Source: Fidelibacterota bacterium (GTDB lineage: Bacteria > Pseudomonadota > Alphaproteobacteria > Rhodospirillales > Rhodospirillaceae). Taken from it: a DNA stretch of 64,000 nucleotides. Position 1 is the stretch's first letter; each line of letters begins with the position of its first letter. The DNA is taken from contig CANJLF010000004.1 in the NCBI GenBank assembly GCA_947475295.1, positions 1-64,000 of the forward strand, in the 5' to 3' direction. The position numbers and the translations under genes were made by a program. Shown one piece after another: positions 1 to 64,000 of this stretch. The notes under the pieces are model-generated. The model had not been told where the DNA came from. It did no database searches and saw nothing but the letters and a program-made list of their open reading frames with translations.

Positions 1-66
1 ATCAACTCGGATCTCTACGACACGTTCGGCCGCACCTACCGCGCGGGCGTACGCTTCAAGATGTAA
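1..66 (+). CDS. TonB-dependent receptor, C-terminal end only
   Basis: The window opens inside a gene. The last 22 codons read INSDLYDTFGRTYRAGVRFK plus M and then TAA. The pattern N-x-LYD-x-x-GR-x-Y-x-AG-x-RFK-M is the usual last beta-strand of TonB-dependent outer-membrane receptors, ending in the aromatic/hydrophobic residue needed for BAM-mediated insertion. Such receptors import siderophores, cobalamin or glycans across the outer membrane using TonB energy. The ligand cannot be guessed from the tail. A rho-independent terminator follows at 116-149. A diverged copy of this same tail lies at 2634-2699. Confidence 0.75.
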   Translation: MNSDLYDTFGRTYRAGVRFKM

Positions 67-115
67 CTTCGCGAAATCCGCGGCCGGGCTTAGGTCCGGT
101 ACGTAAAGACAGAAA

Positions 116-149
116 GCCGGCCATTGCTTCACGCAGTGGCCGGCGTTTT
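116..149 (+). terminator. Rho-independent terminator of the TonB receptor gene
   Basis: A perfect 8-bp stem (GCCGGCCA at 116-123, TGGCCGGC at 137-144) encloses a 13-nt loop and is followed by G and four T. It lies 50 nt after the receptor stop codon. A related but imperfect copy sits at 2741-2777. Confidence 0.8.
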
Positions 150-385
150 ATATTTCTGGAGCGGGCGCAGCGCTTAAACCCAGCAGGTCAATACCGCCGG
201 GGCGACACTATATTTAGTCTAATATATGATTTCATTAAGAAATGTGGCGTGCGAGGAGAAAGAAGCTACCATAGTAGCCCAAGTCGCGAAGACAAATGGG
301 TTGAAGTCCATTCTGGATTTGGGTGTGGTAAGGGAGGTTTGAAACGAATAGACAGGAAATCAGCAACGCTCACACACCAGACCCG
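150..385 (+). other. Intergenic region upstream of the first GT41 gene
   Basis: No gene was recognised here. The stretch around 205-245 is clearly AT-rich against its surroundings and is the likeliest promoter area for the following gene, but no convincing -35/-10 pair stands out. A purine-rich AGGGAGG at 331-337 is too far (about 49 nt) from the ATG at 386 to act as its ribosome binding site. The reading frame is closed by TAA at 329 and offers no ATG, GTG or TTG between that stop and 386. Confidence 0.4.
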
Positions 386-2587
386 ATGGCCGACAGCACA
401 CCCGTAATGCCTCAAGATGCTCTCGCTCGGGCACTCGCGCTGCATCGCGAAGGCAATTTAAATGAAGCGCAGCGCCTCTATCGGGCGATAGTGAACGCGG
501 ATCCGGCTCACTTCCTCGCGTTGCAAATGTTGGGCGTTATCGCCCACCAAACGCACGACGCGCAGCTCGCGGTGACGCTGATAGATAAAGCCATCGCCGC
601 AAACCCCCGCGAAGCCACGGCTCACTTTAATCGCGGCCTGGCGTTAGCCGAACTCCGACGCTTCGATGACGCCGCCGTTAGCTACGGCAACGCCCTCGCG
701 CTTAATCCGAATTTCGCCGAGGCCTATTGCAACCGCGGAAACGCGCTGCAAGCCCAGGGGCGGATAGACGAGGCGCTGAGTGACTATCGCAAAGCCATAG
801 GCCTCAATTCAAATTACGCCAATGCCTGGCATAACGAAGGCGCCGCGCTTTTTACGCTCAAACGCTATGACGAAGCGCTGACCCGGCTGGAGCGCGCGAT
901 CAGCCTCAACGACAGTGACGCCGAAGCCCACAACAGCATGGGAGGTGTTTTACATTCGCTCCATCGGCCGACTAAAGCTCTGGCGCATTATGATCGCGCC
1001 GTAAGCCTTCAACCCGGTGACCCGAAGATTTGGCACAATCGCGGCGTCACGCTATTGGAGATGAGGCGGCTTGACGAGGCCGTGGCCAGCTTCGACCAAG
1101 CGCTAAAGCTGAACCCAGAATCGTCCGAGACGCTGTTCGATCGCGCCGTTGCGCTCAATAAACTCGGCCGCACCGAAGAGGCCTTAGAGTCTTACCAGGC
1201 GCTCGTGCGACTTGATCCCGATTTTCCCTTCGCGGAAGGCCTGTTTTTGCACACCAAGATGCTGTGCTGCGATTGGCACCACGTGCAGACTCTTTATTCC
1301 GAGATCACCGCCAAGGTGCGTGCGCGGAAACCCGCCATGGAGCCCTACGGCTATCAAGGCCTATGCGACGACGAAGCGACTCTCAAAGTCTGTGCCGAAG
1401 TTTATGCGGCCCATAAATATCCCGCGGCGTCGAGGCTAGCCGCTACGCTCCTTTCAAGCCACGAGCGCATTCGCATCGGTTACCTGTCCGGAGAATTTCG
1501 CAGCCAAGCAACCTCCATTCTGATGGCGGAGCTTTTTGAACTTCACGACCGGGACCGCTTCCAGATTTTTGCCTTTGACAATGGCTGGAGTGACCAGAGT
1601 CCGCTACGCGCGCGGCTCGAAAAGGCGTTTGACGGAATTTTCAATATTTCCGGCATGAGCGATGCTGAAGCGGCATCGCTTATTCACCGCGAAGGAATCG
1701 ACATCCTCGTAAATCTGAATGGATATTTCGGCGAAGTCCGTCAGGGCGTCTTCGCGCAAAAGTCTGGACCGATCCAAGTCAATTACCTGGGCTTTCCGGG
1801 CACGCTCGGCGCTTCATACATGGATTACGTGATTGCGGACGAAACGGTTATCCCCGAGACCAGCCGCCGACACTACACGGAGAAAACCGTCTGGCTGCCG
1901 GACAGCTACCAGGTCAACGATCGGCGGCGGACAATCGCCGACAAGGTCTTTTCGCGCGCCGCATTGGGCCTCCCGGCCGAAGGTTTCGTATTTTGCTGCT
2001 TCAACAATACCTATAAAATCACACCGGACATATTCGGTGTCTGGGCCAGCATATTAGAAAAAGTTGACAACAGCGTTCTTTGGCTTTTGCGAACCAATCA
2101 TGCGGCAGCGCGGAATCTGACAAACGAGGCGCAGCAGCGAGGGATAGATCCGTCGCGGCTGATTTTTGCTGACTATATGCCGCTCTCCGATCACCTCGCG
2201 CGTTACCGCGCCGCCGGTCTTTTTCTCGATACGCTTCCCTATGGTGCCCATACAACGGCCAGCGATGCACTTTGGGCGGGACTGCCGGTTTTAACCTGCA
2301 CCGGGAACACTTTCCCCGGCCGTGTCGCGACAAGTTTGCTGAAGGCCATCGGACTCCCGGAGATGATTACGGAGACGCCTCAAGCCTACGAAGACTTGGC
2401 TATCGCGCTTTCCCAGGACCCCGCGCGCCTCGCTTCTATAAGACAGAAGCTCGCGCAAAACCGCGCAACAGCGCCGCTCTTCGACACACCACGGTTCACC
2501 AGACACATCGAAGATGCTTTTTTGCAAATGTATGCCCGCGCGCAGGCCGGACTGCCGCCCGATCATATCCGCGTTGTTCCGCAATAA
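386..2587 (+). CDS. TPR-repeat GT41 (SPINDLY/OGT-like) glycosyltransferase with altered active site
   Basis: A 733-residue protein. The first ~280 residues are about eight 34-residue TPR units (for example AEAYCNRGNALQAQGRIDEA). The C-terminal ~370 residues match the O-GlcNAc transferase/SPINDLY catalytic fold (GT41): QVNYLGFPGT, FCCFNNTYKITP and LDTLPYGAHTTASDALWAG are all present. GT41 enzymes transfer a sugar from a nucleotide donor to Ser/Thr of protein targets chosen by the TPR superhelix. Here the segment that normally reads D-F-x-x-H-P-x-x-H-L reads GEFRSQATSIL, so the catalytic-face histidine is Gln374, the Pro is Ala375 and the second His is Ile378. The paralogue at 2778-5096 keeps both histidines. 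The enzyme may be inactive or altered, possibly a binding protein. There is no clear Shine-Dalgarno at the only available start. The gene sits between two copies of a receptor tail. Confidence 0.88.
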   Translation: MADSTPVMPQDALARALALHREGNLNEAQRLYRAIVNADPAHFLALQMLGVIAHQTHDAQLAVTLIDKAIAANPREATAHFNRGLALAELRRFDDAAVSYGNALALNPNFAEAYCNRGNALQAQGRIDEALSDYRKAIGLNSNYANAWHNEGAALFTLKRYDEALTRLERAISLNDSDAEAHNSMGGVLHSLHRPTKALAHYDRAVSLQPGDPKIWHNRGVTLLEMRRLDEAVASFDQALKLNPESSETLFDRAVALNKLGRTEEALESYQALVRLDPDFPFAEGLFLHTKMLCCDWHHVQTLYSEITAKVRARKPAMEPYGYQGLCDDEATLKVCAEVYAAHKYPAASRLAATLLSSHERIRIGYLSGEFRSQATSILMAELFELHDRDRFQIFAFDNGWSDQSPLRARLEKAFDGIFNISGMSDAEAASLIHREGIDILVNLNGYFGEVRQGVFAQKSGPIQVNYLGFPGTLGASYMDYVIADETVIPETSRRHYTEKTVWLPDSYQVNDRRRTIADKVFSRAALGLPAEGFVFCCFNNTYKITPDIFGVWASILEKVDNSVLWLLRTNHAAARNLTNEAQQRGIDPSRLIFADYMPLSDHLARYRAAGLFLDTLPYGAHTTASDALWAGLPVLTCTGNTFPGRVATSLLKAIGLPEMITETPQAYEDLAIALSQDPARLASIRQKLAQNRATAPLFDTPRFTRHIEDAFLQMYARAQAGLPPDHIRVVPQ

Positions 2588-2633
2588 AACGGACTAGAGA
2601 AGTTTATTATCAACACCGCATAGCTCGCATCCG

Positions 2634-2699
2634 ATCAACTCGGGTCTCTACGATGCGTACGGCCGCGTGTTCCGCGCGGGCATGCGCTTCAAGATGTAA
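2634..2699 (+). pseudogene. Remnant TonB-dependent receptor C-terminus (duplicated tail)
   Basis: Twenty-two codons, INSGLYDAYGRVFRAGMRFK plus M and TAA, align without gaps to the receptor tail at 1-66. I count 10 mismatches in 66 bases. Many of them fall in first or second codon positions but keep the strand pattern. No receptor body precedes it: the GT41 gene ends 46 bases upstream. It is therefore a leftover 3' end, followed by its own copy of the terminator. Confidence 0.7.
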
Positions 2700-2740
2700 G
2701 GGTCCGCAGCCGGGTTTAGGCCCGGCCGACAGAAACCGAA

Positions 2741-2777
2741 CGCCGGCTATTGCTTCATGCAGTGGCCGACGTTTTTT
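2741..2777 (+). terminator. Terminator copy after the receptor remnant
   Basis: The arms CGCCGGCTA (2741-2749) and TGGCCGACG (2763-2771) pair with one mismatch and one G-T wobble. The loop TTGCTTCATGCAG closely resembles that of the 116-149 terminator, and six T follow (2772-2777). It can end transcription from the 386-2587 gene. The oppositely oriented GT41 gene stops exactly at 2778, so the hairpin may act in both directions. Confidence 0.65.
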
Positions 2778-5096
2778 CTAAGAAGCGACGTGAATATCTT
2801 CCGGCGGCTGGTCCGCCTGGTAACGCTCATACATCGCGGCATAGGCCGCCTCGATATGCCGGGCGGTAAGTCCGACATTGAACAGCGGCGCGGTCGCGCG
2901 ATTCTCCGCAAGCCGACGCTTGATGTCGGTCAACAGCCGGGGCTCGGTGGCGAGAGCGACAGCGCGCGTTTCATAGTCTTCCTCCGTCGCGGTAATCAGC
3001 TCGGGTAAATCGAGCGCGCCGAGAATGCTTGCCCCCACCCGGCCGGCGAAGGCTTCGCCCCTGCAGGTCAAAAGCGGCAATCCCGTCGAGAGCGCATCGC
3101 TGGCGGTGGTGTGTGCATTGTAGGGCAGCGTATCCAGAAATAAATCTGCGGCACGTTGACGTGCGAGGTGCTCATCCTGAGGCGCCCTGCCTGCGAAAAC
3201 CAAACGGTCGGGTGTAACGCCGCGGCGCTCGGCCTCACGACGCAGATTGACCGCCGCCGTAGGATTGTCTTCCAGCAGCCAGAGCACGCTGCCGTCGACG
3301 CGCTTGAGTATCCGCATCCAGATATCGAAAATTCCGGGTGTGATCTTGAAGGTATTGTTGAAGCAGCAGAAAACAAAACCGGCCGGCGGCAGGCCCAGTT
3401 CTTCCCGGGAAAAAACCCGTTCGCTGGCGATGCGCGACGTATCGTTCGGCTGATAGCTGTGCGGCAGATAGACGACCTTCTCAGCCGTGTGACGCCGGGC
3501 CTCGTCGGCGATCACGGTTTTGTCGGCGATCATATAGTCGTAAGCGGCGGAGCCCATAGTGCCGGGATAGCCCAGGTAGTTGACCTGGATGGGCGCGGCC
3601 TGCATGGCAAAGATAGCAGTACGCGCGGCACCGGTATGGCCGGCAAGATCGACGGCGATGTCGATCTCGAGCGCCCGGGCTTGAGCGGCGACATCCATGT
3701 CGGATACCCCGCGCACATCGATGAATTTGTCAAAAGCGCTTTGCAGGCGCTTGCGCATCGGGTCTTGCGTATCGGGGCCGTAGGAAAAGGCGGTGATCTC
3801 GAGCCGTTCGCGACTATGAGCTTCGATCAACCCGACCGCCAAATGAGCCACCGGATGCTCACGGAAATCCATGGAAAAATAGCCGACGCAGATTTTTTCG
3901 CGCCGCCCCCGTTTCGCGATGGGCCCCAGCGTAAGGTCGCGCGGCGAGACCTCCGCCGTCCAAAGCTCCGCCGCCCGGCGGTGCAGCGCGGCGGAGTCGG
4001 TGAGCGTGAGAACGTGAAAGGGTGCCGCGACTCTTTTGCCGCGACCGATCTTGTCGGCGATCGCGGCGACGTCTTGATCGTAGTCCTGCCAATCGCAGAT
4101 CTGCATCCTGGCGTGAAACCGCGCGCCATAAATACCGGCATAGTCGGGATCAATGGCAAGGATTCGGTCGCAGTCCGCAGCGGCTTCAGCGGGACGACGC
4201 ATCTCGCTCAGCAGATTGACGCGGTTACTGTAGGCCGCTATGAAATCGGGCTTGAGGCCGATGGCCGTGCTATAGGCCGCCAGCGCGGCATCGTTTTGCT
4301 GAAGCTCGTTCCAGGCGATGCCCCGGCTGTTGTAGACCTCGGCGTAGTCGCTTCGGATCTTGATGGCCTTGGCATACTGCTCAATAGCCGCCGGAAGCTG
4401 CCGAAGGTCTGCGAAAACCTGGCCGCGCGCATGGAACGCCTCGGCGTGTGCGGGATTGAGACTCGTTGCCTTTTCGAAATCGTTCAACGCCGCCGGATAG
4501 CGCTTCAATGCATACAGGGCGAGACCGCGATTATAGTAGACGCCGGGGAAGTTCGGCATGAGCGCGATCGCTTTATCGAAACTGGCGACGGCTGCCGGCA
4601 GGTCCATGAGGTCTTTGAGCGCGTTGCCGCGATTATTGTAGGCATCGGCATATTTCGGATTGAGTTCGATGGCCTTGTCGTAGCTGGCAATGGCGGCCTT
4701 CAGGTTCTTCATTCCCTTGAGGGTATTGCCGCGATTGTTGTAGGCCTCGGCGAAATCCTTCTGCAGCTGAATGGCTTTGTCATAGCTCGCCAGTGCCGCC
4801 TTGAACTGTTTGAGTTCGCGCAAGGCATTGCCGAGATTGAAATGAGCGTCGGCGACTTTCGGATCAACCGTGACGGCACGGCCGATCAGGTTGACTGCTT
4901 CGTCAAAGCGGCCTGATTGCGCCGCGATGACTCCCGCAAAGTGCAGCGCGTGGAAATTGCGGGGCTGGAGTTTGATGACGTCCTGGTAAATTTTCCAGGC
5001 CTCACCCACCTGCCCTCTCTTATGGTGGGCCAGTCCCTCCTGAAGCATGATTACGATGCGGGAGGGCGGACCATTGGGTGGAGACTGTGGCGCCAT
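2778..5096 (-). CDS. TPR-repeat GT41 (SPINDLY/OGT-like) glycosyltransferase
   Basis: A 772-residue protein with about nine consecutive TPR units (residues ~15-325, recurring AxAYxNRGNxLK pattern), a linker and a GT41 catalytic region. The active-site segment MDFREHPVAHL keeps both conserved histidines (His414, His418). QVNYLGYPGT, CCFNNTFKITP and LDTLPYNAHTTASDAL are intact, so catalysis is plausible. The expected reaction is transfer of a nucleotide-activated sugar to Ser/Thr of TPR-bound proteins in the cytoplasm. The sugar (GlcNAc or other) and the target cannot be read from sequence. It starts 47 nt after the lpxB stop on the same strand and may be co-transcribed with the lipid A genes. 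It converges on its paralogue at 386-2587. Confidence 0.9.
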   Translation of the reverse strand: MAPQSPPNGPPSRIVIMLQEGLAHHKRGQVGEAWKIYQDVIKLQPRNFHALHFAGVIAAQSGRFDEAVNLIGRAVTVDPKVADAHFNLGNALRELKQFKAALASYDKAIQLQKDFAEAYNNRGNTLKGMKNLKAAIASYDKAIELNPKYADAYNNRGNALKDLMDLPAAVASFDKAIALMPNFPGVYYNRGLALYALKRYPAALNDFEKATSLNPAHAEAFHARGQVFADLRQLPAAIEQYAKAIKIRSDYAEVYNSRGIAWNELQQNDAALAAYSTAIGLKPDFIAAYSNRVNLLSEMRRPAEAAADCDRILAIDPDYAGIYGARFHARMQICDWQDYDQDVAAIADKIGRGKRVAAPFHVLTLTDSAALHRRAAELWTAEVSPRDLTLGPIAKRGRREKICVGYFSMDFREHPVAHLAVGLIEAHSRERLEITAFSYGPDTQDPMRKRLQSAFDKFIDVRGVSDMDVAAQARALEIDIAVDLAGHTGAARTAIFAMQAAPIQVNYLGYPGTMGSAAYDYMIADKTVIADEARRHTAEKVVYLPHSYQPNDTSRIASERVFSREELGLPPAGFVFCCFNNTFKITPGIFDIWMRILKRVDGSVLWLLEDNPTAAVNLRREAERRGVTPDRLVFAGRAPQDEHLARQRAADLFLDTLPYNAHTTASDALSTGLPLLTCRGEAFAGRVGASILGALDLPELITATEEDYETRAVALATEPRLLTDIKRRLAENRATAPLFNVGLTARHIEAAYAAMYERYQADQPPEDIHVAS

Positions 5097-5143
5097 GATC
5101 GGATACTAGCGCGCGAGCCGTTTGAATAACACAGCAATATCAA

Positions 5144-6307
5144 TCATATAGGTGGCCTACTCAGAAGCGACAAGACCGTCTGCGCGGCGCGCCGGCTGGG
5201 CCTCTCGCCGCCCGGCAACAGTTTCGACAGGGCGGCGGAAAAATCCGCGCGCTGGGCGACGCGGCGCATCTCGTCGCGCATCAGCAATCCGAGGTCATCG
5301 GCGAGCACTTCCGGACGGCAGCGGGCTTGCAGGCGTTCGGGCACCGCTTCATGCTCAACCAGAATATTGACGAGGTTGACATGGCGCGTGCGCACGAAGA
5401 GCTTGAATATGAGATAGGAGAGCGCATTCACACGGTAGGCGATGATATGCGGAACGCCGGCCAGCGCCAACTCTAAGGACACCGTGCCCGAGGCCGCCAG
5501 CGCAACATCGCAGGCGGCGAAAGCATCGCGGCGCTGATCCGCTTCCATGACCACAGTCACCGGCGCGCTCCACCCGTCCGCGGCGGCATAAACCTCGTGG
5601 GCGACGGTATCCACCGTCGGCATGACGACATGAAGATTTGGGTATCGCTGGGCGAGGCGCGCAATGGTGTCCTTGAACACCGGCAAGAGGCGTGTCACCT
5701 CGCTGCGGCGGCTGCCGGGCAAAATACCGATAACGCGCCGGTCGGCGGCGATACCGTGACGTTTGCGGAAGGCCGCGCCGTCGCCGTGACCGAAGCCGCT
5801 CTCCATCACCGGATGGCCGACCCAGGTCGCCGGCAGTCCGTATTTGGTAAAATAGGGCGGCTCGAAGGGCAGCAGCGTCATCAGGTGATTGATCCAGCGC
5901 GCCAGCTGCTTGGCGCGCGCCGGGCGCCAAGCCCAGACTTGCGGCGCAACATAACGCACGCGCGGGATCGGGCTTTGCCGCTTCGTCAGGCGCTCATGGA
6001 TGCGCCCGGTGAATCCCCAGGAGTCTATTGTCACCAGAATGTCAGGCCGCTGTGTTTCAATATCGGCCAGCGTCGCCTTGACGCGCTTTAAAACCATATG
6101 CGCCTTAGGCAGAACTTCGAAGATCCCGAGCAGCGCCATGTCGCGCACGTCAAAAAGGCTCTGCAAACCCTGCGCGGTCATCAGTGGACCGCCGACGCCG
6201 GCAAAGCGCACCTGCCCAGCGGTTTCTTCGCGCAACGCGGTCATCAGCATCGCACCCAATTGATCGCCGGACGGCTCGCAGGCAATGAGATAAATCAGCG
6301 GTCCCAC
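5144..6307 (-). CDS. lpxB: Lipid-A-disaccharide synthase LpxB
   Basis: LpxB (387 residues, GT19) joins UDP-2,3-diacylglucosamine and lipid X to form the lipid A disaccharide at the inner face of the inner membrane. The N-terminal ACEPSGDQLGA (residues 9-19), VAPQVWAWRPARAK (about 120-133) and GILPGSRRSEV (about 194-204) are family signatures. The start codon is GTG, five bases after the lpxI stop, so translation is probably coupled. LpxI makes lipid X, one of the LpxB substrates, from the UDP-diacyl sugar, which makes the adjacency functional. The length is normal. Confidence 0.96.
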   Translation of the reverse strand: MGPLIYLIACEPSGDQLGAMLMTALREETAGQVRFAGVGGPLMTAQGLQSLFDVRDMALLGIFEVLPKAHMVLKRVKATLADIETQRPDILVTIDSWGFTGRIHERLTKRQSPIPRVRYVAPQVWAWRPARAKQLARWINHLMTLLPFEPPYFTKYGLPATWVGHPVMESGFGHGDGAAFRKRHGIAADRRVIGILPGSRRSEVTRLLPVFKDTIARLAQRYPNLHVVMPTVDTVAHEVYAAADGWSAPVTVVMEADQRRDAFAACDVALAASGTVSLELALAGVPHIIAYRVNALSYLIFKLFVRTRHVNLVNILVEHEAVPERLQARCRPEVLADDLGLLMRDEMRRVAQRADFSAALSKLLPGGERPSRRAAQTVLSLLSRPPI

Positions 6308-6312
6308 GGCGC

Positions 6313-7170
6313 CTATGCCCCGGACGCGCCGGGTGCGACACCCACCACAAACAGGCCGGCCGCATCGGCGACGGCGATAATATCGGGCAGGCCGATCATC
6401 AGCGTATGGCCGGCCTCGACGGCAATACCGCGCAAGCCTGCGGCCTTGGCATTGTGAACCGTCGCGACACCCACAGTCGGCAGATCGGCGCGGCGCTCCT
6501 GCTGCGGCTTCTTGGCTTTGACCAACACGCCGCCGGGTCCGTCGATGGCCAGCGCGGCACAGCGCGCTAGCAGCGCGTCGGTGCCTTCGGCCGCCTCGAC
6601 ACCCAGAACGATGCCTTGCTGCACGACCGCCGCCTGGCCAATATCCATCGTGCCGATGATCCGCGCGACCTCAAAGCCTTGGGCGATGTCGCGCGCCGCA
6701 TCGGCGTCGGGACGATGGCGCCCCAGCACGCCGGCCGGCGCCAGCAAGTTCGAAAGGATCGAATCGGCGCCGACAACAGTGAAGCCCTCGCGCTCGATCT
6801 CGGCGATCACCGCCGAGAGCAGGCCGTCGTCGCCTAAGGCCCGGCCCGCCACGCGCGCTAGAAATGCAGCGCCTTTGAAGTCGCCTTTGAGTTCAGCAAT
6901 AGCCGGGCGGCGCACGGTGCCGGCCATCACCACTTCCTTGACGGCCGCGCCGTTGAGGGCGGCGAAAGCCTTGCCGACCTCGCCTACATTCAGCCAGGTA
7001 TCGGCGGCTAGGCGCTCAGCGTCGGCAAATCCGGTCAGGCCCAAAACAAAGTGATCGCGCCCGCTGCTCTTACAGGCGGCGACAAGTAAGCCGGGAAGCG
7101 CGCCTCCCCCGGCGATGATGCCGAGTTTGGGCAGACCCACCTGTACTGACATGGAAGGATCAGCCGCCAT
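6313..7170 (-). CDS. lpxI: UDP-2,3-diacylglucosamine pyrophosphatase LpxI
   Basis: LpxI (285 residues) hydrolyses UDP-2,3-diacylglucosamine to lipid X and UMP. It is the alphaproteobacterial replacement of LpxH. The N-terminal LGIIAGGGALPGLL and the C-terminal segment with VGVATVHNAKAAGLRGIAVE and AGHTLMIG match the family. The ATG at 7170 overlaps the lpxA stop by 11 bases. A second ATG at 7152 (MSVQVGLPKL) is equally possible because neither has a clear Shine-Dalgarno. It lies between lpxA and lpxB, as usual for alphaproteobacteria. Confidence 0.93.
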   Translation of the reverse strand: MAADPSMSVQVGLPKLGIIAGGGALPGLLVAACKSSGRDHFVLGLTGFADAERLAADTWLNVGEVGKAFAALNGAAVKEVVMAGTVRRPAIAELKGDFKGAAFLARVAGRALGDDGLLSAVIAEIEREGFTVVGADSILSNLLAPAGVLGRHRPDADAARDIAQGFEVARIIGTMDIGQAAVVQQGIVLGVEAAEGTDALLARCAALAIDGPGGVLVKAKKPQQERRADLPTVGVATVHNAKAAGLRGIAVEAGHTLMIGLPDIIAVADAAGLFVVGVAPGASGA

Positions 7171-7966
7171 TGCCGTTGCCGGCGACGGGCGTGCAGATCG
7201 GCCGCGAAGAATCTTCGCGGATAAAGTTAATGATATCCATCACGCCGGCGTGAGCGCTGAACAGATCGGCGACTTCGATCAAGCGTTCAGCCATGGTGCC
7301 GCCTTGCGAGAACAGCAAACCGTAAGCGGTGCGCAAGGAGCGAATATCCTCGCGGGAAAATCCCCGCCGCCTGAGGCCGACGATATTGAGCCCGGTCAGC
7401 CGCGCGCGGTTGCCCATGGCCAGCGCGTAGGGAATCACGTCCTTATCGACGCCGGTCACACCGCCGATCATGGCGTGTTTGCCGATGCGAACATATTGAT
7501 GCACGCCCGACAGTCCGCCGATATTGGCGTATTCGCCCACATGCACGTGGCCGCCGAGCGCAACGCTGTTGGTCAGGATAACGTGATCTTCAAGTACACA
7601 ATCGTGAGCCACATGGCAGCCGGCCATGAAAAAGCTGTGATTGCCAACGCGGGTTTCCATGGATCCCTGCGCCGTACCGACGTGCATGGTCACATGCTCG
7701 CGGATCACATTGTGATGTCCGATGGTGAGCCGGGTGGGCTCGCCCTTATAACTGAGATGCTGCGGCGACAGTCCGAGCGAAGCAAAAGGATGGATCACAG
7801 TGTGCTCGCCGATTGTGGTGTGGCCGTCGATAACCACATGCGAGAGGATACGCACCCCCTCGCCCAGCACGACATTAGCGCCAATCACGCAGTAGGGACC
7901 GATCTCGACATCACGCGCGAGAGTCGCGCCTTTATCGACCACCGCGGTCGGGTGAATTTTCGTCAT
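7160..7966 (-). CDS. lpxA: UDP-N-acetylglucosamine acyltransferase LpxA
   Basis: LpxA (268 residues) is the first enzyme of lipid A synthesis, putting a 3-hydroxyacyl chain on O-3 of UDP-GlcNAc in the cytoplasm. The left-handed beta-helix hexapeptide repeats start at once (IHPTAVVDKGATL). The catalytic His is in GCHVAHDCVL (His121, equivalent to E. coli His125). The start MTKIHPTAVV at 7966 was chosen because it begins at the normal family N-terminus. The frame is open further upstream into fabZ, but that extension is low-complexity and arginine-rich and is not protein-like for this family. A GTG 18 bases upstream is an alternative. Confidence 0.95.
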   Translation of the reverse strand: MTKIHPTAVVDKGATLARDVEIGPYCVIGANVVLGEGVRILSHVVIDGHTTIGEHTVIHPFASLGLSPQHLSYKGEPTRLTIGHHNVIREHVTMHVGTAQGSMETRVGNHSFFMAGCHVAHDCVLEDHVILTNSVALGGHVHVGEYANIGGLSGVHQYVRIGKHAMIGGVTGVDKDVIPYALAMGNRARLTGLNIVGLRRRGFSREDIRSLRTAYGLLFSQGGTMAERLIEVADLFSAHAGVMDIINFIREDSSRPICTPVAGNGNGG

Positions 7967-7995
7967 CTGAGGGGATGTATCCACGCGTATGACCG

Positions 7996-8460
7996 TCAGG
8001 AGTCCATGATCATGGCGGTATACACGGCCTCGGCCACGACCGTGTCGTCGACGCGGGCTTCGCCGCTGAATTTCCAAACATTCGCGCGCTGGCGCTCTTT
8101 TCGGCAATAGAGGCGCAGCTGATCGCCCGGCAGCACCGGTTTGCGGAAACGCGCATTGTCGATCGACATGAAATAGACCAGCTTGCCCTCGGCTTCCTTA
8201 CCGAGCCACGCCACAACAATGACCGCCGCGGTCTGCGCCATGGCTTCGACGATGAGCACGCCGGGCATCACCGGACGCTCCGGGAAGTGACCTTGAAAAT
8301 GCGGCTCATTGGCGGTGACGTTCTTGAGGCCGACGGCCGACTCTCCGGGCACGACATCGACCAGCCGGTCGATCAATAAAAACGGATAGCGATGCGGAAT
8401 CATCGCCATGATCCGGTCGATATCGATGGTCAAAGGCGTTTGTGTTGGCTGTCCGTCCAT
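7996..8460 (-). CDS. fabZ: 3-hydroxyacyl-ACP dehydratase FabZ
   Basis: FabZ (154 residues) dehydrates (3R)-hydroxyacyl-ACP in fatty acid elongation. It competes with LpxA and LpxD for the same hydroxyacyl-ACP, so its place between them balances phospholipid against lipid A synthesis. The hot-dog-fold signature [16 protein letters not shown] carries the catalytic His58, and Glu72 follows in VEAMAQ. ATG start. A 100-nt spacer separates it from lpxD. Confidence 0.96.
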
Positions 8461-8491
8461 GGCCGATATCCCGTCAAGGTATTCCTGCTGG

Positions 8492-8535
8492 AGTCCTGCT
8501 GGACTCTGGGGACCAAGGGGAGCGTCCTGCTCCCC
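8492..8535 (-). promoter_or_regulatory. Two small hairpins in the lpxD-fabZ spacer
   Basis: The spacer holds AGTCC-TGCT-GGACT (8492-8505, 5-bp stem) and a stronger GGGGAGC-GTCCT-GCTCCCC (8517-8535, 7-bp stem). No T-run follows on the minus strand, so a standard terminator is unlikely. An mRNA stability or processing element between lpxD and fabZ fits better. The function is inferred only. Confidence 0.35.
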
Positions 8536-8560
8536 ATCCGCTCCACTACTGGTTTTACGG

Positions 8561-9571
8561 TTACTTGTCGCGCCGGGTCAACCGCGACAAGGCGGCAATC
8601 TCGCGCCAAAACTGGCGAATTGGCCGCGCCGGATAGCCCATGACGACCTCGCCGGGCCCAATATCGCGCATAACCCCGGTTTTGGCGGCTATTTGGGCCC
8701 CGTCCCCGACCGTAACATGGTCGGCCAGTCCCACTTGGCCGCCCACAACCACGCCGTCGCCGATTTTGCAGCTCCCGGCAATGCCGGCCTGGGAGACGAT
8801 AATGCAGCGGGCGCCGATTTCGACGTTATGGGCGATTTGCACCAGATTATCGATCTTGGTGCCGGCGCCGATGACCGTGTCCCCGGCAACGCCGCGGTCG
8901 ACGGCGCTATTGGCGCCGATCTCAACATCGTCCCGGATGAGCACACGCCCCAGCTGCGGCACTTTGCGATGGCCGCCCGGGGTCGGCACAAATCCAAAAC
9001 CATCCTGACCGATTTGCACGCCGGGGTGCAGAATGACGCGGTTGCCCACCAGGCAATAGCTCAAAGTCGTATTGGCGCCGATCCTGCAATCATGGCCGAT
9101 GACGACACCCGGACCGATCACGGCATTGGCGCCGATGACCGTACGCGCACCGATCGCAGCACCGGCGCCAATCACGGCGCCGGGCGCTATGACCGCATCA
9201 GCCGCAAGTACAGCGTCGGAGGCGATGTTGCCGGATTGAGCCACAGTCGGGGAGGTTTCAGGATAGAACAGCGCGGCGATCTCGGCATAAGCGCCGCGCG
9301 GATCGGCGGCCAGCAGCACGGGGCAGCGTGAAACGTGCGCCGCCAGTTCGGCGGTGGTCACGCACGCGCCGCACTGGCTCGCGGCCAAGGCAACCACGTA
9401 GGAAGGATCGGCGAAGTAGACGATATCGCCCGCGGTCGCGGTATCTATCGTGCCAACATCTTTGATCACCCGATCGGCATCGGCACCCGGCGCAAGCCGG
9501 GCGCCACAGCGCCCGGCAAGGTCGGCCAAACTGAAAGGCCCGGCGCGCCGATAGAACCGGGGATCGGGCAT
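8561..9571 (-). CDS. lpxD: UDP-3-O-acylglucosamine N-acyltransferase LpxD
   Basis: LpxD (336 residues) adds the second hydroxyacyl chain (N-2) in lipid A synthesis. It has an N-terminal uridine-binding domain followed by many hexapeptide repeats (residues ~110-320; [20 protein letters not shown] is typical). The catalytic His is in QIAHNVEIG (His248, matching the AHN motif of E. coli LpxD). ATG start, four bases after the skp stop. The length is typical. Confidence 0.96.
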
Positions 9572-9575
9572 GCCC

Positions 9576-10232
9576 TTACCTTTTAGCGGGCGCCGGTTTC
9601 GCGGCGGCTGGAGCTGCGGGGGCCGCGCCCGCGGCGGCTGCAGGATCGGCGGGGCGCTGCAGTGTTTCGGGATTCTGGAACTCGACCGTTGCCAAGGTCT
9701 GATTCAGCTTATCCAAAACCGGCTTGGTGATATCCATGCCCGGATCAAAAATCATCAGCTGGTTGCGCGCCATGACGGCGTTGATACCCTGGGCCTTTGC
9801 CACTTCGCCAGAGACAGCCATGATCTTGTTGCCGATCAGGCTCATCGATTGCTGGAAGGCGTAATCCAGGCGCTCCTGCTTATCCTTCACCTGAGTCTGG
9901 AAGTCGGCCAGCTTCTGCTGGAAGGCCGTCGCCCGCTGCTGGAAAACGTCGGGGGCCAGAACGCCGCGCTGCTGAGCAAGCTCCTGGTCTTCGGCACGGA
10001 GCTTGGTCTCCATGTCGCGGACCTGGTTCTGATAGGTCGTCGCGTACTTATCGCGCTCCAGGCGCACGCCTTTGGCGGCCAGGGAATCTTGCAACAGCAA
10101 GTCGGTATCGACGATACCCAAGATCGGAGTTACACGCTTTTCCGCCTGCGCGAAACCGGTGGACGTGCTGAAGATCACGGCCATGCCGGCAAAAAGCGCG
10201 GTCGCAGCCGCGCGTTTAAATGAAGATGTCAT
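9576..10232 (-). CDS. skp: OmpH/Skp-family periplasmic chaperone
   Basis: A 218-residue protein with an N-terminal signal sequence (residues 1-~29, ending near STGFAQA), a beta-type core segment ([14 protein letters not shown]) and a long helical coiled-coil arm rich in Gln, Lys and Glu (about 55-150), as in the jellyfish-shaped Skp trimer. Skp holds unfolded outer-membrane proteins in the periplasm and hands them to BamA, whose gene lies 18 nt upstream in transcription order. The C-terminal ~30 residues are an Ala/Pro-rich tail ([19 protein letters not shown]) that E. coli Skp lacks. Sequence conservation in this family is low, so the call leans on context too. Confidence 0.88.
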
Positions 10233-10250
10233 TGTATGTAGCCCTCTAAA

Positions 10251-12626
10251 TCAGTTGAAACGGTTGCCGAAGTTGACACGGAAATGGCTGGTTTTATCGA
10301 AACTCTGCGCGTTGAAAATGAACGGAGAATAGTCGAGTGAAATGATGCCCACGGGTGAAGTCCACTCGACACCGATGCCGGCGGAGCCGCGGATCGCACG
10401 GGAGTCGAAAAACGCGACCCCGCTATCCTTCAGGGCTTTCGGCGGACCAATGACGCCCCAATCGTTGAACAGCTTGGTCTTGATGCCGGCTTCCTTGGGA
10501 ATGCCCAGTGGAACGCGGAGCTCAAACGACGCCGTCGCCATCCAATCGCCGCCGAGTGAGTCGAGCGTTACGGCATCGCGCGGGCTCGCGCCGAAATCTT
10601 TGAAGCCGCGCAATGAGTAGCCGCCCAGCTGATTGCGCTGATAAATTTTGACGTCGCGGCCAAGGCCGACGATATAAGTGCCCGACACGCTCGAGGAGAA
10701 GATCCAGCCGGCGAGAGGCTCGGCGTAAAGCGCCGCGCCCGCACTGCCCTTTACATAACGCTCGTTGCCGCCGAACCCGGCCAGCTCGGTCGACCCGGTC
10801 ACGAAATACCCGCCGGTCGGATCGATGACGTTGTTACGCCGGTCGTAGGTGAGGCTCTGGCTGAGCACCGATGAAATCGCGGTGCCGGACTGCTCGCGTA
10901 CGTACTGCGATACGGAACTGCTTAAGCCCGTCAGATTGGTCGCGGTCAGACCGTAGGTGAAGCGCTGGTAAAGGTATTCATTGTAGCTGAAGCCAAGGCG
11001 CAGACTGCCTCCGTAGTTGTTCGAGGTAAAGCCGCTCTGCGCCTGGTAGTCGGTCTTTTGGGCGAATATATCGGCGCCGGCCACAAGATGGCGGTCGAGG
11101 AAATAGGGCTCGGTGAAGCTCAAACTCACCTGAGACTGCTGCTGCGCGATGCTGAAATTGGCTGTCAGGGCCTGGCCCTTGCCCAGCAAATTGCGCTCCG
11201 TGATGCCGACGTCGAACAAAGCGCCGGTCGCGCTGGAATAGCCAACGCCGAAGCTGAGTTCGCCGGTGGACTGCTCCTCGACCTTGGCCGTCAATATGGT
11301 GCGGTCGGGATAAACTTCCGACGGCGTATTATCGATCTTGACCGTGTCTTCCTTGAAGTAGCCCAGGTTCTCGAGGCGCGTCTTGGAGCGGCGCACCTTC
11401 GCGGTATTGAATGCGTCGCCTTCCACCAGCCTGATCTCGCGGCGGATCACCCGGTCGAGGGTACGGTTGTTGCCCTGAATATCGACACGTTCGATGAACA
11501 CGCGCGGACCTTCCACAACCTGGAAGATGACGGAGGCCGTTTTGTTGGCGGGATCGCGCTGCACGCGCGGGTGCACTTCGACGAAAGCGTAGCCGGCGTC
11601 GCCGGCGGCGTTGGTAATGGCGTCGACGGTATCTTCGATCTTCTTGCCGTTAAACCAATCGCCGGTTTGCGGAATGACGGCGGATTGAAGCGTTTCCTTG
11701 GGCAGATCCTTGACGTTGACGTCAAGATCGACCTTGGCAAGCTTGTAGCGCGGGCCTTCCTTGACGGTGAAGGTCATATAGAAGTTTTCGCGGTTGGGCG
11801 CGAGCTCAGCCACGGCCGAGATCACTTCAAAATCGGCGTAACCTTCCTGCACATAATATTGGCGCAAGAGTTCGCGGTCGTAGTTCATCCGGTCCGGATC
11901 GTAGGTATCGTTAGAGGTGAACAGGCGCCACCAACGCTCTTCACGGGTCAGCACCACGCCGCGCAGGTCGCTGTCGTTGAACGCCTCGTTGCCGACGAAA
12001 TTGATGGTGCGGACGTAGGTCGGCCTGCCTTCACTGATTTCGAACGCAACGTCGACGCGGTTTTGCGGCAGCTCGATGACCTTGGGCTCGACGCGCGCCG
12101 CGAAGCGGCCCTTGCGCCGGTAGAGCTCGAGAATCTTCTCAACGTCCTGCTGGACTTTGGTGCGGGTGTAGACGACACGCGCGCGCAGCACGGTTTCTTT
12201 GGTCAGATCCTCGGTCTTGATCTTGCTGTTCCCTTCCATCGAGATGCGGTTGATGATCGGGTTCTCAACCACGCGGATCAGCAGAATATTATTCTGACGA
12301 ACGATCTCGACGTTGGCGAACAGGCCGGTGGCAAAAAGGTTCTTCAGCGAGCGGTCGATGCGCACGGGATCGAAGGTGTCGCCCTCGCGCAACGTGAGGT
12401 ACGTTCTGACCGTTGCCGGCTCGATACGCTGGCTGCCCTGGACTTGAATGATTTCGATGATGCCGTCGGCGGAGGCTTGAGCGAACGCACGGGGTGCGGG
12501 CATCAGCAATACCGACGCCGCGACGCCAACCACCGCAAGCAAGGCGACAAGGGCGCTCTGGAACGTCCATGCATGCCGCTCCTGGCGCGCTTTACAGCGT
12601 CGAACCGACCGGGCTGCCAAACTCAT
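10251..12626 (-). CDS. bamA: Outer membrane protein assembly factor BamA
   Basis: BamA (791 residues from the chosen start) is the Omp85 insertase that folds beta-barrels into the outer membrane. A signal peptide ends near APRAFA-QAS. Five POTRA domains follow (IIEIIQVQGSQRIEP, INRISMEGNSKIKTED, YVRTINFVGNEAFND and others), then a 16-strand barrel ending in a Phe-rich last strand (HFRVNFGNRF). The ATG at 12626 was chosen for its GGAAGG Shine-Dalgarno seven bases upstream. The frame stays open to 12779, but that part overlaps the end of rseP and is not conserved-looking. It lies between rseP and skp, the standard order. Confidence 0.96.
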   Translation of the reverse strand: MSLAARSVRRCKARQERHAWTFQSALVALLAVVGVAASVLLMPAPRAFAQASADGIIEIIQVQGSQRIEPATVRTYLTLREGDTFDPVRIDRSLKNLFATGLFANVEIVRQNNILLIRVVENPIINRISMEGNSKIKTEDLTKETVLRARVVYTRTKVQQDVEKILELYRRKGRFAARVEPKVIELPQNRVDVAFEISEGRPTYVRTINFVGNEAFNDSDLRGVVLTREERWWRLFTSNDTYDPDRMNYDRELLRQYYVQEGYADFEVISAVAELAPNRENFYMTFTVKEGPRYKLAKVDLDVNVKDLPKETLQSAVIPQTGDWFNGKKIEDTVDAITNAAGDAGYAFVEVHPRVQRDPANKTASVIFQVVEGPRVFIERVDIQGNNRTLDRVIRREIRLVEGDAFNTAKVRRSKTRLENLGYFKEDTVKIDNTPSEVYPDRTILTAKVEEQSTGELSFGVGYSSATGALFDVGITERNLLGKGQALTANFSIAQQQSQVSLSFTEPYFLDRHLVAGADIFAQKTDYQAQSGFTSNNYGGSLRLGFSYNEYLYQRFTYGLTATNLTGLSSSVSQYVREQSGTAISSVLSQSLTYDRRNNVIDPTGGYFVTGSTELAGFGGNERYVKGSAGAALYAEPLAGWIFSSSVSGTYIVGLGRDVKIYQRNQLGGYSLRGFKDFGASPRDAVTLDSLGGDWMATASFELRVPLGIPKEAGIKTKLFNDWGVIGPPKALKDSGVAFFDSRAIRGSAGIGVEWTSPVGIISLDYSPFIFNAQSFDKTSHFRVNFGNRFN

Positions 12627-12700
12627 CAAAACCTTCCAAGCTTGTCGATCTGCCCGATAGTCAACCCGCAAAAACGGGGTCAGTAGACCAGAGATGCGGA

Positions 12701-13825
12701 TCAGAGATGTACGATGTCGTTCCAGGTGACAAAAATCATTAACGCCCCTACGAGCGCTAAACCGACACGCAAACCCCACTCCTGGGCGCGCTCCGACAAA
12801 GGCCGGCCACGAACGGCCTCGATGGCGTAAAACAACAGGTGTCCGCCGTCAAGCATAGGCACCGGGAAAAGGTTGATGAGGCCTAAATTAATTGAAAGAA
12901 TCGCAACAAAAGCTATGAATTCCACAAAGCCGGTTTTGGCCATCAGCCCGGAGTATTTGGCGATCTGGATCGGACCGCCCATACCTTCGGTTCCGCGCTT
13001 TCCCCTGATCATCTGACCGATAGCAATGAAGGTCCCGTCAACGATGTCATACGTCTGACCCACCGACGCACCGAGGGCCTCTAGCGGATTGAGAATAGGA
13101 GCGCGGGTGGTTTCTCCCGACGGTCCGATGCCCATCATGTACACCTTTGTGGCATTGCCGAAGGGGTCTTCTCCCGTGCTCAAGTGCGGCGTGACCGAAA
13201 GCGTTTGCTCGTGACCATCACGTTCGATCACCAGCTCCATGGGGCTGCCGTCGCTGAGCTGGGTCGCGCTGCGGATGTCTTCGAAACGCGCCATGGGTTT
13301 GCCGTCGATGGATCGGATGCGATCCTGCGTCATCAGGCCAGCTTCAGCGGCGGCGCTGCCATCGACCACCTGGCCAACAACCGGCTCCGTCACCGGGCGA
13401 CCCATTGTCATGAACATCACCCAGAACACCAAAATGGCGAACAGGAAGTTGACGGCCGGGCCTGCAAACACGATGGCCGCACGCTGGCCAATGGTTTTGT
13501 GCTTGAATGAGACCTTCTGCTCTTCGGGCGTCAACTCGCGGGAAACGGTCTCTTCCTTGCCGCCCTCGATGACCTGCATGGTTTCGCCTTCCCCGAACAT
13601 CTTCACGTAGCCGCCCAAGGGGATCAGGCTGAATTTCCAGCGCGTGCCGTGGCTGTCGGTATAGCCGAACAGCTCCGGGCCGAAGCCGATCGAAAAGGAG
13701 TCACAGCGCACGCCGTTTTTACGCGCGACATAGAAGTGACCGAACTCATGAACGAAGACGACTACCGTCAGAACGAGAACGAAGCTGACGAGGGTGAACG
13801 GAACGCCGAATAACTGTTCAAGCAC
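12701..13825 (-). CDS. rseP: Site-2 intramembrane zinc metalloprotease RseP
   Basis: RseP (374 residues) cuts transmembrane anchors of anti-sigma factors and leftover signal peptides within the inner membrane. The zinc-binding HEFGH (His26, Glu27, His30) is in the first membrane helix. A PDZ domain follows (about 125-200, VVGQVVDGSAAAEAGL). The second catalytic motif NLFPVPMLDGGH supplies the metal-binding Asp. Start codon GTG with AGGGAGA upstream. A membrane segment lies at each end. A single PDZ domain is visible, whereas E. coli RseP has two. It clusters with dxr and bamA. Confidence 0.95.
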   Translation of the reverse strand: MLEQLFGVPFTLVSFVLVLTVVVFVHEFGHFYVARKNGVRCDSFSIGFGPELFGYTDSHGTRWKFSLIPLGGYVKMFGEGETMQVIEGGKEETVSRELTPEEQKVSFKHKTIGQRAAIVFAGPAVNFLFAILVFWVMFMTMGRPVTEPVVGQVVDGSAAAEAGLMTQDRIRSIDGKPMARFEDIRSATQLSDGSPMELVIERDGHEQTLSVTPHLSTGEDPFGNATKVYMMGIGPSGETTRAPILNPLEALGASVGQTYDIVDGTFIAIGQMIRGKRGTEGMGGPIQIAKYSGLMAKTGFVEFIAFVAILSINLGLINLFPVPMLDGGHLLFYAIEAVRGRPLSERAQEWGLRVGLALVGALMIFVTWNDIVHL

Positions 13826-13861
13826 GCTTAAAGTCTCCCTGTACCTAATGCCGGCGGCGAC

Positions 13862-15049
13862 CTATTCGGCCGCGGCACTCAAATTCTTGGCCGCAGCAAC
13901 CCTTCTCGCCTCGCCATCGATAGCCATGATGTCGTCCAGCGTGGTGATGGATTGCAGCGGCACGCGAGTCATAGTGTGTTCGACGATTGCGGCGATATCG
14001 AGGAAGCCGATCTCTCCGGCCAAAAAACGCGCCACGGCGACCTCGTTGGCGGCGTTAAGAATTGTAGGGGCCGCCCCCCCGCTTTGCAACGCAGCACGGG
14101 CTAGCCGTAGGGCCGGAAACCGTACGGAATCCGCGGCCTCGAAGGTCAATGAACCCAGTTTGGCCAAGTCCAGGCGCCCCGTGGGGGCCGGAAGCCGTTT
14201 GGGCCAACCCAGGGCATAAGCAATGGGGGTGCGCATATCGGGGGTACCCAGCTGAGCCAAGGTAGAGCCGTCGGCATACTCCACCATGCTATGCACAACC
14301 GACTGAGGGTGCACCAGAATGTCGATGCGGTCGTTATCCAGGCCGAACAGATGATGGGCCTCGATGACCTCCAGGCCCTTGTTCATCATGGTGGCGGAAT
14401 CCACTGAGATTTTGGCCCCCATGGACCAATTGGGATGGGCCACGGCTTGGGCCGGCGTGACCTTGGCCATGTCATTCAGCGTCCAGGTCCGAAAGGGTCC
14501 GCCCGAGGCCGTCAGGATGATTTTGCGAATTTTATCTTTTTGATTAAAATCAAATACTTGGAAGATGGCGTTATGTTCTGAGTCGACCGGCAGAAGTGTA
14601 GCGTTACTGTCCTTGACTGCGCCCATGAACAGAGTCCCGGCGCACACCAGGCACTCCTTGTTGGCGAGCCCCACCACGGCGCCGCGTTCAACGGCCTTGA
14701 GGGTGGGCTTGAGGCCCGCGGCGCCGACAATCGCGGCCATGACCCAGTCCGAGGCCAGGCTTGCGGCTTCGCACAGGGCCTCAGGGCCCGCGGCCACGCC
14801 GATATTGGTGCCGCTAAGGGCGTCCTTGAGTTGGGTGTAGCCGGCCGGATCAGCCAGGGCGACCATATCGGGCTTGAGGCGTTTGGCCTGCTCGGCCAGC
14901 TTGGCCCAATTGCTGTGGGCGGTCAGGGCGACGACTTTGTAAGCGCCGGGTTCGCGCTCGATCAGGTCGATGGTGCTATCCCCGATAGAGCCCGTGGACC
15001 CCAGGATCGACACCCGTTTAGCCGCACTCTTGGGCGCGGAAGGCTTCAC
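13862..15049 (-). CDS. dxr: 1-deoxy-D-xylulose 5-phosphate reductoisomerase
   Basis: DXR (395 residues) converts DXP to MEP with NADPH, the committed step of the non-mevalonate isoprenoid pathway; its product line feeds UppS next door. The nucleotide-binding SILGSTGSIGDSTIDLI is at the N-terminus. LPVDSEHNAIFQ and the segment with SVDSATMMNKGLEVIEAHHLF hold the metal and substrate ligands. The chosen start is GTG at 15049, overlapping the cdsA TGA as GTGA. The frame stays open to 15112, but those residues are Gly/Pro-rich and lie inside cdsA. From GTG the length is normal. Confidence 0.95.
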   Translation of the reverse strand: MKPSAPKSAAKRVSILGSTGSIGDSTIDLIEREPGAYKVVALTAHSNWAKLAEQAKRLKPDMVALADPAGYTQLKDALSGTNIGVAAGPEALCEAASLASDWVMAAIVGAAGLKPTLKAVERGAVVGLANKECLVCAGTLFMGAVKDSNATLLPVDSEHNAIFQVFDFNQKDKIRKIILTASGGPFRTWTLNDMAKVTPAQAVAHPNWSMGAKISVDSATMMNKGLEVIEAHHLFGLDNDRIDILVHPQSVVHSMVEYADGSTLAQLGTPDMRTPIAYALGWPKRLPAPTGRLDLAKLGSLTFEAADSVRFPALRLARAALQSGGAAPTILNAANEVAVARFLAGEIGFLDIAAIVEHTMTRVPLQSITTLDDIMAIDGEARRVAAAKNLSAAAE

Positions 15050-15834
15050 CACGTCTGGACCCCGCCGCTCAAGATCAGGCAAAAGGCCGCCGCCACCGGC
15101 GCCGCCGCCCAAAGCCCGTCAAACCGATCCATGACCCCCCCATGTCCGGGGATCAAACCGCCCGAATCCTTCACCTGATATCGCCGCTTTAGGCCCGACT
15201 CAAAGAGGTCCCCGATCTGACTTACCATCGATACCCCCCCCGCCAGAGCCAGAAGCCCGCCTGTCACGTGTTGTCCCCCGCCCCAGTACAATAGGCCGGC
15301 ACTGGCCAGGACCGCGCAAAGCAGGCCTCCGGCCGCGCCCGACCAGGTCTTATTTGGGCTCACAGACGGCGCCAGTTTAGGCCCGCCAATGAGCCGCCCA
15401 AAGGCATAGGCGCCGATATCCGTCGCCCAAACCACCGCCAGCACCCAAAATACCGAAAATGAGCCGCCCACGGCCATCACATAAAGCAGGGAAATCGCCG
15501 GGAGCGCTACATAAACAACCGTAATCTGAACCAGATAAAGCCCTTTTCGCCCCGCCACTTGATCGGCCACAACCAGGGCTAAAGTGGCCGCGGCCACGAC
15601 GAGAAGAGCGGGTATGGGTTGACCCAAGGACATGAGGGCGACCGCCAGCAGGGTCGAAGCCGTCATCAGGATTCGTCGCTTGAGCCCGGCCTTGCCGTCC
15701 ATGCGGATGAATTCCCAGGCCATGACGCCGGCGATGGCCGCCATCAGAAGGTGAAAATAGGGAAATTCCAGATAGACCAGCGCCAGGAACAGCGGCGCCA
15801 GCACGACGCCGGAGGCAATACGGGTCCAGAGCAC
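15046..15834 (-). CDS. cdsA: Phosphatidate cytidylyltransferase CdsA
   Basis: CdsA (262 residues) makes CDP-diacylglycerol from phosphatidate and CTP in the inner membrane, the branch point of phospholipid synthesis. About seven hydrophobic segments are visible. The family signature near the C-terminus is VKDSGGLIPGHGGVMDRFDG, with SPNKTWSGAAGG before it. The start is GTG at 15834. It sits between uppS (12-base gap) and dxr (4-base overlap), a conserved alphaproteobacterial arrangement. Confidence 0.95.
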   Translation of the reverse strand: MLWTRIASGVVLAPLFLALVYLEFPYFHLLMAAIAGVMAWEFIRMDGKAGLKRRILMTASTLLAVALMSLGQPIPALLVVAAATLALVVADQVAGRKGLYLVQITVVYVALPAISLLYVMAVGGSFSVFWVLAVVWATDIGAYAFGRLIGGPKLAPSVSPNKTWSGAAGGLLCAVLASAGLLYWGGGQHVTGGLLALAGGVSMVSQIGDLFESGLKRRYQVKDSGGLIPGHGGVMDRFDGLWAAAPVAAAFCLILSGGVQTW

Positions 15835-15846
15835 CTGAAAAGACCG

Positions 15847-16602
15847 TCAGTTAGTCACGGCGCCGTAGCGGCGCTCGCGGCTACGGTAGGTGGCAATGGC
15901 GGCTTCCAATTCCGCCTGCCCGAAGTCGGGCCAAAGGGTGTCGGTGAACACCAACTCGCTGTAGGCCAATTGCCAGAGCAGGAAATTGCTAATGCGCTGT
16001 TCGCCCGAGGTGCGGATCAGAAGGTCCGGGTCAGGTGTGCCGGCGGTGAACAGCTTGCCGGCAAAGTCATCCTCGGTGATGTCGCCGGGTTTGATGCGCC
16101 CCGCCGCGCAGTCGGCGCCTAAAGCCTGGGCCGCCGCTACGATCTCCTGACGGCCGCCGTAGCTGAGGGCAATGGTCAGGACCATTTTAGTATTGGCCGC
16201 CGTGCGCGCTTCCGCGTTCTCGATGAGCTTTACGGTATCAGGCGGCAGCCGTGTCCGGTCGCCAATCACACTAAGCCGCACGCCCCCTTCGGCCAGCTCA
16301 GCGAGCTCGTTTTGCAGATAAAAGCGCAAGAGCCCCAACAGGTCGCGCACCTCGTCCTCGGGGCGCGACCAGTTCTCGGAAGAAAAGCCGAACAGCGTGA
16401 GATAGACGATGCCGAGGTTGCCGGCAGCCTTGATGACGCGCCTGACGGCATCGGCGCCGCGCTTATGGCCGGCTGTGCGCGGCAAACCGCGCGCCTTGGC
16501 CCAGCGCCCGTTGCCGTCCATGATGATGGCGACGTGGACGGGCCCCTGCCCGCTGGGGCGGTCGGCTTCCGGTTCAGCTGGCTGAAGGGGCGTCGCGCGC
16601 AT
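15847..16602 (-). CDS. uppS: Undecaprenyl (isoprenyl) diphosphate synthase
   Basis: UppS (251 residues) is a cis-prenyltransferase that builds undecaprenyl diphosphate, the lipid carrier for peptidoglycan and O-antigen. HVAIIMDGNGRWAKARGLPR contains the catalytic Asp and the P-loop-like region. The motif around LYLTLFGFSSENWSRP and the C-terminal DLLIRTSGEQRISNFLLWQ segment are family hallmarks. The ATG overlaps the frr TGA by one base (TGATG), which suggests translational coupling. Confidence 0.96.
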   Translation of the reverse strand: MRATPLQPAEPEADRPSGQGPVHVAIIMDGNGRWAKARGLPRTAGHKRGADAVRRVIKAAGNLGIVYLTLFGFSSENWSRPEDEVRDLLGLLRFYLQNELAELAEGGVRLSVIGDRTRLPPDTVKLIENAEARTAANTKMVLTIALSYGGRQEIVAAAQALGADCAAGRIKPGDITEDDFAGKLFTAGTPDPDLLIRTSGEQRISNFLLWQLAYSELVFTDTLWPDFGQAELEAAIATYRSRERRYGAVTN

Positions 16603-17162
16603 CAGACCTGAGTGATCTCCCCTTCCTTGGTCTTCAAAGCGTCGTCCACTTTGGCGACGTATTGGTCGGTCATTTTCTGGACTTCGTCGCCGTACTTGCG
16701 ATGCTCGTCCTGGGAGATGACGCCGTCTTTCTCCATCTTCTTCAAAGCTTCGTTGCCGTCGCGGCGGACGTTGCGAATGGCGACCCGGGCATGCTCGGCG
16801 TACTTGTGAGCGACTTTGGTCAGCTCGGCGCGGCGCTCGGCGGTGAGCGGCGGGATCGGCACCCGAATGAGCGTGCCGTCGGTCATGGGATTGAGGCCCA
16901 GGTTGGCTTCGCGGATGGCCTTTTCGACCGACTTGGCCAGCCCCTTGTCCCAGACCGAAACCGACAGCAGCCGAGGCTCAGGCACCGAAACACTGCCCAC
17001 TTGGTTGAGCGGCATCTTGGCGCCGTAGGCGTCGACGACCACGCTGTCCAGCAGGGCGGTGCTGGCGCGGCCTGTGCGCAAACCGCTGAATTCCTTCTTG
17101 GCGTGATCGATACTCACGACCATTTTGTGTTCCAGGTCTTTTTTGAGCGCTGCGTAACTCAT
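16602..17162 (-). CDS. frr: Ribosome recycling factor
   Basis: Frr (186 residues) splits post-termination 70S ribosomes together with EF-G. It is a tRNA-shaped protein of a three-helix bundle plus a small beta domain. [10 protein letters not shown] near residues 26-35, [23 protein letters not shown] and VAIRNVRRD are conserved signatures. It lies downstream of pyrH and upstream of uppS, as in most proteobacteria. Confidence 0.97.
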
Positions 17163-17197
17163 GGTCTTTTGCCCCCTCTTTTCGTATCCGCGGCGGG

Positions 17198-17923
17198 TTA
17201 CGCCGTAGCGCCGATCACCGTGAACAGTCCCTGGCCTTCGAGCACCCGCGCCACGGCATCTTCTTCATGCATATTGAACACAACGATCGGCAGCTTGTTC
17301 TCGCGCGCCAAGGCGATGGCGGCCGTATCCATGACTTTGAGATCGTCGGCGATGACTTTGTCGAAAGTCAGGCGCTCGTAGCGCTTGGCCCCCTTGTTCT
17401 TCTTGGGGTCGGAGTCATAGACCCCGTGCACCTGGGTCGCCTTCAAAAGCGCGTCGCAATTCATTTCGACGGCGCGCAAGGCCGCCGCTGTATCGGTCGT
17501 AAAAAACGGATTGCCGGTGCCGGCGGCGAAAATCACCACCCGGCCCTTTTCCATGTGGCGCATGGCGCGGCGACGGATATAGGACTCGCAGACCTGCGAC
17601 ATGGCGATGGCCGACTGCACCCGCGTTGGAACGCCTTGGGCTTCAAGCGCGGTCTGCACCGCGAGGGCGTTCATAACCGTGGCGAGCATTCCCATGTAGT
17701 CTGCGGTGGTGCGGTCCATGCCTTTGGCCGCCGGGGAGACGCCGCGGAAGATATTCCCGCCGCCGACGACCAGGCAAATTTGCCGGCCGGTGGCGATCAC
17801 GGATTTAACGTCGCGCGCCAGTTTGAGGACGGTTTCGCCATGCAAGCCGTACTCGGCGGGGCCCATCAGCCCCTCGCCGGAGATTTTCACGAGCACGCGT
17901 TTGTATGGTAAGGCTTCGGCCAT
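17198..17923 (-). CDS. pyrH: Uridylate kinase PyrH
   Basis: PyrH (241 residues, amino acid kinase fold) phosphorylates UMP to [16 protein letters not shown] starts the fold and [10 protein letters not shown] is the glycine-rich anion hole. The segment with [15 protein letters not shown] forms the subunit interface, and [19 protein letters not shown] is the ATP/UMP loop. It heads the pyrH-frr-uppS-cdsA-dxr run. The tsf terminator at 17991-18020 separates it from tsf, so it probably has its own promoter in the short stretch 17924-17990. Confidence 0.97.
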
Positions 17924-17990
17924 TCATTACCCCATGGCGATAATCGTACCCGCTTGCCGATTCACTTTAAACCAGAGCCTTAAGCTCATG

Positions 17991-18020
17991 AAAAAAGGAC
18001 GGTTTTGCCGTCCTTTTTTT
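17991..18020 (-). terminator. Bidirectional-looking terminator between tsf and pyrH
   Basis: GGACGG (17997-18002) and CCGTCC (18008-18013) form a 6-bp stem with loop TTTTG. It is flanked by six A on the left and seven T on the right, so it can end transcription on both strands. On the minus strand it closes the rpsB-tsf unit before pyrH begins. Confidence 0.85.
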
Positions 18021-18099
18021 TAAAGAATCCACGAAGGCGGTTGCGGCGCGGTTGGCATCTTATACCAAACCGCGCCCAAGAGAAGTGTCTGAAAGACCG

Positions 18100-18180
18100 C
18101 TAGTGGAGCGGATTTGACATTCGCTACCCACCAAGCCGCGGGGCCACATGAAGCGAATGTCAAATCCAAAGCTCCACTAG
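18100..18180. repeat. Palindromic element 1 (long hairpin with CTAG ends)
   Basis: An 81-nt inverted repeat. CTAGTGGAGC (18100-18109) pairs with GCTCCACTAG (18171-18180), and GGATTTGACATTCGCT (18110-18125) pairs with AGCGAATGTCAAATCC (18152-18167). A 3-base AAA bulge (18168-18170) lies on the right arm and a 26-nt loop at 18126-18151. That gives 26 paired positions without mismatch. Its partner at 18194-18268 has the same layout in opposite orientation. No protein is encoded. It resembles a non-autonomous palindromic repeat (REP- or MITE-like). Confidence 0.85.
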
Positions 18181-18193
18181 ATTCTATAAATTT

Positions 18194-18268
18194 CTAGTGG
18201 TCCTTTGATTCTAACATTCGCAAACTGCATGCCCAACCGGGATGCGAATGTTAGAATCGGACCACTAG
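18194..18268. repeat. Palindromic element 2, inverted relative to element 1, overlapping the tsf stop codon
   Basis: A 75-nt inverted repeat. CTAGTGGTCC (18194-18203) pairs with GGACCACTAG (18259-18268), and GATTCTAACATTCGCA (18207-18222) pairs with TGCGAATGTTAGAATC (18243-18258). A TTT bulge (18204-18206) on the left arm mirrors the AAA bulge of element 1, so the two lie tail to tail. Sequence differences from element 1 (AGC/GCT against TCC/GGA; TTTGAC against TTCTAAC) are matched on both arms, so pairing is preserved. Only 13 nt separate the two. The terminal CTA at 18265-18267 is the tsf stop codon TAG on the minus strand. Confidence 0.85.
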
Positions 18269-19197
18269 GCTTTGACGCCGGAAACGGCAGCCACTTCCGC
18301 GGCGAAGTCCTTTTCCTCTTTTTCGATGCCCTCGCCCAGGCCGTAGCGCACAAAGGCGGTCAACTTTACCGACGCGCCGATGTCCTTGGCGGCCTTCTCG
18401 ACCACCTGAGAGACCTTCGACTTGTCATCCATGATGTAGGCCTGCTCCAGCAGCACCACTTCCTCGTAGTACTTGCGGATACGGCCCGTGACCATCTTTT
18501 CGGCGATGTCGGGCGCCTTACCCGCGGCAATGGCCTGATCGCGGTAGATGGCTTTTTCACGCTCAAGGCTGGCGTTGTCGACGTCGGCGATGGACAGGAA
18601 CTGGGGATTGGCGGCCGCCACATGCATGGCGATCTGCTTGGCCAAAGCCGTGAGCTTTTCCTTATCGCCGGCGGACTCAAGTGCGACCAGCACGCCGATG
18701 CGGCCCAAACCGGGGCGCACCGCCATATGGATGTAGGACGCAACCACACCCGGATCGACCGCCACAACGGCGGCGCGGCGCACGGCCATGTTCTCGCCGA
18801 TGGTGGCAACGAGATGGGTCAGCTGCTCGCCGATGGTGCGCGTCTCGCCCGGGTGCGGCTTGGCCTTCAAGGCTTCGATGTCGCCTTTGACTTCCAAGGC
18901 CAGCTTGGTGGCGGTCTCGACGAAATCCTGGAACAGGACGTTGCGGGCGACGAAATCGGTTTCGGCGTTGATCTCGACCGCCGCGCCGGCGCCGCCGGAT
19001 GTCGCCACACCCACCAGACCTTCGGCCGCGACGCGGCCCGACTTCTTGGCGGCGGCCGACAGGCCCTTCTTGCGCAGCCAGTCGATGGCGGCTTCCATGT
19101 CGCCGTTGGTCTCGGCGAGCGCCTTCTTGCAGTCCATCATGCCCGCGCCGGTCTTCTCGCGCAGGTCCTTCACCAATTGAGCGGTCACTTCAGCCAT
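18265..19197 (-). CDS. tsf: Elongation factor Ts
   Basis: EF-Ts (310 residues) is the nucleotide exchange factor for EF-Tu. The N-terminal UBA-like domain carries [18 protein letters not shown], and the core contains the conserved [20 protein letters not shown] region. AGGATTCCC precedes the ATG. It is the second gene of the rpsB-tsf pair. Its TAG stop lies inside the end of palindromic element 2, which suggests the element was inserted at or near the original stop. The last residues (VSGVKA) may have been changed by that event. Confidence 0.97.
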
Positions 19198-19226
19198 GGG
19201 AATCCTCGATTGTCGGAAATACGGTC

Positions 19227-19254
19227 GGCGCCATCCTTAGATAAGGACAGCGCC
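19227..19254 (-). promoter_or_regulatory. Bipartite hairpin in the rpsB-tsf spacer
   Basis: An outer stem GGCGC/GCGCC (19227-19231, 19250-19254) and an inner stem TCCTTA/TAAGGA (19234-19239, 19242-19247) are separated by a symmetric CA/CA internal loop. There is no T-run, so this is more likely an attenuation or processing point that adjusts tsf relative to rpsB than a full terminator. The role is inferred. Confidence 0.4.
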
Positions 19255-19291
19255 GCCGCGCATGAAAGTACGGAGATTTAGCGAACGCTTA

Positions 19292-20179
19292 TTAGGCGCT
19301 CACTTCTTCGCCAGCGGCAGCGCCTTCGGCCTTCTTGGGACCGCGGGTTTTGCTGCGAGACTTCTTGACGACGACCTGCATCTTGCCGTCGGCATCGGGG
19401 GCTTCCGCCGCTTCGCCTTCGGTGGGCAGGGCTTCCACCGGCGCCGCTTCATTGGAGCCGATGTCGACACCGGAGGACTTCATTTCGTCCTTGATGCCGG
19501 TCAGCACGGTGTTGGCCACCAGTTCGCAATAGAGCTTGATGGCGCGGATGGCGTCGTCGTTGCCGGGGATCGGATAAGTGATACCGGCGGGGTCGGAGTT
19601 GCTGTCGAGCACGGCGACCACGGGAATGTTCAGGACCTTGGCTTCGGCCACGGCGATGGCTTCTTTATTCGTGTCGATCACGAACAGGATATCGGGCAAA
19701 CCTCCCATGTCCTTGATGCCGCCGAGCGAGCGGTTGAGCTTTTCCTGATCGCGCGCGAGGGTCAGCTGTTCTTTCTTGGTCAGGCCGGCGAGCTGCTGGG
19801 TGTTGGCCAGGCGCTCTTCCAGGTCCTTCAGGCGTTTGATCGAGTGCGAAACGGTCTTCCAGTTGGTGAGCGTGCCGCCCAGCCAGCGATGGTTGACGTA
19901 ATACTGGCCGCAACGCTCGGCGTATTCCTTCACCAGATCCTGGGCCTGGCGCTTGGTGCCGACGAACAGCACACGGCCACCGCCGGCGGTGACGTCGTGA
20001 ATCGCCTGCATGGCGCGCGCAAGCAAGGGAACGCTCTGCTGAAGATCGATGATGTGGACCCCGTCACGTACCCCGAACAGGTACGACTTCATCTTGGGGT
20101 TCCAGCGGCGGGTGTTGTGGCCAAAGTGGCAACCAGCTTCGATGAGCTGGCGCATAGAAAAAGCAGGCAGTTGAGCCAT
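19292..20179 (-). CDS. rpsB: 30S ribosomal protein S2
   Basis: S2 (295 residues) is a late-binding small-subunit protein needed to recruit S1. [36 protein letters not shown] and [20 protein letters not shown] are family signatures. The ATG at 20179 ([11 protein letters not shown]) was preferred because GAGGA precedes it at good spacing. The frame runs open to 20290, but that part has no S2 homology. The C-terminal ~60 residues form a long acidic-then-basic tail ([10 protein letters not shown]) typical of alphaproteobacterial S2. Confidence 0.97.
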
Positions 20180-20489
20180 GTGATCCTCTATTCTCCGGTT
20201 GTGCCTCCGCGGAAGGTTGACCCAGCTGTCGTTCTTTTGACGGAACTTGGCGGGACCGGATGGACCTTTAGAACACCTAAAGCGCCCCAATCCGCGTGTG
20301 GAATGACGCGGGTTCTAAGGGGTTAGGCCCCGAAAGGCAAGGATTTGCTGGGTAAACTTCGTGTGTCCGAGAATTTATTTAACAATCCCAGCGCCTTAAC
20401 ACGCCCAAAGGTTGTGCAAACCCCGCCGGGTGGATTGACGATTGGCGCAGCCGTTCTCACATTAAGTGTCTGAAGCAGAGGAGAGACCC
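20180..20489. promoter_or_regulatory. Divergent intergenic region: rpsB leader and ykvA-like promoter
   Basis: This 310-nt region holds no gene. On the minus strand it should carry the rpsB promoter and leader. Hairpin-forming pieces are visible (CCGCGT at 20292-20297 pairing with ACGCGG at 20306-20311, plus a GGGG/CCCC stem nearby), compatible with autogenous control by S2 but not proof of it. On the plus strand TTGACG (20435-20440), a 17-nt spacer and CACATT (20458-20463) form a weak promoter for the 20490 gene. Confidence 0.35.
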
Positions 20490-20909
20490 ATGGCCGTCAA
20501 ACTGAACCGCGAAACCCTCGAAGGCGTCTACAAGGCCGGCATGAAGAAAGTGCGCTCGGCCGACATTGGCAAAGTAATTCGCCGTTCGCCGACCTTGCGC
20601 AGATTCGTGCGCGGGCCGCTGGCCGATCTTGCCGGCGATGTGACGACCTTGACCGCCATGGTGAAGGACTACGCCTCGGGCAAATACCGCGAAGTGCCGG
20701 AGAAAAGCATTCTCGCCGCCACCTTCGCCCTGATTTACATCCTCAATCCCTTTGACCTCATCCCCGATCTTGTCCCGGGCCTGGGTCTGATGGACGACGC
20801 CGCGGTTCTGACGATGGTGGTGAAGGCTATTCAATCCGACGTGCAGAACTACCGCAGCTGGGGCCAAAAGTTCACGCGGCGCATGCGCCAAGTGGTGGCG
20901 CGGATTTAG
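20490..20909 (+). CDS. YkvA/DUF1232-family membrane protein
   Basis: A small protein of 139 residues. The signature of the DUF1232 (YkvA) family is plain: ATFALIYILNPFDLIPDLVP followed by GLGLMDDAAVLTMVV, a hydrophobic hairpin containing the PFDLIPD motif. The biochemical role of the family is unknown. The ATG at 20490 is preceded by GAGGAGAG at ideal spacing and is preferred over a GTG at 20466. The stop overlaps the stop of the convergent gene (TTAG at 20906-20909). Confidence 0.85.
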   Translation: MAVKLNRETLEGVYKAGMKKVRSADIGKVIRRSPTLRRFVRGPLADLAGDVTTLTAMVKDYASGKYREVPEKSILAATFALIYILNPFDLIPDLVPGLGLMDDAAVLTMVVKAIQSDVQNYRSWGQKFTRRMRQVVARI

Positions 20910-21547
20910 TTCGTCGCCGGAGGCCTTCTCTCCGAAGACTGGGGCTTTGCCACCGGCGCGCGCGGCGCGCGCAGTATGGTCCGGAGTTCCAAGGCTGCTT
21001 GGAAGAGCGTTCCCGGCACCAGGCTCGCCGGCTGATCGCCGACTGCCAGGGTATAAAGATATCTGCCATAGGCTTTGGACTCCGCGGTCAGCATGATGAG
21101 CCGGCCAACGCCGCTTTGAGTTTGGAGCGGTTCGTTGGTGGAGATCTTTGACTCAAGACCCTGGCTTTGAAGTCCTTTGGGGAAGGCTTTGAAGGTGCCT
21201 TGAATCTCGACGGAATCAACCGCACCGGTCCAGATCGTGCAGGTCTGCGGATCGTCCTGAACGGAGAGCGCAAAGTGTCCCAAGGCGCTGGGCACTTTCC
21301 AGATTTGGCCCGTACTGCCGTCGACCATGAGAGACTTCATCGCGCCTTCAACCGGGATCGGCTCCAGTTTCTTTTGACGCGCCAGGGCGCGCACGGCCTC
21401 GGGCAAGGATTTGTTGGCGACGCAATAGTCCGTCAGCAATTTCAGAAACTCGGTGGTTTCGGGCTTTTGCGCTGCCGATGCCGGCGCGGCCGCGGCGGCG
21501 AGGCCGCCAAGAACGAGTGTGAGAGTCGTTGTCAGCCGTTTTTTCAT
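20906..21547 (-). CDS. Exported protein of unknown function
   Basis: A 213-residue protein I do not recognise. It has a clear signal peptide (MKKRLTTTLTLVLGGLAAAA, cleavage likely after PASA). Two cysteines occur in the mature part (DYCVANK and QTCTIW), so one disulphide is possible. A short beta-rich region (residues ~75-175) precedes a basic, Pro-rich tail. No lipobox is present. A periplasmic location is inferred. It begins 24 nt after the dnaE stop on the same strand and may be transcribed with dnaE, although nothing links it to replication. Confidence 0.75.
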   Translation of the reverse strand: MKKRLTTTLTLVLGGLAAAAAPASAAQKPETTEFLKLLTDYCVANKSLPEAVRALARQKKLEPIPVEGAMKSLMVDGSTGQIWKVPSALGHFALSVQDDPQTCTIWTGAVDSVEIQGTFKAFPKGLQSQGLESKISTNEPLQTQSGVGRLIMLTAESKAYGRYLYTLAVGDQPASLVPGTLFQAALELRTILRAPRAPVAKPQSSERRPPATN

Positions 21548-21570
21548 GCAAGGCCTCTGCTCATAAAATT

Positions 21571-24500
21571 CTAAAACTCACGCATCTCCACAACGCCCGG
21601 CATGTCGCGAAGGCCCGTAAAGGTCTTGGACTGAATGGCGTAGCCGCCCGGCAAGGCGACATCGATCCAATGACCGTTAGAGCGCGTCTCCAAAACGATC
21701 CGCCCCTTCCCGCGCCCGTCCTTGGCGATCAGGTCCTGGAACTTGTCCACGGGCAATTCAGGCGACACGCGGATTTTCAAGTTCCGCACCCGCGCCGCTA
21801 GGGCCTTTTCAAGAGAGTCCACGCGGCTGGCGAGCAGACGAACCTTGTCGTCTTCCATCTGGGCGTCGAGGGTGAGCAGTACCGGAGCGCCGGCATCCAG
21901 GAGATCGCGCGACGCCGACAGCACTTCCGAGAACATCATCACTTCGAAGGTGCCGGTGTCGTCGGACAGCGCGACGAAGGCGTACTTGTTGCCGCGCTTG
22001 CCGATGCGCTCGCGCTTGGACACCACCGTGCCCGCCATCTTGATGGGCGTGGCGCAATCTTGGGCGGTGAGCGTCGGCACGTCCTTGGCCTTGACCACCT
22101 GCAGCGCTTCCAGCGTGCCGGAGTAAGCGTCCAGCGGATGGGCCGAGAGATAGAAACCGATGGCTTCGAATTCCTGCGCCAGGCGTTCCATGGGACGCCA
22201 GTCGGGCACGTTGGGCATCGCGAGCGCGCTGGTCTTTTCATCGGCCCCGAACAGGCTCACTTGCTTTGAGGCCCGGTCGCTGGCCTTGTTCTGAGCGTGG
22301 CGCAATATCCCCTCGACGCCTTCATATAATTGCGCGCGGTTTGGGTGCAGGCTGTCGAGCGCACCCGACTTTACCAGGTTTTCCAGAAGCCGCTTGTTGA
22401 TGACAGCGCCATCCAACCGGCTCGCAAAATCGGTGATGTTCTTGAAGGGTCCGCCGCGCAGCCTTGCCGCCACCAGCGCTTCCATAGCGCCGACGCCGAC
22501 ATTCTTCACGGCGGCGAGCGCATAACGGATCGCGCCGCCTTCCACTGAAAACTTGACCTCGGACGTATTTACGTCGGGCGGGACGATGGTGATATTGAGG
22601 CGCGCGAGCTCGCTGCGGAAAAAAGCAAGCTTATCGGTGTTGGCCATGTCGAGCGTCATGGTCGCTGCCAAGAATTCGGCGGGATAGTTGGCTTTCAGAT
22701 AGGCCGTCTGATAGGCGATGAGCGCATAGGGCGCCGAGTGCGACTTGTTGAAACCGTAGCCGGCGAATTTTGCTATCGGCTCAAAGATATCCGAGGCTTT
22801 GGATTCCGAGATACCGCGCGCCACTGCACCCTCGATGAAGCCCGCACGCTGTGCGTCCATTTCCGCTTTGATCTTCTTACCCATGGCGCGGCGGAGGAGA
22901 TCGGCCTTGCCAAGGCTATAGCCGGCAAGAACCTGCGCCGCTTGCATCACCTGTTCCTGATAGACGAAGACGCCGTAAGTTGGCTGAAGAACCGGCTCCA
23001 GGTTGGGATGGATATACTGGATCGGCTCGATGCCCTGCTTACGATTGATGAAGGCGGGAATATCGTCCATGGGACCAGGACGATAGAGCGCTACGCTTGC
23101 AATCAAATCTTCAAAGACGTCGGGCTTCATGCGGCGCAAGACGTCGCGCATGCCGGTACTTTCAAACTGGAACACACCCGCCGTATCTGCCCGGCTCAGC
23201 ATTTCGTACGTCTTTCGGTCATCCAAAGGAATTTTTGAAATGTCCACGTTCACGCCATTGCGACGTAGTAGCACCAAAGCTTGATCAATCACGGTCAAGG
23301 TTTTGAGACCCAGGAAGTCGAACTTCACCAGACCGGCCTGCTCCACCCACTTCATGTTGAACTGCGTCACCGGCATATCCGACCCCGGGTCGCGGTAGAG
23401 CGGCACAAGCTCGTCGAGGGAACGGTCGCCGATCACAACGCCGGCGGCGTGGGTGGACGCGTGGGCGTAAAGCCCTTCCAGCTTCAGCGAGATGTCAAGC
23501 AGATGGCGCACATTGTCGTCGGTATCACGCAAACGCTGCAGTTCCGGCTCGCCTTCGATGGCTTCCTTCAGCATCACCGGCGCGGCCGGGTTGTTGGGCA
23601 CCATCTTGCAAATCTTATCGACGTAGCCGAGCGGCATCTCCAGCACACGCCCCACACCGCGCAAGACCGCACGGGCCTGGAGCTTTCCGAAGGTAATGAT
23701 CTGCGCCACGCGCTCCTTGCCGTATTCCTTCTGCACATAGCGAATGACTTCGTCGCGCCGGTCCTGGCAGAAGTCGATGTCGAAGTCGGGCATGGACACG
23801 CGTTCGGGGTTCAAGAACCGCTCGAACAGCAGATTGAAGCGCATGGGGTCGATGTCGGTGATGGTCAGCGACCAGGCCACCACGGACCCGGCGCCCGAAC
23901 CGCGCCCCGGTCCCACGGGAATGCCTTGCGCCTTGGCCCATTGAATAAAGTCCGCGACGATCATGAAGTATCCGGCGAAGCCCATTTTCATGATCACGCC
24001 GGCTTCGTATTCCAGGCGCTCGCGGTAAGGCTTGGAAACCTGGACGCGTTCGTCCTCGCTCATCTCCGGGCGGTAGACCTCGGCGATCAATCGGCGCTCG
24101 AGACCCTCGCGCGCGGTTTCGCGCAGCGCCTCTTCCTCGGTGCGGTTGCCGGTCTTGGGTGACTTCGGCAGGATGGGTTTACGTTCATCGACCTTGAAGG
24201 CGCAGCGCCGCGCGACGACGAGGGTATTGTTCACCGCCTCCGGCAGATCGGCGAACAGCTCCTCCATCTCCTCGGCGGTTTTGAAACGGTGGTGGGGTGT
24301 CAAGCGCCGCCGGTTGCTGATGGAGACGAAGGATTTCTCCGCGAGGCAGATCAGGGCGTCGTGGGCCGTGAACATATCTTCGTCGGCAAAGAAACATTCG
24401 TTGGTCGCTACCAGTGGAATATCGCGGGCGTAGGCCATGTCGATCAGCGCCGCTTCGATGCGCTCCTCGGCCTTGAGGCCGTGGCGCATCAGCTCGATGT

Positions 24501-25041
24501 ACATACGCCCAGGGAACATGGCGCCGAGCCTTGCCAGAATTTCCTCGGCCTTCGGACGCTGACCTTCCAGCAGATAGCGGCCCAAGGTTCCGGCAGGCCC
24601 GCCGGTCAGCGCGATCAACCCGGCGCTGCGGGCGGCGATATCGCCCCAGCTCACCTGCGGCGTTTCGCCCGAGTCCGTCTTCAGGAACGCGGCACTCACC
24701 AGCTTGATGAGATTGCCGTAGCCTTCGGCGTTCTGCACCAGCAGCACCAACTGATCGGGCTCCGGCAAACGACCCGTGCCCTGGCTATGGCCGGTTTGCA
24801 CATCCTCGCGCCGCACCGAAATCTGACAGCCGATGATGGGCTGCACGCCGACCTTGGCGCATTCGGAGGAGAATTCCAGCGCACCAAACAAATTGCGGGT
24901 ATCGGTCAGCGCCACCGCCGGCATGGCATTGGCGACGCACAGCGCGGCCAACTTGGGAATCTTGATAGCACCCTCGGCCATGGAATAGGCCGAGTGGACC
25001 CGGAGGTGCACAAAGGACGCGTGAGCGGTGTTCGTAACCAT
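21571..25041 (-). CDS. dnaE: DNA polymerase III alpha subunit
   Basis: DnaE (1156 residues) is the replicative polymerase. The N-terminal PHP domain starts at FVHLRVHSAYSMAEGAI. The catalytic aspartates of the C-family palm are in PDFDIDFCQDRR. GPGRGSGAGSVVAW, KFDFLGLKTL and YRPGPMDDIPAFINRKQG are typical. A helix-hairpin-helix region and an OB-fold (near residues 990-1070, IKMAGTVVSKRERIGKRG) close the protein. The length is standard for dnaE1. Two DnaA-box-like sites lie in the 81 nt upstream. Confidence 0.97.
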   Translation of the reverse strand: MVTNTAHASFVHLRVHSAYSMAEGAIKIPKLAALCVANAMPAVALTDTRNLFGALEFSSECAKVGVQPIIGCQISVRREDVQTGHSQGTGRLPEPDQLVLLVQNAEGYGNLIKLVSAAFLKTDSGETPQVSWGDIAARSAGLIALTGGPAGTLGRYLLEGQRPKAEEILARLGAMFPGRMYIELMRHGLKAEERIEAALIDMAYARDIPLVATNECFFADEDMFTAHDALICLAEKSFVSISNRRRLTPHHRFKTAEEMEELFADLPEAVNNTLVVARRCAFKVDERKPILPKSPKTGNRTEEEALRETAREGLERRLIAEVYRPEMSEDERVQVSKPYRERLEYEAGVIMKMGFAGYFMIVADFIQWAKAQGIPVGPGRGSGAGSVVAWSLTITDIDPMRFNLLFERFLNPERVSMPDFDIDFCQDRRDEVIRYVQKEYGKERVAQIITFGKLQARAVLRGVGRVLEMPLGYVDKICKMVPNNPAAPVMLKEAIEGEPELQRLRDTDDNVRHLLDISLKLEGLYAHASTHAAGVVIGDRSLDELVPLYRDPGSDMPVTQFNMKWVEQAGLVKFDFLGLKTLTVIDQALVLLRRNGVNVDISKIPLDDRKTYEMLSRADTAGVFQFESTGMRDVLRRMKPDVFEDLIASVALYRPGPMDDIPAFINRKQGIEPIQYIHPNLEPVLQPTYGVFVYQEQVMQAAQVLAGYSLGKADLLRRAMGKKIKAEMDAQRAGFIEGAVARGISESKASDIFEPIAKFAGYGFNKSHSAPYALIAYQTAYLKANYPAEFLAATMTLDMANTDKLAFFRSELARLNITIVPPDVNTSEVKFSVEGGAIRYALAAVKNVGVGAMEALVAARLRGGPFKNITDFASRLDGAVINKRLLENLVKSGALDSLHPNRAQLYEGVEGILRHAQNKASDRASKQVSLFGADEKTSALAMPNVPDWRPMERLAQEFEAIGFYLSAHPLDAYSGTLEALQVVKAKDVPTLTAQDCATPIKMAGTVVSKRERIGKRGNKYAFVALSDDTGTFEVMMFSEVLSASRDLLDAGAPVLLTLDAQMEDDKVRLLASRVDSLEKALAARVRNLKIRVSPELPVDKFQDLIAKDGRGKGRIVLETRSNGHWIDVALPGGYAIQSKTFTGLRDMPGVVEMREF

Positions 25042-25090
25042 GGCGATAGAATTTCATACCCCATGGGCCGACGCCACACGCGGCGCGCGG

Positions 25091-25107
25091 TTATCCACAT
25101 ATCCACA
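25091..25107 (+). promoter_or_regulatory. Two overlapping DnaA-box-like 9-mers upstream of dnaE
   Basis: TTATCCACA at 25091-25099 is a perfect match to the classical DnaA box. ATATCCACA at 25099-25107 matches 8 of 9, and the two share one base. They lie 50 nt before the dnaE start codon, where the promoter or leader of dnaE must be. DnaA binding could tie dnaE expression to replication initiation. One perfect 9-mer can occur by chance, so the pairing and position are the argument. Confidence 0.45.
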
Positions 25108-25122
25108 GGCTATCCGCGATTT

Positions 25123-27657
25123 TTAGGCCGCGCTGCGCCCCGCGCGCGCGCCTGATCCGGACATCTGGCCCTGAATGCGCTGAATGGCCGTCGTGGCGCT
25201 ATCGACGCTGGCCTTAAGGTCGGCCAGGGCGGTTTTGACGGCCTCAAGGTCCGGCAGATCGGCTTCGATCATGCCCGCAATTTCGCTGGCCCGAAGAGCG
25301 CCGAACTGGGCACAGACACTTTTAAGGTCGTGGGCCGAACGCCTAACCTGGGCAAAATCGCCGGCGGCGGCGCTGTGCATGACGTCGCCAAGGTACTGCT
25401 CCATGGAGGCAAGGCAGCGCCCCAAAAGATTGCGCATGAGCGCCGGCCCAAGACCTTCGCTGAGCCCGTCGATTCGCTGCGGGTCGAAAACCGGCAGGTT
25501 GCCGTCGGCGGAATTGTGATTTTCCGCCGACATCTCTGCTGGTTCGGCAGCGATGGTTCCACCGAGCCGTCTTTCCAGCAGCACCTTGATCTCACGCGCG
25601 AGTACATGCCACTCGATAGGCTTGGTTACGACCGCATCGCAACCGGCTTCCAGATATCGAGAGCGGCTTTCAGGAATGGCGTCGGCAGTCACCGCGATAA
25701 TCGGGACAGCCGCGCCCGGGCCTTCGCCGCGGCGGATGAGACGCACGGCTTCTGTGCCGTCCATAATCGGCATCTGCATATCCATGAGGATGACGTCGAA
25801 GGACTCGACCTGGGCGCGCAGAACCGCTTCCTTGCCGTTGTCGACAGTGGTGATCGTATGACCCCACATCTCAATGACCTGACGAACCAGAAATTGCGTT
25901 GTCGAATTGTCTTCGGCAAAAAGCACATTGAGGGTGTGGCCGCGCAGGACGTCGCCGATGCGCGCCGGCGTGATGGCAAAGCGATGCTCGATCTGCTCGG
26001 GCACACCCGGAAGAAGGCGAACGGTGAAAGAGAACATCGAACCCTCGCCCTGCACGCTATGCGCGCAGATCGTACCGCCCATGGCCTCGACGATCTGTCT
26101 GCAGATGTGAAGGCCGAGGCCAGAGCCACCGAATCGCCGCGAGGTGGAACTGTCTTCCTGTTCGAAGGGCCGGAAAATGCGTCCCTGGGCCTCCAGCGAC
26201 ATGCCGATGCCGGTGTCTTTGACATCGACTTCCGCCAACACCGTGCCGTCGTCCTGTAGGCGCTGGCGGCAGACGACTTCAACGGCGCCGCGATCGGTGA
26301 ACTTCAGGGCATTGCCGACGAGGTTGAAAAGGATCTGGCGCAGGCGTTTGGGGTCGCCGTTCAGAACGTCGCTGCCGACGCTCTGACATTCCACGGTAAA
26401 GGTGAGACCCTTCTGACTCATGGCCGGGGCGAAGAATTCCTGCACATCCTTCATAACCTGGGATAACCGGAAGTCGGTGGTATCAAGATCAAGGCGGCCG
26501 GCCTCGATCTTGGCCAGGTCGAGAAGGTCATTGAGCAGTTCCAGGAATGAGCGCGCCGAACGCTCCAGTGTTTCGGTGATGCTCTTTTGCTCCGGCGTCT
26601 GGTTGCTTGCGAGCAGCAGATCGCACATGCCGATGATGCCGGTCATGGGTGTGCGCAGTTCGTGACTCATATTGGTGAGGAAAGCCGACTTGGCGGCATT
26701 GGCCCGCTCGGCGGCGCGGCGCGCGGCGATGGTCTCGCGCTCCAGGCGGCGGCGCCCGGTCAGTACCGCGGCAATCGGCAGGATGGTAAAGACCACCGTG
26801 GCCAGGAAAATTTGCAGCAGAACCACGCCTTCCGACGCCGATGCCGATTGCGACAATGCGAAGGGGCCGTAGCCGGCGATGGTCAGCGGAATCGAGAGCA
26901 CCGCGAGAATCGCCATGGCCAGCGCAGCACCGGCGAACCGCAAGCGAAAGGCCGCCAAGATCAGGATGGGAAAGACGAGAAAAAGCAGCCGGCTGCTGCC
27001 TTGTGTGAAGGTCCCGAGGGAAACCGCCGCCACCAGCAACAGGATCCCCGCGGTCTGTAGGCGGTTGGGCTTGCTGGTGATTTGATCCCATTCGTCCGAG
27101 CGCAACATCAAAAGCAGCGGCACGATCATAAGCACACCGAGAGAGTCGGCGGCGAACCAGGTCTGAATCACCGGCCACGGATCCAGGCCGTTTAAAACAT
27201 GGAGAATGATGCCGGCGGTGATGGCGCTGGAGATAGGTCCGACCAGCCCGCAGATCAGCAGGAATTTGCCGAAGGCGCCGGGCCGCGTCAGATCCGGCGG
27301 CGTCTCGACGTAGCGCGAGAACAGCGCCAACGATACGACGATCTCGACGGTATTGCAGGCCGACAGCAAAAGCGCGACGCCGAAAGGATCCGCCGCCAGC
27401 CAATCGGCCATCATATTCGCGAAGTACCCGGCCAAGAGCAGCGGCACCCACGCCTGACGCGGCGAGCGCAGCAGAATCGCCAGCATAAAGGCGTCGGCCG
27501 GCCAGATGATGGCGACCCGGCCCGCCTGGCGCGTGAATTCGATTCCGGCGTAAGCGGTTACAAAAACCACCGCCGCACAAAAAAAGATCGAAGATTTTGG
27601 GACTGATGCCCAGTTCTGGAATGTTTTCGACATTCGCTGGACGAGAGGGTGAGTCAT
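25123..27657 (-). CDS. MASE1 hybrid histidine kinase with receiver and Hpt domains
   Basis: An 844-residue membrane sensor. Residues ~22-305 form about eight membrane helices of the MASE1 sensor type (VAIIWPADAFMLAILLRSPR is characteristic). The HisKA domain has the H-box SHELRTP (His332). HATPase_c has the N-box Asn449, DTGIGM (481-486) and GSGLGL (511-516). The receiver domain (about 577-695) has Asp626 in ILMDMQMP and Lys679. The C-terminal Hpt domain has His776 in SAHDLKSV. All relay residues are intact, so a full His-Asp-His phosphorelay is expected. The ligand is unknown. The gene is divergent from an atypical receiver protein at 27916, a plausible but unproven partner. Confidence 0.92.
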   Translation of the reverse strand: MTHPLVQRMSKTFQNWASVPKSSIFFCAAVVFVTAYAGIEFTRQAGRVAIIWPADAFMLAILLRSPRQAWVPLLLAGYFANMMADWLAADPFGVALLLSACNTVEIVVSLALFSRYVETPPDLTRPGAFGKFLLICGLVGPISSAITAGIILHVLNGLDPWPVIQTWFAADSLGVLMIVPLLLMLRSDEWDQITSKPNRLQTAGILLLVAAVSLGTFTQGSSRLLFLVFPILILAAFRLRFAGAALAMAILAVLSIPLTIAGYGPFALSQSASASEGVVLLQIFLATVVFTILPIAAVLTGRRRLERETIAARRAAERANAAKSAFLTNMSHELRTPMTGIIGMCDLLLASNQTPEQKSITETLERSARSFLELLNDLLDLAKIEAGRLDLDTTDFRLSQVMKDVQEFFAPAMSQKGLTFTVECQSVGSDVLNGDPKRLRQILFNLVGNALKFTDRGAVEVVCRQRLQDDGTVLAEVDVKDTGIGMSLEAQGRIFRPFEQEDSSTSRRFGGSGLGLHICRQIVEAMGGTICAHSVQGEGSMFSFTVRLLPGVPEQIEHRFAITPARIGDVLRGHTLNVLFAEDNSTTQFLVRQVIEMWGHTITTVDNGKEAVLRAQVESFDVILMDMQMPIMDGTEAVRLIRRGEGPGAAVPIIAVTADAIPESRSRYLEAGCDAVVTKPIEWHVLAREIKVLLERRLGGTIAAEPAEMSAENHNSADGNLPVFDPQRIDGLSEGLGPALMRNLLGRCLASMEQYLGDVMHSAAAGDFAQVRRSAHDLKSVCAQFGALRASEIAGMIEADLPDLEAVKTALADLKASVDSATTAIQRIQGQMSGSGARAGRSAA

Positions 27658-27915
27658 TCCGGGCGTCTCTATATACGCGTGAACGTCTCCCCTCCCGGGA
27701 TGATGCCGCGCAATTTTTCCAGCGATCTGGCGGCATTCCTAGCAAAATTACACAGGTATTTCAATTTTTGGTGACTCGGCCGGCGACACAAATTCAACTG
27801 GCGATTATTTCTTAAGAGCTGAAAGGACTTAGCCCAAAGCGAGCAATTGAGTATTTGGCAAGGCACGGCTAAGACGGATCAACCGCCGTCTCGGGGCAAA
27901 TGCGTTGGGCGCGTC

Positions 27916-28491
27916 ATGTTGAACAAAACCAGCGACTATCTCGGCCCTTTTAAGATCCTCGTGGTCGAGCCCAATCCGCTGATGCGGCGTATCACGCGCG
28001 GCATTCTGCAGATCTTGGGCGCGCGCAGGATCGTTGAGACCGATAGCATCAACACCGCCGCGACCTACATCCAGCAGGGCGACGTCGACGTCGTGCTTTC
28101 GGAGTGGTACCTCTCGGCGTCCTACGGCGTGGATCTGATCCGCTGGCTGCGGCACACGGACTCCGAGATCCGTTTTACGCCGTTCATCATGATGACATCG
28201 CAGACGCGCCTGGAAAGCGTGACGGCGGCGCGCAACGCTGGCATCACCGAGTTTGTGGCCAAGCCGTTTTCAGCGAAGTCTCTGGTCGCGCGTATTCGTG
28301 AGGTGGTCGAGCGGCCCCGCCCCTTTGTCGCCATCGGGCAATATTTCGGTCCCGACCGCAGACGCCGCGCTGGCGTACTCGAGGAAAAAACCGACCGGCG
28401 CAGTGCTGCCGCGCTGCTGATCGGCGGAACGGATTTGACCCAGGATCAGATCAACCGGGTTGTTTCCGGCCCCGGCACTGGAAGACGCTAA
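27916..28491 (+). CDS. Atypical single-domain response regulator (phosphoacceptor Asp replaced by Glu)
   Basis: A 191-residue protein. Residues ~12-135 have the receiver fold ([25 protein letters not shown]). The switch Thr94 and Lys116 are kept. At the phosphorylation site the sequence is DVVLSEWYL, placing Glu63 where Asp is expected, and the N-terminal acidic pair is reduced to E-P-N (18-20). The domain is probably not phosphorylated normally and could be locked active. The tail contains YFGPDRRRR and no DNA-binding domain. The ATG at 27916 is the first start giving a normal N-terminus; the frame opens earlier at 27847. Its stop overlaps the convergent dps stop. Confidence 0.85.
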
Positions 28492-28973
28492 GCCTTCCTA
28501 TCTTCCAAGAGGCTGCGCAGCATCCAGGCGGTTTTTTCGTGGACCTGGAGGCGTTGTGTCAAAAGATCGGTGGTGGGTTCGTCGGTGGCTTTGTCGGCCA
28601 ACGGCAATATCCCGCGCGCGGTCTTGGCGGCCTGCTCGTGACCCTTCACCAGATTACGGATCATGTCGGTGGCTTTGGGGATGTGATCTTCTTCTGTAAT
28701 GCTCGTCAGCTTGGCCAGCGCCTTGTAGGTGCCAGGCGCTACGTGACCCAGCGTGCGAATACGTTCCGCGATCAGATCGACCGCCAGCCACAATTCGTTG
28801 TACTGCGTCTCGAACATGAGATGCAGAGTCTGGAACATGGGCCCGGTGACGTTCCAATGATAGTTGTGGGTTTTGAGATAGAGCGTGTAGGTGTCGGCCA
28901 GAAGATGCGACAGGCCGTCGGCGATGGCCTTGCGGTCCTTTTTATCGATGCCGATGTCGATGTCCATACCCAT
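28488..28973 (-). CDS. dps: Dps-family ferritin-like DNA-protection protein
   Basis: A 161-residue Dps-type protein. Dps forms a 12-mer that oxidises and stores iron with peroxide and shields DNA in stress or starvation. The ferroxidase residues are visible in [28 protein letters not shown]: the His of HWN, the His of TLH and the Glu of FETQ. The four-helix bundle length fits. The ATG at 28973 follows a GGAG seven bases upstream and is preferred over the ATG at 28985. The gene lies beside signalling genes, in keeping with stress use. Confidence 0.9.
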
Positions 28974-29044
28974 GGCGCACTCCATAAAAGCTCAAGATTG
29001 AATTGCAGATAGGCTAGACCTCGCCCTCTAAGGCGTCAGCCGGC

Positions 29045-29728
29045 TCAAACAGAAGTCAGAAGGCCTTGTTCCAGGCGAACGGTGCGGTCCATGCGGCTGG
29101 CAAGCGCCGGATTGTGCGTAGCGATGAGTGCGGCCAAACCATGCTGTTTGGCTAAGGCTACCAGCTGCGCAAAAACGCCGTCGGCGGTATCGGGGTCGAG
29201 ATTGCCTGTGGGCTCGTCGGCCAGTAGAACCGCCGGGTTATTGGCCAGCGCCCGTGCGATGGCGACGCGCTGCTGCTCGCCGCCGGAGAGCTTGCCCGGT
29301 CGATGATCGGCGCGAGCGCTCAAGCCCATGGACTCTAACAGCGTCATGGCGCGGTCGCGCGCGATGCTGCGTTTCACGCCGGCGATCATCTGCGGCACGA
29401 TGATGTTCTCCACCGCCGAGAACTCCGGCAGTAAATGGTGGAATTGATAGACAAAGCCGAGGCGGCTGCGGCGCAGCTCGGTGCGCTTGGTGTCGTCGAA
29501 GCCGCCGCAATCCTCGCCGTTGAAACGCACTTCCCCGGCATCGGGGCGTTCCAGCAATCCTGCGATATGCAGCAGCGTGGATTTTCCGGCGCCCGAAGGG
29601 CCCACCAGCGCCACCACTTCGCCGCGCGCGAGACTCAAGGACGCACCCCGCAAAACCTGCAACCCGCCGCCGGCTTGCGTATAGGTGCGATGAACCGCTT
29701 TCAACTCCAGCGCAAGCGCGTCACTCAT
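29045..29728 (-). CDS. lolD: Lipoprotein-releasing ABC transporter ATPase LolD
   Basis: LolD (227 residues) powers release of lipoproteins from the inner membrane to LolA. Walker A is [11 protein letters not shown], the signature is [15 protein letters not shown], and Walker B is [29 protein letters not shown] (Q-loop) carries the Lol-type sequence. The ATG at 29728 overlaps the lolC stop by 8 bases, giving coupled synthesis. The frame stays open to 29989 inside lolC, but that part is not ABC-like. Confidence 0.95.
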
Positions 29729-30968
29729 AGCGCAGCGCTTCCACAGGGTCCGTGCGCGCCGCCCGCCACGAGGGGTAAATCGTCGCGGCCAGAGACAACC
29801 CCAGCGCCATGGCGACCACCGACATGGTTTCATGCCATTCCATCTTGGCCGGCATCTGCGTGAGGAAATAAACTTCGGGCGAGAACAGCTCGGTGCCGAT
29901 AACCCGCTCCAGGAAGCGGCGGATGGCTTCAATATTGTCGCAGAACACCACGCCGAGGCCGAAGCCCAGCGCCGTGCCAGTGAAACCAACGCTGGCGCCG
30001 GCGATCAGGAATATCCGCATAATCATGCCGCGCGTGGCACCCATGGTGCGCAGGATGGCGATGTCGCGCCCCTTGTCCTTCACCAGCATGATCAGGCCGG
30101 AAATGATGTTCATGGCCGCGACCAGAATGATCAGCGTCAGGATCAGGAACATGACGTTGCGTTCTACCTCGAGCGCGTTGAAGAACGGCACGTTGGTGTC
30201 CTGCCAGGACAAAATCCGCAGACCTGGCCCGACGGCATCGCGCACCTTCCCGGCAATGGGCCGGGCATTGTCGGCGCTGTCGATCCTAAGTTCCAGGCTG
30301 GTCACAGAGCCGGGATATTTGAAATAAGTCTGGGCCAAGGACAGCGGCATGAAAATGACCGACGCGTCATAATCGCTCATACCGATACTGAATATCCCGG
30401 CGACGACGAACGAGTGCGCGCGCGGTGTCGAACCGAAGGCCGTGACGTTGCCCTTGGGGGAAATTAGCAGGATTTCATCTCCTGCCCGCACCCGGAACTG
30501 TTCGGCCATGCGCGCGCCGATAAGGATGCCCTCGCCGGCCTCATAGTGTGCGAGCGAACCCTCGACAATTTTGCCGGCAATCCAAGGCAGCCTAGCGATG
30601 TCCGTATCTTGCATGCCGCGCACCAGGGCGGCGGCACTGGTGGTGTTGGATGACACCAACACCTGGCCTTCGACCACCGGCATGGCGCTGACAACGCCCG
30701 GGATGGTTTCCAGCTGTTTGGCCTTGGCGTCGTAGTCGATGATTGATTCGGTGATGCCGTAGACATTGATATGCCCGTTAATGCCGAGGATGCGCTCGGT
30801 GATATCGGCCCTAAAGCCGTTCATCACCGCCATGACGATGATGAGCGTGGCGACGCCAAGCGCGATGCCCACCAGCGAGAAGCCGGCGATGACCGAGACA
30901 AAGCCTTCCTTGCGCCGGGCCCGGAGGTACCGCGCCGCCACCATCCGCTCGAAGGCACCGAAGATCAT
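29721..30968 (-). CDS. lolC: Lipoprotein-releasing system permease (LolC/LolE family)
   Basis: A 415-residue inner-membrane protein with one N-terminal helix ([20 protein letters not shown]), a large periplasmic domain (about residues 50-260) and three C-terminal helices ([20 protein letters not shown] and two more). This is the LolC/LolE topology. [20 protein letters not shown] is the coupling-helix motif that meets LolD. Only one permease gene is present, so the complex is probably a homodimer (the LolF situation) or has a partner elsewhere. The ATG lies 5 bases after the proS stop. Confidence 0.94.
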
Positions 30969-30972
30969 AGCG

Positions 30973-32286
30973 TTAAATCACCGTCAATTTGGCGACAGCG
31001 GCGTCGAAACTCAGCTCTTCCTTGACGCCGGTGGCGCGGCGCTTCAGTTCGACCACGCCTTTGGCGACACCCTTGGGGCCCACCACGATCTGCCAGGGCA
31101 GACCGATCAGGTCCATGTCGGCAAACTTCACCCCGGCGCGTTCGTCGCGGTCGTCATAGAGAACGTCGCGCTGCTTAAGGCCAAGGGCGTTATAGATCTG
31201 TTTGCAGGCGGCATCGCAGGCCGCGTCGCCGACCTTGAGGTTGATCAGACCCACGTCAAAGGGTGCCACGGCGTCGGGCCAGACGATGCCGTTCTCGTCA
31301 TGGCTGGCCTCGATGATGGCGCCCACCAGGCGCGACACGCCGATGCCGTAGGAGCCCATGAACACGGCCGACGCGTTGCCGTCGGAGCCGATGACGCTGG
31401 CCTTCATGGGGTCCGAGTACTTTGTGCCAAAATGGAAGATGTGGCCGACCTCTATGCCCCGCGCGCTGACCAGGTCGCCGCCCAACTGGGCGCCGATGGC
31501 GGCGTCGTGCTTTTCGTCGGTGGCGGCATAAAGGCTGGTCCATTCGTCGATGATCGGCTGCAAGTTGGCTTCGTAGTCTACGTTCTCGGGGGCGGGCTTT
31601 TCGAGGAGGCCTTTGTGACAGAACACGGCGCTTTCGCCCGTATCGGCCAGAACGATGAACTCATGGGAAAGATCCCCGCCGATGGGGCCGGAGTCCGCCT
31701 TCATGGGAATGGCCTTCAAGCCTAGCCGGGCGAAGGTGCGCAGGTAGGCCACGAACATCTGGTTATAGGCGTGGCGCGAGCGCTCGTAATCCATGTCGAA
31801 GGAGTAGGCATCCTTCATCAAAAACTCGCGGCCGCGCATGACGCCAAAGCGCGGACGGACCTCGTCGCGGAACTTCCAATGGATTTGATACAAGTTCTTA
31901 GGAAGATCGCGGTAGCTTTTGATGTTATTGCGAAAAATATCCGTCACGACCTCTTCGTGGGTGGGGCCGTACAGCATGTCGCGCTCGTGGCGATCCTTGA
32001 TGCGCAGCATCTCAGGGCCGTAGTCATCATAACGCCCGCTTTCCTTCCAGAGGTCGCCGGACTGGATGGTGGGCATGATGATTTCCTGGGCGCCCGCCGC
32101 GTTCTGTTCCTCGCGCACCACCTGGATGATGTTCTGCAAAACCCGCGTGCCCAGCGGCAGCCAGTTGTAGATGCCTGCCGCATGCTGGCGGACCATGCCC
32201 GCCCGCAACATCAGGCGGTGGGAAACGATCACCGCCTCGGTGGGGTTTTCCTTGAGGGTCGGCAGGAAAAAACGGGAGAGCCGCAT
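30973..32286 (-). CDS. proS: Prolyl-tRNA synthetase (short, insertion-free type)
   Basis: ProS (437 residues) charges tRNA-Pro. The class II motifs are present: [10 protein letters not shown] with the long motif-1 helix, [20 protein letters not shown] (motif 2) and [16 protein letters not shown] (motif 3). A C-terminal anticodon-binding domain follows ([18 protein letters not shown]). It lacks the ~180-residue editing insertion of E. coli ProS, as expected for alphaproteobacteria, where YbaK/ProX-like proteins edit in trans. The ATG start gives a normal N-terminus ([13 protein letters not shown]). Confidence 0.96.
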
Positions 32287-32388
32287 GGGAATCCTTAAGG
32301 TGATGCGAAGGGATAACGCCGCCGGACCATAGGCGAAGGCCCCTCAATAGGCAATAAATCGCGCCGGATCAGGCCGCTTTGGCCGGCT

Positions 32389-32907
32389 CTAAGGCTTCGG
32401 TTTCGGGGTCGGCAGGATCATGCCGGCGGCGGCCATGCCCTTGCGGCAGGCCTCGGCCAGCAGAACCTCGTCTTGGGGGGCGATGCGCTCGCCGTTCCAA
32501 AAGGCGTCGTTGCCTTTGATGGTCAGAACCCCCATGGACGCCTTGCCTTCATAGGGCAGCACCTTGCGGACCGGCTGGGCCGGGGTCATCGAGCCCGGTA
32601 GACCCGGTGTCGGCGCTTGCGCTTTCTTGACGTCGCGGAGCGCCAGACGGTCGGCCAAGTCGATGCCAATCTGGATGTCGATCTGGTCGGGCATGGTGAT
32701 CGTGGGGCCGCCACCAAGATCAGCGGGAACGACCGGTTTGCCATGGACATCGACGCCCGGCTTGTAGGTCACGTCATCGGCGGGAACGTGCTGGACCATC
32801 TGCTGGCAAGCGCTAGCCGAAAGCGAAACATTCTCTGCTTGGGCACTGAATGTAATGCTTGAAGCAACGATAGTTACTGCGCTGAAAAGACTCACATATC
32901 GAATCAT
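32389..32907 (-). CDS. Exported protein of unknown function
   Basis: A 172-residue protein I do not recognise. It has a signal peptide (SLFSAVTIVASSITFSAQA, cleavage before ENV). The mature part is Pro-rich. A first half ends in QIDIQIGIDLADRL, and a second half contains YEGKASMGVLTIKGNDAFWN and EVLLAEACRKGMAAAGM. Two cysteines (SACQQM and EACRKG) could bond. Its ATG overlaps the mce stop (ATGA), so it belongs to the rnj-mce transcription unit. In related genomes this slot often holds a small membrane protein (DUF1467), which this is not. Confidence 0.75.
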   Translation of the reverse strand: MIRYVSLFSAVTIVASSITFSAQAENVSLSASACQQMVQHVPADDVTYKPGVDVHGKPVVPADLGGGPTITMPDQIDIQIGIDLADRLALRDVKKAQAPTPGLPGSMTPAQPVRKVLPYEGKASMGVLTIKGNDAFWNGERIAPQDEVLLAEACRKGMAAAGMILPTPKPKP

Positions 32908-33326
32908 GACTTAGGCTCCTTAGCCACTTCCTCAATCTCGACCAGACAGCCGTTGAAGTCCTTTGGGTGCAGAAACAAAATCGGTGTGCCGTGAGCGCCT
33001 ATTTTGGGTTCGCCGTCGCCCAGGATGCGCTTGCCGCTGGCCTTGAGTTGTTCACGAGCTTTGAGGATGTCCTCGACCTCATAGCTCAGGTGATGGATGC
33101 CGCCGGCAGGATTGTCGTCGAGGAATTTCTGAATGAACGAGTCATGGCCCAAGGGTTCCAGGAATTCGATCTTGGTATTGGGCAGCTCGACAAAAACCAC
33201 CCGGACGCCGTGCTCCGGCAGGTCCTTGGGTGCGGAGACTTTGGCGCCAAGCACATCACGGTAATTGGCCGTGGCGGCAGCCAGGTCCGGGACCGCAATG
33301 GCGACGTGATTAAGGCGTCCGATCAT
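32904..33326 (-). CDS. mce: Methylmalonyl-CoA epimerase
   Basis: A 140-residue protein of the VOC (glyoxalase) superfamily. It interconverts (2R)- and (2S)-methylmalonyl-CoA in propionate degradation. Metal ligands lie in LNHVAIAVPD (His near residue 6), GGIHHLSYEV (His) and the C-terminal CLVEIEEV (Glu). The HPKDFNGCLVE ending is typical for this subgroup. The genes for propionyl-CoA carboxylase and mutase are not in the window. Its position between rnj and proS is common in alphaproteobacteria. Confidence 0.93.
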   Translation of the reverse strand: MIGRLNHVAIAVPDLAAATANYRDVLGAKVSAPKDLPEHGVRVVFVELPNTKIEFLEPLGHDSFIQKFLDDNPAGGIHHLSYEVEDILKAREQLKASGKRILGDGEPKIGAHGTPILFLHPKDFNGCLVEIEEVAKEPKS

Positions 33327-33345
33327 GGGTTGATAATACCGTGCC

Positions 33346-35031
33346 TCAAACCCTCTGGATATGGACCTTCACCACCGGTTTTCGCTTGGGCGCGAAGACC
33401 TTACGGACGGCGGACCGCACCACCTCTTCCACAGCATCGTCGTCGCGCCGGGCTTTCTTAGGCAGGCGGTTCACGGCCCGGTCGAGAATTTGGCCCCAGT
33501 CCTGGTCTTCGTTATCCTCCAGGGGATCGGCCATGCCGAGCACGGCCACCTGAGGATCGCCCAGCACTTCGCCGTCCTCATCCAGCACCACCGTGGCGAC
33601 GACAGCGCCTTCGTAGAACATGCGTTTGCGGTCGCGCAACATGGTCGAGGCAAAGGGGATTACAGCGCCGTCTTCCCAGGCCAAGCGTCCGCTCCAGACC
33701 GTGCCGGCAACGCGGGCTTTGCCGTTCTCAAACTTCACCGCCGAACCGTTCTCCACCAGTACGGTATGGGGCACCTGGCATTCCTTGGCCAGAAGCGCAT
33801 GGGCGCGCATATGCATGGCTTCGCCGTGGACCGGAATGGCGATTTGCGGGCGGATCATCTGATACATACGGCGCAGCTCGTCGCGGGCGGGATGGCCCGA
33901 GACGTGGATGAAGTGATCGCGGGTGGTGACAACCTCCACGCCCAGCTTGGCCAGATGGTTCTGGACCTTGGCGATGGCTTTCTCGTTGCCGGGAATGACG
34001 CGGGAGGAAAACACCACCACGTCGCCCTCTTCCAGGCTCACGTCCTGATGCTGGCCCGAGGCGATGCGCATCAGCGCCGCCCGCCCCTCGCCCTGACTTC
34101 CCGTACAGATGTAGAGCACCTTGTCGCGGGGCAGATGGGCGGCGTCCTCGGCCTGGTAGAAGGTCAGATCATCGGCCAAGTAGCCGGTGCGCCGCGCGGT
34201 TTCGGCAATGCGCCACAAGGATTGCCCGACCAGGGCCACATGGCGGCCGTTGGCTTCGGCCGCCCGGCAGATGGACTCAAGGCGCGCCAAGTTGGAGGCA
34301 AAGCAGCCCACGGCGATACGCCCAGTATAGCGCGCGAACAGGCCGATCAGGCTTTCGCGCACCTCGCCCTCGGAGCCGGCTTCGCCTTCGGAAAAGACAT
34401 TGGTGGAATCGCCGATCAGCGCCAGCACGCCCTCGTCGCCGACCGCATTGAGGGCGGCAAAGTCCGTGGGCTGGCCGATCAGGGGATTGGGATCGAACTT
34501 CCAATCGCCGGTATGAAAGATGGTGCCGTGGCGGGTGCGGATGGCGAGCGCATTGGGCTCGGGGATCGAATGGGTCAGCGTGATGAAATCGACCTTGAAT
34601 GGCCCTATCTCGGCGCGCCCACCCAGCGGCACCACCGTCACCGGCACCTGTCCGTCCAAACCCACTTCCTTCAGCTTGTACTGCAAGAAGGCGGCACAGA
34701 ACGGCGTGGTGTAGACCGGGCATTTCAGCTGCGGCCAGAGATAGGCGACCGCGCCGACATGGTCCTCGTGGGCATGGGTGACGATGAGCCCGGCAAGCTT
34801 GTCGCGCCGTTCGACGATGAAGCTGGGATCGGCCATGACCACATCGAGGCCGGGAATGGTTTCGTCGCCGAAGGTGACACCCAGATCGACCATCAGCCAT
34901 TTGCCGTCGCAGGCGAACAGATTGAGGTTCATGCCGATCTCGCCGGCGCCGCCCAGCGGCACGAACCACAAGCCTTGGTCGAGACCCTTGGGAAAGTCGG
35001 ATTTGACGTCGTGAGACGAGGAACGGTTCAT
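33346..35031 (-). CDS. rnj: Ribonuclease J
   Basis: RNase J (561 residues) is a metallo-beta-lactamase/beta-CASP nuclease with 5'-3' exonuclease and endonuclease activity in RNA maturation and decay. The zinc motif THAHEDHVGA is present. The beta-CASP domain holds IGDSTNVFSEGEAGSEGEVR and YICTGSQGEGRAALMRIA. HVSGHPARDELRRMYQMIRP and IPVHGEAMHMRAHA complete the active site. A C-terminal domain follows from about residue 450. The ATG start is 4 bases after the coaX stop. Confidence 0.96.
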   Translation of the reverse strand: MNRSSSHDVKSDFPKGLDQGLWFVPLGGAGEIGMNLNLFACDGKWLMVDLGVTFGDETIPGLDVVMADPSFIVERRDKLAGLIVTHAHEDHVGAVAYLWPQLKCPVYTTPFCAAFLQYKLKEVGLDGQVPVTVVPLGGRAEIGPFKVDFITLTHSIPEPNALAIRTRHGTIFHTGDWKFDPNPLIGQPTDFAALNAVGDEGVLALIGDSTNVFSEGEAGSEGEVRESLIGLFARYTGRIAVGCFASNLARLESICRAAEANGRHVALVGQSLWRIAETARRTGYLADDLTFYQAEDAAHLPRDKVLYICTGSQGEGRAALMRIASGQHQDVSLEEGDVVVFSSRVIPGNEKAIAKVQNHLAKLGVEVVTTRDHFIHVSGHPARDELRRMYQMIRPQIAIPVHGEAMHMRAHALLAKECQVPHTVLVENGSAVKFENGKARVAGTVWSGRLAWEDGAVIPFASTMLRDRKRMFYEGAVVATVVLDEDGEVLGDPQVAVLGMADPLEDNEDQDWGQILDRAVNRLPKKARRDDDAVEEVVRSAVRKVFAPKRKPVVKVHIQRV

Positions 35032-35035
35032 CAGG

Positions 35036-35812
35036 TCAATTGCTATTCCGCTTATGGACCTGCTGCAGTCCGCGTAGCGTGAGGTCGGGGTCGATGTGCT
35101 CGATCACGGTGGTGGCTTCGGCGAACAAGGGCGCGAGACCGCCCGTGCCGACGACGGTCATCTTCTCGCCGCGTTCGGCCTTGATGCGCGTGACCAGGCC
35201 CTCGATGAGGCCGATGTAGCCCCAGAACACGCCCGAGGTCATGGCGGAAACGGTTGTCGTGCCGATGACGGGCGCGTTGCCCGGATTGACCACCGGCAGG
35301 CGCGGCAGCTGCGCCGTGGCCATGTGCAGGGCTTCCATGGAGAGATTGATCCCGGGCGCGATGCAGCCGCCGCAATAAGCGCCCGTGCCGTCCACCACGT
35401 CGAAGGTCGTGGCCGTGCCGAAGTCGATGACGATCAGCGGCCCGCCGTAGGTGGCGTGGGCGGCGATAGCATTGATGACGCGGTCCGAGCCGACTTCCTT
35501 GGGGTTGTCGACACGCACGGCGGTGCCGAGATCGAGGCCCGCATCGCCGATGAATTTCGGCGTGCAGTGAAAATAGGTCTCGCAGAGCTTCTTGAGATCG
35601 AAGTTCTTGTTGGGCACCACCGAGGCGACGATGGCGTACGTGATGGCGGCAGCGTCGAGACCGTCGCGTTCCAACAGCTGCGTCAGCCAGACGCCGTATT
35701 CGTCCGCGGTACGGTCGGTTTTGGTGGCGGCACGCCACTGGCCCTTGAGGTTGTCGCCGTCATAGACGGCAAAGACAACGTTGGTGTTTCCGCAGTCAAT
35801 CGCCAGCAGCAT
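35036..35812 (-). CDS. coaX: Type III pantothenate kinase
   Basis: CoaX (258 residues) phosphorylates pantothenate in the first step of CoA synthesis. It has the ASKHA fold: MLLAIDCGNTNVVFAVYDG (phosphate-1 loop) and VIDFGTATTFDVVDG (phosphate-2/catalytic). GGCIAPGINLSMEALHMATAQLP is the substrate loop. Unlike PanK-I it is not inhibited by CoA. The ATG at 35812 begins the fold directly. It overlaps birA by 17 bases, and the pairing of a biotin ligase with a CoA kinase is conserved in many bacteria. Confidence 0.96.
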   Translation of the reverse strand: MLLAIDCGNTNVVFAVYDGDNLKGQWRAATKTDRTADEYGVWLTQLLERDGLDAAAITYAIVASVVPNKNFDLKKLCETYFHCTPKFIGDAGLDLGTAVRVDNPKEVGSDRVINAIAAHATYGGPLIVIDFGTATTFDVVDGTGAYCGGCIAPGINLSMEALHMATAQLPRLPVVNPGNAPVIGTTTVSAMTSGVFWGYIGLIEGLVTRIKAERGEKMTVVGTGGLAPLFAEATTVIEHIDPDLTLRGLQQVHKRNSN

Positions 35813-36614
35813 TGAGGCCGTCCCCAAACAGCACATCCCCGGCGAGAATACGCCGCCGGCCTTTACGCGTCTCCAGCAACAATGCGCCGTCTTCGTCGAG
35901 GCCCACAAAGGTCCCGGATACGGCGCCTTCAGGTAAACCCACCGCGACATTGGATCCCACCGCTGGTCCGCAAGCACACCAGCGCGTGCGGATGGCGCCA
36001 AAGCCCTTCTCGCGCCAGATGGCGAGCCATTTATGGAGGCTGCGCGTCAGTACGGTCAGGACATGGGCGGGCGTGGTGTCGACGCCGTGAACGGACAGCG
36101 CCGTCGGCGGATAGGCGCCGGGGTCCAGATCGACCGACTGAAGATTGATGCCAATGCCGAGCACGATCCATGACCGCCCGTCGCCGTCCGAGACCATCTC
36201 GGGCAGGATGCCGCAGACCTTCTCGCCCTCGATCAACACATCGTTAGGCCACTTGCATGACACCTTGGGCTCGCCGGCGTTGTGGCGCGGCAGGTCCAGA
36301 ATGGTTTCGCGCACCGCCACTGCCGCGACAAAGCCGAGCTCCGGCGCGTGTGCGGCGTCTTCGGGGGCGGCGACGATGATCGAGACATAGACATTGCCGC
36401 GCGGGCTGGCCCAGACGCGCCCTGCCCGGCCGCGGCCTTCGGTTTGCGTGGCCGCCCAGACCATAAGGCCCTCCTGGACGTCGCCTTCCTGCTCGACAAT
36501 GCGCTTTAGGGCGGCGTTGGTGCTGTCCAGCGAGTCAAACCCCATGACCCGCCAGCCCGGCGGCAAATGGGGCTCGGGCGGCGCATGGGACGCTGTGAAC
36601 CAGGCTTGGGTCAA
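35796..36614 (-). CDS. birA: Biotin--[acetyl-CoA-carboxylase] ligase
   Basis: BirA (272 residues) activates biotin with ATP and attaches it to biotin carboxyl carrier protein. GWRVMGFDSLDSTNAALKRI opens the catalytic domain, TEGRGRAGRVWASPRGNVY is the biotinyl-AMP loop, and CKWPNDVLIEGEKVCGILPE holds the catalytic Lys and the PND motif. There is no N-terminal helix-turn-helix, so it is a monofunctional ligase without repressor role. The start codon is TTG (36614) with GAGG upstream. An ATG at 36545 would cut off the LPPGWRV strand that the family normally has. Confidence 0.93.
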   Translation of the reverse strand: MTQAWFTASHAPPEPHLPPGWRVMGFDSLDSTNAALKRIVEQEGDVQEGLMVWAATQTEGRGRAGRVWASPRGNVYVSIIVAAPEDAAHAPELGFVAAVAVRETILDLPRHNAGEPKVSCKWPNDVLIEGEKVCGILPEMVSDGDGRSWIVLGIGINLQSVDLDPGAYPPTALSVHGVDTTPAHVLTVLTRSLHKWLAIWREKGFGAIRTRWCACGPAVGSNVAVGLPEGAVSGTFVGLDEDGALLLETRKGRRRILAGDVLFGDGLNAAGD

Positions 36615-36655
36615 ACCCTGCCTCTAGGCAAAAAGATTAATTGCGAAACCGGCGT

Positions 36656-38104
36656 TTAGCCGAGAAACAGGGCTTTAGCCGCGGCTTCCGCACCGTTGAC
36701 CAGCGGCGCCGGTACGATGAAGAAAACCAGCATTAGAACGCTCGACACAGCCATGATGATCCCGGTGGTCAGGCCCGGCGGATCGAAAGCCTCGGCGGGC
36801 TCGTCGAAGTACATGATCTTGATCAGACGCAGGTAGTAGTAGGCGCCCACCACGCTGGCCAAAAGGCCGACGATAGCGAGTGTCACGAACCCTGCGTTCA
36901 CGGCCGCGACGAAGATGTAGAACTTGCCCAGAAAGCCCGCCATGGGCGGGATACCGGCCATGGAAAACATCAATACAGCCAAAGCCATAGCTACGCCTGG
37001 GTTGTTCTTGGACAGGCCCGCGAGATCACTGATCTGTTCGACGTATTTGCCTTTGACGCGCATCGACAGGATGACCGCGAAGGTGCCGACATTCATGAAC
37101 AGATAGACCAGCAGATAGAACAGAAGGCCGCGGGCGCCTTCCTCGTTACCCACCACCAGGCCGATCAGGGCATAGCCCACATGGCCGATGGAACTGTAGG
37201 CCATAAGCCGCTTGATGCTCTTTTGGGCGATGGCCGCAATGGAACCCCAGGCCATGGACAGAATGGAGATCAGGATGATGACCTGCTGCCATTGCTCGAT
37301 CATGGCGGCGAAGGGCCCCACCAGCACGCGTAGGAACAGGCAGAGGCCTGCGATCTTGGGGGCGATGGAGAAGAACGCGGTGATCGGCGTCGGCGCGCCT
37401 TCGTAGACGTCCGGCGTCCACATGTGGAAGGGCACGGCGGAGACCTTGAAGGCGAGGCCGGCGATGACAAACACCACGCCGACAATGATGCCGATGGTGT
37501 TGGGTCCGGATTTCACGGCGGCGGCGAGGCCGTCGAAGTTGGTCGTGCCGGCAAAACCGTAGACCAGCGAGGAGCCGTAAAGCAGCAGGCCCGAGGCCAG
37601 CGCGCCCAGCACAAAGTACTTCACGCCGGCTTCCGTGGCCCGCTGGCTGTCGCGGTGGAAGGCCGCCAGCACATAGAGGGACAGGCTCTGCAGCTCCAGG
37701 CCGACATAGAGCGAGATCAGGTCGTTGGCCGAGATCATCAGCATCATGCCGAGAGTGGCGAACAACACCAGGATCGGCAGCTCGAAGCGCGCGATTTTTT
37801 CGTCGTGCGCCCAGTCGTTGATGAGCAGCAACGTAAGGCCGGCGCCCAGCAGCGTCAGCACCTTGGCGAAGATCGTAAAGCCGTTGATGACGAACAGATG
37901 GTTGAAGGTCTGGAAATCATGCGTGCCGCGAATGGCCAGCCCGGCCGCGACCGCCATGACCACGACGATGATCCAGGTCACCAGAGTCGTCGAATCCTTG
38001 GTGCGGAACACGCCCAGCATCAAAAGCGCCAGGGCCGAGACGGCCATGAGGATTTCCGGATAGGCGGCGATGAAGGAGGGCAATTCCGTGGTGGGTATGG
38101 GCAT
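36656..38104 (-). CDS. nuoN: NADH-quinone oxidoreductase subunit N
   Basis: NuoN (482 residues) is one of the three antiporter-like proton-pumping subunits of the membrane arm of complex I. About 14 hydrophobic helices are visible. The conserved proton_antipo_M region includes AYSSIGHVGYALIGL and KVSAVPFHMWTPDVYEGAPT (with the pumping Lys and the Pro of the broken helix). Start MPIPTTELP at 38104. It is the last gene of the nuo operon. Confidence 0.95.
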   Translation of the reverse strand: MPIPTTELPSFIAAYPEILMAVSALALLMLGVFRTKDSTTLVTWIIVVVMAVAAGLAIRGTHDFQTFNHLFVINGFTIFAKVLTLLGAGLTLLLINDWAHDEKIARFELPILVLFATLGMMLMISANDLISLYVGLELQSLSLYVLAAFHRDSQRATEAGVKYFVLGALASGLLLYGSSLVYGFAGTTNFDGLAAAVKSGPNTIGIIVGVVFVIAGLAFKVSAVPFHMWTPDVYEGAPTPITAFFSIAPKIAGLCLFLRVLVGPFAAMIEQWQQVIILISILSMAWGSIAAIAQKSIKRLMAYSSIGHVGYALIGLVVGNEEGARGLLFYLLVYLFMNVGTFAVILSMRVKGKYVEQISDLAGLSKNNPGVAMALAVLMFSMAGIPPMAGFLGKFYIFVAAVNAGFVTLAIVGLLASVVGAYYYLRLIKIMYFDEPAEAFDPPGLTTGIIMAVSSVLMLVFFIVPAPLVNGAEAAAKALFLG

Positions 38105-38115
38105 GAGAGTCCTTC

Positions 38116-39675
38116 CTACCGCAACCACGCCAGGAGATTGCTGCCGAACGGCGCGATCTCCGCGGCCTTGGCCGCCAGTGCGTCATGATAGTTCTTCAAA
38201 AGATTGGCGACCGAGGCATCCATGACGTCGAGGAACGACATGGGGTAAATGCCCATCCACATCACCACGACAATGATCGGGGCGAGAATGGCGATTTCGC
38301 GGGGCTCCAGATCGAGCATTTCCTTGACGTCGGACTTGGTCAGCTCGCCGTAAACCACGCGGCGGTAGAGGTACAGCATATAAGCCGCGCCCAAGACCAC
38401 GCCCGTCGCCGCCAGCAGCGCGACCCAACTGCTGACCTGGAAGGTACCGGTAAGAACCAGGAACTCGCCGACAAAACCCGCCGTGCCCGGCAGACCGACC
38501 GAGGCCAGCATGAAAATCATGAAGGCGAAGGCGTACTTCGGCATGTTGTTGACGAGGCCGCCATAGCGGTCGATGTCGCGGGTATGCAAGCGGTCATAGA
38601 CCACGCCGACGCAAAGGAACAAGGCCGCCGAGACCACGCCGTGGGACAGCATCTGGAAGATGGCACCTTCCACGGCCTGCTGGGTGGCGGCAAACACGCC
38701 GATGGTGACATAGCCCATGTGGGCGACCGATGAATAAGCGATCAGCTTCTTCATGTCGGTCTGCACGAGCGCGACCAATGACGTGTAAATCACGGCAATG
38801 ACCGAAAGGCCGAAGACCAGCGGCGCGAAATAAAGCGAGGCATCGGGCAACATCGGCAGCGAGAAGCGCAAGAAGCCGTATCCGCCCATCTTCAGCAGCA
38901 CACCGGCCAGGATCACCGAGCCCGCCGTGGGCGCATCGACGTGGGCGTCCGGCAGCCATGTGTGTACCGGCCACATGGGCACCTTGACGGCGAAGGAGGC
39001 GAACATGCCGAGCCACAGCCAAAATTGGATGTCGCGGCTGAACTTGAAGGCCATCATTTCCGGAATGTCGGTGGTGCCGACCTGGAAGTACATGGCGAGT
39101 AAAGCCACCAGCAGCAGCACCGAGCCGGTCAGCGTGTAGAGGAAAAACTTGAAGGCCGAATAGACCCGCCGCCCGCCGCCCCACACACCGATGATGAGGA
39201 ACATGGGGATCAGCACGCCTTCAAAGAAGACGTAGAACAGCACCATGTCCATGGCGCAGAACATGCCGACCATCATGGTTTCCAGCACCAGGAAGGCGAT
39301 CATGTACTCGCGCACCATCTTCTGGATGGACTCCCACGAGGCCAGGATGCAAATCGGCGTCAGGAACGTGGACAAGAGCACGAACAGCATGGAAATGCCG
39401 TCGACGCCCATGTGATAGGAGATTTTATATTGCGGCAGCCAGGCGAAGCGCTCTTCGAACTGGAAGTTGGCGGTGCCGTTCTCGAACTGGAACCAGATCA
39501 CCAGCGACAGCAGGAAAGTGAACAGCGTGGTCCACAAGGCGACGTAACGCGACTGGCGCGCGACAACTTCGGCGTCGCCGCGAATCATCAGAATGAACAA
39601 GGCGCCCACGATCGGCAGGAACGTAATCGCCGACAGAATCGGCAAGTGGGTGATGAAGTTGGATAAGGCGGTCAT
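38116..39675 (-). CDS. nuoM: NADH-quinone oxidoreductase subunit M
   Basis: NuoM (519 residues) is the second antiporter-like subunit. [38 protein letters not shown] (TM5 with the conserved Glu), [20 protein letters not shown] and [17 protein letters not shown] are conserved. About 14 transmembrane helices. ATG start, 6 bases after the nuoL stop. Confidence 0.96.
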
Positions 39676-39681
39676 GACTCT

Positions 39682-41619
39682 CTACCCCGCCCGGCCAAGC
39701 ACGAACCACGACACAATGGCGGCGATGCCGATGATCATGGCGAAGGCGTAGTGATAGAGGTAGCCGCTCTGCACGCGGCCCAGGCGTCCGGCAAATAAGC
39801 CGGTGACCATCGAGATGCCGTCGGGTCCGAAACGGTCGATAACGCCGGTATCGCCGCGCTTCCACAGGAAGCGGCCGAGACGGAAGGCCGGGCGGACAAA
39901 CAGGAAGTTATACAACTCGTCGAAGTACCACTTGTTCAGAAGGAACTGGTAGACGCCGGGGAATGCGCCGGCGAGACGGCCCGGCAAATCGGGGCGGCGG
40001 ATGTAGAAGAGGTAAGCCCAGCCCAGACCGAGCAAGCTGACGATCAGCGGCAGCCATTGGATCAGGAACGGCACGTGTTCGGTGTGGGCGCGATGGATGC
40101 TGTCATGAGCCTCCAACACCTTGATGGCCTCGCCCCAGAAGTGTTCGCGGCCTTCGCCGATGAAGAGGTAACTGAAGGCGCCGCCGACGAATACAGCTCC
40201 CAAAGCAAGCCCGACAAGCGGCCCCAGCATTATCCAGGGGCTTTCGTGGATGTGCTCCATGGTGTGGTGGTCGGCGCGCGGGGCGCCGAAGAACGTGATG
40301 AAAATCAGACGCCAGGAGTAGAACGAGGTCAACAGGGCGACCAGGATCGTCATGAAGTAGGCGTAGTTGCCGACGCCGGTGTGGGCGGCGTGGGCCGCTT
40401 CAATGATCATGTCCTTGGAGAAGTAGCCCGAGAACGGCGGAATGCCGGTGATGGCGATGGTGCCGATGGTCATGACGGCGAACGTGATTGGGATCATGCG
40501 CCAGATGCCGCCCATCTTGCGGATGTCCTGCTCGTCGGACATGGCGTGAATGACCGAGCCGGCGGAAAGGAACAGCAGAGCCTTGAACCAAGCGTGGGTC
40601 ATGAGGTGGAAGATGCCGCCCTGATAGGCCGAAACGCCGCAGGCGACGAACATGTAACCCAGCTGCGAACAGGTCGAATAAGCGATGATGCGCTTGATGT
40701 CGTTCTGCACGGAGCCGACCGTGGCCGCGAAGAAGGCCGTGGTCGCGCCCAGGAAGGTCACGACGGCCAGCGCATTGGGCGCGTATTCAAACAGCGGCGA
40801 CATGCGCGCCACTAGGAACACGCCAGCGGTCACCATGGTCGCGGCATGGATCAGCGCCGAGACCGGCGTCGGGCCTTCCATGGCGTCCGGCAGCCAGGTG
40901 TGCAGGAACAACTGGGCCGATTTGCCCATGGCGCCGACGAACAGCAACAGACAGGTGATGGTGAGCGCGTGAGCGTGAATGCCGAAGAAGGTCACTTGCG
41001 CGTCCGCCTTCCCCTCCGCCGCGCCAAAAATCACGTCGAAGGACACCGCATCGAACAGGTAGTAGACCGCAAAGATGCCGAGCAGAAATCCGAAGTCGCC
41101 GACACGGTTGACGATGAAGGCTTTGATGGCGGCGGCGCAGGCCGAGGGCTTCTTGAACCAGAAGCCGATGAGCAGGTAGGACACGAGGCCCACCCCTTCC
41201 CAGCCGAAGAACAGCTGCACCAAGTTGTCGGCGGTCACCAGCATCAGCATGGCGAAGGTGAATAGCGACAAATAGGCCATGAAGCGCGGCTGGCTGTCGT
41301 CGTGGGACATATAGCCGCAGGCGTAGATATGGATCAGCGTCGAGACACAGGTGACGGTCATCACCATGACCGCCGACAGCGTGTCGTAGCGCAAGGCCCA
41401 CTGCGCCTCGAAGGTGCCCGAGGACAGGAAAGTCATAATGTTCACGACCTGCGTGTGACCCGCGATCGCGACGTCGTAGAAACTATAGATGCCGGCCAGC
41501 GCGGCCAGGCCGACAAAAAGGCAGGTAAAAATCTGCGACCCACGGACGCCAATCAGGCGTCCGAAGAAGCCGGCGATGAAAGCGCCCAGTAGAGGCAGGA
41601 ATACGGCAGCAGTCAGCAC
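39682..41619 (-). CDS. nuoL: NADH-quinone oxidoreductase subunit L
   Basis: NuoL (645 residues) is the distal antiporter-like subunit, ending in the long lateral amphipathic helix that runs along the membrane arm. GWEGVGLVSYLLIGFW is the conserved TM5 region with its key Glu. SAQLFLHTWLPDAMEGPTPV and AYSTCSQLGYMFVACGV follow. The start codon is GTG. The length is within the family range. Confidence 0.96.
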   Translation of the reverse strand: MLTAAVFLPLLGAFIAGFFGRLIGVRGSQIFTCLFVGLAALAGIYSFYDVAIAGHTQVVNIMTFLSSGTFEAQWALRYDTLSAVMVMTVTCVSTLIHIYACGYMSHDDSQPRFMAYLSLFTFAMLMLVTADNLVQLFFGWEGVGLVSYLLIGFWFKKPSACAAAIKAFIVNRVGDFGFLLGIFAVYYLFDAVSFDVIFGAAEGKADAQVTFFGIHAHALTITCLLLFVGAMGKSAQLFLHTWLPDAMEGPTPVSALIHAATMVTAGVFLVARMSPLFEYAPNALAVVTFLGATTAFFAATVGSVQNDIKRIIAYSTCSQLGYMFVACGVSAYQGGIFHLMTHAWFKALLFLSAGSVIHAMSDEQDIRKMGGIWRMIPITFAVMTIGTIAITGIPPFSGYFSKDMIIEAAHAAHTGVGNYAYFMTILVALLTSFYSWRLIFITFFGAPRADHHTMEHIHESPWIMLGPLVGLALGAVFVGGAFSYLFIGEGREHFWGEAIKVLEAHDSIHRAHTEHVPFLIQWLPLIVSLLGLGWAYLFYIRRPDLPGRLAGAFPGVYQFLLNKWYFDELYNFLFVRPAFRLGRFLWKRGDTGVIDRFGPDGISMVTGLFAGRLGRVQSGYLYHYAFAMIIGIAAIVSWFVLGRAG

Positions 41620-41626
41620 GGGTGCC

Positions 41627-41968
41627 CTAGCCTTTCATCTCGTTAATATCTTCAACTTCGATCGAGCGCCGGTTGCGGTAGAACACCACGACGATGGCAA
41701 GCCCGATGGCCGCCTCCGCCGCCGCCACCGTCAGCACCAGCATGGTGAACACCTGGCCCACCAGATCGCCCAGGAAACTTGAGAACGCGACAAGATTGAC
41801 GTTCACCGCGAGCAGCATCAGCTCGATGGACATCATAATGACGATCAGGTTTTTGCGGTTCAGGAAGATGCCGAAGATGCCCAGCGTGAACAGGATCGCG
41901 CTGACCGTGAGGTAATGGCTGAGACCAATCGTCAAGAAGCCGCCGGCAGCGGCTGCGTGCTCGCTCAT
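41627..41968 (-). CDS. nuoK: NADH-quinone oxidoreductase subunit K
   Basis: NuoK (113 residues) is a three-helix membrane subunit. It carries the conserved Glu in [18 protein letters not shown] and the second Glu in [15 protein letters not shown], both in the proton path. The family core begins at [20 protein letters not shown]; the first ~13 residues ([13 protein letters not shown]) are an extension compared with the common ~102-residue length. The ATG overlaps the nuoJ stop (ATGA). Confidence 0.95.
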
Positions 41969-42582
41969 GACAGCCCCTTTCCGGAGGGCACCTGAACCAA
42001 GGTGACGGTGTCTTGAGAGTCGCGGGCGACCTGATCGGAAATCTTCTGTTTGCGTACGCCAGTGCGGCGGCGCAGCGTCAGCACGATGGCGCCGATCATG
42101 GCCACCAGCAGCACCAGGCCCGAGACCTGGAACAGATAGGCGTAGTCGGTATAAAGGATGCGGCCCAGCGCCTCGGTGTTGGTGACGATGCCCGGGTTGG
42201 GGGTCGGGAACACGCGCAATTGCTCGGCTTGCGGGGCCATGGTCCAGCCGCCGAAGACCACCGCCAGCTCGATCAGCAGGATGACGCCGATGAGCGCACC
42301 CACCGGCAGATATTTCAGGAATCCCTCGCGCAGCATGATGACGTTGATGTCGAGCATCATCACCACGAACAGGAACAAGACCGCCACGGCGCCGACGTAG
42401 ACCACCACCAGGATCATGGCAACGAACTCGGCGCCCAGCAGCACGAACAGCGCGGCGGCGTTAAAGAAGGTGAAGATCAGCCACAAGACCGAATGCACCG
42501 GATTGCGCTGAAAGATCACGTTCAGCGCGCCGACCACGGCCATGAATGAGAATAGGTAGAACGCCAGTGATGCAATGATCAT
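41965..42582 (-). CDS. nuoJ: NADH-quinone oxidoreductase subunit J
   Basis: NuoJ (205 residues) is a five-helix subunit at the junction of the membrane arm. It holds the conserved [20 protein letters not shown] and the TM3 pi-bulge region [21 protein letters not shown] hydrophilic C-terminal tail (about 165-205) follows. It is separated from nuoI by 87 nt without other features. Confidence 0.95.
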
Positions 42583-42669
42583 GCGCGTCTTCCCCCTCTC
42601 TGGCCCTGTCTTACGTTTTGAATCAACCCCGTCATCCCACTTCTTTCAGCTTGCTTACCGGCCCGTTAC

Positions 42670-43158
42670 TTACCGATACGGCGCGTTCATTTCCAAACGC
42701 TTCGCCAGTTCCCGCTCCCAGCGGTCGCCGTTGGCCAGCAGCTTGTCCTTGTTGTAGAGCAACTCGTCGTGCGTCTCAGTGGCGAACTCGAAGTTCGGCC
42801 CTTCGACGATGGCGTCCACCGGGCAAGCTTCTTCGCAGAAGCCGCAGTAGATGCATTTGGTCATGTCGATGTCGTAGCGCGTGGTGCGGCGGCTGCCGTC
42901 GCCGCGCGACTCGGCCTCGATGGTGATGGCCTGGGCCGGGCAAATGGCTTCGCACAGTTTACAGGCGATGCAGCGTTCTTCGCCGTTGGGATAACGGCGC
43001 AGCGCATGCTCGCCGCGGAAACGGGGCGAGAGCGGTCCTTTTTCGTACGGATAGTTGATCGTCACCTTGGGCATGAACATGTATTTCAACGTCAGCCACA
43101 TGCCGGAGACGATTTCACCGAGCAGGACCGTGCGGGCGGAGTTATCGAGAAATGCCAT
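42670..43158 (-). CDS. nuoI: NADH-quinone oxidoreductase subunit I (2x[4Fe-4S])
   Basis: NuoI (162 residues) carries clusters N6a and N6b, the last relay before N2. Two ferredoxin motifs are intact: [19 protein letters not shown] and [19 protein letters not shown]. The N-terminal amphipathic part ([20 protein letters not shown]) and [17 protein letters not shown] are typical of the proteobacterial/mitochondrial TYKY subunit. Confidence 0.97.
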
Positions 43159-43182
43159 CAGAACTTTCCTTCCTTACCGGGC

Positions 43183-44193
43183 TCAGTTCGCCAGCTTCCC
43201 GGTGTAAACCAGGAAACCGGCGGTGAGGATGAGCCACACCAAGGATAACGGCAGGAACACTTTCCAGCCGAGGCGCATAAGTTGGTCGTAGCGGTAGCGC
43301 GGCAGCGTCGCGCGCACCCAGATGAACACGAACAGGCAGAAGGCGATCTTCATCGCGAACCAGACGATGCCCGGCACCCAGGTGAACGGAATGAAGTTGA
43401 AGGGTGCGAGCCAGCCGCCCAGGAACAAGGTGGTCACCAGCGCCGACATGGCGATCATGTTGATGTATTCGCCGAGGAAGAACAGCGCGAAGGACATCGA
43501 CGAGTATTCGGTCATGAAGCCCGCGACCAGTTCAGATTCCGCTTCCGGCAAGTCGAAGGGGTGGCGGTTGGTTTCCGCCAGCACCGAAATGAAAAACAGG
43601 ATGAACATCGGAAAGTGCGGTATGAAAAACCACATGCCTTCCTGCGCTTCGACGACTTTGGTGAGGTTCAGCGAACCCGCCGTCAGCAAGACCGAGATCA
43701 TCACAAAGCCGATGGAGACTTCGTAGGACACCATCTGCGCCGCCGAGCGCATGGCGCCCAGGAAAGCGTAACGGCTGTTGGAGGCCCAGCCGGCCATGAC
43801 GATGCCGTAGACGCCGAGCGACGAGATCGCAAACAGGTACAAGACACCGACGTTGAGGTTGGAGATGTACCAGCCGGCGCTGACCGGGATCACCGCCCAG
43901 CCCAAAAGCGACAGCGAGAACGTCACCATGGGGGCGAGGAAAAACACCACGGGGCTGGCGCCCGTCGGGATCACGGTTTCCTTGAACAGCAGCTTTACGG
44001 CGTCGGCGAAGGGCTGCAGCAGACCGAACGGCCCGATGACATTGGGACCAATGCGCAGCTGCATGGCACCGATGATGCGGCGTTCCGCCAGCGTCAGGAA
44101 CGCCATGGTCAGCGCCACGGGAATGACGAACAGCAGGATCTTGAGAACGATCCAGATCCCCGGCCAGGCGAAATCAGTCCAAAACTCAGCCAT
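43183..44193 (-). CDS. nuoH: NADH-quinone oxidoreductase subunit H
   Basis: NuoH (336 residues) is the eight-helix membrane subunit forming most of the quinone chamber. [20 protein letters not shown] is the hallmark loop facing NuoB/Nuo[21 protein letters not shown] supplies the conserved acidic residues. [20 protein letters not shown] is near the end. The ATG overlaps the nuoG stop by 8 bases. Confidence 0.97.
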
Positions 44194-46252
44194 GTGTGCC
44201 CGTCATCTGCTTGGAGCCAGCCAACACAAATTCTTCCGTACATTGCGCCATGGTGCGCGACGCGCGGCTGATGGGGTCGGTCATGTAATAGTTCTTCACC
44301 GGATAGTCGAAGCCGGTGGCGGCGACCGCTCCGGCAGCGCCGAAAGGTTTCCAATCGGCGGCCTGCGCCTTGTCCACACCCGAGAAAAGTGGGTTCACAT
44401 AATACATGCGCGCGCGCACCTGGCCGATGCTGTCGTAGGGGAGCGTCTTGCCGAGTTTTTCCGACAGGGCGCGGATGATCGTCCAGTCCTCGCGGGCGTC
44501 GCCCGGCGGGAACACGGCGCGAAGCCCGCGCTGCACGCGGCCTTCGGTGTTGACGTAGGTACCGTCTTTTTCGGTATAGGCCGCGCCCGGCAGAACGACG
44601 TCGGCGCGATGCGCGCCGCGGTCGCCATGATGCCCCTGATAAATCACGAAGGCTTTGCCGAGCTTAGCGGTGTTGATTTCATCGGCGCCGAGCAAGTAAA
44701 CCGCTTCGATCTCGCCGCCGCTGGCACCGGCCAGAATGCCGCGTGTGTCTTTACCGCCTGCGCCCGGCACGAAGCCAAGATCGAGGCCGCCGACGCGGGA
44801 GGCGGCCGTATGAAGTACGTTGAAACCGTTCCAGCCGTCTTTGACCAGGCCGCAGTTATCGGCGACTGATTTGGCAGCCGCGAGAACCGCCGCGCCGTCG
44901 GCGCGGGTCAGCGCGGCCATGCCGACGATGATCATCGGCTTCTTGGCGCTCTTCAGTGTCGCCGCAAACGGATGCGAGCCGTCGGCGATCCTGGACAAAA
45001 GACCGGCGTCGGCGCCGAGATGTTCATATTTATATGTGAGGTCGATGGCATCGCCGACTGTCGCAATGGCAACGCCGCCGCGCAGGTAGCGCTTGCGGAT
45101 ACGAGCGTTCAGCACCGGCGCTTCTTTGCGCGGATTGGAACCTACAATCAGGATCGCATCGGCCTGTTCGATACCGGCAATGGTGGAGTTGAAGATGTAA
45201 GACGCGCGCACGGACGGATCGAGTGCCGCGCCGTCTTGGCGGCAATCGAGATTGCCTGAGCCCAGCGCCGTCAACAGGTCCTTCAGCACCATCATGGACT
45301 CAGCGTCGACGGTGTCGCCGGCCAGCGCCGCGATCTTGCTGCCAGGAAGGCCTTTGATCTTGGTGACGATGGCGCCGAAAGCTTCGTCCCAGCTCGCCGG
45401 CTGAAGTTTGCCGTTCTTGCGCACGTAAGGTTGATCGAGGCGCTGATAACGCAGACCATCGACCGCGTGGCGGCTCTTATCGGCCATCCATTCTTCGTTG
45501 ACGTCTTCGTTGACGCGCGGCAGCACGCGCAGGACGACACGCCCGCGCGCGTCGAGGCGCACGTTGGTGCCGACGGCGTCCATGACATCGACGGACTCGG
45601 TCTTGCGCAATTCCCAGGGCCGCGCGTTGAAGGCGTAAGGCTTGCTGGTCAGCGCGCCCACCGGGCACAGATCGACGACGTTGCCCGACAATTCGGACGA
45701 CAAGGCGCCTTCGAGATAGGTGGTGATCTCCATGTCCTCGCCGCGGCCCGTCGCACCCAGTTGCGGCACGCCGGCCACTTCGGTCGCAAAGCGCACGCAG
45801 CGCGTACAATGGATGCAGCGGGTCATGACGGTTTCGACAACCGGACCCATGTATTTGTCTTTGACGGCGCGCTTGTTCTCGTGGAAGCGGCCGCGATCGA
45901 AGCCGTAGGCCATGGCTTGGTCTTGCAGATCGCATTCGCCGCCCTGATCGCAGATGGGACAATCGAGCGGATGGTTGATGAGCAGAAATTCCATGACGCC
46001 GCCGCGCGCCTTGTTGGCGCGGTCGGACTTGGTGTGCACGACCATGCCCTCGCCCACCGGCATGGCGCAGGAGGCCACGGGCTTGGGCGACTTCTCGACG
46101 TCCACCAGGCACATGCGGCAGTTGCCGGCGATGCTAAGACGGTCGTGATAGCAGAAACGCGGAATTTCCACGCCAACCGATTCCGCCGCCTGGAGGATGG
46201 TGGTGTTGGGCGGAACTTCGACCGCGATCCCGTCGATAGTCAGCTTCGGCAT
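44186..46252 (-). CDS. nuoG: NADH-quinone oxidoreductase subunit G (iron-sulfur)
   Basis: NuoG (688 residues) holds several Fe-S clusters of the peripheral arm. The N-terminal [2Fe-2S] ligands are in [20 protein letters not shown] and VASCAMPV. The His-Cys3 cluster is in [21 protein letters not shown] [4Fe-4S] site is [16 protein letters not shown] with [13 protein letters not shown] molybdopterin-oxidoreductase-like domain without cofactor follows (about 220-610). The length is typical of alphaproteobacteria and shorter than E. coli NuoG. Confidence 0.96.
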
Positions 46253-46275
46253 ATTCTTTCCCCTGCCCCGTCCGC

Positions 46276-47568
46276 TTACGCTGCTTTATCGCGGACTTTG
46301 GCGTCGCGGTATTCGCGGATGCGGCGCTCGAGTTCCGGACGGAAGTGACGGATCAATCCTTGCACCGGCCATGCCGCAGCATCACCCAGCGCGCAGATGG
46401 TGTGGCCTTCAATCTGGTAAGTGACCTGCTCCAGCGTATCGATTTCGCCCAGCGTCGCCTCGCCTTTGACCATGCGTTTCATGACACGCGCGAGCCAGCC
46501 CGTGCCTTCGCGGCACGGCGTACATTGGCCGCAGCTTTCGTGTTTGTAGAACGCCGAAAGGCGCGCGATAGCGGCGACGATATCGGTCGACTTATCCATG
46601 ACCATGACGGCAGCGGTGCCGAGGCCCGACTTCACATCGCGTAAGCTATCAAAATCCATCAACACGGTGTCGCAGATCGACTTGGGCAGCACCGGTACGG
46701 ACGCACCGCCGGGAATAATGCCCAAAAGATTATCCCAGCCGCCGCGCACGCCACCGGCATGTTTTTCGATCAGTTCCTTGAGCGGAATGCTCATGGCGTC
46801 TTCGACGTTGCAGGGCTTGTTGACGTTGCCCGAGATGCAGAAAACTTTAGTACCGGTGTTGTTGGGACGACCGATGCCCGCGAACCAGGACGCGCCACGG
46901 CGCAAGATCGTCGGCGCAACCGCAATGCTCTCGACATTGTTTACGGTGGTCGGGCAGCCGTAGAGGCCGACACCGGCCGGGAACGGCGGCTTCAGACGCG
47001 GCTGGCCTTTTTTGCCCTCTAAGCTTTCGATCAGCGCGGTTTCTTCGCCGCAGATGTAAGCGCCGGCGCCGCGATGCAGATAGAGATCGAACTTCCAGCC
47101 CGAACCGCAAGCGTTGTCGCCGATCAGGCCCGCCGCATAGGCTTCGTCGATGGCGACCTGCAGGTTGGAGGCTTCGTTATAGAACTCGCCGCGGATGTAG
47201 ATGTAGCAAGCGTGAGCGCGCATGGCGAAGGAGGCGATCAGGCAGCCTTCCACCAGCTTGTGCGGATCGAAGCGCAGCATATCGCGGTCTTTGCAAGTGC
47301 CGGGCTCGCCTTCGTCGGCGTTGACGACGAGGTAATGCGGCCGGTCGCTTTCGGTCTTGGGCATGAAGGACCACTTGAGGCCCGTCGGGAACCCCGCGCC
47401 GCCACGGCCGCGCAGACCCGAACGTTTCATCTCGTCGATGATCCAGTCGGGGCCCATATCCATGATCTCTTTAGTGCCATCCCAGTCGCCGCGCGCGCGC
47501 GCGCCGGCGAGACGCCAGTCGTGGCGGCCGTAGAGATTGGTAAAGATGCGGTCCTTATCGGCGAGCAT
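46276..47568 (-). CDS. nuoF: NADH-quinone oxidoreductase subunit F (NADH/FMN)
   Basis: NuoF (430 residues) binds NADH and FMN and carries cluster N3. [20 protein letters not shown] is the NADH-binding glycine loop, [20 protein letters not shown] the FMN site, and [15 protein letters not shown] with a later Cys in [12 protein letters not shown] the [4Fe-4S] ligands. Start [10 protein letters not shown] at 47568. The open frame upstream is a Lys/Arg stretch that overlaps the nuoE end and was not used. Confidence 0.97.
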
Positions 47569-47581
47569 GTGCGGGGAACCT

Positions 47582-48274
47582 CTATGCCTTCGGAGCCGCG
47601 GCTTTCGCCGCCGCTTCCGCTTTCGCTTCTTCGAACGCCGCTTTCGCGGCGGCAAAATCCTGTTTTTGCGGCGGCGCGGGATTCTCGGTAAGCGTGATGG
47701 CGTCGCCCGCCGGAGCTGAACTGTCGCGCTTGATCACCGGGCCGGCTTTCGGCTTCTCGCCGCGCTTGAAGGCGTCGAGCAGCTTGCCGGTGCTGGCGTG
47801 ATCGAGATCCTCGAAATAGTCGTCGCCAATCTGGGCCACCGGCGCATTGACGCAAGCGCCCGCGCATTCCAGTTCGCCCAGCGAAAACGACCCGTCGGGC
47901 GTCATCTCGCCCATGCCGATGCCGAGCTTTTCCTTGCACGCGCGTACGACGTCGTTGGAGCCGCGCAGCCAGCACGGCAGGCTGGTGCAAATCTGCACAT
48001 GGGTTTTGCCGACCGGCGCCAGATTGAACATGGTGTAGAAGGTCGCGACCTCCAGCACGCGGATCGGCGCCATATCGAGAATCTTGGCGATTTCCTCGAT
48101 GGCGGGCTTGGTCACCCAACCTTCCTGACGCTGGGCCAAGTCGAGCAGCGGGATCACCGCGCTGGCCTGACGGCCGGCCGGATACTTGGCGATCACGCGC
48201 TTGGCCTGCGCAATATAGTCGGCGTTGAAGGCAAAGCTTGCGGGTTGGTCCTTGGCAAGGCTGCGTGTGCTCAT
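47582..48274 (-). CDS. nuoE: NADH-quinone oxidoreductase subunit E ([2Fe-2S])
   Basis: NuoE (230 residues) carries cluster N1a. The thioredoxin-like domain ligands are [10 protein letters not shown] and [12 protein letters not shown]. The last ~60 residues form an extra tail ending in a low-complexity helix of Ala, Lys and Glu ([20 protein letters not shown]), absent from E. coli NuoE. Start [10 protein letters not shown] at 48274, overlapping the nuoD TGA as ATGA. The frame is open far upstream inside nuoD, but that part is not protein-like. Confidence 0.95.
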
Positions 48275-49464
48275 CGGTCGACCTCGCCGAACACGATATC
48301 GATGGAACCTAAAACCGCCGGCACGTCGGCCAGCATATGGCCACGCAGCATGGCGTCCATGCCCGCCAGATGCAGGAAGCCCGGCGCGCGAATGCGGCAG
48401 CGATAGGGTTTGTTGGTGCCGTCGGAGACCAGATAGACCGCGAACTCGCCCTTGGGCGCTTCGGTCGCGACGTAGGTCTCGCCCACAGGCACCTTGAAGC
48501 CTTCGGTGTAGAGCTTGAAGTGATGGATTAGTGCTTCCATGGAAGTTTTCATCTCGGCGCGCGGCGGTGCCATGATCTTGCGGTCGTTCACCCGCACCGG
48601 ACCGGAGGGCATTTTGTCCAGGCATTGCTTGATGATCCGCACCGACTCACGCATTTCCAGAATGCGCACGAGATAGCGGTCGTAGCAGTCGCCGTGTTTG
48701 CCGACGGGGATATCGAACTCGATCTGCTCGTAGCCGTCGTAGGGCTGCGACTTGCGCAAATCCCACGGCACGCCCGAAGCGCGCAGGTTGGGGCCGGTGA
48801 AGCCCCAGGCCAAAGCCTCGGCCTGCGAGACCACGCCGATGTCGACGGTGCGCTGCTTGAAGATGCGATTCTCGGTCAGCAGGCTTTCAAGGTCGTCGAT
48901 CATGGCTGGATATTTGTCGGCCCAATCGTTGATGCGTTCCTTCAATCCCGCCGGCATATCCATCGACACACCGCCCGGACGGATGTAGTTGGCGTGCATG
49001 CGCGCGCCGCAGACTTCGTCATAGAAGCCCATGAGCTTCTCGCGTTCCTCGAAGGTCCACAGGAACGGCGTCATGGCGCCCACGTCCATGGCGTAGGACG
49101 CGATGTTCATGATGTGATTGAGGACGCGCGTCAGCTCGGCGAACAGCATGCGGATGTATTGCGCGCGCGGCGGCGCGGTGATGCCGAGCAGCTTTTCAAC
49201 CGCCAGGGCAAAGGCCTGCTCCTGGTTCATGGGCGAGACATAGTCGAGGCGGTCGAAATAAGGGATCGCCTGCAGATAGGTCTTGTACTCGATCAGCTTC
49301 TCGGTACCGCGATGGAGCAGCCCGATGTGCGGATCGACGCGCTCGATGACTTCGCCGTCCATTTCCAGCACCAGGCGCAAGACGCCGTGGGCGGCCGGAT
49401 GCTGCGGGCCGAAGTTGAGCGTGTAGTTTTCAATTTCGACTTCGGGCGTGAGAGCCTTGTTCAT
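48271..49464 (-). CDS. nuoD: NADH-quinone oxidoreductase subunit D
   Basis: NuoD (397 residues, 49-kDa subunit) forms the quinone-binding pocket with Nuo[21 protein letters not shown] contains the conserved His of the quinone site. [13 protein letters not shown] and the C-terminal [20 protein letters not shown] with [12 protein letters not shown] are family marks. Start [10 protein letters not shown] at 49464, one base after the nuoC stop. nuoC and nuoD are separate here, not fused as in E. coli. Confidence 0.97.
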
Positions 49465-49465
49465 A

Positions 49466-50110
49466 TCAGGCGCCTCCCTGCTTGGGCGGCGGAGCCGGCG
49501 CTTTCTCATCGCCGGGCAGCAGCTTTTGGATGCCTTCCCAGGGCGACAGGAAGTCGAAGGTGCGGAAATCCTGCACCAGTTTCACGGGTTCATAGATGAC
49601 GCGCTTCTGATCTTCGTCGTAGCGCATTTCGACATAGCCGGTGAGCGGGAAGTCTTTGCGCTGCGGATGACCGTCGAAGCCGTAATCGGTGAGAATCCTG
49701 CGCAGATCCGGATGACCGGAGAAAAACACGCCGTACATGTCCCAGACTTCACGCTCGAGCCAGTCGGCGCAGGGGAAAACGCCCGTCAGGCTGGCCACCG
49801 GCGTGTCCTCGCCCGCCGGCACTTTCAAGCGAATGCGCGTGTTCTTGTTCATGCTGAGCAGGTGGTAGACCACCTCGAAGCGCTCTTCGCGCTCGGGGTA
49901 ATCGACGCCGCAGATGTCGATCAGCTGGGTGAACTGGCAAACCGCGTCGTCGCGCAGGAAGGTCGCGACTTTGACGATGGACGCCCGCTTCACTGTTGCG
50001 ATCAGTTCGCCGCGTATGATCTCGGCCGTCGCCACGTCGCCCGGCAGCGCCTGAAGCAGATGCGCGCGGGTCTCGAAGAGGCGGTCGCTAGAAGGAACGG
50101 GCTGGGTCAT
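49466..50110 (-). CDS. nuoC: NADH-quinone oxidoreductase subunit C
   Basis: NuoC (214 residues, 30-kDa subunit) is a structural subunit of the peripheral arm. [40 protein letters not shown] and [20 protein letters not shown] are diagnostic. The C-terminus carries a short Pro/Lys tail ([14 protein letters not shown]). Confidence 0.96.
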
Positions 50111-50116
50111 GAATGC

Positions 50117-50671
50117 TTAACGATCAATAGTTCCGACGCGGCGGATTTTCTTGTGGAGTTGCAGAATGCCGTACAACAACGCCTCAGCGGTGGGCGGGCA
50201 GCCCGGCACATAGATGTCCACGGGCACGATGCGGTCGCAGCCGCGCACCACGGAGTAGGAATAATGGTAGTAGCCCCCGCCGTTGGCGCAGGAGCCCATG
50301 GAGATCACGTAACGTGGCTCCGGCATCTGGTCGTAGACCTTGCGCAAGGCCGGCGCCATTTTGTTGGTCAGCGTGCCGGCGACGATCATGAGGTCGGATT
50401 GACGCGGGCTCGGGCGGAACACCATGCCGAAGCGGTCGAAGTCGTAGCGCGCCATGGCGACGTGCATCATCTCGACGGCGCAGCAGGCCAAACCAAAGGT
50501 CATGGGCCAGACCGAACCGGCGCGGCCCCAGTTGGTGAGCGCATCGAGGCTGGTCAGCAAGAAGCCTTTGTGCTGCAGCTCATCGGCCACACGCGCCATG
50601 AGCTGCCCGTCTTCCGGCGTCGCCGTGCGGATCGGGTCAGTGGCGACTTGAGCAGGAACGGTTATTCCCAT
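50117..50671 (-). CDS. nuoB: NADH-quinone oxidoreductase subunit B (cluster N2)
   Basis: NuoB (184 residues) carries [4Fe-4S] cluster N2, which reduces quinone. The tandem cysteines are in [19 protein letters not shown], with further ligands in [13 protein letters not shown] and [16 protein letters not shown]. Start [10 protein letters not shown] at 50671, overlapping nuoA by 10 bases. The open frame to 50890 lies inside nuoA and was rejected. Confidence 0.97.
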
Positions 50672-51027
50672 TCCAAGGCTCCCTTTTTCCATTCGTAGAT
50701 GAAACCGATGGTGAGCACGCCGAGGAACACCATCATCGACCAGAAGCCGAACAGGCCGATCTTCCCGAGCGTAATCGCCCACGGGAAAAGGAACGCGACT
50801 TCCAGATCGAAAATAATGAACAGGATGGCGACGAGGTAGAAGCGCACGTCGAACTTGGAACGAGCGTCGTCGAAGGCCTCGAAACCGCATTCGTAGGCCG
50901 AGCTTTTTTCCTGATCGGGGCGGCTGGGGCCGGCCACCAGCGAGGCCAGAACAAAGACCAGAGCCAGGCCGAAGGCAATTCCCAGAAAAATTAGGATCGG
51001 CAGATATTCGATGAGCAGATTTTGCAT
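50662..51027 (-). CDS. nuoA: NADH-quinone oxidoreductase subunit A
   Basis: NuoA (121 residues) is a three-helix subunit and the first gene of the 14-gene operon. [20 protein letters not shown] is the conserved loop with the Cys that changes accessibility on deactivation. [20 protein letters not shown] is the second helix with its conserved acidic pair. Confidence 0.96.
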
Positions 51028-51183
51028 CGGTACCGCGCCCTGCCCCAGGAACCGCCGTAGGATCGCATCAACGACCTCTTTTAGGCGGATTTTATTATTA
51101 CATTACAGCCATTTACGTCGTAGATCGGGGATCGCCTATAAGGCTAAAAAGGACCCCCGCCCTCGCCCGCTAAAGCATGGTTG

Positions 51184-51212
51184 ATCTAAACGGCGCGGGC
51201 TCATGGAGTCAA
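51184..51212 (-). promoter_or_regulatory. Candidate nuo operon promoter
   Basis: On the minus strand TTGACT (51212-51207) and TTAGAT (51189-51184) are 17 nt apart. The -35 matches well, the -10 only moderately. It lies about 155 nt before nuoA. No other strong pair was seen in the region. Confidence 0.4.
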
Positions 51213-51319
51213 GCCGCCTGGTGGCCGCAAAAACATTGACACAGCGAGATTTTTTGCCTCAGCGGGGTGCGAGGCCAGGGTCTTTTTTGCACGCTTTCGC
51301 CGACGCCCGCGACAGCCAA

Positions 51320-51350
51320 ATCCCCGGGCCTGTTACGTAAGCCCGGGGAT
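51320..51350 (-). terminator. Hairpin downstream of the PRC-barrel gene
   Basis: ATCCCCGGGC (51320-51329) and GCCCGGGGAT (51341-51350) form a perfect 10-bp stem with an 11-nt loop, 30 nt after the 51380 stop on the minus strand. Only three T follow, so it is a strong hairpin with a weak U-tract. Confidence 0.6.
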
Positions 51351-51379
51351 GTCAGTGCGGCTACAGCTTTTAGATGTAG

Positions 51380-51748
51380 TTAAATCCACATCGAAGTGGT
51401 GCCGTAGTAGCGGTCGATGCCGCGGCCGTAGTCGGAGGTCCACGTGAAATCGGTGTCGCGATCAATGGACGGCGCATCCTTCAAACGGTCCTTGTCCATG
51501 TTGATGATGTAGCCGCCTTTCTGGGTGTCGTATTTCAGGGTCGACCAGGGCAGCGGATACTGCTTTTCGCCCATGCCGAGGAAACCGCCGAAGGACAGGA
51601 CCGCATAGGCCACGTGCCCGCTGATCTTGTCGAGCATGATGTCCTCGACTTCGCCGAGCTTCTCGCCTTCGAGATTATAGACGTCGGTGCCGTTGACCTT
51701 CTCCGCCGCGATCAAGGAACCGTCGGTCAGTTTCGTTGTGTCTGTCAT
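51380..51748 (-). CDS. PRC-barrel domain protein
   Basis: A 122-residue protein. Residues ~20-85 match the PRC-barrel fold (TDVYNLEGEKLGEVEDIMLD, then GHVAYAVLSFGGFLGMGEKQ, YPLPWSTLKYD). Such small stand-alone PRC-barrel proteins are abundant in alphaproteobacteria and are often induced in general stress. Their partners are mostly unknown. The ATG at 51748 follows GGAGAA at good spacing. The frame is open to 51943, but the earlier residues look random. A GAAAC-N16-CGTT element lies upstream (51806-51830). Confidence 0.85.
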   Translation of the reverse strand: MTDTTKLTDGSLIAAEKVNGTDVYNLEGEKLGEVEDIMLDKISGHVAYAVLSFGGFLGMGEKQYPLPWSTLKYDTQKGGYIINMDKDRLKDAPSIDRDTDFTWTSDYGRGIDRYYGTTSMWI

Positions 51749-51805
51749 GATGTTCTCCGCGCAATTGTGTTCGCTCCAACCGCATGGTTGAAGAAGCCCG
51801 AATAC

Positions 51806-51830
51806 AACGGCGCGTGGCGGAACATGTTTC
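51806..51830 (-). promoter_or_regulatory. Candidate EcfG-type (general stress) promoter of the PRC-barrel gene
   Basis: The minus strand reads GAAAC (51830-51826), 16 nt, CGTT (51809-51806). The known alphaproteobacterial EcfG consensus is GGAAC-N16/17-CGTT, so there is one mismatch in the -35 and none in the -10. It lies 58 nt before the start codon. Confidence 0.45.
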
Positions 51831-51996
51831 GAGAATGGGGGATTTGTATTGAAGTTGTAACCTGCGGGGGCCAGCGCCCCACCCGAGGTGTATCCGAAGG
51901 GACTGGTGGCCATTACACCCGAACGTGGCGAGGCTACCGCCATTGGAGCCGGTCATCGGCATCGGCGCGGGCCCCGCTCCGCTTCGTGCGCCACGC

Positions 51997-53907
51997 CTAG
52001 ATCTCGATCTGGCTGCCGAGTTCAATGACCCGGTTGGGCGGAAGACTGAAAAAGTCCATGGCCGTGGCAGCATTGCGCGATAACCAAGAAAACAGGTGCT
52101 CGCGCCACAGCGCCATGCCCGGCCGGGCCGACGGAATGATGGTTTCGCGGTTGAGAAAGAAGGATGTGTCCATGAGATCGAAAGTGACCGGCCGGCTGGC
52201 GCTGAGCGCGGCTGGAATTTGCGGGCGATCCATAAAGCCATAGCGGAGGCACGCGCGGTAAACGCGACCGCCGATGGGTTGGATCGTAAGGCGTTCGCTC
52301 TCGGGAACCACCGGGCGGTCTTCCGTGATGACGGTGAGAAAGACCACGCGCTCGTGAATGACCTTGTTGTGTTTCAGGTTGTGAAGCAGCGCCCGTGGCA
52401 CACCGCTGTCGCTGACCGTCATATAGACGGCTGTTCCGGTTACTCTGGACACGCGTTCCGACAAGGACTTCAAGAACAGGTCTACCGGTATCGCATCCGC
52501 CTCGACTCTCTGAAGAAGAAGAGCGCGCCCTTGTTTCCAGGTTGTCAGCACGATGAAGGCTGCCACGCCGATGGTCAGGGGAAACCAGCCGCCGTGCGTG
52601 ATCTTGGTTGCGTTGGCGGCGAGAAACGCCAGGTCCACAGCCAGGAATAATATGAGCAAGCCCGAGGCCAGGATTCTATTGGTCCGCCGTATCAGGAACA
52701 AGACGAGGCCGAACAACAATGTACTGGTGATCATGGTTCCCGAAACCGCCAGGCCGTACGCTGCGGCGAGATTGTTGGACGATTGAAATCCAATCACCAG
52801 CAGCACAACCGAAACCAGCAGACCCCAATTAACCACCGGCAGATAGACCTGGCCACGCTCCAAACCCGAGGTGTGGACGATGTTCATGCGCGGCAGATAG
52901 CCCATTTGTATGGCCTGACATACAAGTGAGAACGCTCCGGAAATGACCGCCTGCGAAGCAATAACGGTCGCCATGGTAGACAAGATGACCATCGGCAATG
53001 TCGCCCAGCCCGGCACCATGCGGTAGAAAGGATTGTCGATGGCTGCCGGGTCATTGAGCAGCGCCGCACCCTGGCCAAAATAGTTGATCAACAGCGCCGG
53101 CATGGCCACATACAGCCATCCACGCTGGATCGGCCCGCGCCCAAAATGCCCCATGTCGGCATAAAGCGCTTCGGCCCCTGTGACGGCCAGGAAGACCGAA
53201 GCCAGGGTCAGAAAGCCGCGCATGCCATCCGTAGCCAAGAAGCGGGCCGCATAGAGCGGATTGACGGCCAGCATGACCGAAGGGCTGTCGACCACCTGGG
53301 CAGCGCCGATCACGGTCAAGGTTGCGAACCAGATCAGCATGATCGGACCGAAACTCGCGCCTACAAGCCCGGTGCCGTATTTTTGTACCGCGAACAACGC
53401 GATCACCACGGCGATGGTCAGCGGCACGATATAGTCGGCAAACATCGGTGCCGCAATCTGCAATCCCTCAATGGCGCTGAGGACGGAGATCGCCGGCGTC
53501 AGCATGCAATCACCAAAAAACAGAGCCGCGGCGAAGACACCAATGAGCGCGACGATTCCGCCAATCCTGCGCCCGCGTGTATGCTCGGTGACCAAGGCAA
53601 GCAACGCGAGACTGCCACCCTCACCACGATTGTCGGCGCGCATGATAAAGGTCACGTATTTGATCGTGACGATGACCGTCAGGGCCCAGAAGACCAGCGA
53701 TAACACGCCAAGGACGTTGTCTGGCGTAGGGTCCAGCGGGACATGACCGGCAAAGCATTCCTTAATGGCGTAGAGCGGGCTGGTCCCGATGTCGCCGTAG
53801 ACGACACCGAGGGCGCCGAGGCACAACTTGATATTGGACGTGCCGTTGCCGGTGTGAGGCGATGGCGTTTGAAATGATGGGGCTGTCGGCCCATGTACAC
53901 TGGCCAT
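51997..53907 (-). CDS. kup: Kup-family low-affinity potassium transporter
   Basis: Kup (636 residues) is a K+/H+ symporter of the HAK/KUP/KT family. About 12 transmembrane helices occupy residues ~30-460. LGALGVVYGDIGTSPLYAIK is the family-defining first-helix motif. GGSLALLALV and FGDCMLTPAISVLSAIEGLQ continue it. A cytoplasmic C-terminal domain (about 470-636) contains RVTGTAVYMTVS and RACLRYGFMDRP. AGGAG precedes the ATG. It stands between tRNA-Val and the nuo operon, where many alphaproteobacteria have no such gene. Confidence 0.95.
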   Translation of the reverse strand: MASVHGPTAPSFQTPSPHTGNGTSNIKLCLGALGVVYGDIGTSPLYAIKECFAGHVPLDPTPDNVLGVLSLVFWALTVIVTIKYVTFIMRADNRGEGGSLALLALVTEHTRGRRIGGIVALIGVFAAALFFGDCMLTPAISVLSAIEGLQIAAPMFADYIVPLTIAVVIALFAVQKYGTGLVGASFGPIMLIWFATLTVIGAAQVVDSPSVMLAVNPLYAARFLATDGMRGFLTLASVFLAVTGAEALYADMGHFGRGPIQRGWLYVAMPALLINYFGQGAALLNDPAAIDNPFYRMVPGWATLPMVILSTMATVIASQAVISGAFSLVCQAIQMGYLPRMNIVHTSGLERGQVYLPVVNWGLLVSVVLLVIGFQSSNNLAAAYGLAVSGTMITSTLLFGLVLFLIRRTNRILASGLLILFLAVDLAFLAANATKITHGGWFPLTIGVAAFIVLTTWKQGRALLLQRVEADAIPVDLFLKSLSERVSRVTGTAVYMTVSDSGVPRALLHNLKHNKVIHERVVFLTVITEDRPVVPESERLTIQPIGGRVYRACLRYGFMDRPQIPAALSASRPVTFDLMDTSFFLNRETIIPSARPGMALWREHLFSWLSRNAATAMDFFSLPPNRVIELGSQIEI

Positions 53908-54023
53908 GGTCAGCTTCTCCTGAACGGCAGAAAGAATGCGGCGGAGCTTACGCCTGCCGTTTGCGTCGACCCATGCGGAGACTACAAATGAGCCATGCGG
54001 AATAGCTACTGATGGTCATAATT

Positions 54024-54040
54024 CGCCGCCCGTGGCGGCG
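54024..54040 (-). other. GC-rich hairpin between tRNA-Val and kup
   Basis: CGCCGCC (54024-54030) and GGCGGCG (54034-54040) form a 7-bp stem with loop CGT. It lies downstream of tRNA-Val and upstream of kup on the minus strand. With no T-run, termination is uncertain. Confidence 0.35.
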
Positions 54041-54168
54041 GGAAATCTTATGCCAAAATGAACCGATCGATTCCTTGCGACGGTGGCAAAGGGCCGCCTC
54101 TGCGCCAGGTTTCCAAGATTCAGATTGCTCGTTAGCGAAGCCCAGGCGTCGAAGACAGCAACTGGGCG

Positions 54169-54244
54169 TGGTGGGCGATGACGGACTCGAACCGCCGACA
54201 TCTTCCGTGTAAAGGAAGCGCTCTACCAACTGAGCTAATCGCCC
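54169..54244 (-). tRNA. tRNA-Val (anticodon TAC)
   Basis: On the minus strand the 7-bp acceptor stem GGGCGAT/ATCGCCC, D-arm TAGCTCAGTTGGTAGAGC, anticodon arm CTTCC-TTTACAC-GGAAG and T-arm GGTTCGAGTCC are all present. The anticodon at positions 34-36 is TAC, reading GUA/GUG valine codons. The CCA end is encoded (54169-54171). It lies downstream of hup, a common alphaproteobacterial placement. Confidence 0.97.
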
Positions 54245-54289
54245 CCGAGATCTTCAGGTCGCCGCAACCTACTGCCCTAGCCTTGAAAT

Positions 54290-54323
54290 GAAAAGTGCCG
54301 GCCTTAAAAAAGACCGGCACTCT
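54290..54323 (-). terminator. Terminator downstream of hup
   Basis: AGTGCCGG (54294-54301) pairs with CCGGCACT (54314-54321), with a few extra pairs inside. On the minus strand the stem is followed by TTTTCATTTC. It sits 18 nt after the hup stop and before tRNA-Val. Confidence 0.8.
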
Positions 54324-54340
54324 CGTCGGAAATCAGCAGA

Positions 54341-54616
54341 TTAGCGGTTAACGGCGTCTTTCAGGGCCTTGCCGGCCGAGAACTTGGGACGCTTGGAAGC
54401 CGGGATCTTGATCTTTTCGCCGGTGCGGGGATTGCGCCCTTCGCTGGCGGCGCGCTTGGCTACGGAGAACGTTCCGAAACCGACCAGGCGCACTTCATCG
54501 CCCTTCTTCAGCGAAGCTGTGATGGCATCGAGCACGCTGTCGACGGCCTTCGCAGCGTCAGCCTTCGTAAGCCCCGCCGATTCCGAAACCTCGGCAACCA
54601 AATCGTTTTTATTCAT
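54341..54616 (-). CDS. hup: DNA-binding protein HU
   Basis: HU (91 residues) is a dimeric histone-like protein that bends DNA. MNKNDLVAEVSESAGLTKAD begins the helical body, and VGFGTFSVAKRAASEGRNPR with TGEKIKIPASKRPKFSAGK gives the beta-arm with the intercalating Pro (RNPRTGE). AGGGG precedes the ATG. It lies downstream of lon, as in many proteobacteria. It is most similar in type to the HU-beta form. Confidence 0.96.
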   Translation of the reverse strand: MNKNDLVAEVSESAGLTKADAAKAVDSVLDAITASLKKGDEVRLVGFGTFSVAKRAASEGRNPRTGEKIKIPASKRPKFSAGKALKDAVNR

Positions 54617-54984
54617 ATGCGACCCCTTGATGATTCTGAGAGCGATTGTTGATTGGACTGTTGATGATTTGAACTCGGGACAATCCGGCGACCCCTGACC
54701 GGTCGGCGAGTCATTTTGCCCGCCGCACCGCCAATTCTTTACGCCCGCGCTTTCCGCTGTGCCGGCTGTAGGGGCGAAGTGTAAGCCGCGATTTTCGCGG
54801 GCGTCAATGCGATAAACGCCCGTTTTTGGCGGTTTTTTGGGGATAACTGCCTAAGAATGAGGCTTTGCCGACCGCTTTATGGCCGCTTGCCAATCGCCGC
54901 ACACAACCCGCTGTTAAATGCGAAGACGGGCGTACATGAGTTGCATGCGCGCCCGTCCGGTCTGTTTTGCAGAAACGTCGCCCG
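54617..54984 (-). other. lon-hup intergenic region with lon terminator hairpin
   Basis: This 368-nt stretch has no gene. GACGGGCG (54925-54932) and CGCCCGTC (54950-54957) form an 8-bp stem whose loop contains a second small stem (CATG/CATG). It is a candidate lon terminator, although no good T-run follows. The rest should carry the hup promoter, which I could not pin down. Confidence 0.4.
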
Positions 54985-57393
54985 TTAGTGCGTGAGCAGC
55001 GGTTCCTCGTCGGCTTCGGTCTCGGCCGGTTTGGGCGGACGCGGTTCGTCTTCCAGATCGTCCTTCAAGATCGGCACCAGCGGATTGAGCAACGCCAACG
55101 ACAATACTTCGTCGACCGTCGTCACCGGCACGATCTTGAGATCGCGTTTGACGTTGTCCGGAATCTCTTCCAGGTCCTTTTCGTTTTCCTTCGGGATCAG
55201 CACCGTGGTCAGGCCGCCGCGCAAGGCCGCCAGCAGCTTTTCTTTTAAGCCGCCGATGGGCAGAACGCGGCCGCGCAGGCTGATTTCACCGGTCATGGCC
55301 ACGTCCCGGCGCACCGGATTGCCGGTCAGCGCGGAAACGATGGAGGTGCACATCGCCACACCCGCCGAAGGGCCGTCTTTCGGGGTCGCACCCTCCGGAA
55401 CGTGCAGGTGGATATCGTGTTTTTCAAAGAACTTGGACTTGATGCCGAAGACCCGCGCCCGACTGCGCACGTAGGAGCGCGCCGCCTGGATCGACTCTTT
55501 CATGACATCGCCCAGCTTTCCGGTCAGCGTCACCCCGCCCTTGCCGGGCATGATGACGGCTTCGATGGAGAGCAGTTCGCCGCCGACTTCCGTCCAAGCC
55601 AGCCCCGTGGTCACGCCGACCAGATCTTCGCGCTCGGCCTGGCCGAAGCGGTACTTCTGGATGCCGGCAAACTTCTTCAGGTTCCGCTGCGTGACGGTGA
55701 CCTTCTTCAGTTTGCGCAGGATGATTTCCTTGGTCGCCTTACGCGCCAAGTTGGCCAGCTCGCGTTCCAAGTTGCGCACGCCGGCTTCCCGCGTGTAGTA
55801 GCGGCACAGATCGCGCACAGCATCATCCGATACGCTCCACTCGGTTTTCTTCAAACCGTGAGCGCCGAACTGCTTGGGAATCAGGTGGCGTTTCGCGATC
55901 GCGACTTTCTCATCCTCGGTGTAACCCGACAGACGGATCACTTCCATGCGGTCCAACAGCGGCTGCGGCATGCGTAAAGTGTTGGCCGTGGTGATGAACA
56001 GCACGTCCGACAGGTCATAATCCACTTCCAGATAGTGATCCTGGAAAGTCGAGTTCTGTTCCGGGTCGAGCACTTCCAAGAGCGCCGACGACGGATCGCC
56101 GCGCCAATCGGCGCCGAGCTTGTCGATCTCGTCGAGCAAGAACAGCGGATTGGAGGTCTTGGCCTTCTTCATGCCCTGGATGATCTTGCCGGGCATGGAG
56201 CCGATATAGGTCCGGCGGTGACCGCGGATCTCGGCTTCATCGCGCACGCCGCCCAAGGACACGCGCACAAAGCTGCGTCCCGTGGACGACGCGATCGAGC
56301 GCCCCAGCGAGGTCTTGCCGACGCCCGGCGGACCGACCAAGCACAGGATCGGGCCTTTGACTTTCTTGGTGCGGCTTTGCACGGCAAGGTATTCGACGAT
56401 GCGTTCCTTGACCTTCTCCAAGCCATGGTGATCGCGGTCGAGCTGGGCCTTGGCGGCCTTCAGATCGATGGACACGCGGCTGCGCTTCTTCCACGGAATG
56501 GCGGTCAGCCAGTCGAGGTAATTGCGCACGACGGTGGCTTCCGCCGACATCGGGCTCATGGACTTCAGCTTCTTCAGCTCAGCCATGGCCTTGTCGCGGG
56601 CCTCCTTCGACATCTTGATTTTTTTGATCTTGTCTTCGTATTCGGTCGCCTCGTCGCGGCCTTCCTCGTTTTCGCCCAGCTCGCGCTGGATCGCCTTCAT
56701 CTGCTCATTGAGGTAGTACTCGCGCTGGGTCTTCTCCATCTGCCGCTTGACGCGGTTACGGATGCGGCGCTCGACCTGCAGCACGCTGATCTCGGATTCC
56801 ATGAAGCCGTAGATGCGCTCCAAGCGCTCGGACACGGTTTTGACCTCGAGCAGCTCCTGCTTCTCGGCGATCTTCAGCGTCAAATGCGAGGCAACCGTAT
56901 CGGCCAGCTTCGAGGCGTTCTCGATCTGGTTGACCGACACCAAAACTTCCGGCGGGATTTTCTTGTTGAGCTTGATGTACTGCTCGAACTGGGACACGAC
57001 CGAACGCGCAAGCGCTTCCAGTTCCTTGTCCTCTTCCTTCGGCTCGTCCAGGAATTCGGCCGAGGCTTCGAAGAATGCTTCGTTCTCCTTGTAGCCGGTG
57101 ATGCGCGCACGCTGGCCGCCTTCGACCAGCACCTTCACGGTGCCATCCGGCAGTTTCAACAGCTGCAGAACCGTCGACACAGTGCCGACGTCGTAAATGT
57201 CCTTGGAGGACGGATCGTCCTGGGACGCGTCCTTCTGGGCCACAAGCAGAATCTGCTTGTCGTCAGCCATGACGTCTTCCAGGGCGCGCACGGATTTTTC
57301 GCGCCCGACGAACAAGGGCACGATCATGTGCGGGAACACGACGATGTCTCTTAAAGGCAGAACCGGGAAAAACAGGCTTTTAGCAGTATCCAC
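54985..57393 (-). CDS. lon: ATP-dependent protease Lon
   Basis: Lon (802 residues) degrades misfolded and regulatory proteins in the cytoplasm. The N-terminal LON substrate domain (about 10-205) is followed by the AAA+ module (Walker [21 protein letters not shown]) and the protease domain with the Ser-Lys dyad (Ser in [10 protein letters not shown], Lys in [10 protein letters not shown]). Start GTG with GAGG upstream. An RpoH-type promoter lies at 57563-57590, so heat induction is expected. The acidic C-terminal tail ([12 protein letters not shown]) is common in the family. Confidence 0.97.
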
Positions 57394-57562
57394 CGAACAC
57401 CTCTTTCAAACGGCCGACTGTGATGAAAGCGGCCGCATAATCAGTCTTCGCCCCGGGGATAGCCCCAAAGCACTAACGAGCGCCAGCCCGCCAGAGTTGC
57501 CGAACCGAAACCGGATACGTGCCGGGACGGTGTCGCCCTGGCCAGGTCGTCTTGTGCATTAC

Positions 57563-57590
57563 AGATAGGACACGCCGCCGCTGGGTCAAG
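57563..57590 (-). promoter_or_regulatory. RpoH (sigma-32) type promoter of lon
   Basis: On the minus strand CTTG (57590-57587), 17 nt, CCTATCT (57569-57563) match the alphaproteobacterial RpoH consensus CTTG-N17/18-CYTATNT at every defined base. Transcription would start about 160 nt before lon. Confidence 0.7.
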
Positions 57591-57612
57591 GCCTTGACAG
57601 AGAAGCCCATTT

Positions 57613-58878
57613 TTACGCCGGCGCGCTGGCTTCACCACGGCGGTCCGCGTAGATATACAAGGGCTTAGCCCGTCCCTCGGCGACCTCGCCGTTGACGACC
57701 ACCTCTTCGACGCCTTCCAAGCCGGGAAGGTCGAACATGGTGTCGAGCAGGATGCCTTCCATGATGGAACGCAGGCCGCGTGCGCCGGTCTTACGCAAAA
57801 TGGCCTTCCGGGCGACGACTTTCAACGCATCGTCGTTGAAGGTGAGGTGCACGTTTTCCATATCGAACAGGCGCTGGTACTGCTTGGCCAGCGCGTTCTT
57901 GGGACGCGTCAGGATGTCCATGAGCGCGCTCTCGTCCAGGTCTTCCAACGTGGCCAAGATCGGCAGACGGCCGACAAACTCGGGGATCAGGCCGTACTTG
58001 AGCAAATCTTCGGGTTCGACCTCGCGCAAAATCGCGCCGGTCTGGCGTTCGTCGGAGGACTTCACGTCGGCGCCGAAGCCGATGGAGGTGCCGCGGCCGC
58101 GCTGACCGATGATCTTCTCGAGGCCGGCAAAGGCGCCGCCGCAGATGAACAGGATATTGGTGGTATCGACCTGCAAAAATTCCTGCTGCGGATGCTTGCG
58201 GCCGCCTTGGGGTGGCACCGAGGCAACGGTGCCTTCCATGATCTTCAGCAAGGCCTGCTGCACGCCTTCGCCCGAAACGTCGCGGGTGATCGACGGGTTA
58301 TCGGACTTGCGCGAGATTTTGTCGATTTCATCGATATAAACGATGCCGCGCTGCGCGCGCTCGACGTTGTAGTCGGCCGCCTGCAGCAGCTTCAGAATGA
58401 TGTTCTCGACGTCTTCGCCGACGTAGCCCGCTTCAGTGAGCGTCGTCGCGTCGGCCATGGTGAACGGCACATCGAGGATGCGGGCAAGCGTCTGGGCCAG
58501 CAGCGTCTTGCCGCAGCCGGTCGGGCCGATCAGCAGGATGTTGGACTTCGAGATTTCGACCTCGGCGTTCTTGGTGGTCGCTGACAGCCGCTTGTAATGG
58601 TTATGCACCGCCACCGACAGCACGCGCTTGGCGTGGTTCTGGCCGATGACGTAATCGTCGAGCACCTTCAGGATATCGCGCGGCGTGGGCACGCCTTCCC
58701 GCGACTTGACCAGGTTGGTCTTGTTCTCTTCGCGGATAATATCCATGCACAGTTCAACGCATTCATCGCAGATGAATACGGTAGGTCCGGCAATAAGCTT
58801 GCGGACCTCGTGCTGGCTCTTTCCGCAGAATGAGCAGTAGAGGGTGTTCTTGGAATCGCCGCTGGACGACTTTGTCAC
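57613..58878 (-). CDS. clpX: ATP-dependent Clp protease ATP-binding subunit ClpX
   Basis: ClpX (421 residues) is the hexameric unfoldase that feeds substrates to ClpP. The N-terminal zinc-binding domain has [16 protein letters not shown] with [10 protein letters not shown] (four Cys). Walker A is [30 protein letters not shown] is the pore-1 region (GYVG); [10 protein letters not shown] is Walker B; and an arginine finger lies toward the C-terminus. The start GTG at 58878 ([11 protein letters not shown]) fits the family N-terminus and has GGAG/AGG upstream. A TTG at 58905 would add nine residues. Confidence 0.97.
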
Positions 58879-59147
58879 GTTACCTACTCCGCCGGGTTCG
58901 ACCAAAAGATTGGGCCGGTTCGCCCGGTGTAAATACTACATCTCGTATGTTAACCGAGCCTTTCCACCGGGCACAACCTCGAACCGCCGCGCTACGGCTA
59001 TGCGTGAGACGCAAAACACGCCGCAAAAGCCAAATTCGCGAGATTGTAGAGACCCTTCCGAGGGTTGACGGGTGCCCATCCCAGTTCTCGCCAGGATGTG
59101 TCTGTTACGCTTTCGTAACCTCGGATTGAGAAAGCTTCGGCCACTAT
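58879..59147 (-). other. clpP-clpX intergenic region
   Basis: This 269-nt spacer is long for a clpP-clpX pair, so clpX may have its own promoter. I found no CTTG/CYTAT heat-shock pair here, no clear terminator and no gene. Confidence 0.4.
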
Positions 59148-59840
59148 TCAGGTCGTGGACGGATTCACCGCCACGGGGCCGCTGGGCGCCAAAGGTCCCC
59201 GTCCACCGTCTTTGTCGGCGGGACGCGGACGCTCTTTGACCACGGTATCGATGAGCCCGAAGGTCTTGGCTTCCTCCGCGCTCATGAAGTTGTCGCGGTC
59301 CATGGACTTTTCGATGCCCTTCAAGGTCTGTCCAGTGTGATCGACATAGATTTGATTGAGCCGCGCCCTGAGGCTCAGGATCTCACGCGCCTGAATCTCG
59401 ATGTCGGCCGCCTGGCCTTGGAAGCCGCCCGAAGGCTGATGGATCATGATGCGCGCATTGGGCAAGGCATAGCGCTTGTTCTTAGCGCCGGCCGCCAACA
59501 GCAGCGAACCCATGGAGGCCGCCTGGCCGGTACAAACCGTGGATACGTCGCAGCGGATGTACTGCATGGTGTCGTAAATCGCGAGGCCCGACGTCACCAC
59601 GCCGCCCGGCGAGTTGATATAGAAGCTAATGTCCTTGCTGGGGTTCTCGGCTTCGAGAAACAAGAGCTGGGCGCAGATGACCGACGCGACCTGGTCATTG
59701 ACCTGACCGGTCAGGAAGATGATGCGCTCCTTCAGGAGGCGCGAATAAATGTCGTAGGAGCGTTCGCCGCGGTTGGTCTGTTCGACCACCATGGGGATCA
59801 AGCTGCTGGCGTAAACTTCCATTGGATCGCGATCTCTCAT
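59148..59840 (-). CDS. clpP: ATP-dependent Clp protease proteolytic subunit
   Basis: ClpP (230 residues) forms the tetradecameric serine protease barrel used with ClpX. The catalytic triad is Ser in [11 protein letters not shown], His in [11 protein letters not shown] and Asp in the [11 protein letters not shown] region. The N-terminal [20 protein letters not shown] is conserved. The tail past residue ~205 is Gly/Pro-rich ([13 protein letters not shown]), an alphaproteobacterial-type extension. An RpoH-type promoter ends 24 nt upstream of the start codon. Confidence 0.97.
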
Positions 59841-59863
59841 GTTTCACCCCTCGTAAGCCCCTA

Positions 59864-59891
59864 ACATAAGCGATTAATGCGTCCCCGCAAG
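59864..59891 (-). promoter_or_regulatory. RpoH (sigma-32) type promoter of clpP
   Basis: The minus strand reads CTTG (59891-59888), 17 nt, CTTATGT (59870-59864), a full match to CTTG-N17-CYTATNT. The leader would be only about 17 nt. It has the same architecture and spacing as the lon promoter. Confidence 0.7.
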
Positions 59892-59975
59892 CGCCGGGGC
59901 GTAAGCCGTTATGTTAATGCTTAGGAGAACCGTTAAGGCGGGTTAATCGGCGGCGGCATCTTTATCCGGAGCTTA

Positions 59976-61367
59976 TTAATCCGCGTCCTTTTTAGCCTTG
60001 GCCTTTTTCTTGGGCTTGGCTTCGGCCTTGTCGGCTTCCGGTGCGTCGTCGTCCGGATCGCGCATCAGTTCGTCCAGGCTGACGGTCTCGTCGGTGACTT
60101 TGGCCTGGCTGAAGATGAAATCGACGACCTTCTCTTCGAAGATCGGCGCGCGCAGCGATTCCACGGCCTGAGGATTCTTCTGGTAGTAATCGAAGATCGC
60201 CTGTTCCTGGCCGGGATAGCGCATCATTTCCGCCCTCAAAGCCCCGTTCAGGTCGTCCTGAGACACCTGCACGTTGTTTTTCTGGCCGATGTCGGACAGC
60301 AGCAGACCCAGGCGTACGCGGCGTTCGGCGATCGAGCGGTATTCGGCCTTTAATTCGTCTTCGCTCTTGCCGGCGTCTTCCGGATCGAGCTGGCCACCCT
60401 TCATGACCTGTTCCATCTGGCGCCAAATGGCGTCGAACTCGACATCGACCATGCCTTGCGGCACCGCGAACGTGTGACCTTCAGCCAAAACGTCCAGAAG
60501 TTGGCGCTTCATGCGCAAACGCGAGGACTGGTCGTGGCTACCTTGCAGGAACGCGCGCATGCGGGTCTTGAGCCCTTCGGCGCTTTCATCCCCGACTTGC
60601 TTGGCGAGGTCGTCGGTCAGCTCGGGCGTCTTGTAGGTCTGCAGTTCCTTGACGACGACTTTGAATTCGGCGGCTTTGCCGGCGAGGTCCTTGGCGCCGT
60701 AATCCTTGGGGAAGGTGACCTTCACAACAACGGTCTCACCGGCCTTGGCGCCGATGAGTTGCTCTTCGAAACCGGGGATAAACGTGCCGGCGCCGAGTTC
60801 GATGGTCGCGCCTTCGGCTTTGCCGCCCTGGAATTCAACGCCGTCTATGGTCCCGACAAAATCGGCGACGATGGCGTCGCCGTTTTTGGCGCCGCGGGCG
60901 GTGGTGACGGTCTCGGTGGTGCGGCGGCTCTTGAGGAAGTCGGCGATCGCCTTGTCCATCTCCTCGTCAGTCACGGGAGCAACCGGGCGGGTCAGCGCGA
61001 GGCCGGAGAGATCGGAGGCGGCGATCTCGGGCAGGACTTCGATCTTCACCGAGAATTCCAGATCCTTGCCTTCCTCGAAGCTCACCAGTTCGACCTTCGG
61101 CTGCATGGCGGGCTTCAAGGCCTTCTCGGCCAAAGCCGCCTGGGTCGATTCATTGATGGTGGTCTCGAGGATTTCGCCGCGGATCGACTCACCGAAGCGG
61201 GTCTTCAAAAGCTTCATGGGCACTTTGCCCGGACGGAAGCCGGGCAGGCGCACCTGCTGGCCGACTTCGTTCAGTCGCGAGACCACGCGCGCTTCGATGG
61301 ATGTCGCCGGGACCACGACATTGAATTCGCGGGTCAGACCGTCGGTGCTTTTGTCGATGACTTGCAT
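59976..61367 (-). CDS. tig: Trigger factor
   Basis: Trigger factor (463 residues) is the ribosome-bound chaperone and prolyl isomerase. The N-terminal ribosome-docking signature is in RLPGFRPGKVPMKLLKTRFG (the GFRxGKxP motif). The central FKBP-like domain (about 150-240) holds GDAIVADFVGTIDGVEFQGG. A helical C-terminal chaperone domain follows. The C-terminus is a Lys/Ala/Asp tail (AEAKPKKKAKAKKDAD). It lies upstream of clpP, as in most bacteria. Confidence 0.96.
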   Translation of the reverse strand: MQVIDKSTDGLTREFNVVVPATSIEARVVSRLNEVGQQVRLPGFRPGKVPMKLLKTRFGESIRGEILETTINESTQAALAEKALKPAMQPKVELVSFEEGKDLEFSVKIEVLPEIAASDLSGLALTRPVAPVTDEEMDKAIADFLKSRRTTETVTTARGAKNGDAIVADFVGTIDGVEFQGGKAEGATIELGAGTFIPGFEEQLIGAKAGETVVVKVTFPKDYGAKDLAGKAAEFKVVVKELQTYKTPELTDDLAKQVGDESAEGLKTRMRAFLQGSHDQSSRLRMKRQLLDVLAEGHTFAVPQGMVDVEFDAIWRQMEQVMKGGQLDPEDAGKSEDELKAEYRSIAERRVRLGLLLSDIGQKNNVQVSQDDLNGALRAEMMRYPGQEQAIFDYYQKNPQAVESLRAPIFEEKVVDFIFSQAKVTDETVSLDELMRDPDDDAPEADKAEAKPKKKAKAKKDAD

Positions 61368-61435
61368 GAAAAACTCGTGATCCCGTGTTGATCGTTAAAA
61401 ACTGTGTCGTCTGCCGCTTCGGCTCGAGGAGGACT

Positions 61436-61524
61436 TGGTGCGGGTGAAGGGAGTTGAACCCCTACGTCCTTTTACGGACACGAGGACCTAAACCTCGCGT
61501 GTCTACCAGTTCCACCACACCCGC
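61436..61524 (-). tRNA. tRNA-Leu (anticodon TAG)
   Basis: On the minus strand the 7-bp acceptor stem GCGGGTG/CACCCGC, the anticodon arm CGAGG-TTTAGGT-CCTCG, a long variable arm (class II) and the T-arm GGGTTCAACTCCC are present. The anticodon TAG reads CUN leucine codons. The CCA end is encoded (61436-61438). It lies directly upstream of tig. Confidence 0.97.
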
Positions 61525-61684
61525 CGAAGATCGCGGGCGCGCGAGCCGTCCAGCCTTAGCACTTCCCGGCCGGAACGCCGCGCACCTTAAACTTAAAAAG
61601 GATGCCGGTTGATAGCCAATAACCACCGCCCGGATCAAGTCCCGTGACCCCCGGCATGGCCCCTATCCTTGCGGAGGAGGATAT

Positions 61685-63163
61685 CTATAGGGATTTCAAG
61701 ACTTTGGGTAGAACTTCCGGAAGGTCTTCGGCGATCAAACCGCGCCCCAGAGCCGCCCCGCAGGCGCCGTGCAGCCATACCGCAGCGCAAGCAGCCTGCC
61801 AGGCGGGCTGACCTTGCGCCAAAAGGCCCAGGACAAAGCCAGCCAAAACGTCGCCGGCGCCCCCTGTGGCCAACCAGGGCGGGGCGTTGTCAGAGATCGC
61901 GGCGCGACCGTCCGGCGCGGCGATAACGCTGTCCGCGCCCTTCAAAACCACCACCGCGCCGCTGTGCTGCGCCCCTGCCCGCGCCTGGGTCAATTTGTCC
62001 GGCGCGTCAGTTTTGAAGATCCGATCGTATTCACCCTGATGGGGAGTCATGACCACCGGCGCCGTGCGCCGCTTGATGGCTTTGAAAAGCTGCTCCGGGT
62101 CGTCCTGAAAACTGGTGAGCGCGTCGGCGTCCAGCACAACCGCGCGGTCGGTCGCGAGAATTTTCAAGACGCGCACGACGGTCTCAGTTCCCACGCCACA
62201 GCCAGGCCCGATCAACACGGCGTTGCGCCGCCTGTCTACCAGCGCCGCCTCCAGTTCCAAGGCCGTATCGACGGCTTGCACAAAAGCGCCCGGTGCATCG
62301 GCGGCATAGATCGGCACGGCTGAGGCCGGAACCGCCAGCGTGAGCAACCCTGCCCCCGCGCGCCGCGCCGCGCGGGCTGCGAGCCGGGCCGCGCCCGTCA
62401 CAGCGCCGCCGCCCACCACGACCGCATGACCGCGTGTGTATTTGTGATCGCTCCAGCGCGGGTCCGGCAGCGTCCATAAACCCGGTACGTTGTATGCGGT
62501 TTTGGGCGCAATCGTCTCCAGCACACGCACAGGAATGCCGATATCGGCAACGGTCAGCTCGCCGCACAAACTGCGTCCGGGAAAAAGCAGGTGAGCCGGC
62601 TTTTTCCGGAAGAAAGTCACCGTGGAGGCGCAACGCGGCGCGACGCCCTCTAGCACGACACCCGTATCTCCCGCGACGCCGCTGGGCACATCGACCGCGA
62701 TGCAGGTCAGGTTTTCGGCGTTGATGCGCTCGACCACGGCCCGCGCCGCGCCGCTCAGCGCCCGACTGAGGCCGGCGCCAAAAATGGCGTCGATCACCAG
62801 CGGTTTGCCATCCAGCACCTCGGGCGTTAGCGGCAGTACCGGACCCGTCCAGCTTTTTGCATTGATCGCCGCGTCACCGCGTAGTTCCACCGGCGGGCCC
62901 AACAACGCCACGCGCACGGGCCAGCCGGCCCCCGCCAATAGCCGCGCGATGACAAAGCCGTCGCCGCCGTTGTTGCCGGGGCCGCACAGCACGGCGACGG
63001 CTTGCGGTTTCCAGCGGGCCTGAACCACGCGCGCAACCGCAGTGCCCGCCGCTTCCATGAGATCGAGACTGGCGATACCGCCCGCTTCCGCCGCTTTGTC
63101 GGCGGCATACATCTCAGCCACGGATAAGACGGCGCAGAATGATGGAATAACCGCAGAGCCCAT
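61685..63163 (-). CDS. nnr: Bifunctional NAD(P)HX epimerase/dehydratase
   Basis: A 492-residue fusion enzyme that repairs hydrated NADH/NADPH. The N-terminal epimerase (YjeF_N, about 10-210) has VLCGPGNNGGDGFVIARLL and AVDVPSGVAGDTG. The C-terminal ADP-dependent dehydratase (about 225-490) has the segment with GHAVVVGGGAVTGAARLAAR, VMTPHQGEYDRIF and WLATGGAGDVLAGFVLGLLA with the catalytic Asp. The ATG at 63163 was chosen over a TTG six bases upstream; AGGGGA precedes it. Both halves look intact. Confidence 0.96.
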   Translation of the reverse strand: MGSAVIPSFCAVLSVAEMYAADKAAEAGGIASLDLMEAAGTAVARVVQARWKPQAVAVLCGPGNNGGDGFVIARLLAGAGWPVRVALLGPPVELRGDAAINAKSWTGPVLPLTPEVLDGKPLVIDAIFGAGLSRALSGAARAVVERINAENLTCIAVDVPSGVAGDTGVVLEGVAPRCASTVTFFRKKPAHLLFPGRSLCGELTVADIGIPVRVLETIAPKTAYNVPGLWTLPDPRWSDHKYTRGHAVVVGGGAVTGAARLAARAARRAGAGLLTLAVPASAVPIYAADAPGAFVQAVDTALELEAALVDRRRNAVLIGPGCGVGTETVVRVLKILATDRAVVLDADALTSFQDDPEQLFKAIKRRTAPVVMTPHQGEYDRIFKTDAPDKLTQARAGAQHSGAVVVLKGADSVIAAPDGRAAISDNAPPWLATGGAGDVLAGFVLGLLAQGQPAWQAACAAVWLHGACGAALGRGLIAEDLPEVLPKVLKSL

Positions 63164-63251
63164 ATGCAAGCGTTCCCCTAGCGAACAGGTATTTTCGACT
63201 ATACCTTGGACCTATGACTCAGACTCGTAAAAATCCGTACGGCAGGCATCC

Positions 63252-64000
63252 GTGAAAGTCCTTGTTCTCGGCGCCGGCGTCGTTGGCACGGCTACGGCTT
63301 ACTTTCTGGCGGAGGACGGCCACCAGGTCACAGTCCTCGATCGCGAGCCCGCGCCGGGGCTGGAAACCAGTTTCGCCAATGGCGCGCAGATTTCCGCCTG
63401 CCACGCTAAACCCTGGGCCGCGCCCCACGTGCCCGGTCAGGCCTTCCTGTGGATGTTCAAGCCCGATGCGCCGTTGCTGTTCAAGCCCTGGCGCTGGGAC
63501 CCGCCGCTGTGGAGTTGGGGCCTCAAGTTCCTACGCAACTGTACGTCCGCGCGGCTTCACACCAACATGGAACGCACGCTACGTGTTGCGCTTTACAGCC
63601 GCGGCGTGCTGAAAGCGCTGCGGCAACGCACCAATATCCAGTACGACCAGATCACGCAAGGCATCCTGCACATCTACCGCTCGGCCGGCGAATTCGCCGA
63701 GGGACGCGCCACCGGCGTGCAGCTCGCCGCCATGGGATTGCCGCAAGATGTTTTGACGTCAGCGGAATGCGTGGCTGTGGAACCAGCCTTAGCGCACGTG
63801 GCGAAAGGCGATCTCAAAGGCGGATTGCTCAGTCCCGAGGATGAAAGCGGCGACGCGCAGAAGTTCACAACTGAATTGGCCAAGCTGGCGGCGGCGCGCG
63901 GTGTGGTATTTCGCAACAACGTGACAATCAAACGCATCGAAGCCGCGCGCGGGCGCGTCACGCGCGTCATCACCGACAATGGCGACGGAAGGGGCGCCGA
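63252..64000 (+). CDS. dadA: D-amino acid dehydrogenase, 5' part (cut by window end)
   Basis: The frame opens with GTG at 63252 and runs off the window, giving about 249 residues of an expected ~420. The N-terminus is a Rossmann FAD-binding motif, VLVLGAGVVGTATAYFLAED followed by an acidic strand end (VTVLDREP). TSFANGAQISACHAKPWAAP is typical of the DadA small subunit, which oxidises D-amino acids to 2-oxo acids and passes electrons to the respiratory chain. It is divergent from nnr with 88 nt between them. The Shine-Dalgarno is weak. Another D-amino acid oxidase of the DAO family is possible. Confidence 0.85.
   Translation, partial: MKVLVLGAGVVGTATAYFLAEDGHQVTVLDREPAPGLETSFANGAQISACHAKPWAAPHVPGQAFLWMFKPDAPLLFKPWRWDPPLWSWGLKFLRNCTSARLHTNMERTLRVALYSRGVLKALRQRTNIQYDQITQGILHIYRSAGEFAEGRATGVQLAAMGLPQDVLTSAECVAVEPALAHVAKGDLKGGLLSPEDESGDAQKFTTELAKLAAARGVVFRNNVTIKRIEAARGRVTRVITDNGDGRGA

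Follow-up and report, generated by a model that had tools for sequence, protein, structure and literature searches.

A TonB receptor remnant with a predicted terminator between two convergent TPR-GT41 genes at a probable gltA–lpxB site

Gene content of the locus

The window analysed here, 64,000 nucleotides of contig CANJLF010000004.1 (assembly GCA_947475295.1), begins with the first base of contig C4 (171,888 bases) of its genome, G000. Other genomes of the genus are likewise denoted by G and contigs by C, and contigs cited without a genome belong to G000. The left part of the window contains the ends of two TonB-dependent receptor genes (R1 and R2), two TPR-GT41 glycosyltransferase genes (GT41a and GT41b) and lpxB (Table 1). 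The two GT41 genes occupy most of positions 386–5096, and the left part of the insert, the body of R1, is not assembled.

Table 1. Coordinates of the features in the left part of the window.
Feature	Position	Strand	Description
R1, last 21 codons and stop	1–66	+	Clipped at the start of contig C4; translation INSDLYDTFGRTYRAGVRFKM*
R1 3′ flank	77–149	+	Terminator-like hairpin 116–144; right end of the repeat common to C39
GT41a leader	150–385	+	One weak sigma-70-like site at 202–230
GT41a	386–2587	+	Intact TPR and GT41 (OGT-like) glycosyltransferase, 733 aa; PF13844, E 1.5e-88
Junction of GT41a stop and receptor remnant	2588–2611	+	Similarity to G016 receptors begins at 2610–2612
R2 remnant, last 29 codons and stop	2610–2699	+	Bodiless; 79% to G016:C13 residues 997–1025
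R2 3′ flank	2700–2777	+	Terminator-like hairpin 2744–2768; now between the convergent GT41 genes
GT41b	2778–5096	−	Second TPR-GT41 gene, convergent with GT41a; PF13844, E 5.6e-78
lpxB	5144–6307	−	Conserved right-hand anchor of the gltA–lpxB site

GT41a is intact and, by its sequence, is a regular TPR-GT41 protein. Its N-terminal part matches TPR families (best E 2e-52), and the PF13844 match, which falls into two stretches, predicts glycosyl transfer activity. GT41a shares the TPR array and the GT41 domain with the O-GlcNAc-transferase-like enzymes, matching human OGT (7yea) with E 2e-127 and XcOGT (2jlb) with E 1.6e-87 over 202–719. FlmG of Caulobacter is a TPR-glycosyltransferase for flagellin (PMC7591256) and is described there as soluble with an N-terminal TPR domain and a C-terminal GT-B-like domain, as in GT41a. 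The term 'GT41' has no occurrence in that text, and the likeness is one of architecture only. By analogy, FlmG can serve as one example of a job open to TPR-GT41 proteins like GT41a.

GT41a is one of many paralogues in its genome. Within the genus it is most similar to a gene on G018:C412 (72%), at another place than the gltA–lpxB site, and the flanks of the two genes match no better than shuffles. The relative in G018 is adjoined by a chemoreceptor-like gene; a search of G000 for it gave no match, which is uninformative on its absence. Searched against 395 loci (blastn, E ≤ 0.01), the leader at 150–386 matches only its own copies, and no receptor leader is recognisable in it. Four promoter-like sites are observed in 1–6000, where 2.2 are expected.

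Both receptor ends are followed by a predicted intrinsic terminator on the plus strand (116–149 and 2744–2776), each composed of a GC-rich stem-loop and a U run. On this strand the R1 hairpin, folded as 113–150, has an energy of −25.8 kcal/mol and the R2 hairpin, folded as 2741–2778, one of −18.6 kcal/mol, each with a T run behind it. The GT41a stop lies 157 bases upstream of the start of the R2 hairpin, and the end of GT41b (2778) follows the hairpin immediately. On the minus strand, in the direction of GT41b, it reaches −14.6 kcal/mol and has no T run behind it. Because the T run follows the hairpin on the plus strand only, the R2 terminator should serve GT41a, and its service for GT41b appears doubtful. 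The 3′ flank with two hairpins is alike in R1, R2 and, in an alignment judged by eye, G016:C14.

The window starts at an assembly overlap

Contig C39 starts with 149 bases that are 100% identical to C4:1–149, and the two contigs diverge from base 150, just behind the terminator. Comparison of all 86 contig ends of the genome yielded 34 pairs sharing at least 15 starting bases; exactly 149 bases are shared in 20 of these pairs, C4/C39 included, and none shares more. The value of 149 is therefore the overlap length of the assembler, and the starts of C4 and C39 behave as do the 19 other pairs at assembly-graph breaks, with no difference seen. It follows that the first receptor end belongs to a TonB receptor, R1, that was clipped by the assembly and is present at least twice. 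Positions 1–149 are the last overlap-length of a collapsed repeat that continues into C4 at one place and into C39 at another. The preliminary description had read them as one copy of a duplicated tail plus terminator; a stand-alone duplication of this extent is ruled out, the stretch being the overlap itself.

None of the 43 contigs is shorter than 6372 bases, the length of the smallest. A receptor of some 3 kb that had collapsed would thus be missing from the bin, and the R1 body is indeed absent from it. We infer that R1 lacks its body in the assembly alone. With positions 1–152 as query, the genome yields 16 matches (E ≤ 10), and E falls below 0.1 for three: C4:1 itself, C39:1–149 and C4:2634–2775. 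Over 149 bases R1 does not differ from the C39 copy, which points to recent copying or homogenisation of R1.

Around the second R1 site, the counterpart of the C39 monooxygenase gene in G016 has soxC upstream, with a cytochrome gene in between, and in G009 and G001 a similar cytochrome gene ends at the site matching the C39 monooxygenase region. The soxC gene of G000 lies on its own C13 with other genes behind it, and the second R1 site could therefore not be reconstructed.

The gltA–lpxB site in relatives

The gene lpxB was found in 17 of 19 genomes of the genus, including G000. In eight of the 11 loci fetched from relatives (G018, G016, G011, G007, G001, G015, G003 and G008), gltA and lpxB are convergent neighbours. 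The other three run into a contig end, G009 and G013 at lpxB and G010 1.76 kb past lpxB without gltA. The gap between the sense codons of the two genes measures 59 bases in G003, 70 in G011, 437 in G008, 546 in G007, 948 in G016, 1620 in G001 and 2345 in G015. As labelled from the translations, the gap contains a methyltransferase-like ORF in G016, and a sulfotransferase-like ORF together with a small lipoprotein-like ORF in G015.

G018 is the nearest relative by lpxB (88%) and carries a relative of GT41b (65%, G018:C217) between gltA and lpxB, 72 bases separating its sense codons from those of gltA. In G018 the gltA terminator, which is common to G018 and C8, occupies the place where the present locus has the R2 terminator, and the end of GT41b follows directly. 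R1, GT41a and the R2 remnant are thus extra relative to G018, which has no match to the receptor tail; they were either gained in the lineage of G000 or lost in G018. The arrangements R1–R2 and R1–GT41a–R2 were seen at none of the 11 loci fetched.

The end of contig C8, read on its plus strand, comprises the gltA stop, the terminator, 785 bases and a receptor start, and the contig breaks off 191 bases into this ORF. Residues 10–63 of the receptor N-terminus match G016:C13 at 65–72%. The leader in front of it scores 25.0 against that of G016:C14 (best of 50 shuffles 19.5) and 17.0 against that of G016:C13, barely above the shuffles (16.5), and it finds no match among the 395 loci (blastn, E ≤ 0.01). 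C8, R1 and C4 probably form one locus, given the receptor N-terminus that lies behind gltA at the end of C8 and the convergent gltA–lpxB order in most of the loci fetched. None of the 86 contig ends is a partner for the end of C8, and the bin holds no second full match to its last 250 bases and thus no second entry into the repeat, so this join rests on synteny.

A receptor remnant behind GT41a

The second receptor end is genuinely that of a receptor. Using the G016:C13 receptor (1025 aa, with PF00593 and PF07715) as query, C4:2610–2696 aligns with residues 997–1025, and two full-length receptors of G016, on C13 and on C14 (1050 aa), have an ending of the R2 type, which the preliminary description had proposed to look for. 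R2 differs from these TonB-dependent receptors in having neither plug nor barrel; what remains is 29 C-terminal codons within an open frame of no more than 33. The body of R1 is absent from the assembly. The preliminary description had regarded the second copy as a tail only, beginning at 2634. It was right that the body is gone, and the receptor likeness begins earlier, at 2610–2612, 22–24 bases behind the GT41a stop.

The two receptor ends are diverged direct copies followed by similar hairpins, as first described. Positions 1–66 and 2634–2699 align without gaps and with 10 mismatches (56 of 66 identical), and 77–149 and 2703–2775 align ungapped with 79% identity; both regions together reach a local alignment score of 87, compared with a maximum of 42.5 among 2954 random pairs of stretches from the window. 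Seven of the 10 tail differences fall on codon positions 1 and 2 and three on position 3, counts too few to use. The pair forms the longest direct repeats in 1–5200; the remaining repeats are weak and about 20–32 bases long, and no other long repeat that might mark a mobile element is found around GT41a.

Each tail is about as close to receptors of other genomes as to its partner: tail 1 shares 57 of 66 bases with G010:C95, and tail 2, found once in its genome, shares 56 of 66 with G016:C13 and the same number with tail 1. When 63 receptor 3′ flanks are compared, those of this locus are reciprocal best matches with a score of 44.5, self matches and the identical C39 copy aside, and the next best flank for both is that of G016:C14 (29.5 and 30.5). 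In 1500 random pairs the flank score has a 99th percentile of 34.0 and a maximum of 55.5. In a tree of tails and flanks, itself unresolved, the tails are not sisters, and tail 2 clusters with the receptors of G016 (66% support).

Receptor arrays in the genus

The search for tandem receptors covered nine contigs, most of them chosen for matches spaced at roughly 3 kb. Head-to-tail receptors are found on seven of them. Six contigs (G012:C36, G002:C50, G001:C32, G015:C4, G008:C36 and G008:C26) contain two to four whole receptor frames, with up to four on G012:C36 and G002:C50, and G001:C76 contains one whole receptor and one cut by the contig end. By the motif used, G004:C74 and G013:C171 hold a single receptor each.

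On G005:C208, the end of one receptor and its flank lead straight into the C-terminal 169 residues of a second. This shortened receptor has 80.6% identity to the receptor that closes the G012 array, and no GT41 gene is present. G005:C208 may represent the same kind of relic as R2, or may be a chimera, the G005 genome being fragmented into about 400 contigs at 71% completeness. Outside G000 there are 102 tail matches; among the 28 examined, 27 belong to frames open to the limit of the locus and one, that of G005, to a truncated frame. In no case among the 28 does the tail stand behind an unrelated gene, so within this sample the tail and terminator do not behave as a unit standing behind many unrelated genes, an arrangement that the preliminary description had named as contrary to its reading.

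GT41 genes also stand directly upstream of whole receptors on the same strand, in three of 12 stretches: G012:C231, G013:C163 and G002:C131, which were chosen because matches stood near each other. These GT41 genes match GT41b at 49–50%.

History of the locus

On balance, a second receptor, R2, probably stood 3′ of the GT41a site and lost its body. A further receptor end in G000, at C1:206493–206900, is decayed more deeply, with three stops, and speaks for this reading. In the lineage of G000, the gltA–lpxB site would have come to hold a TonB receptor and GT41 genes that are absent there in most relatives examined. R1 is probably full-length, its body having dropped from the assembly as a repeat, and would carry its own strong terminator, as GT41a would carry its own leader. 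R2, presumably once whole, would retain 29 codons and the terminator, about 97% of the gene having disappeared through deletion or through an exchange with the GT41a segment. The R2 terminator would now end GT41a transcription, with the leftover codons beside it, probably as passengers. A deletion from just behind GT41a into the last codons of R2 is at least as simple as a replacement, because no receptor leader is found in 150–386 and GT41 genes lie beside whole receptors elsewhere. R1 may be a later arrival, since it equals the C39 copy yet differs from R2 by 15%.

The former tandem receptor pair proposed in the preliminary description thus stands in part. Tandems in the genus, the shortened receptor of G005:C208 and the reciprocal flanks favour it. 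Against a simple pair stand the coding tails, each about as close to receptors of other genomes as to its partner, the unresolved tree and the likely recent copying or homogenisation of R1. The accompanying claim that the event is not recent holds, given copies that differ by 15–21%.

A narrower version of the loss of R2, included in the preferred reading and itself put forward only tentatively, would have one event swap the promoter and body of R2 for GT41a in an R1–R2 tandem. Tandem receptors do exist in the genus, GT41a and its leader occupy the place of R2, and GT41a has a lower GC3 (0.647) than GT41b (0.717), lpxB (0.753) and bamA (0.753), together with its 72% relative elsewhere in G018. 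Against such a swap, no 5′ leader of R2 is detectable in 150–386, and the GT41 genes that adjoin whole receptors elsewhere indicate that a later deletion alone would be enough.

It is rather unlikely that R2 was never whole here and that a short receptor end with its terminator was duplicated or was brought by GT41a, for example through single-crossover integration of a circle bearing a receptor tail. The shortness of the remnant, its clean end with a terminator of its own and the reciprocal best match of the two 3′ flanks would fit such a duplication, whereas the divergence of the copies shows that it would not be recent, the other repeats in 1–5200 are short and weak, and a shortened array member is seen elsewhere (G005:C208).

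A chimeric assembler join at 2588–2612 in this repeat-rich genome has very little probability: a receptor end does break the assembly at window base 1, but tail 2, found once in the genome, has 10 mismatches to tail 1 in 66 bases, so that no misleading 149-base overlap is seen, and GT41b and lpxB stand in the same order in G018. Least credible of all is that the 29 codons have been kept because they are themselves functional, encoding a small peptide or acting as a regulatory 3′ element of GT41a. Although the remnant is free of stops and frameshifts and its two-hairpin flank resembles those of R1 and G016:C14 (the latter by eye), 29 codons are too few to reveal constraint and the excess of differences at codon positions 1 and 2 would, if anything, indicate relaxed constraint.

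The loss of the R2 body would be an event of ordinary gene and genome turnover, and we judge receptor decay with retention of a terminator to consist of ordinary, already-known kinds of change. A broader proposal, which we regard as quite improbable, is that the receptors of the genus turn over as units of gene plus terminator, with terminators acting as recombination seams and being captured by unrelated genes such as GT41a upon the loss of a receptor; it is raised because C4 and C39 diverge at base 150 and because the R2 terminator abuts GT41b.

The importance of the locus is modest. In a genus with tandem receptors and many GT41 genes, it offers what is probably a clean case of receptor loss leaving a usable terminator. 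It also illustrates that what looks like a 'duplicated tail' may, at the edge of a window, be an assembly-graph overlap, and that repeated receptor genes can drop from bins, with the risk that receptors are undercounted in such genomes.

Abundance of GT41 genes

GT41 glycosyltransferase genes are expanded, with many copies in the source genome and across its genus. In the source genome (2.7 Mb), where 19 of 35 candidates were scored, the profile search identified at least 31 stretches of the GT41 domain PF13844, often two per gene. The 18 other genomes of the genus contain 7-30 such stretches each, and PF13844 matches were found in 2 of the 14 control genomes.

Genomic surroundings of GT41 and receptor genes

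The gap between the convergent gltA and lpxB genes (L272-L280) varies in length and content among genomes. In G012, G013, and G002 (L384, L385, and L386), a whole TonB receptor is located directly downstream of a GT41 gene on the same strand.

Shortened receptors are also present. On G005:C208 (L179, 3-1030), the end of one receptor precedes another receptor of which just the last 169 residues are left. A decayed receptor C-terminus with three stops lies at G000:C1:206493-206900 (L192 9494-9901), matching the receptor of G016:C13 at 30%.

A receptor shares its contig with a creatininase-family protein in both the source genome (C39) and G016 (C13). The protein of C39 harbors PF02633 and its G016 counterpart is 75% identical; judged from sequence, the N-termini of both look like signal peptides.

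Four repeat families in the source genome, recognized by contig-end comparison, each terminate at 8-10 contig ends, and may be insertion sequences.

Positions and contents of the features
Feature	Location	Content
Creatininase-family protein	L017 7598-8752; L173 10426-11406	
gltA-lpxB gap	G018	GT41b
gltA-lpxB gap	G016	methyltransferase-like ORF
gltA-lpxB gap	G015	sulfotransferase-like ORF
gltA-lpxB gap	G003, G011	next to nothing
Contig ends with repeats (examples)	C13e, C15s, C20s, C23s, C25s, C26e, C35s, C38e, C3e, C41s
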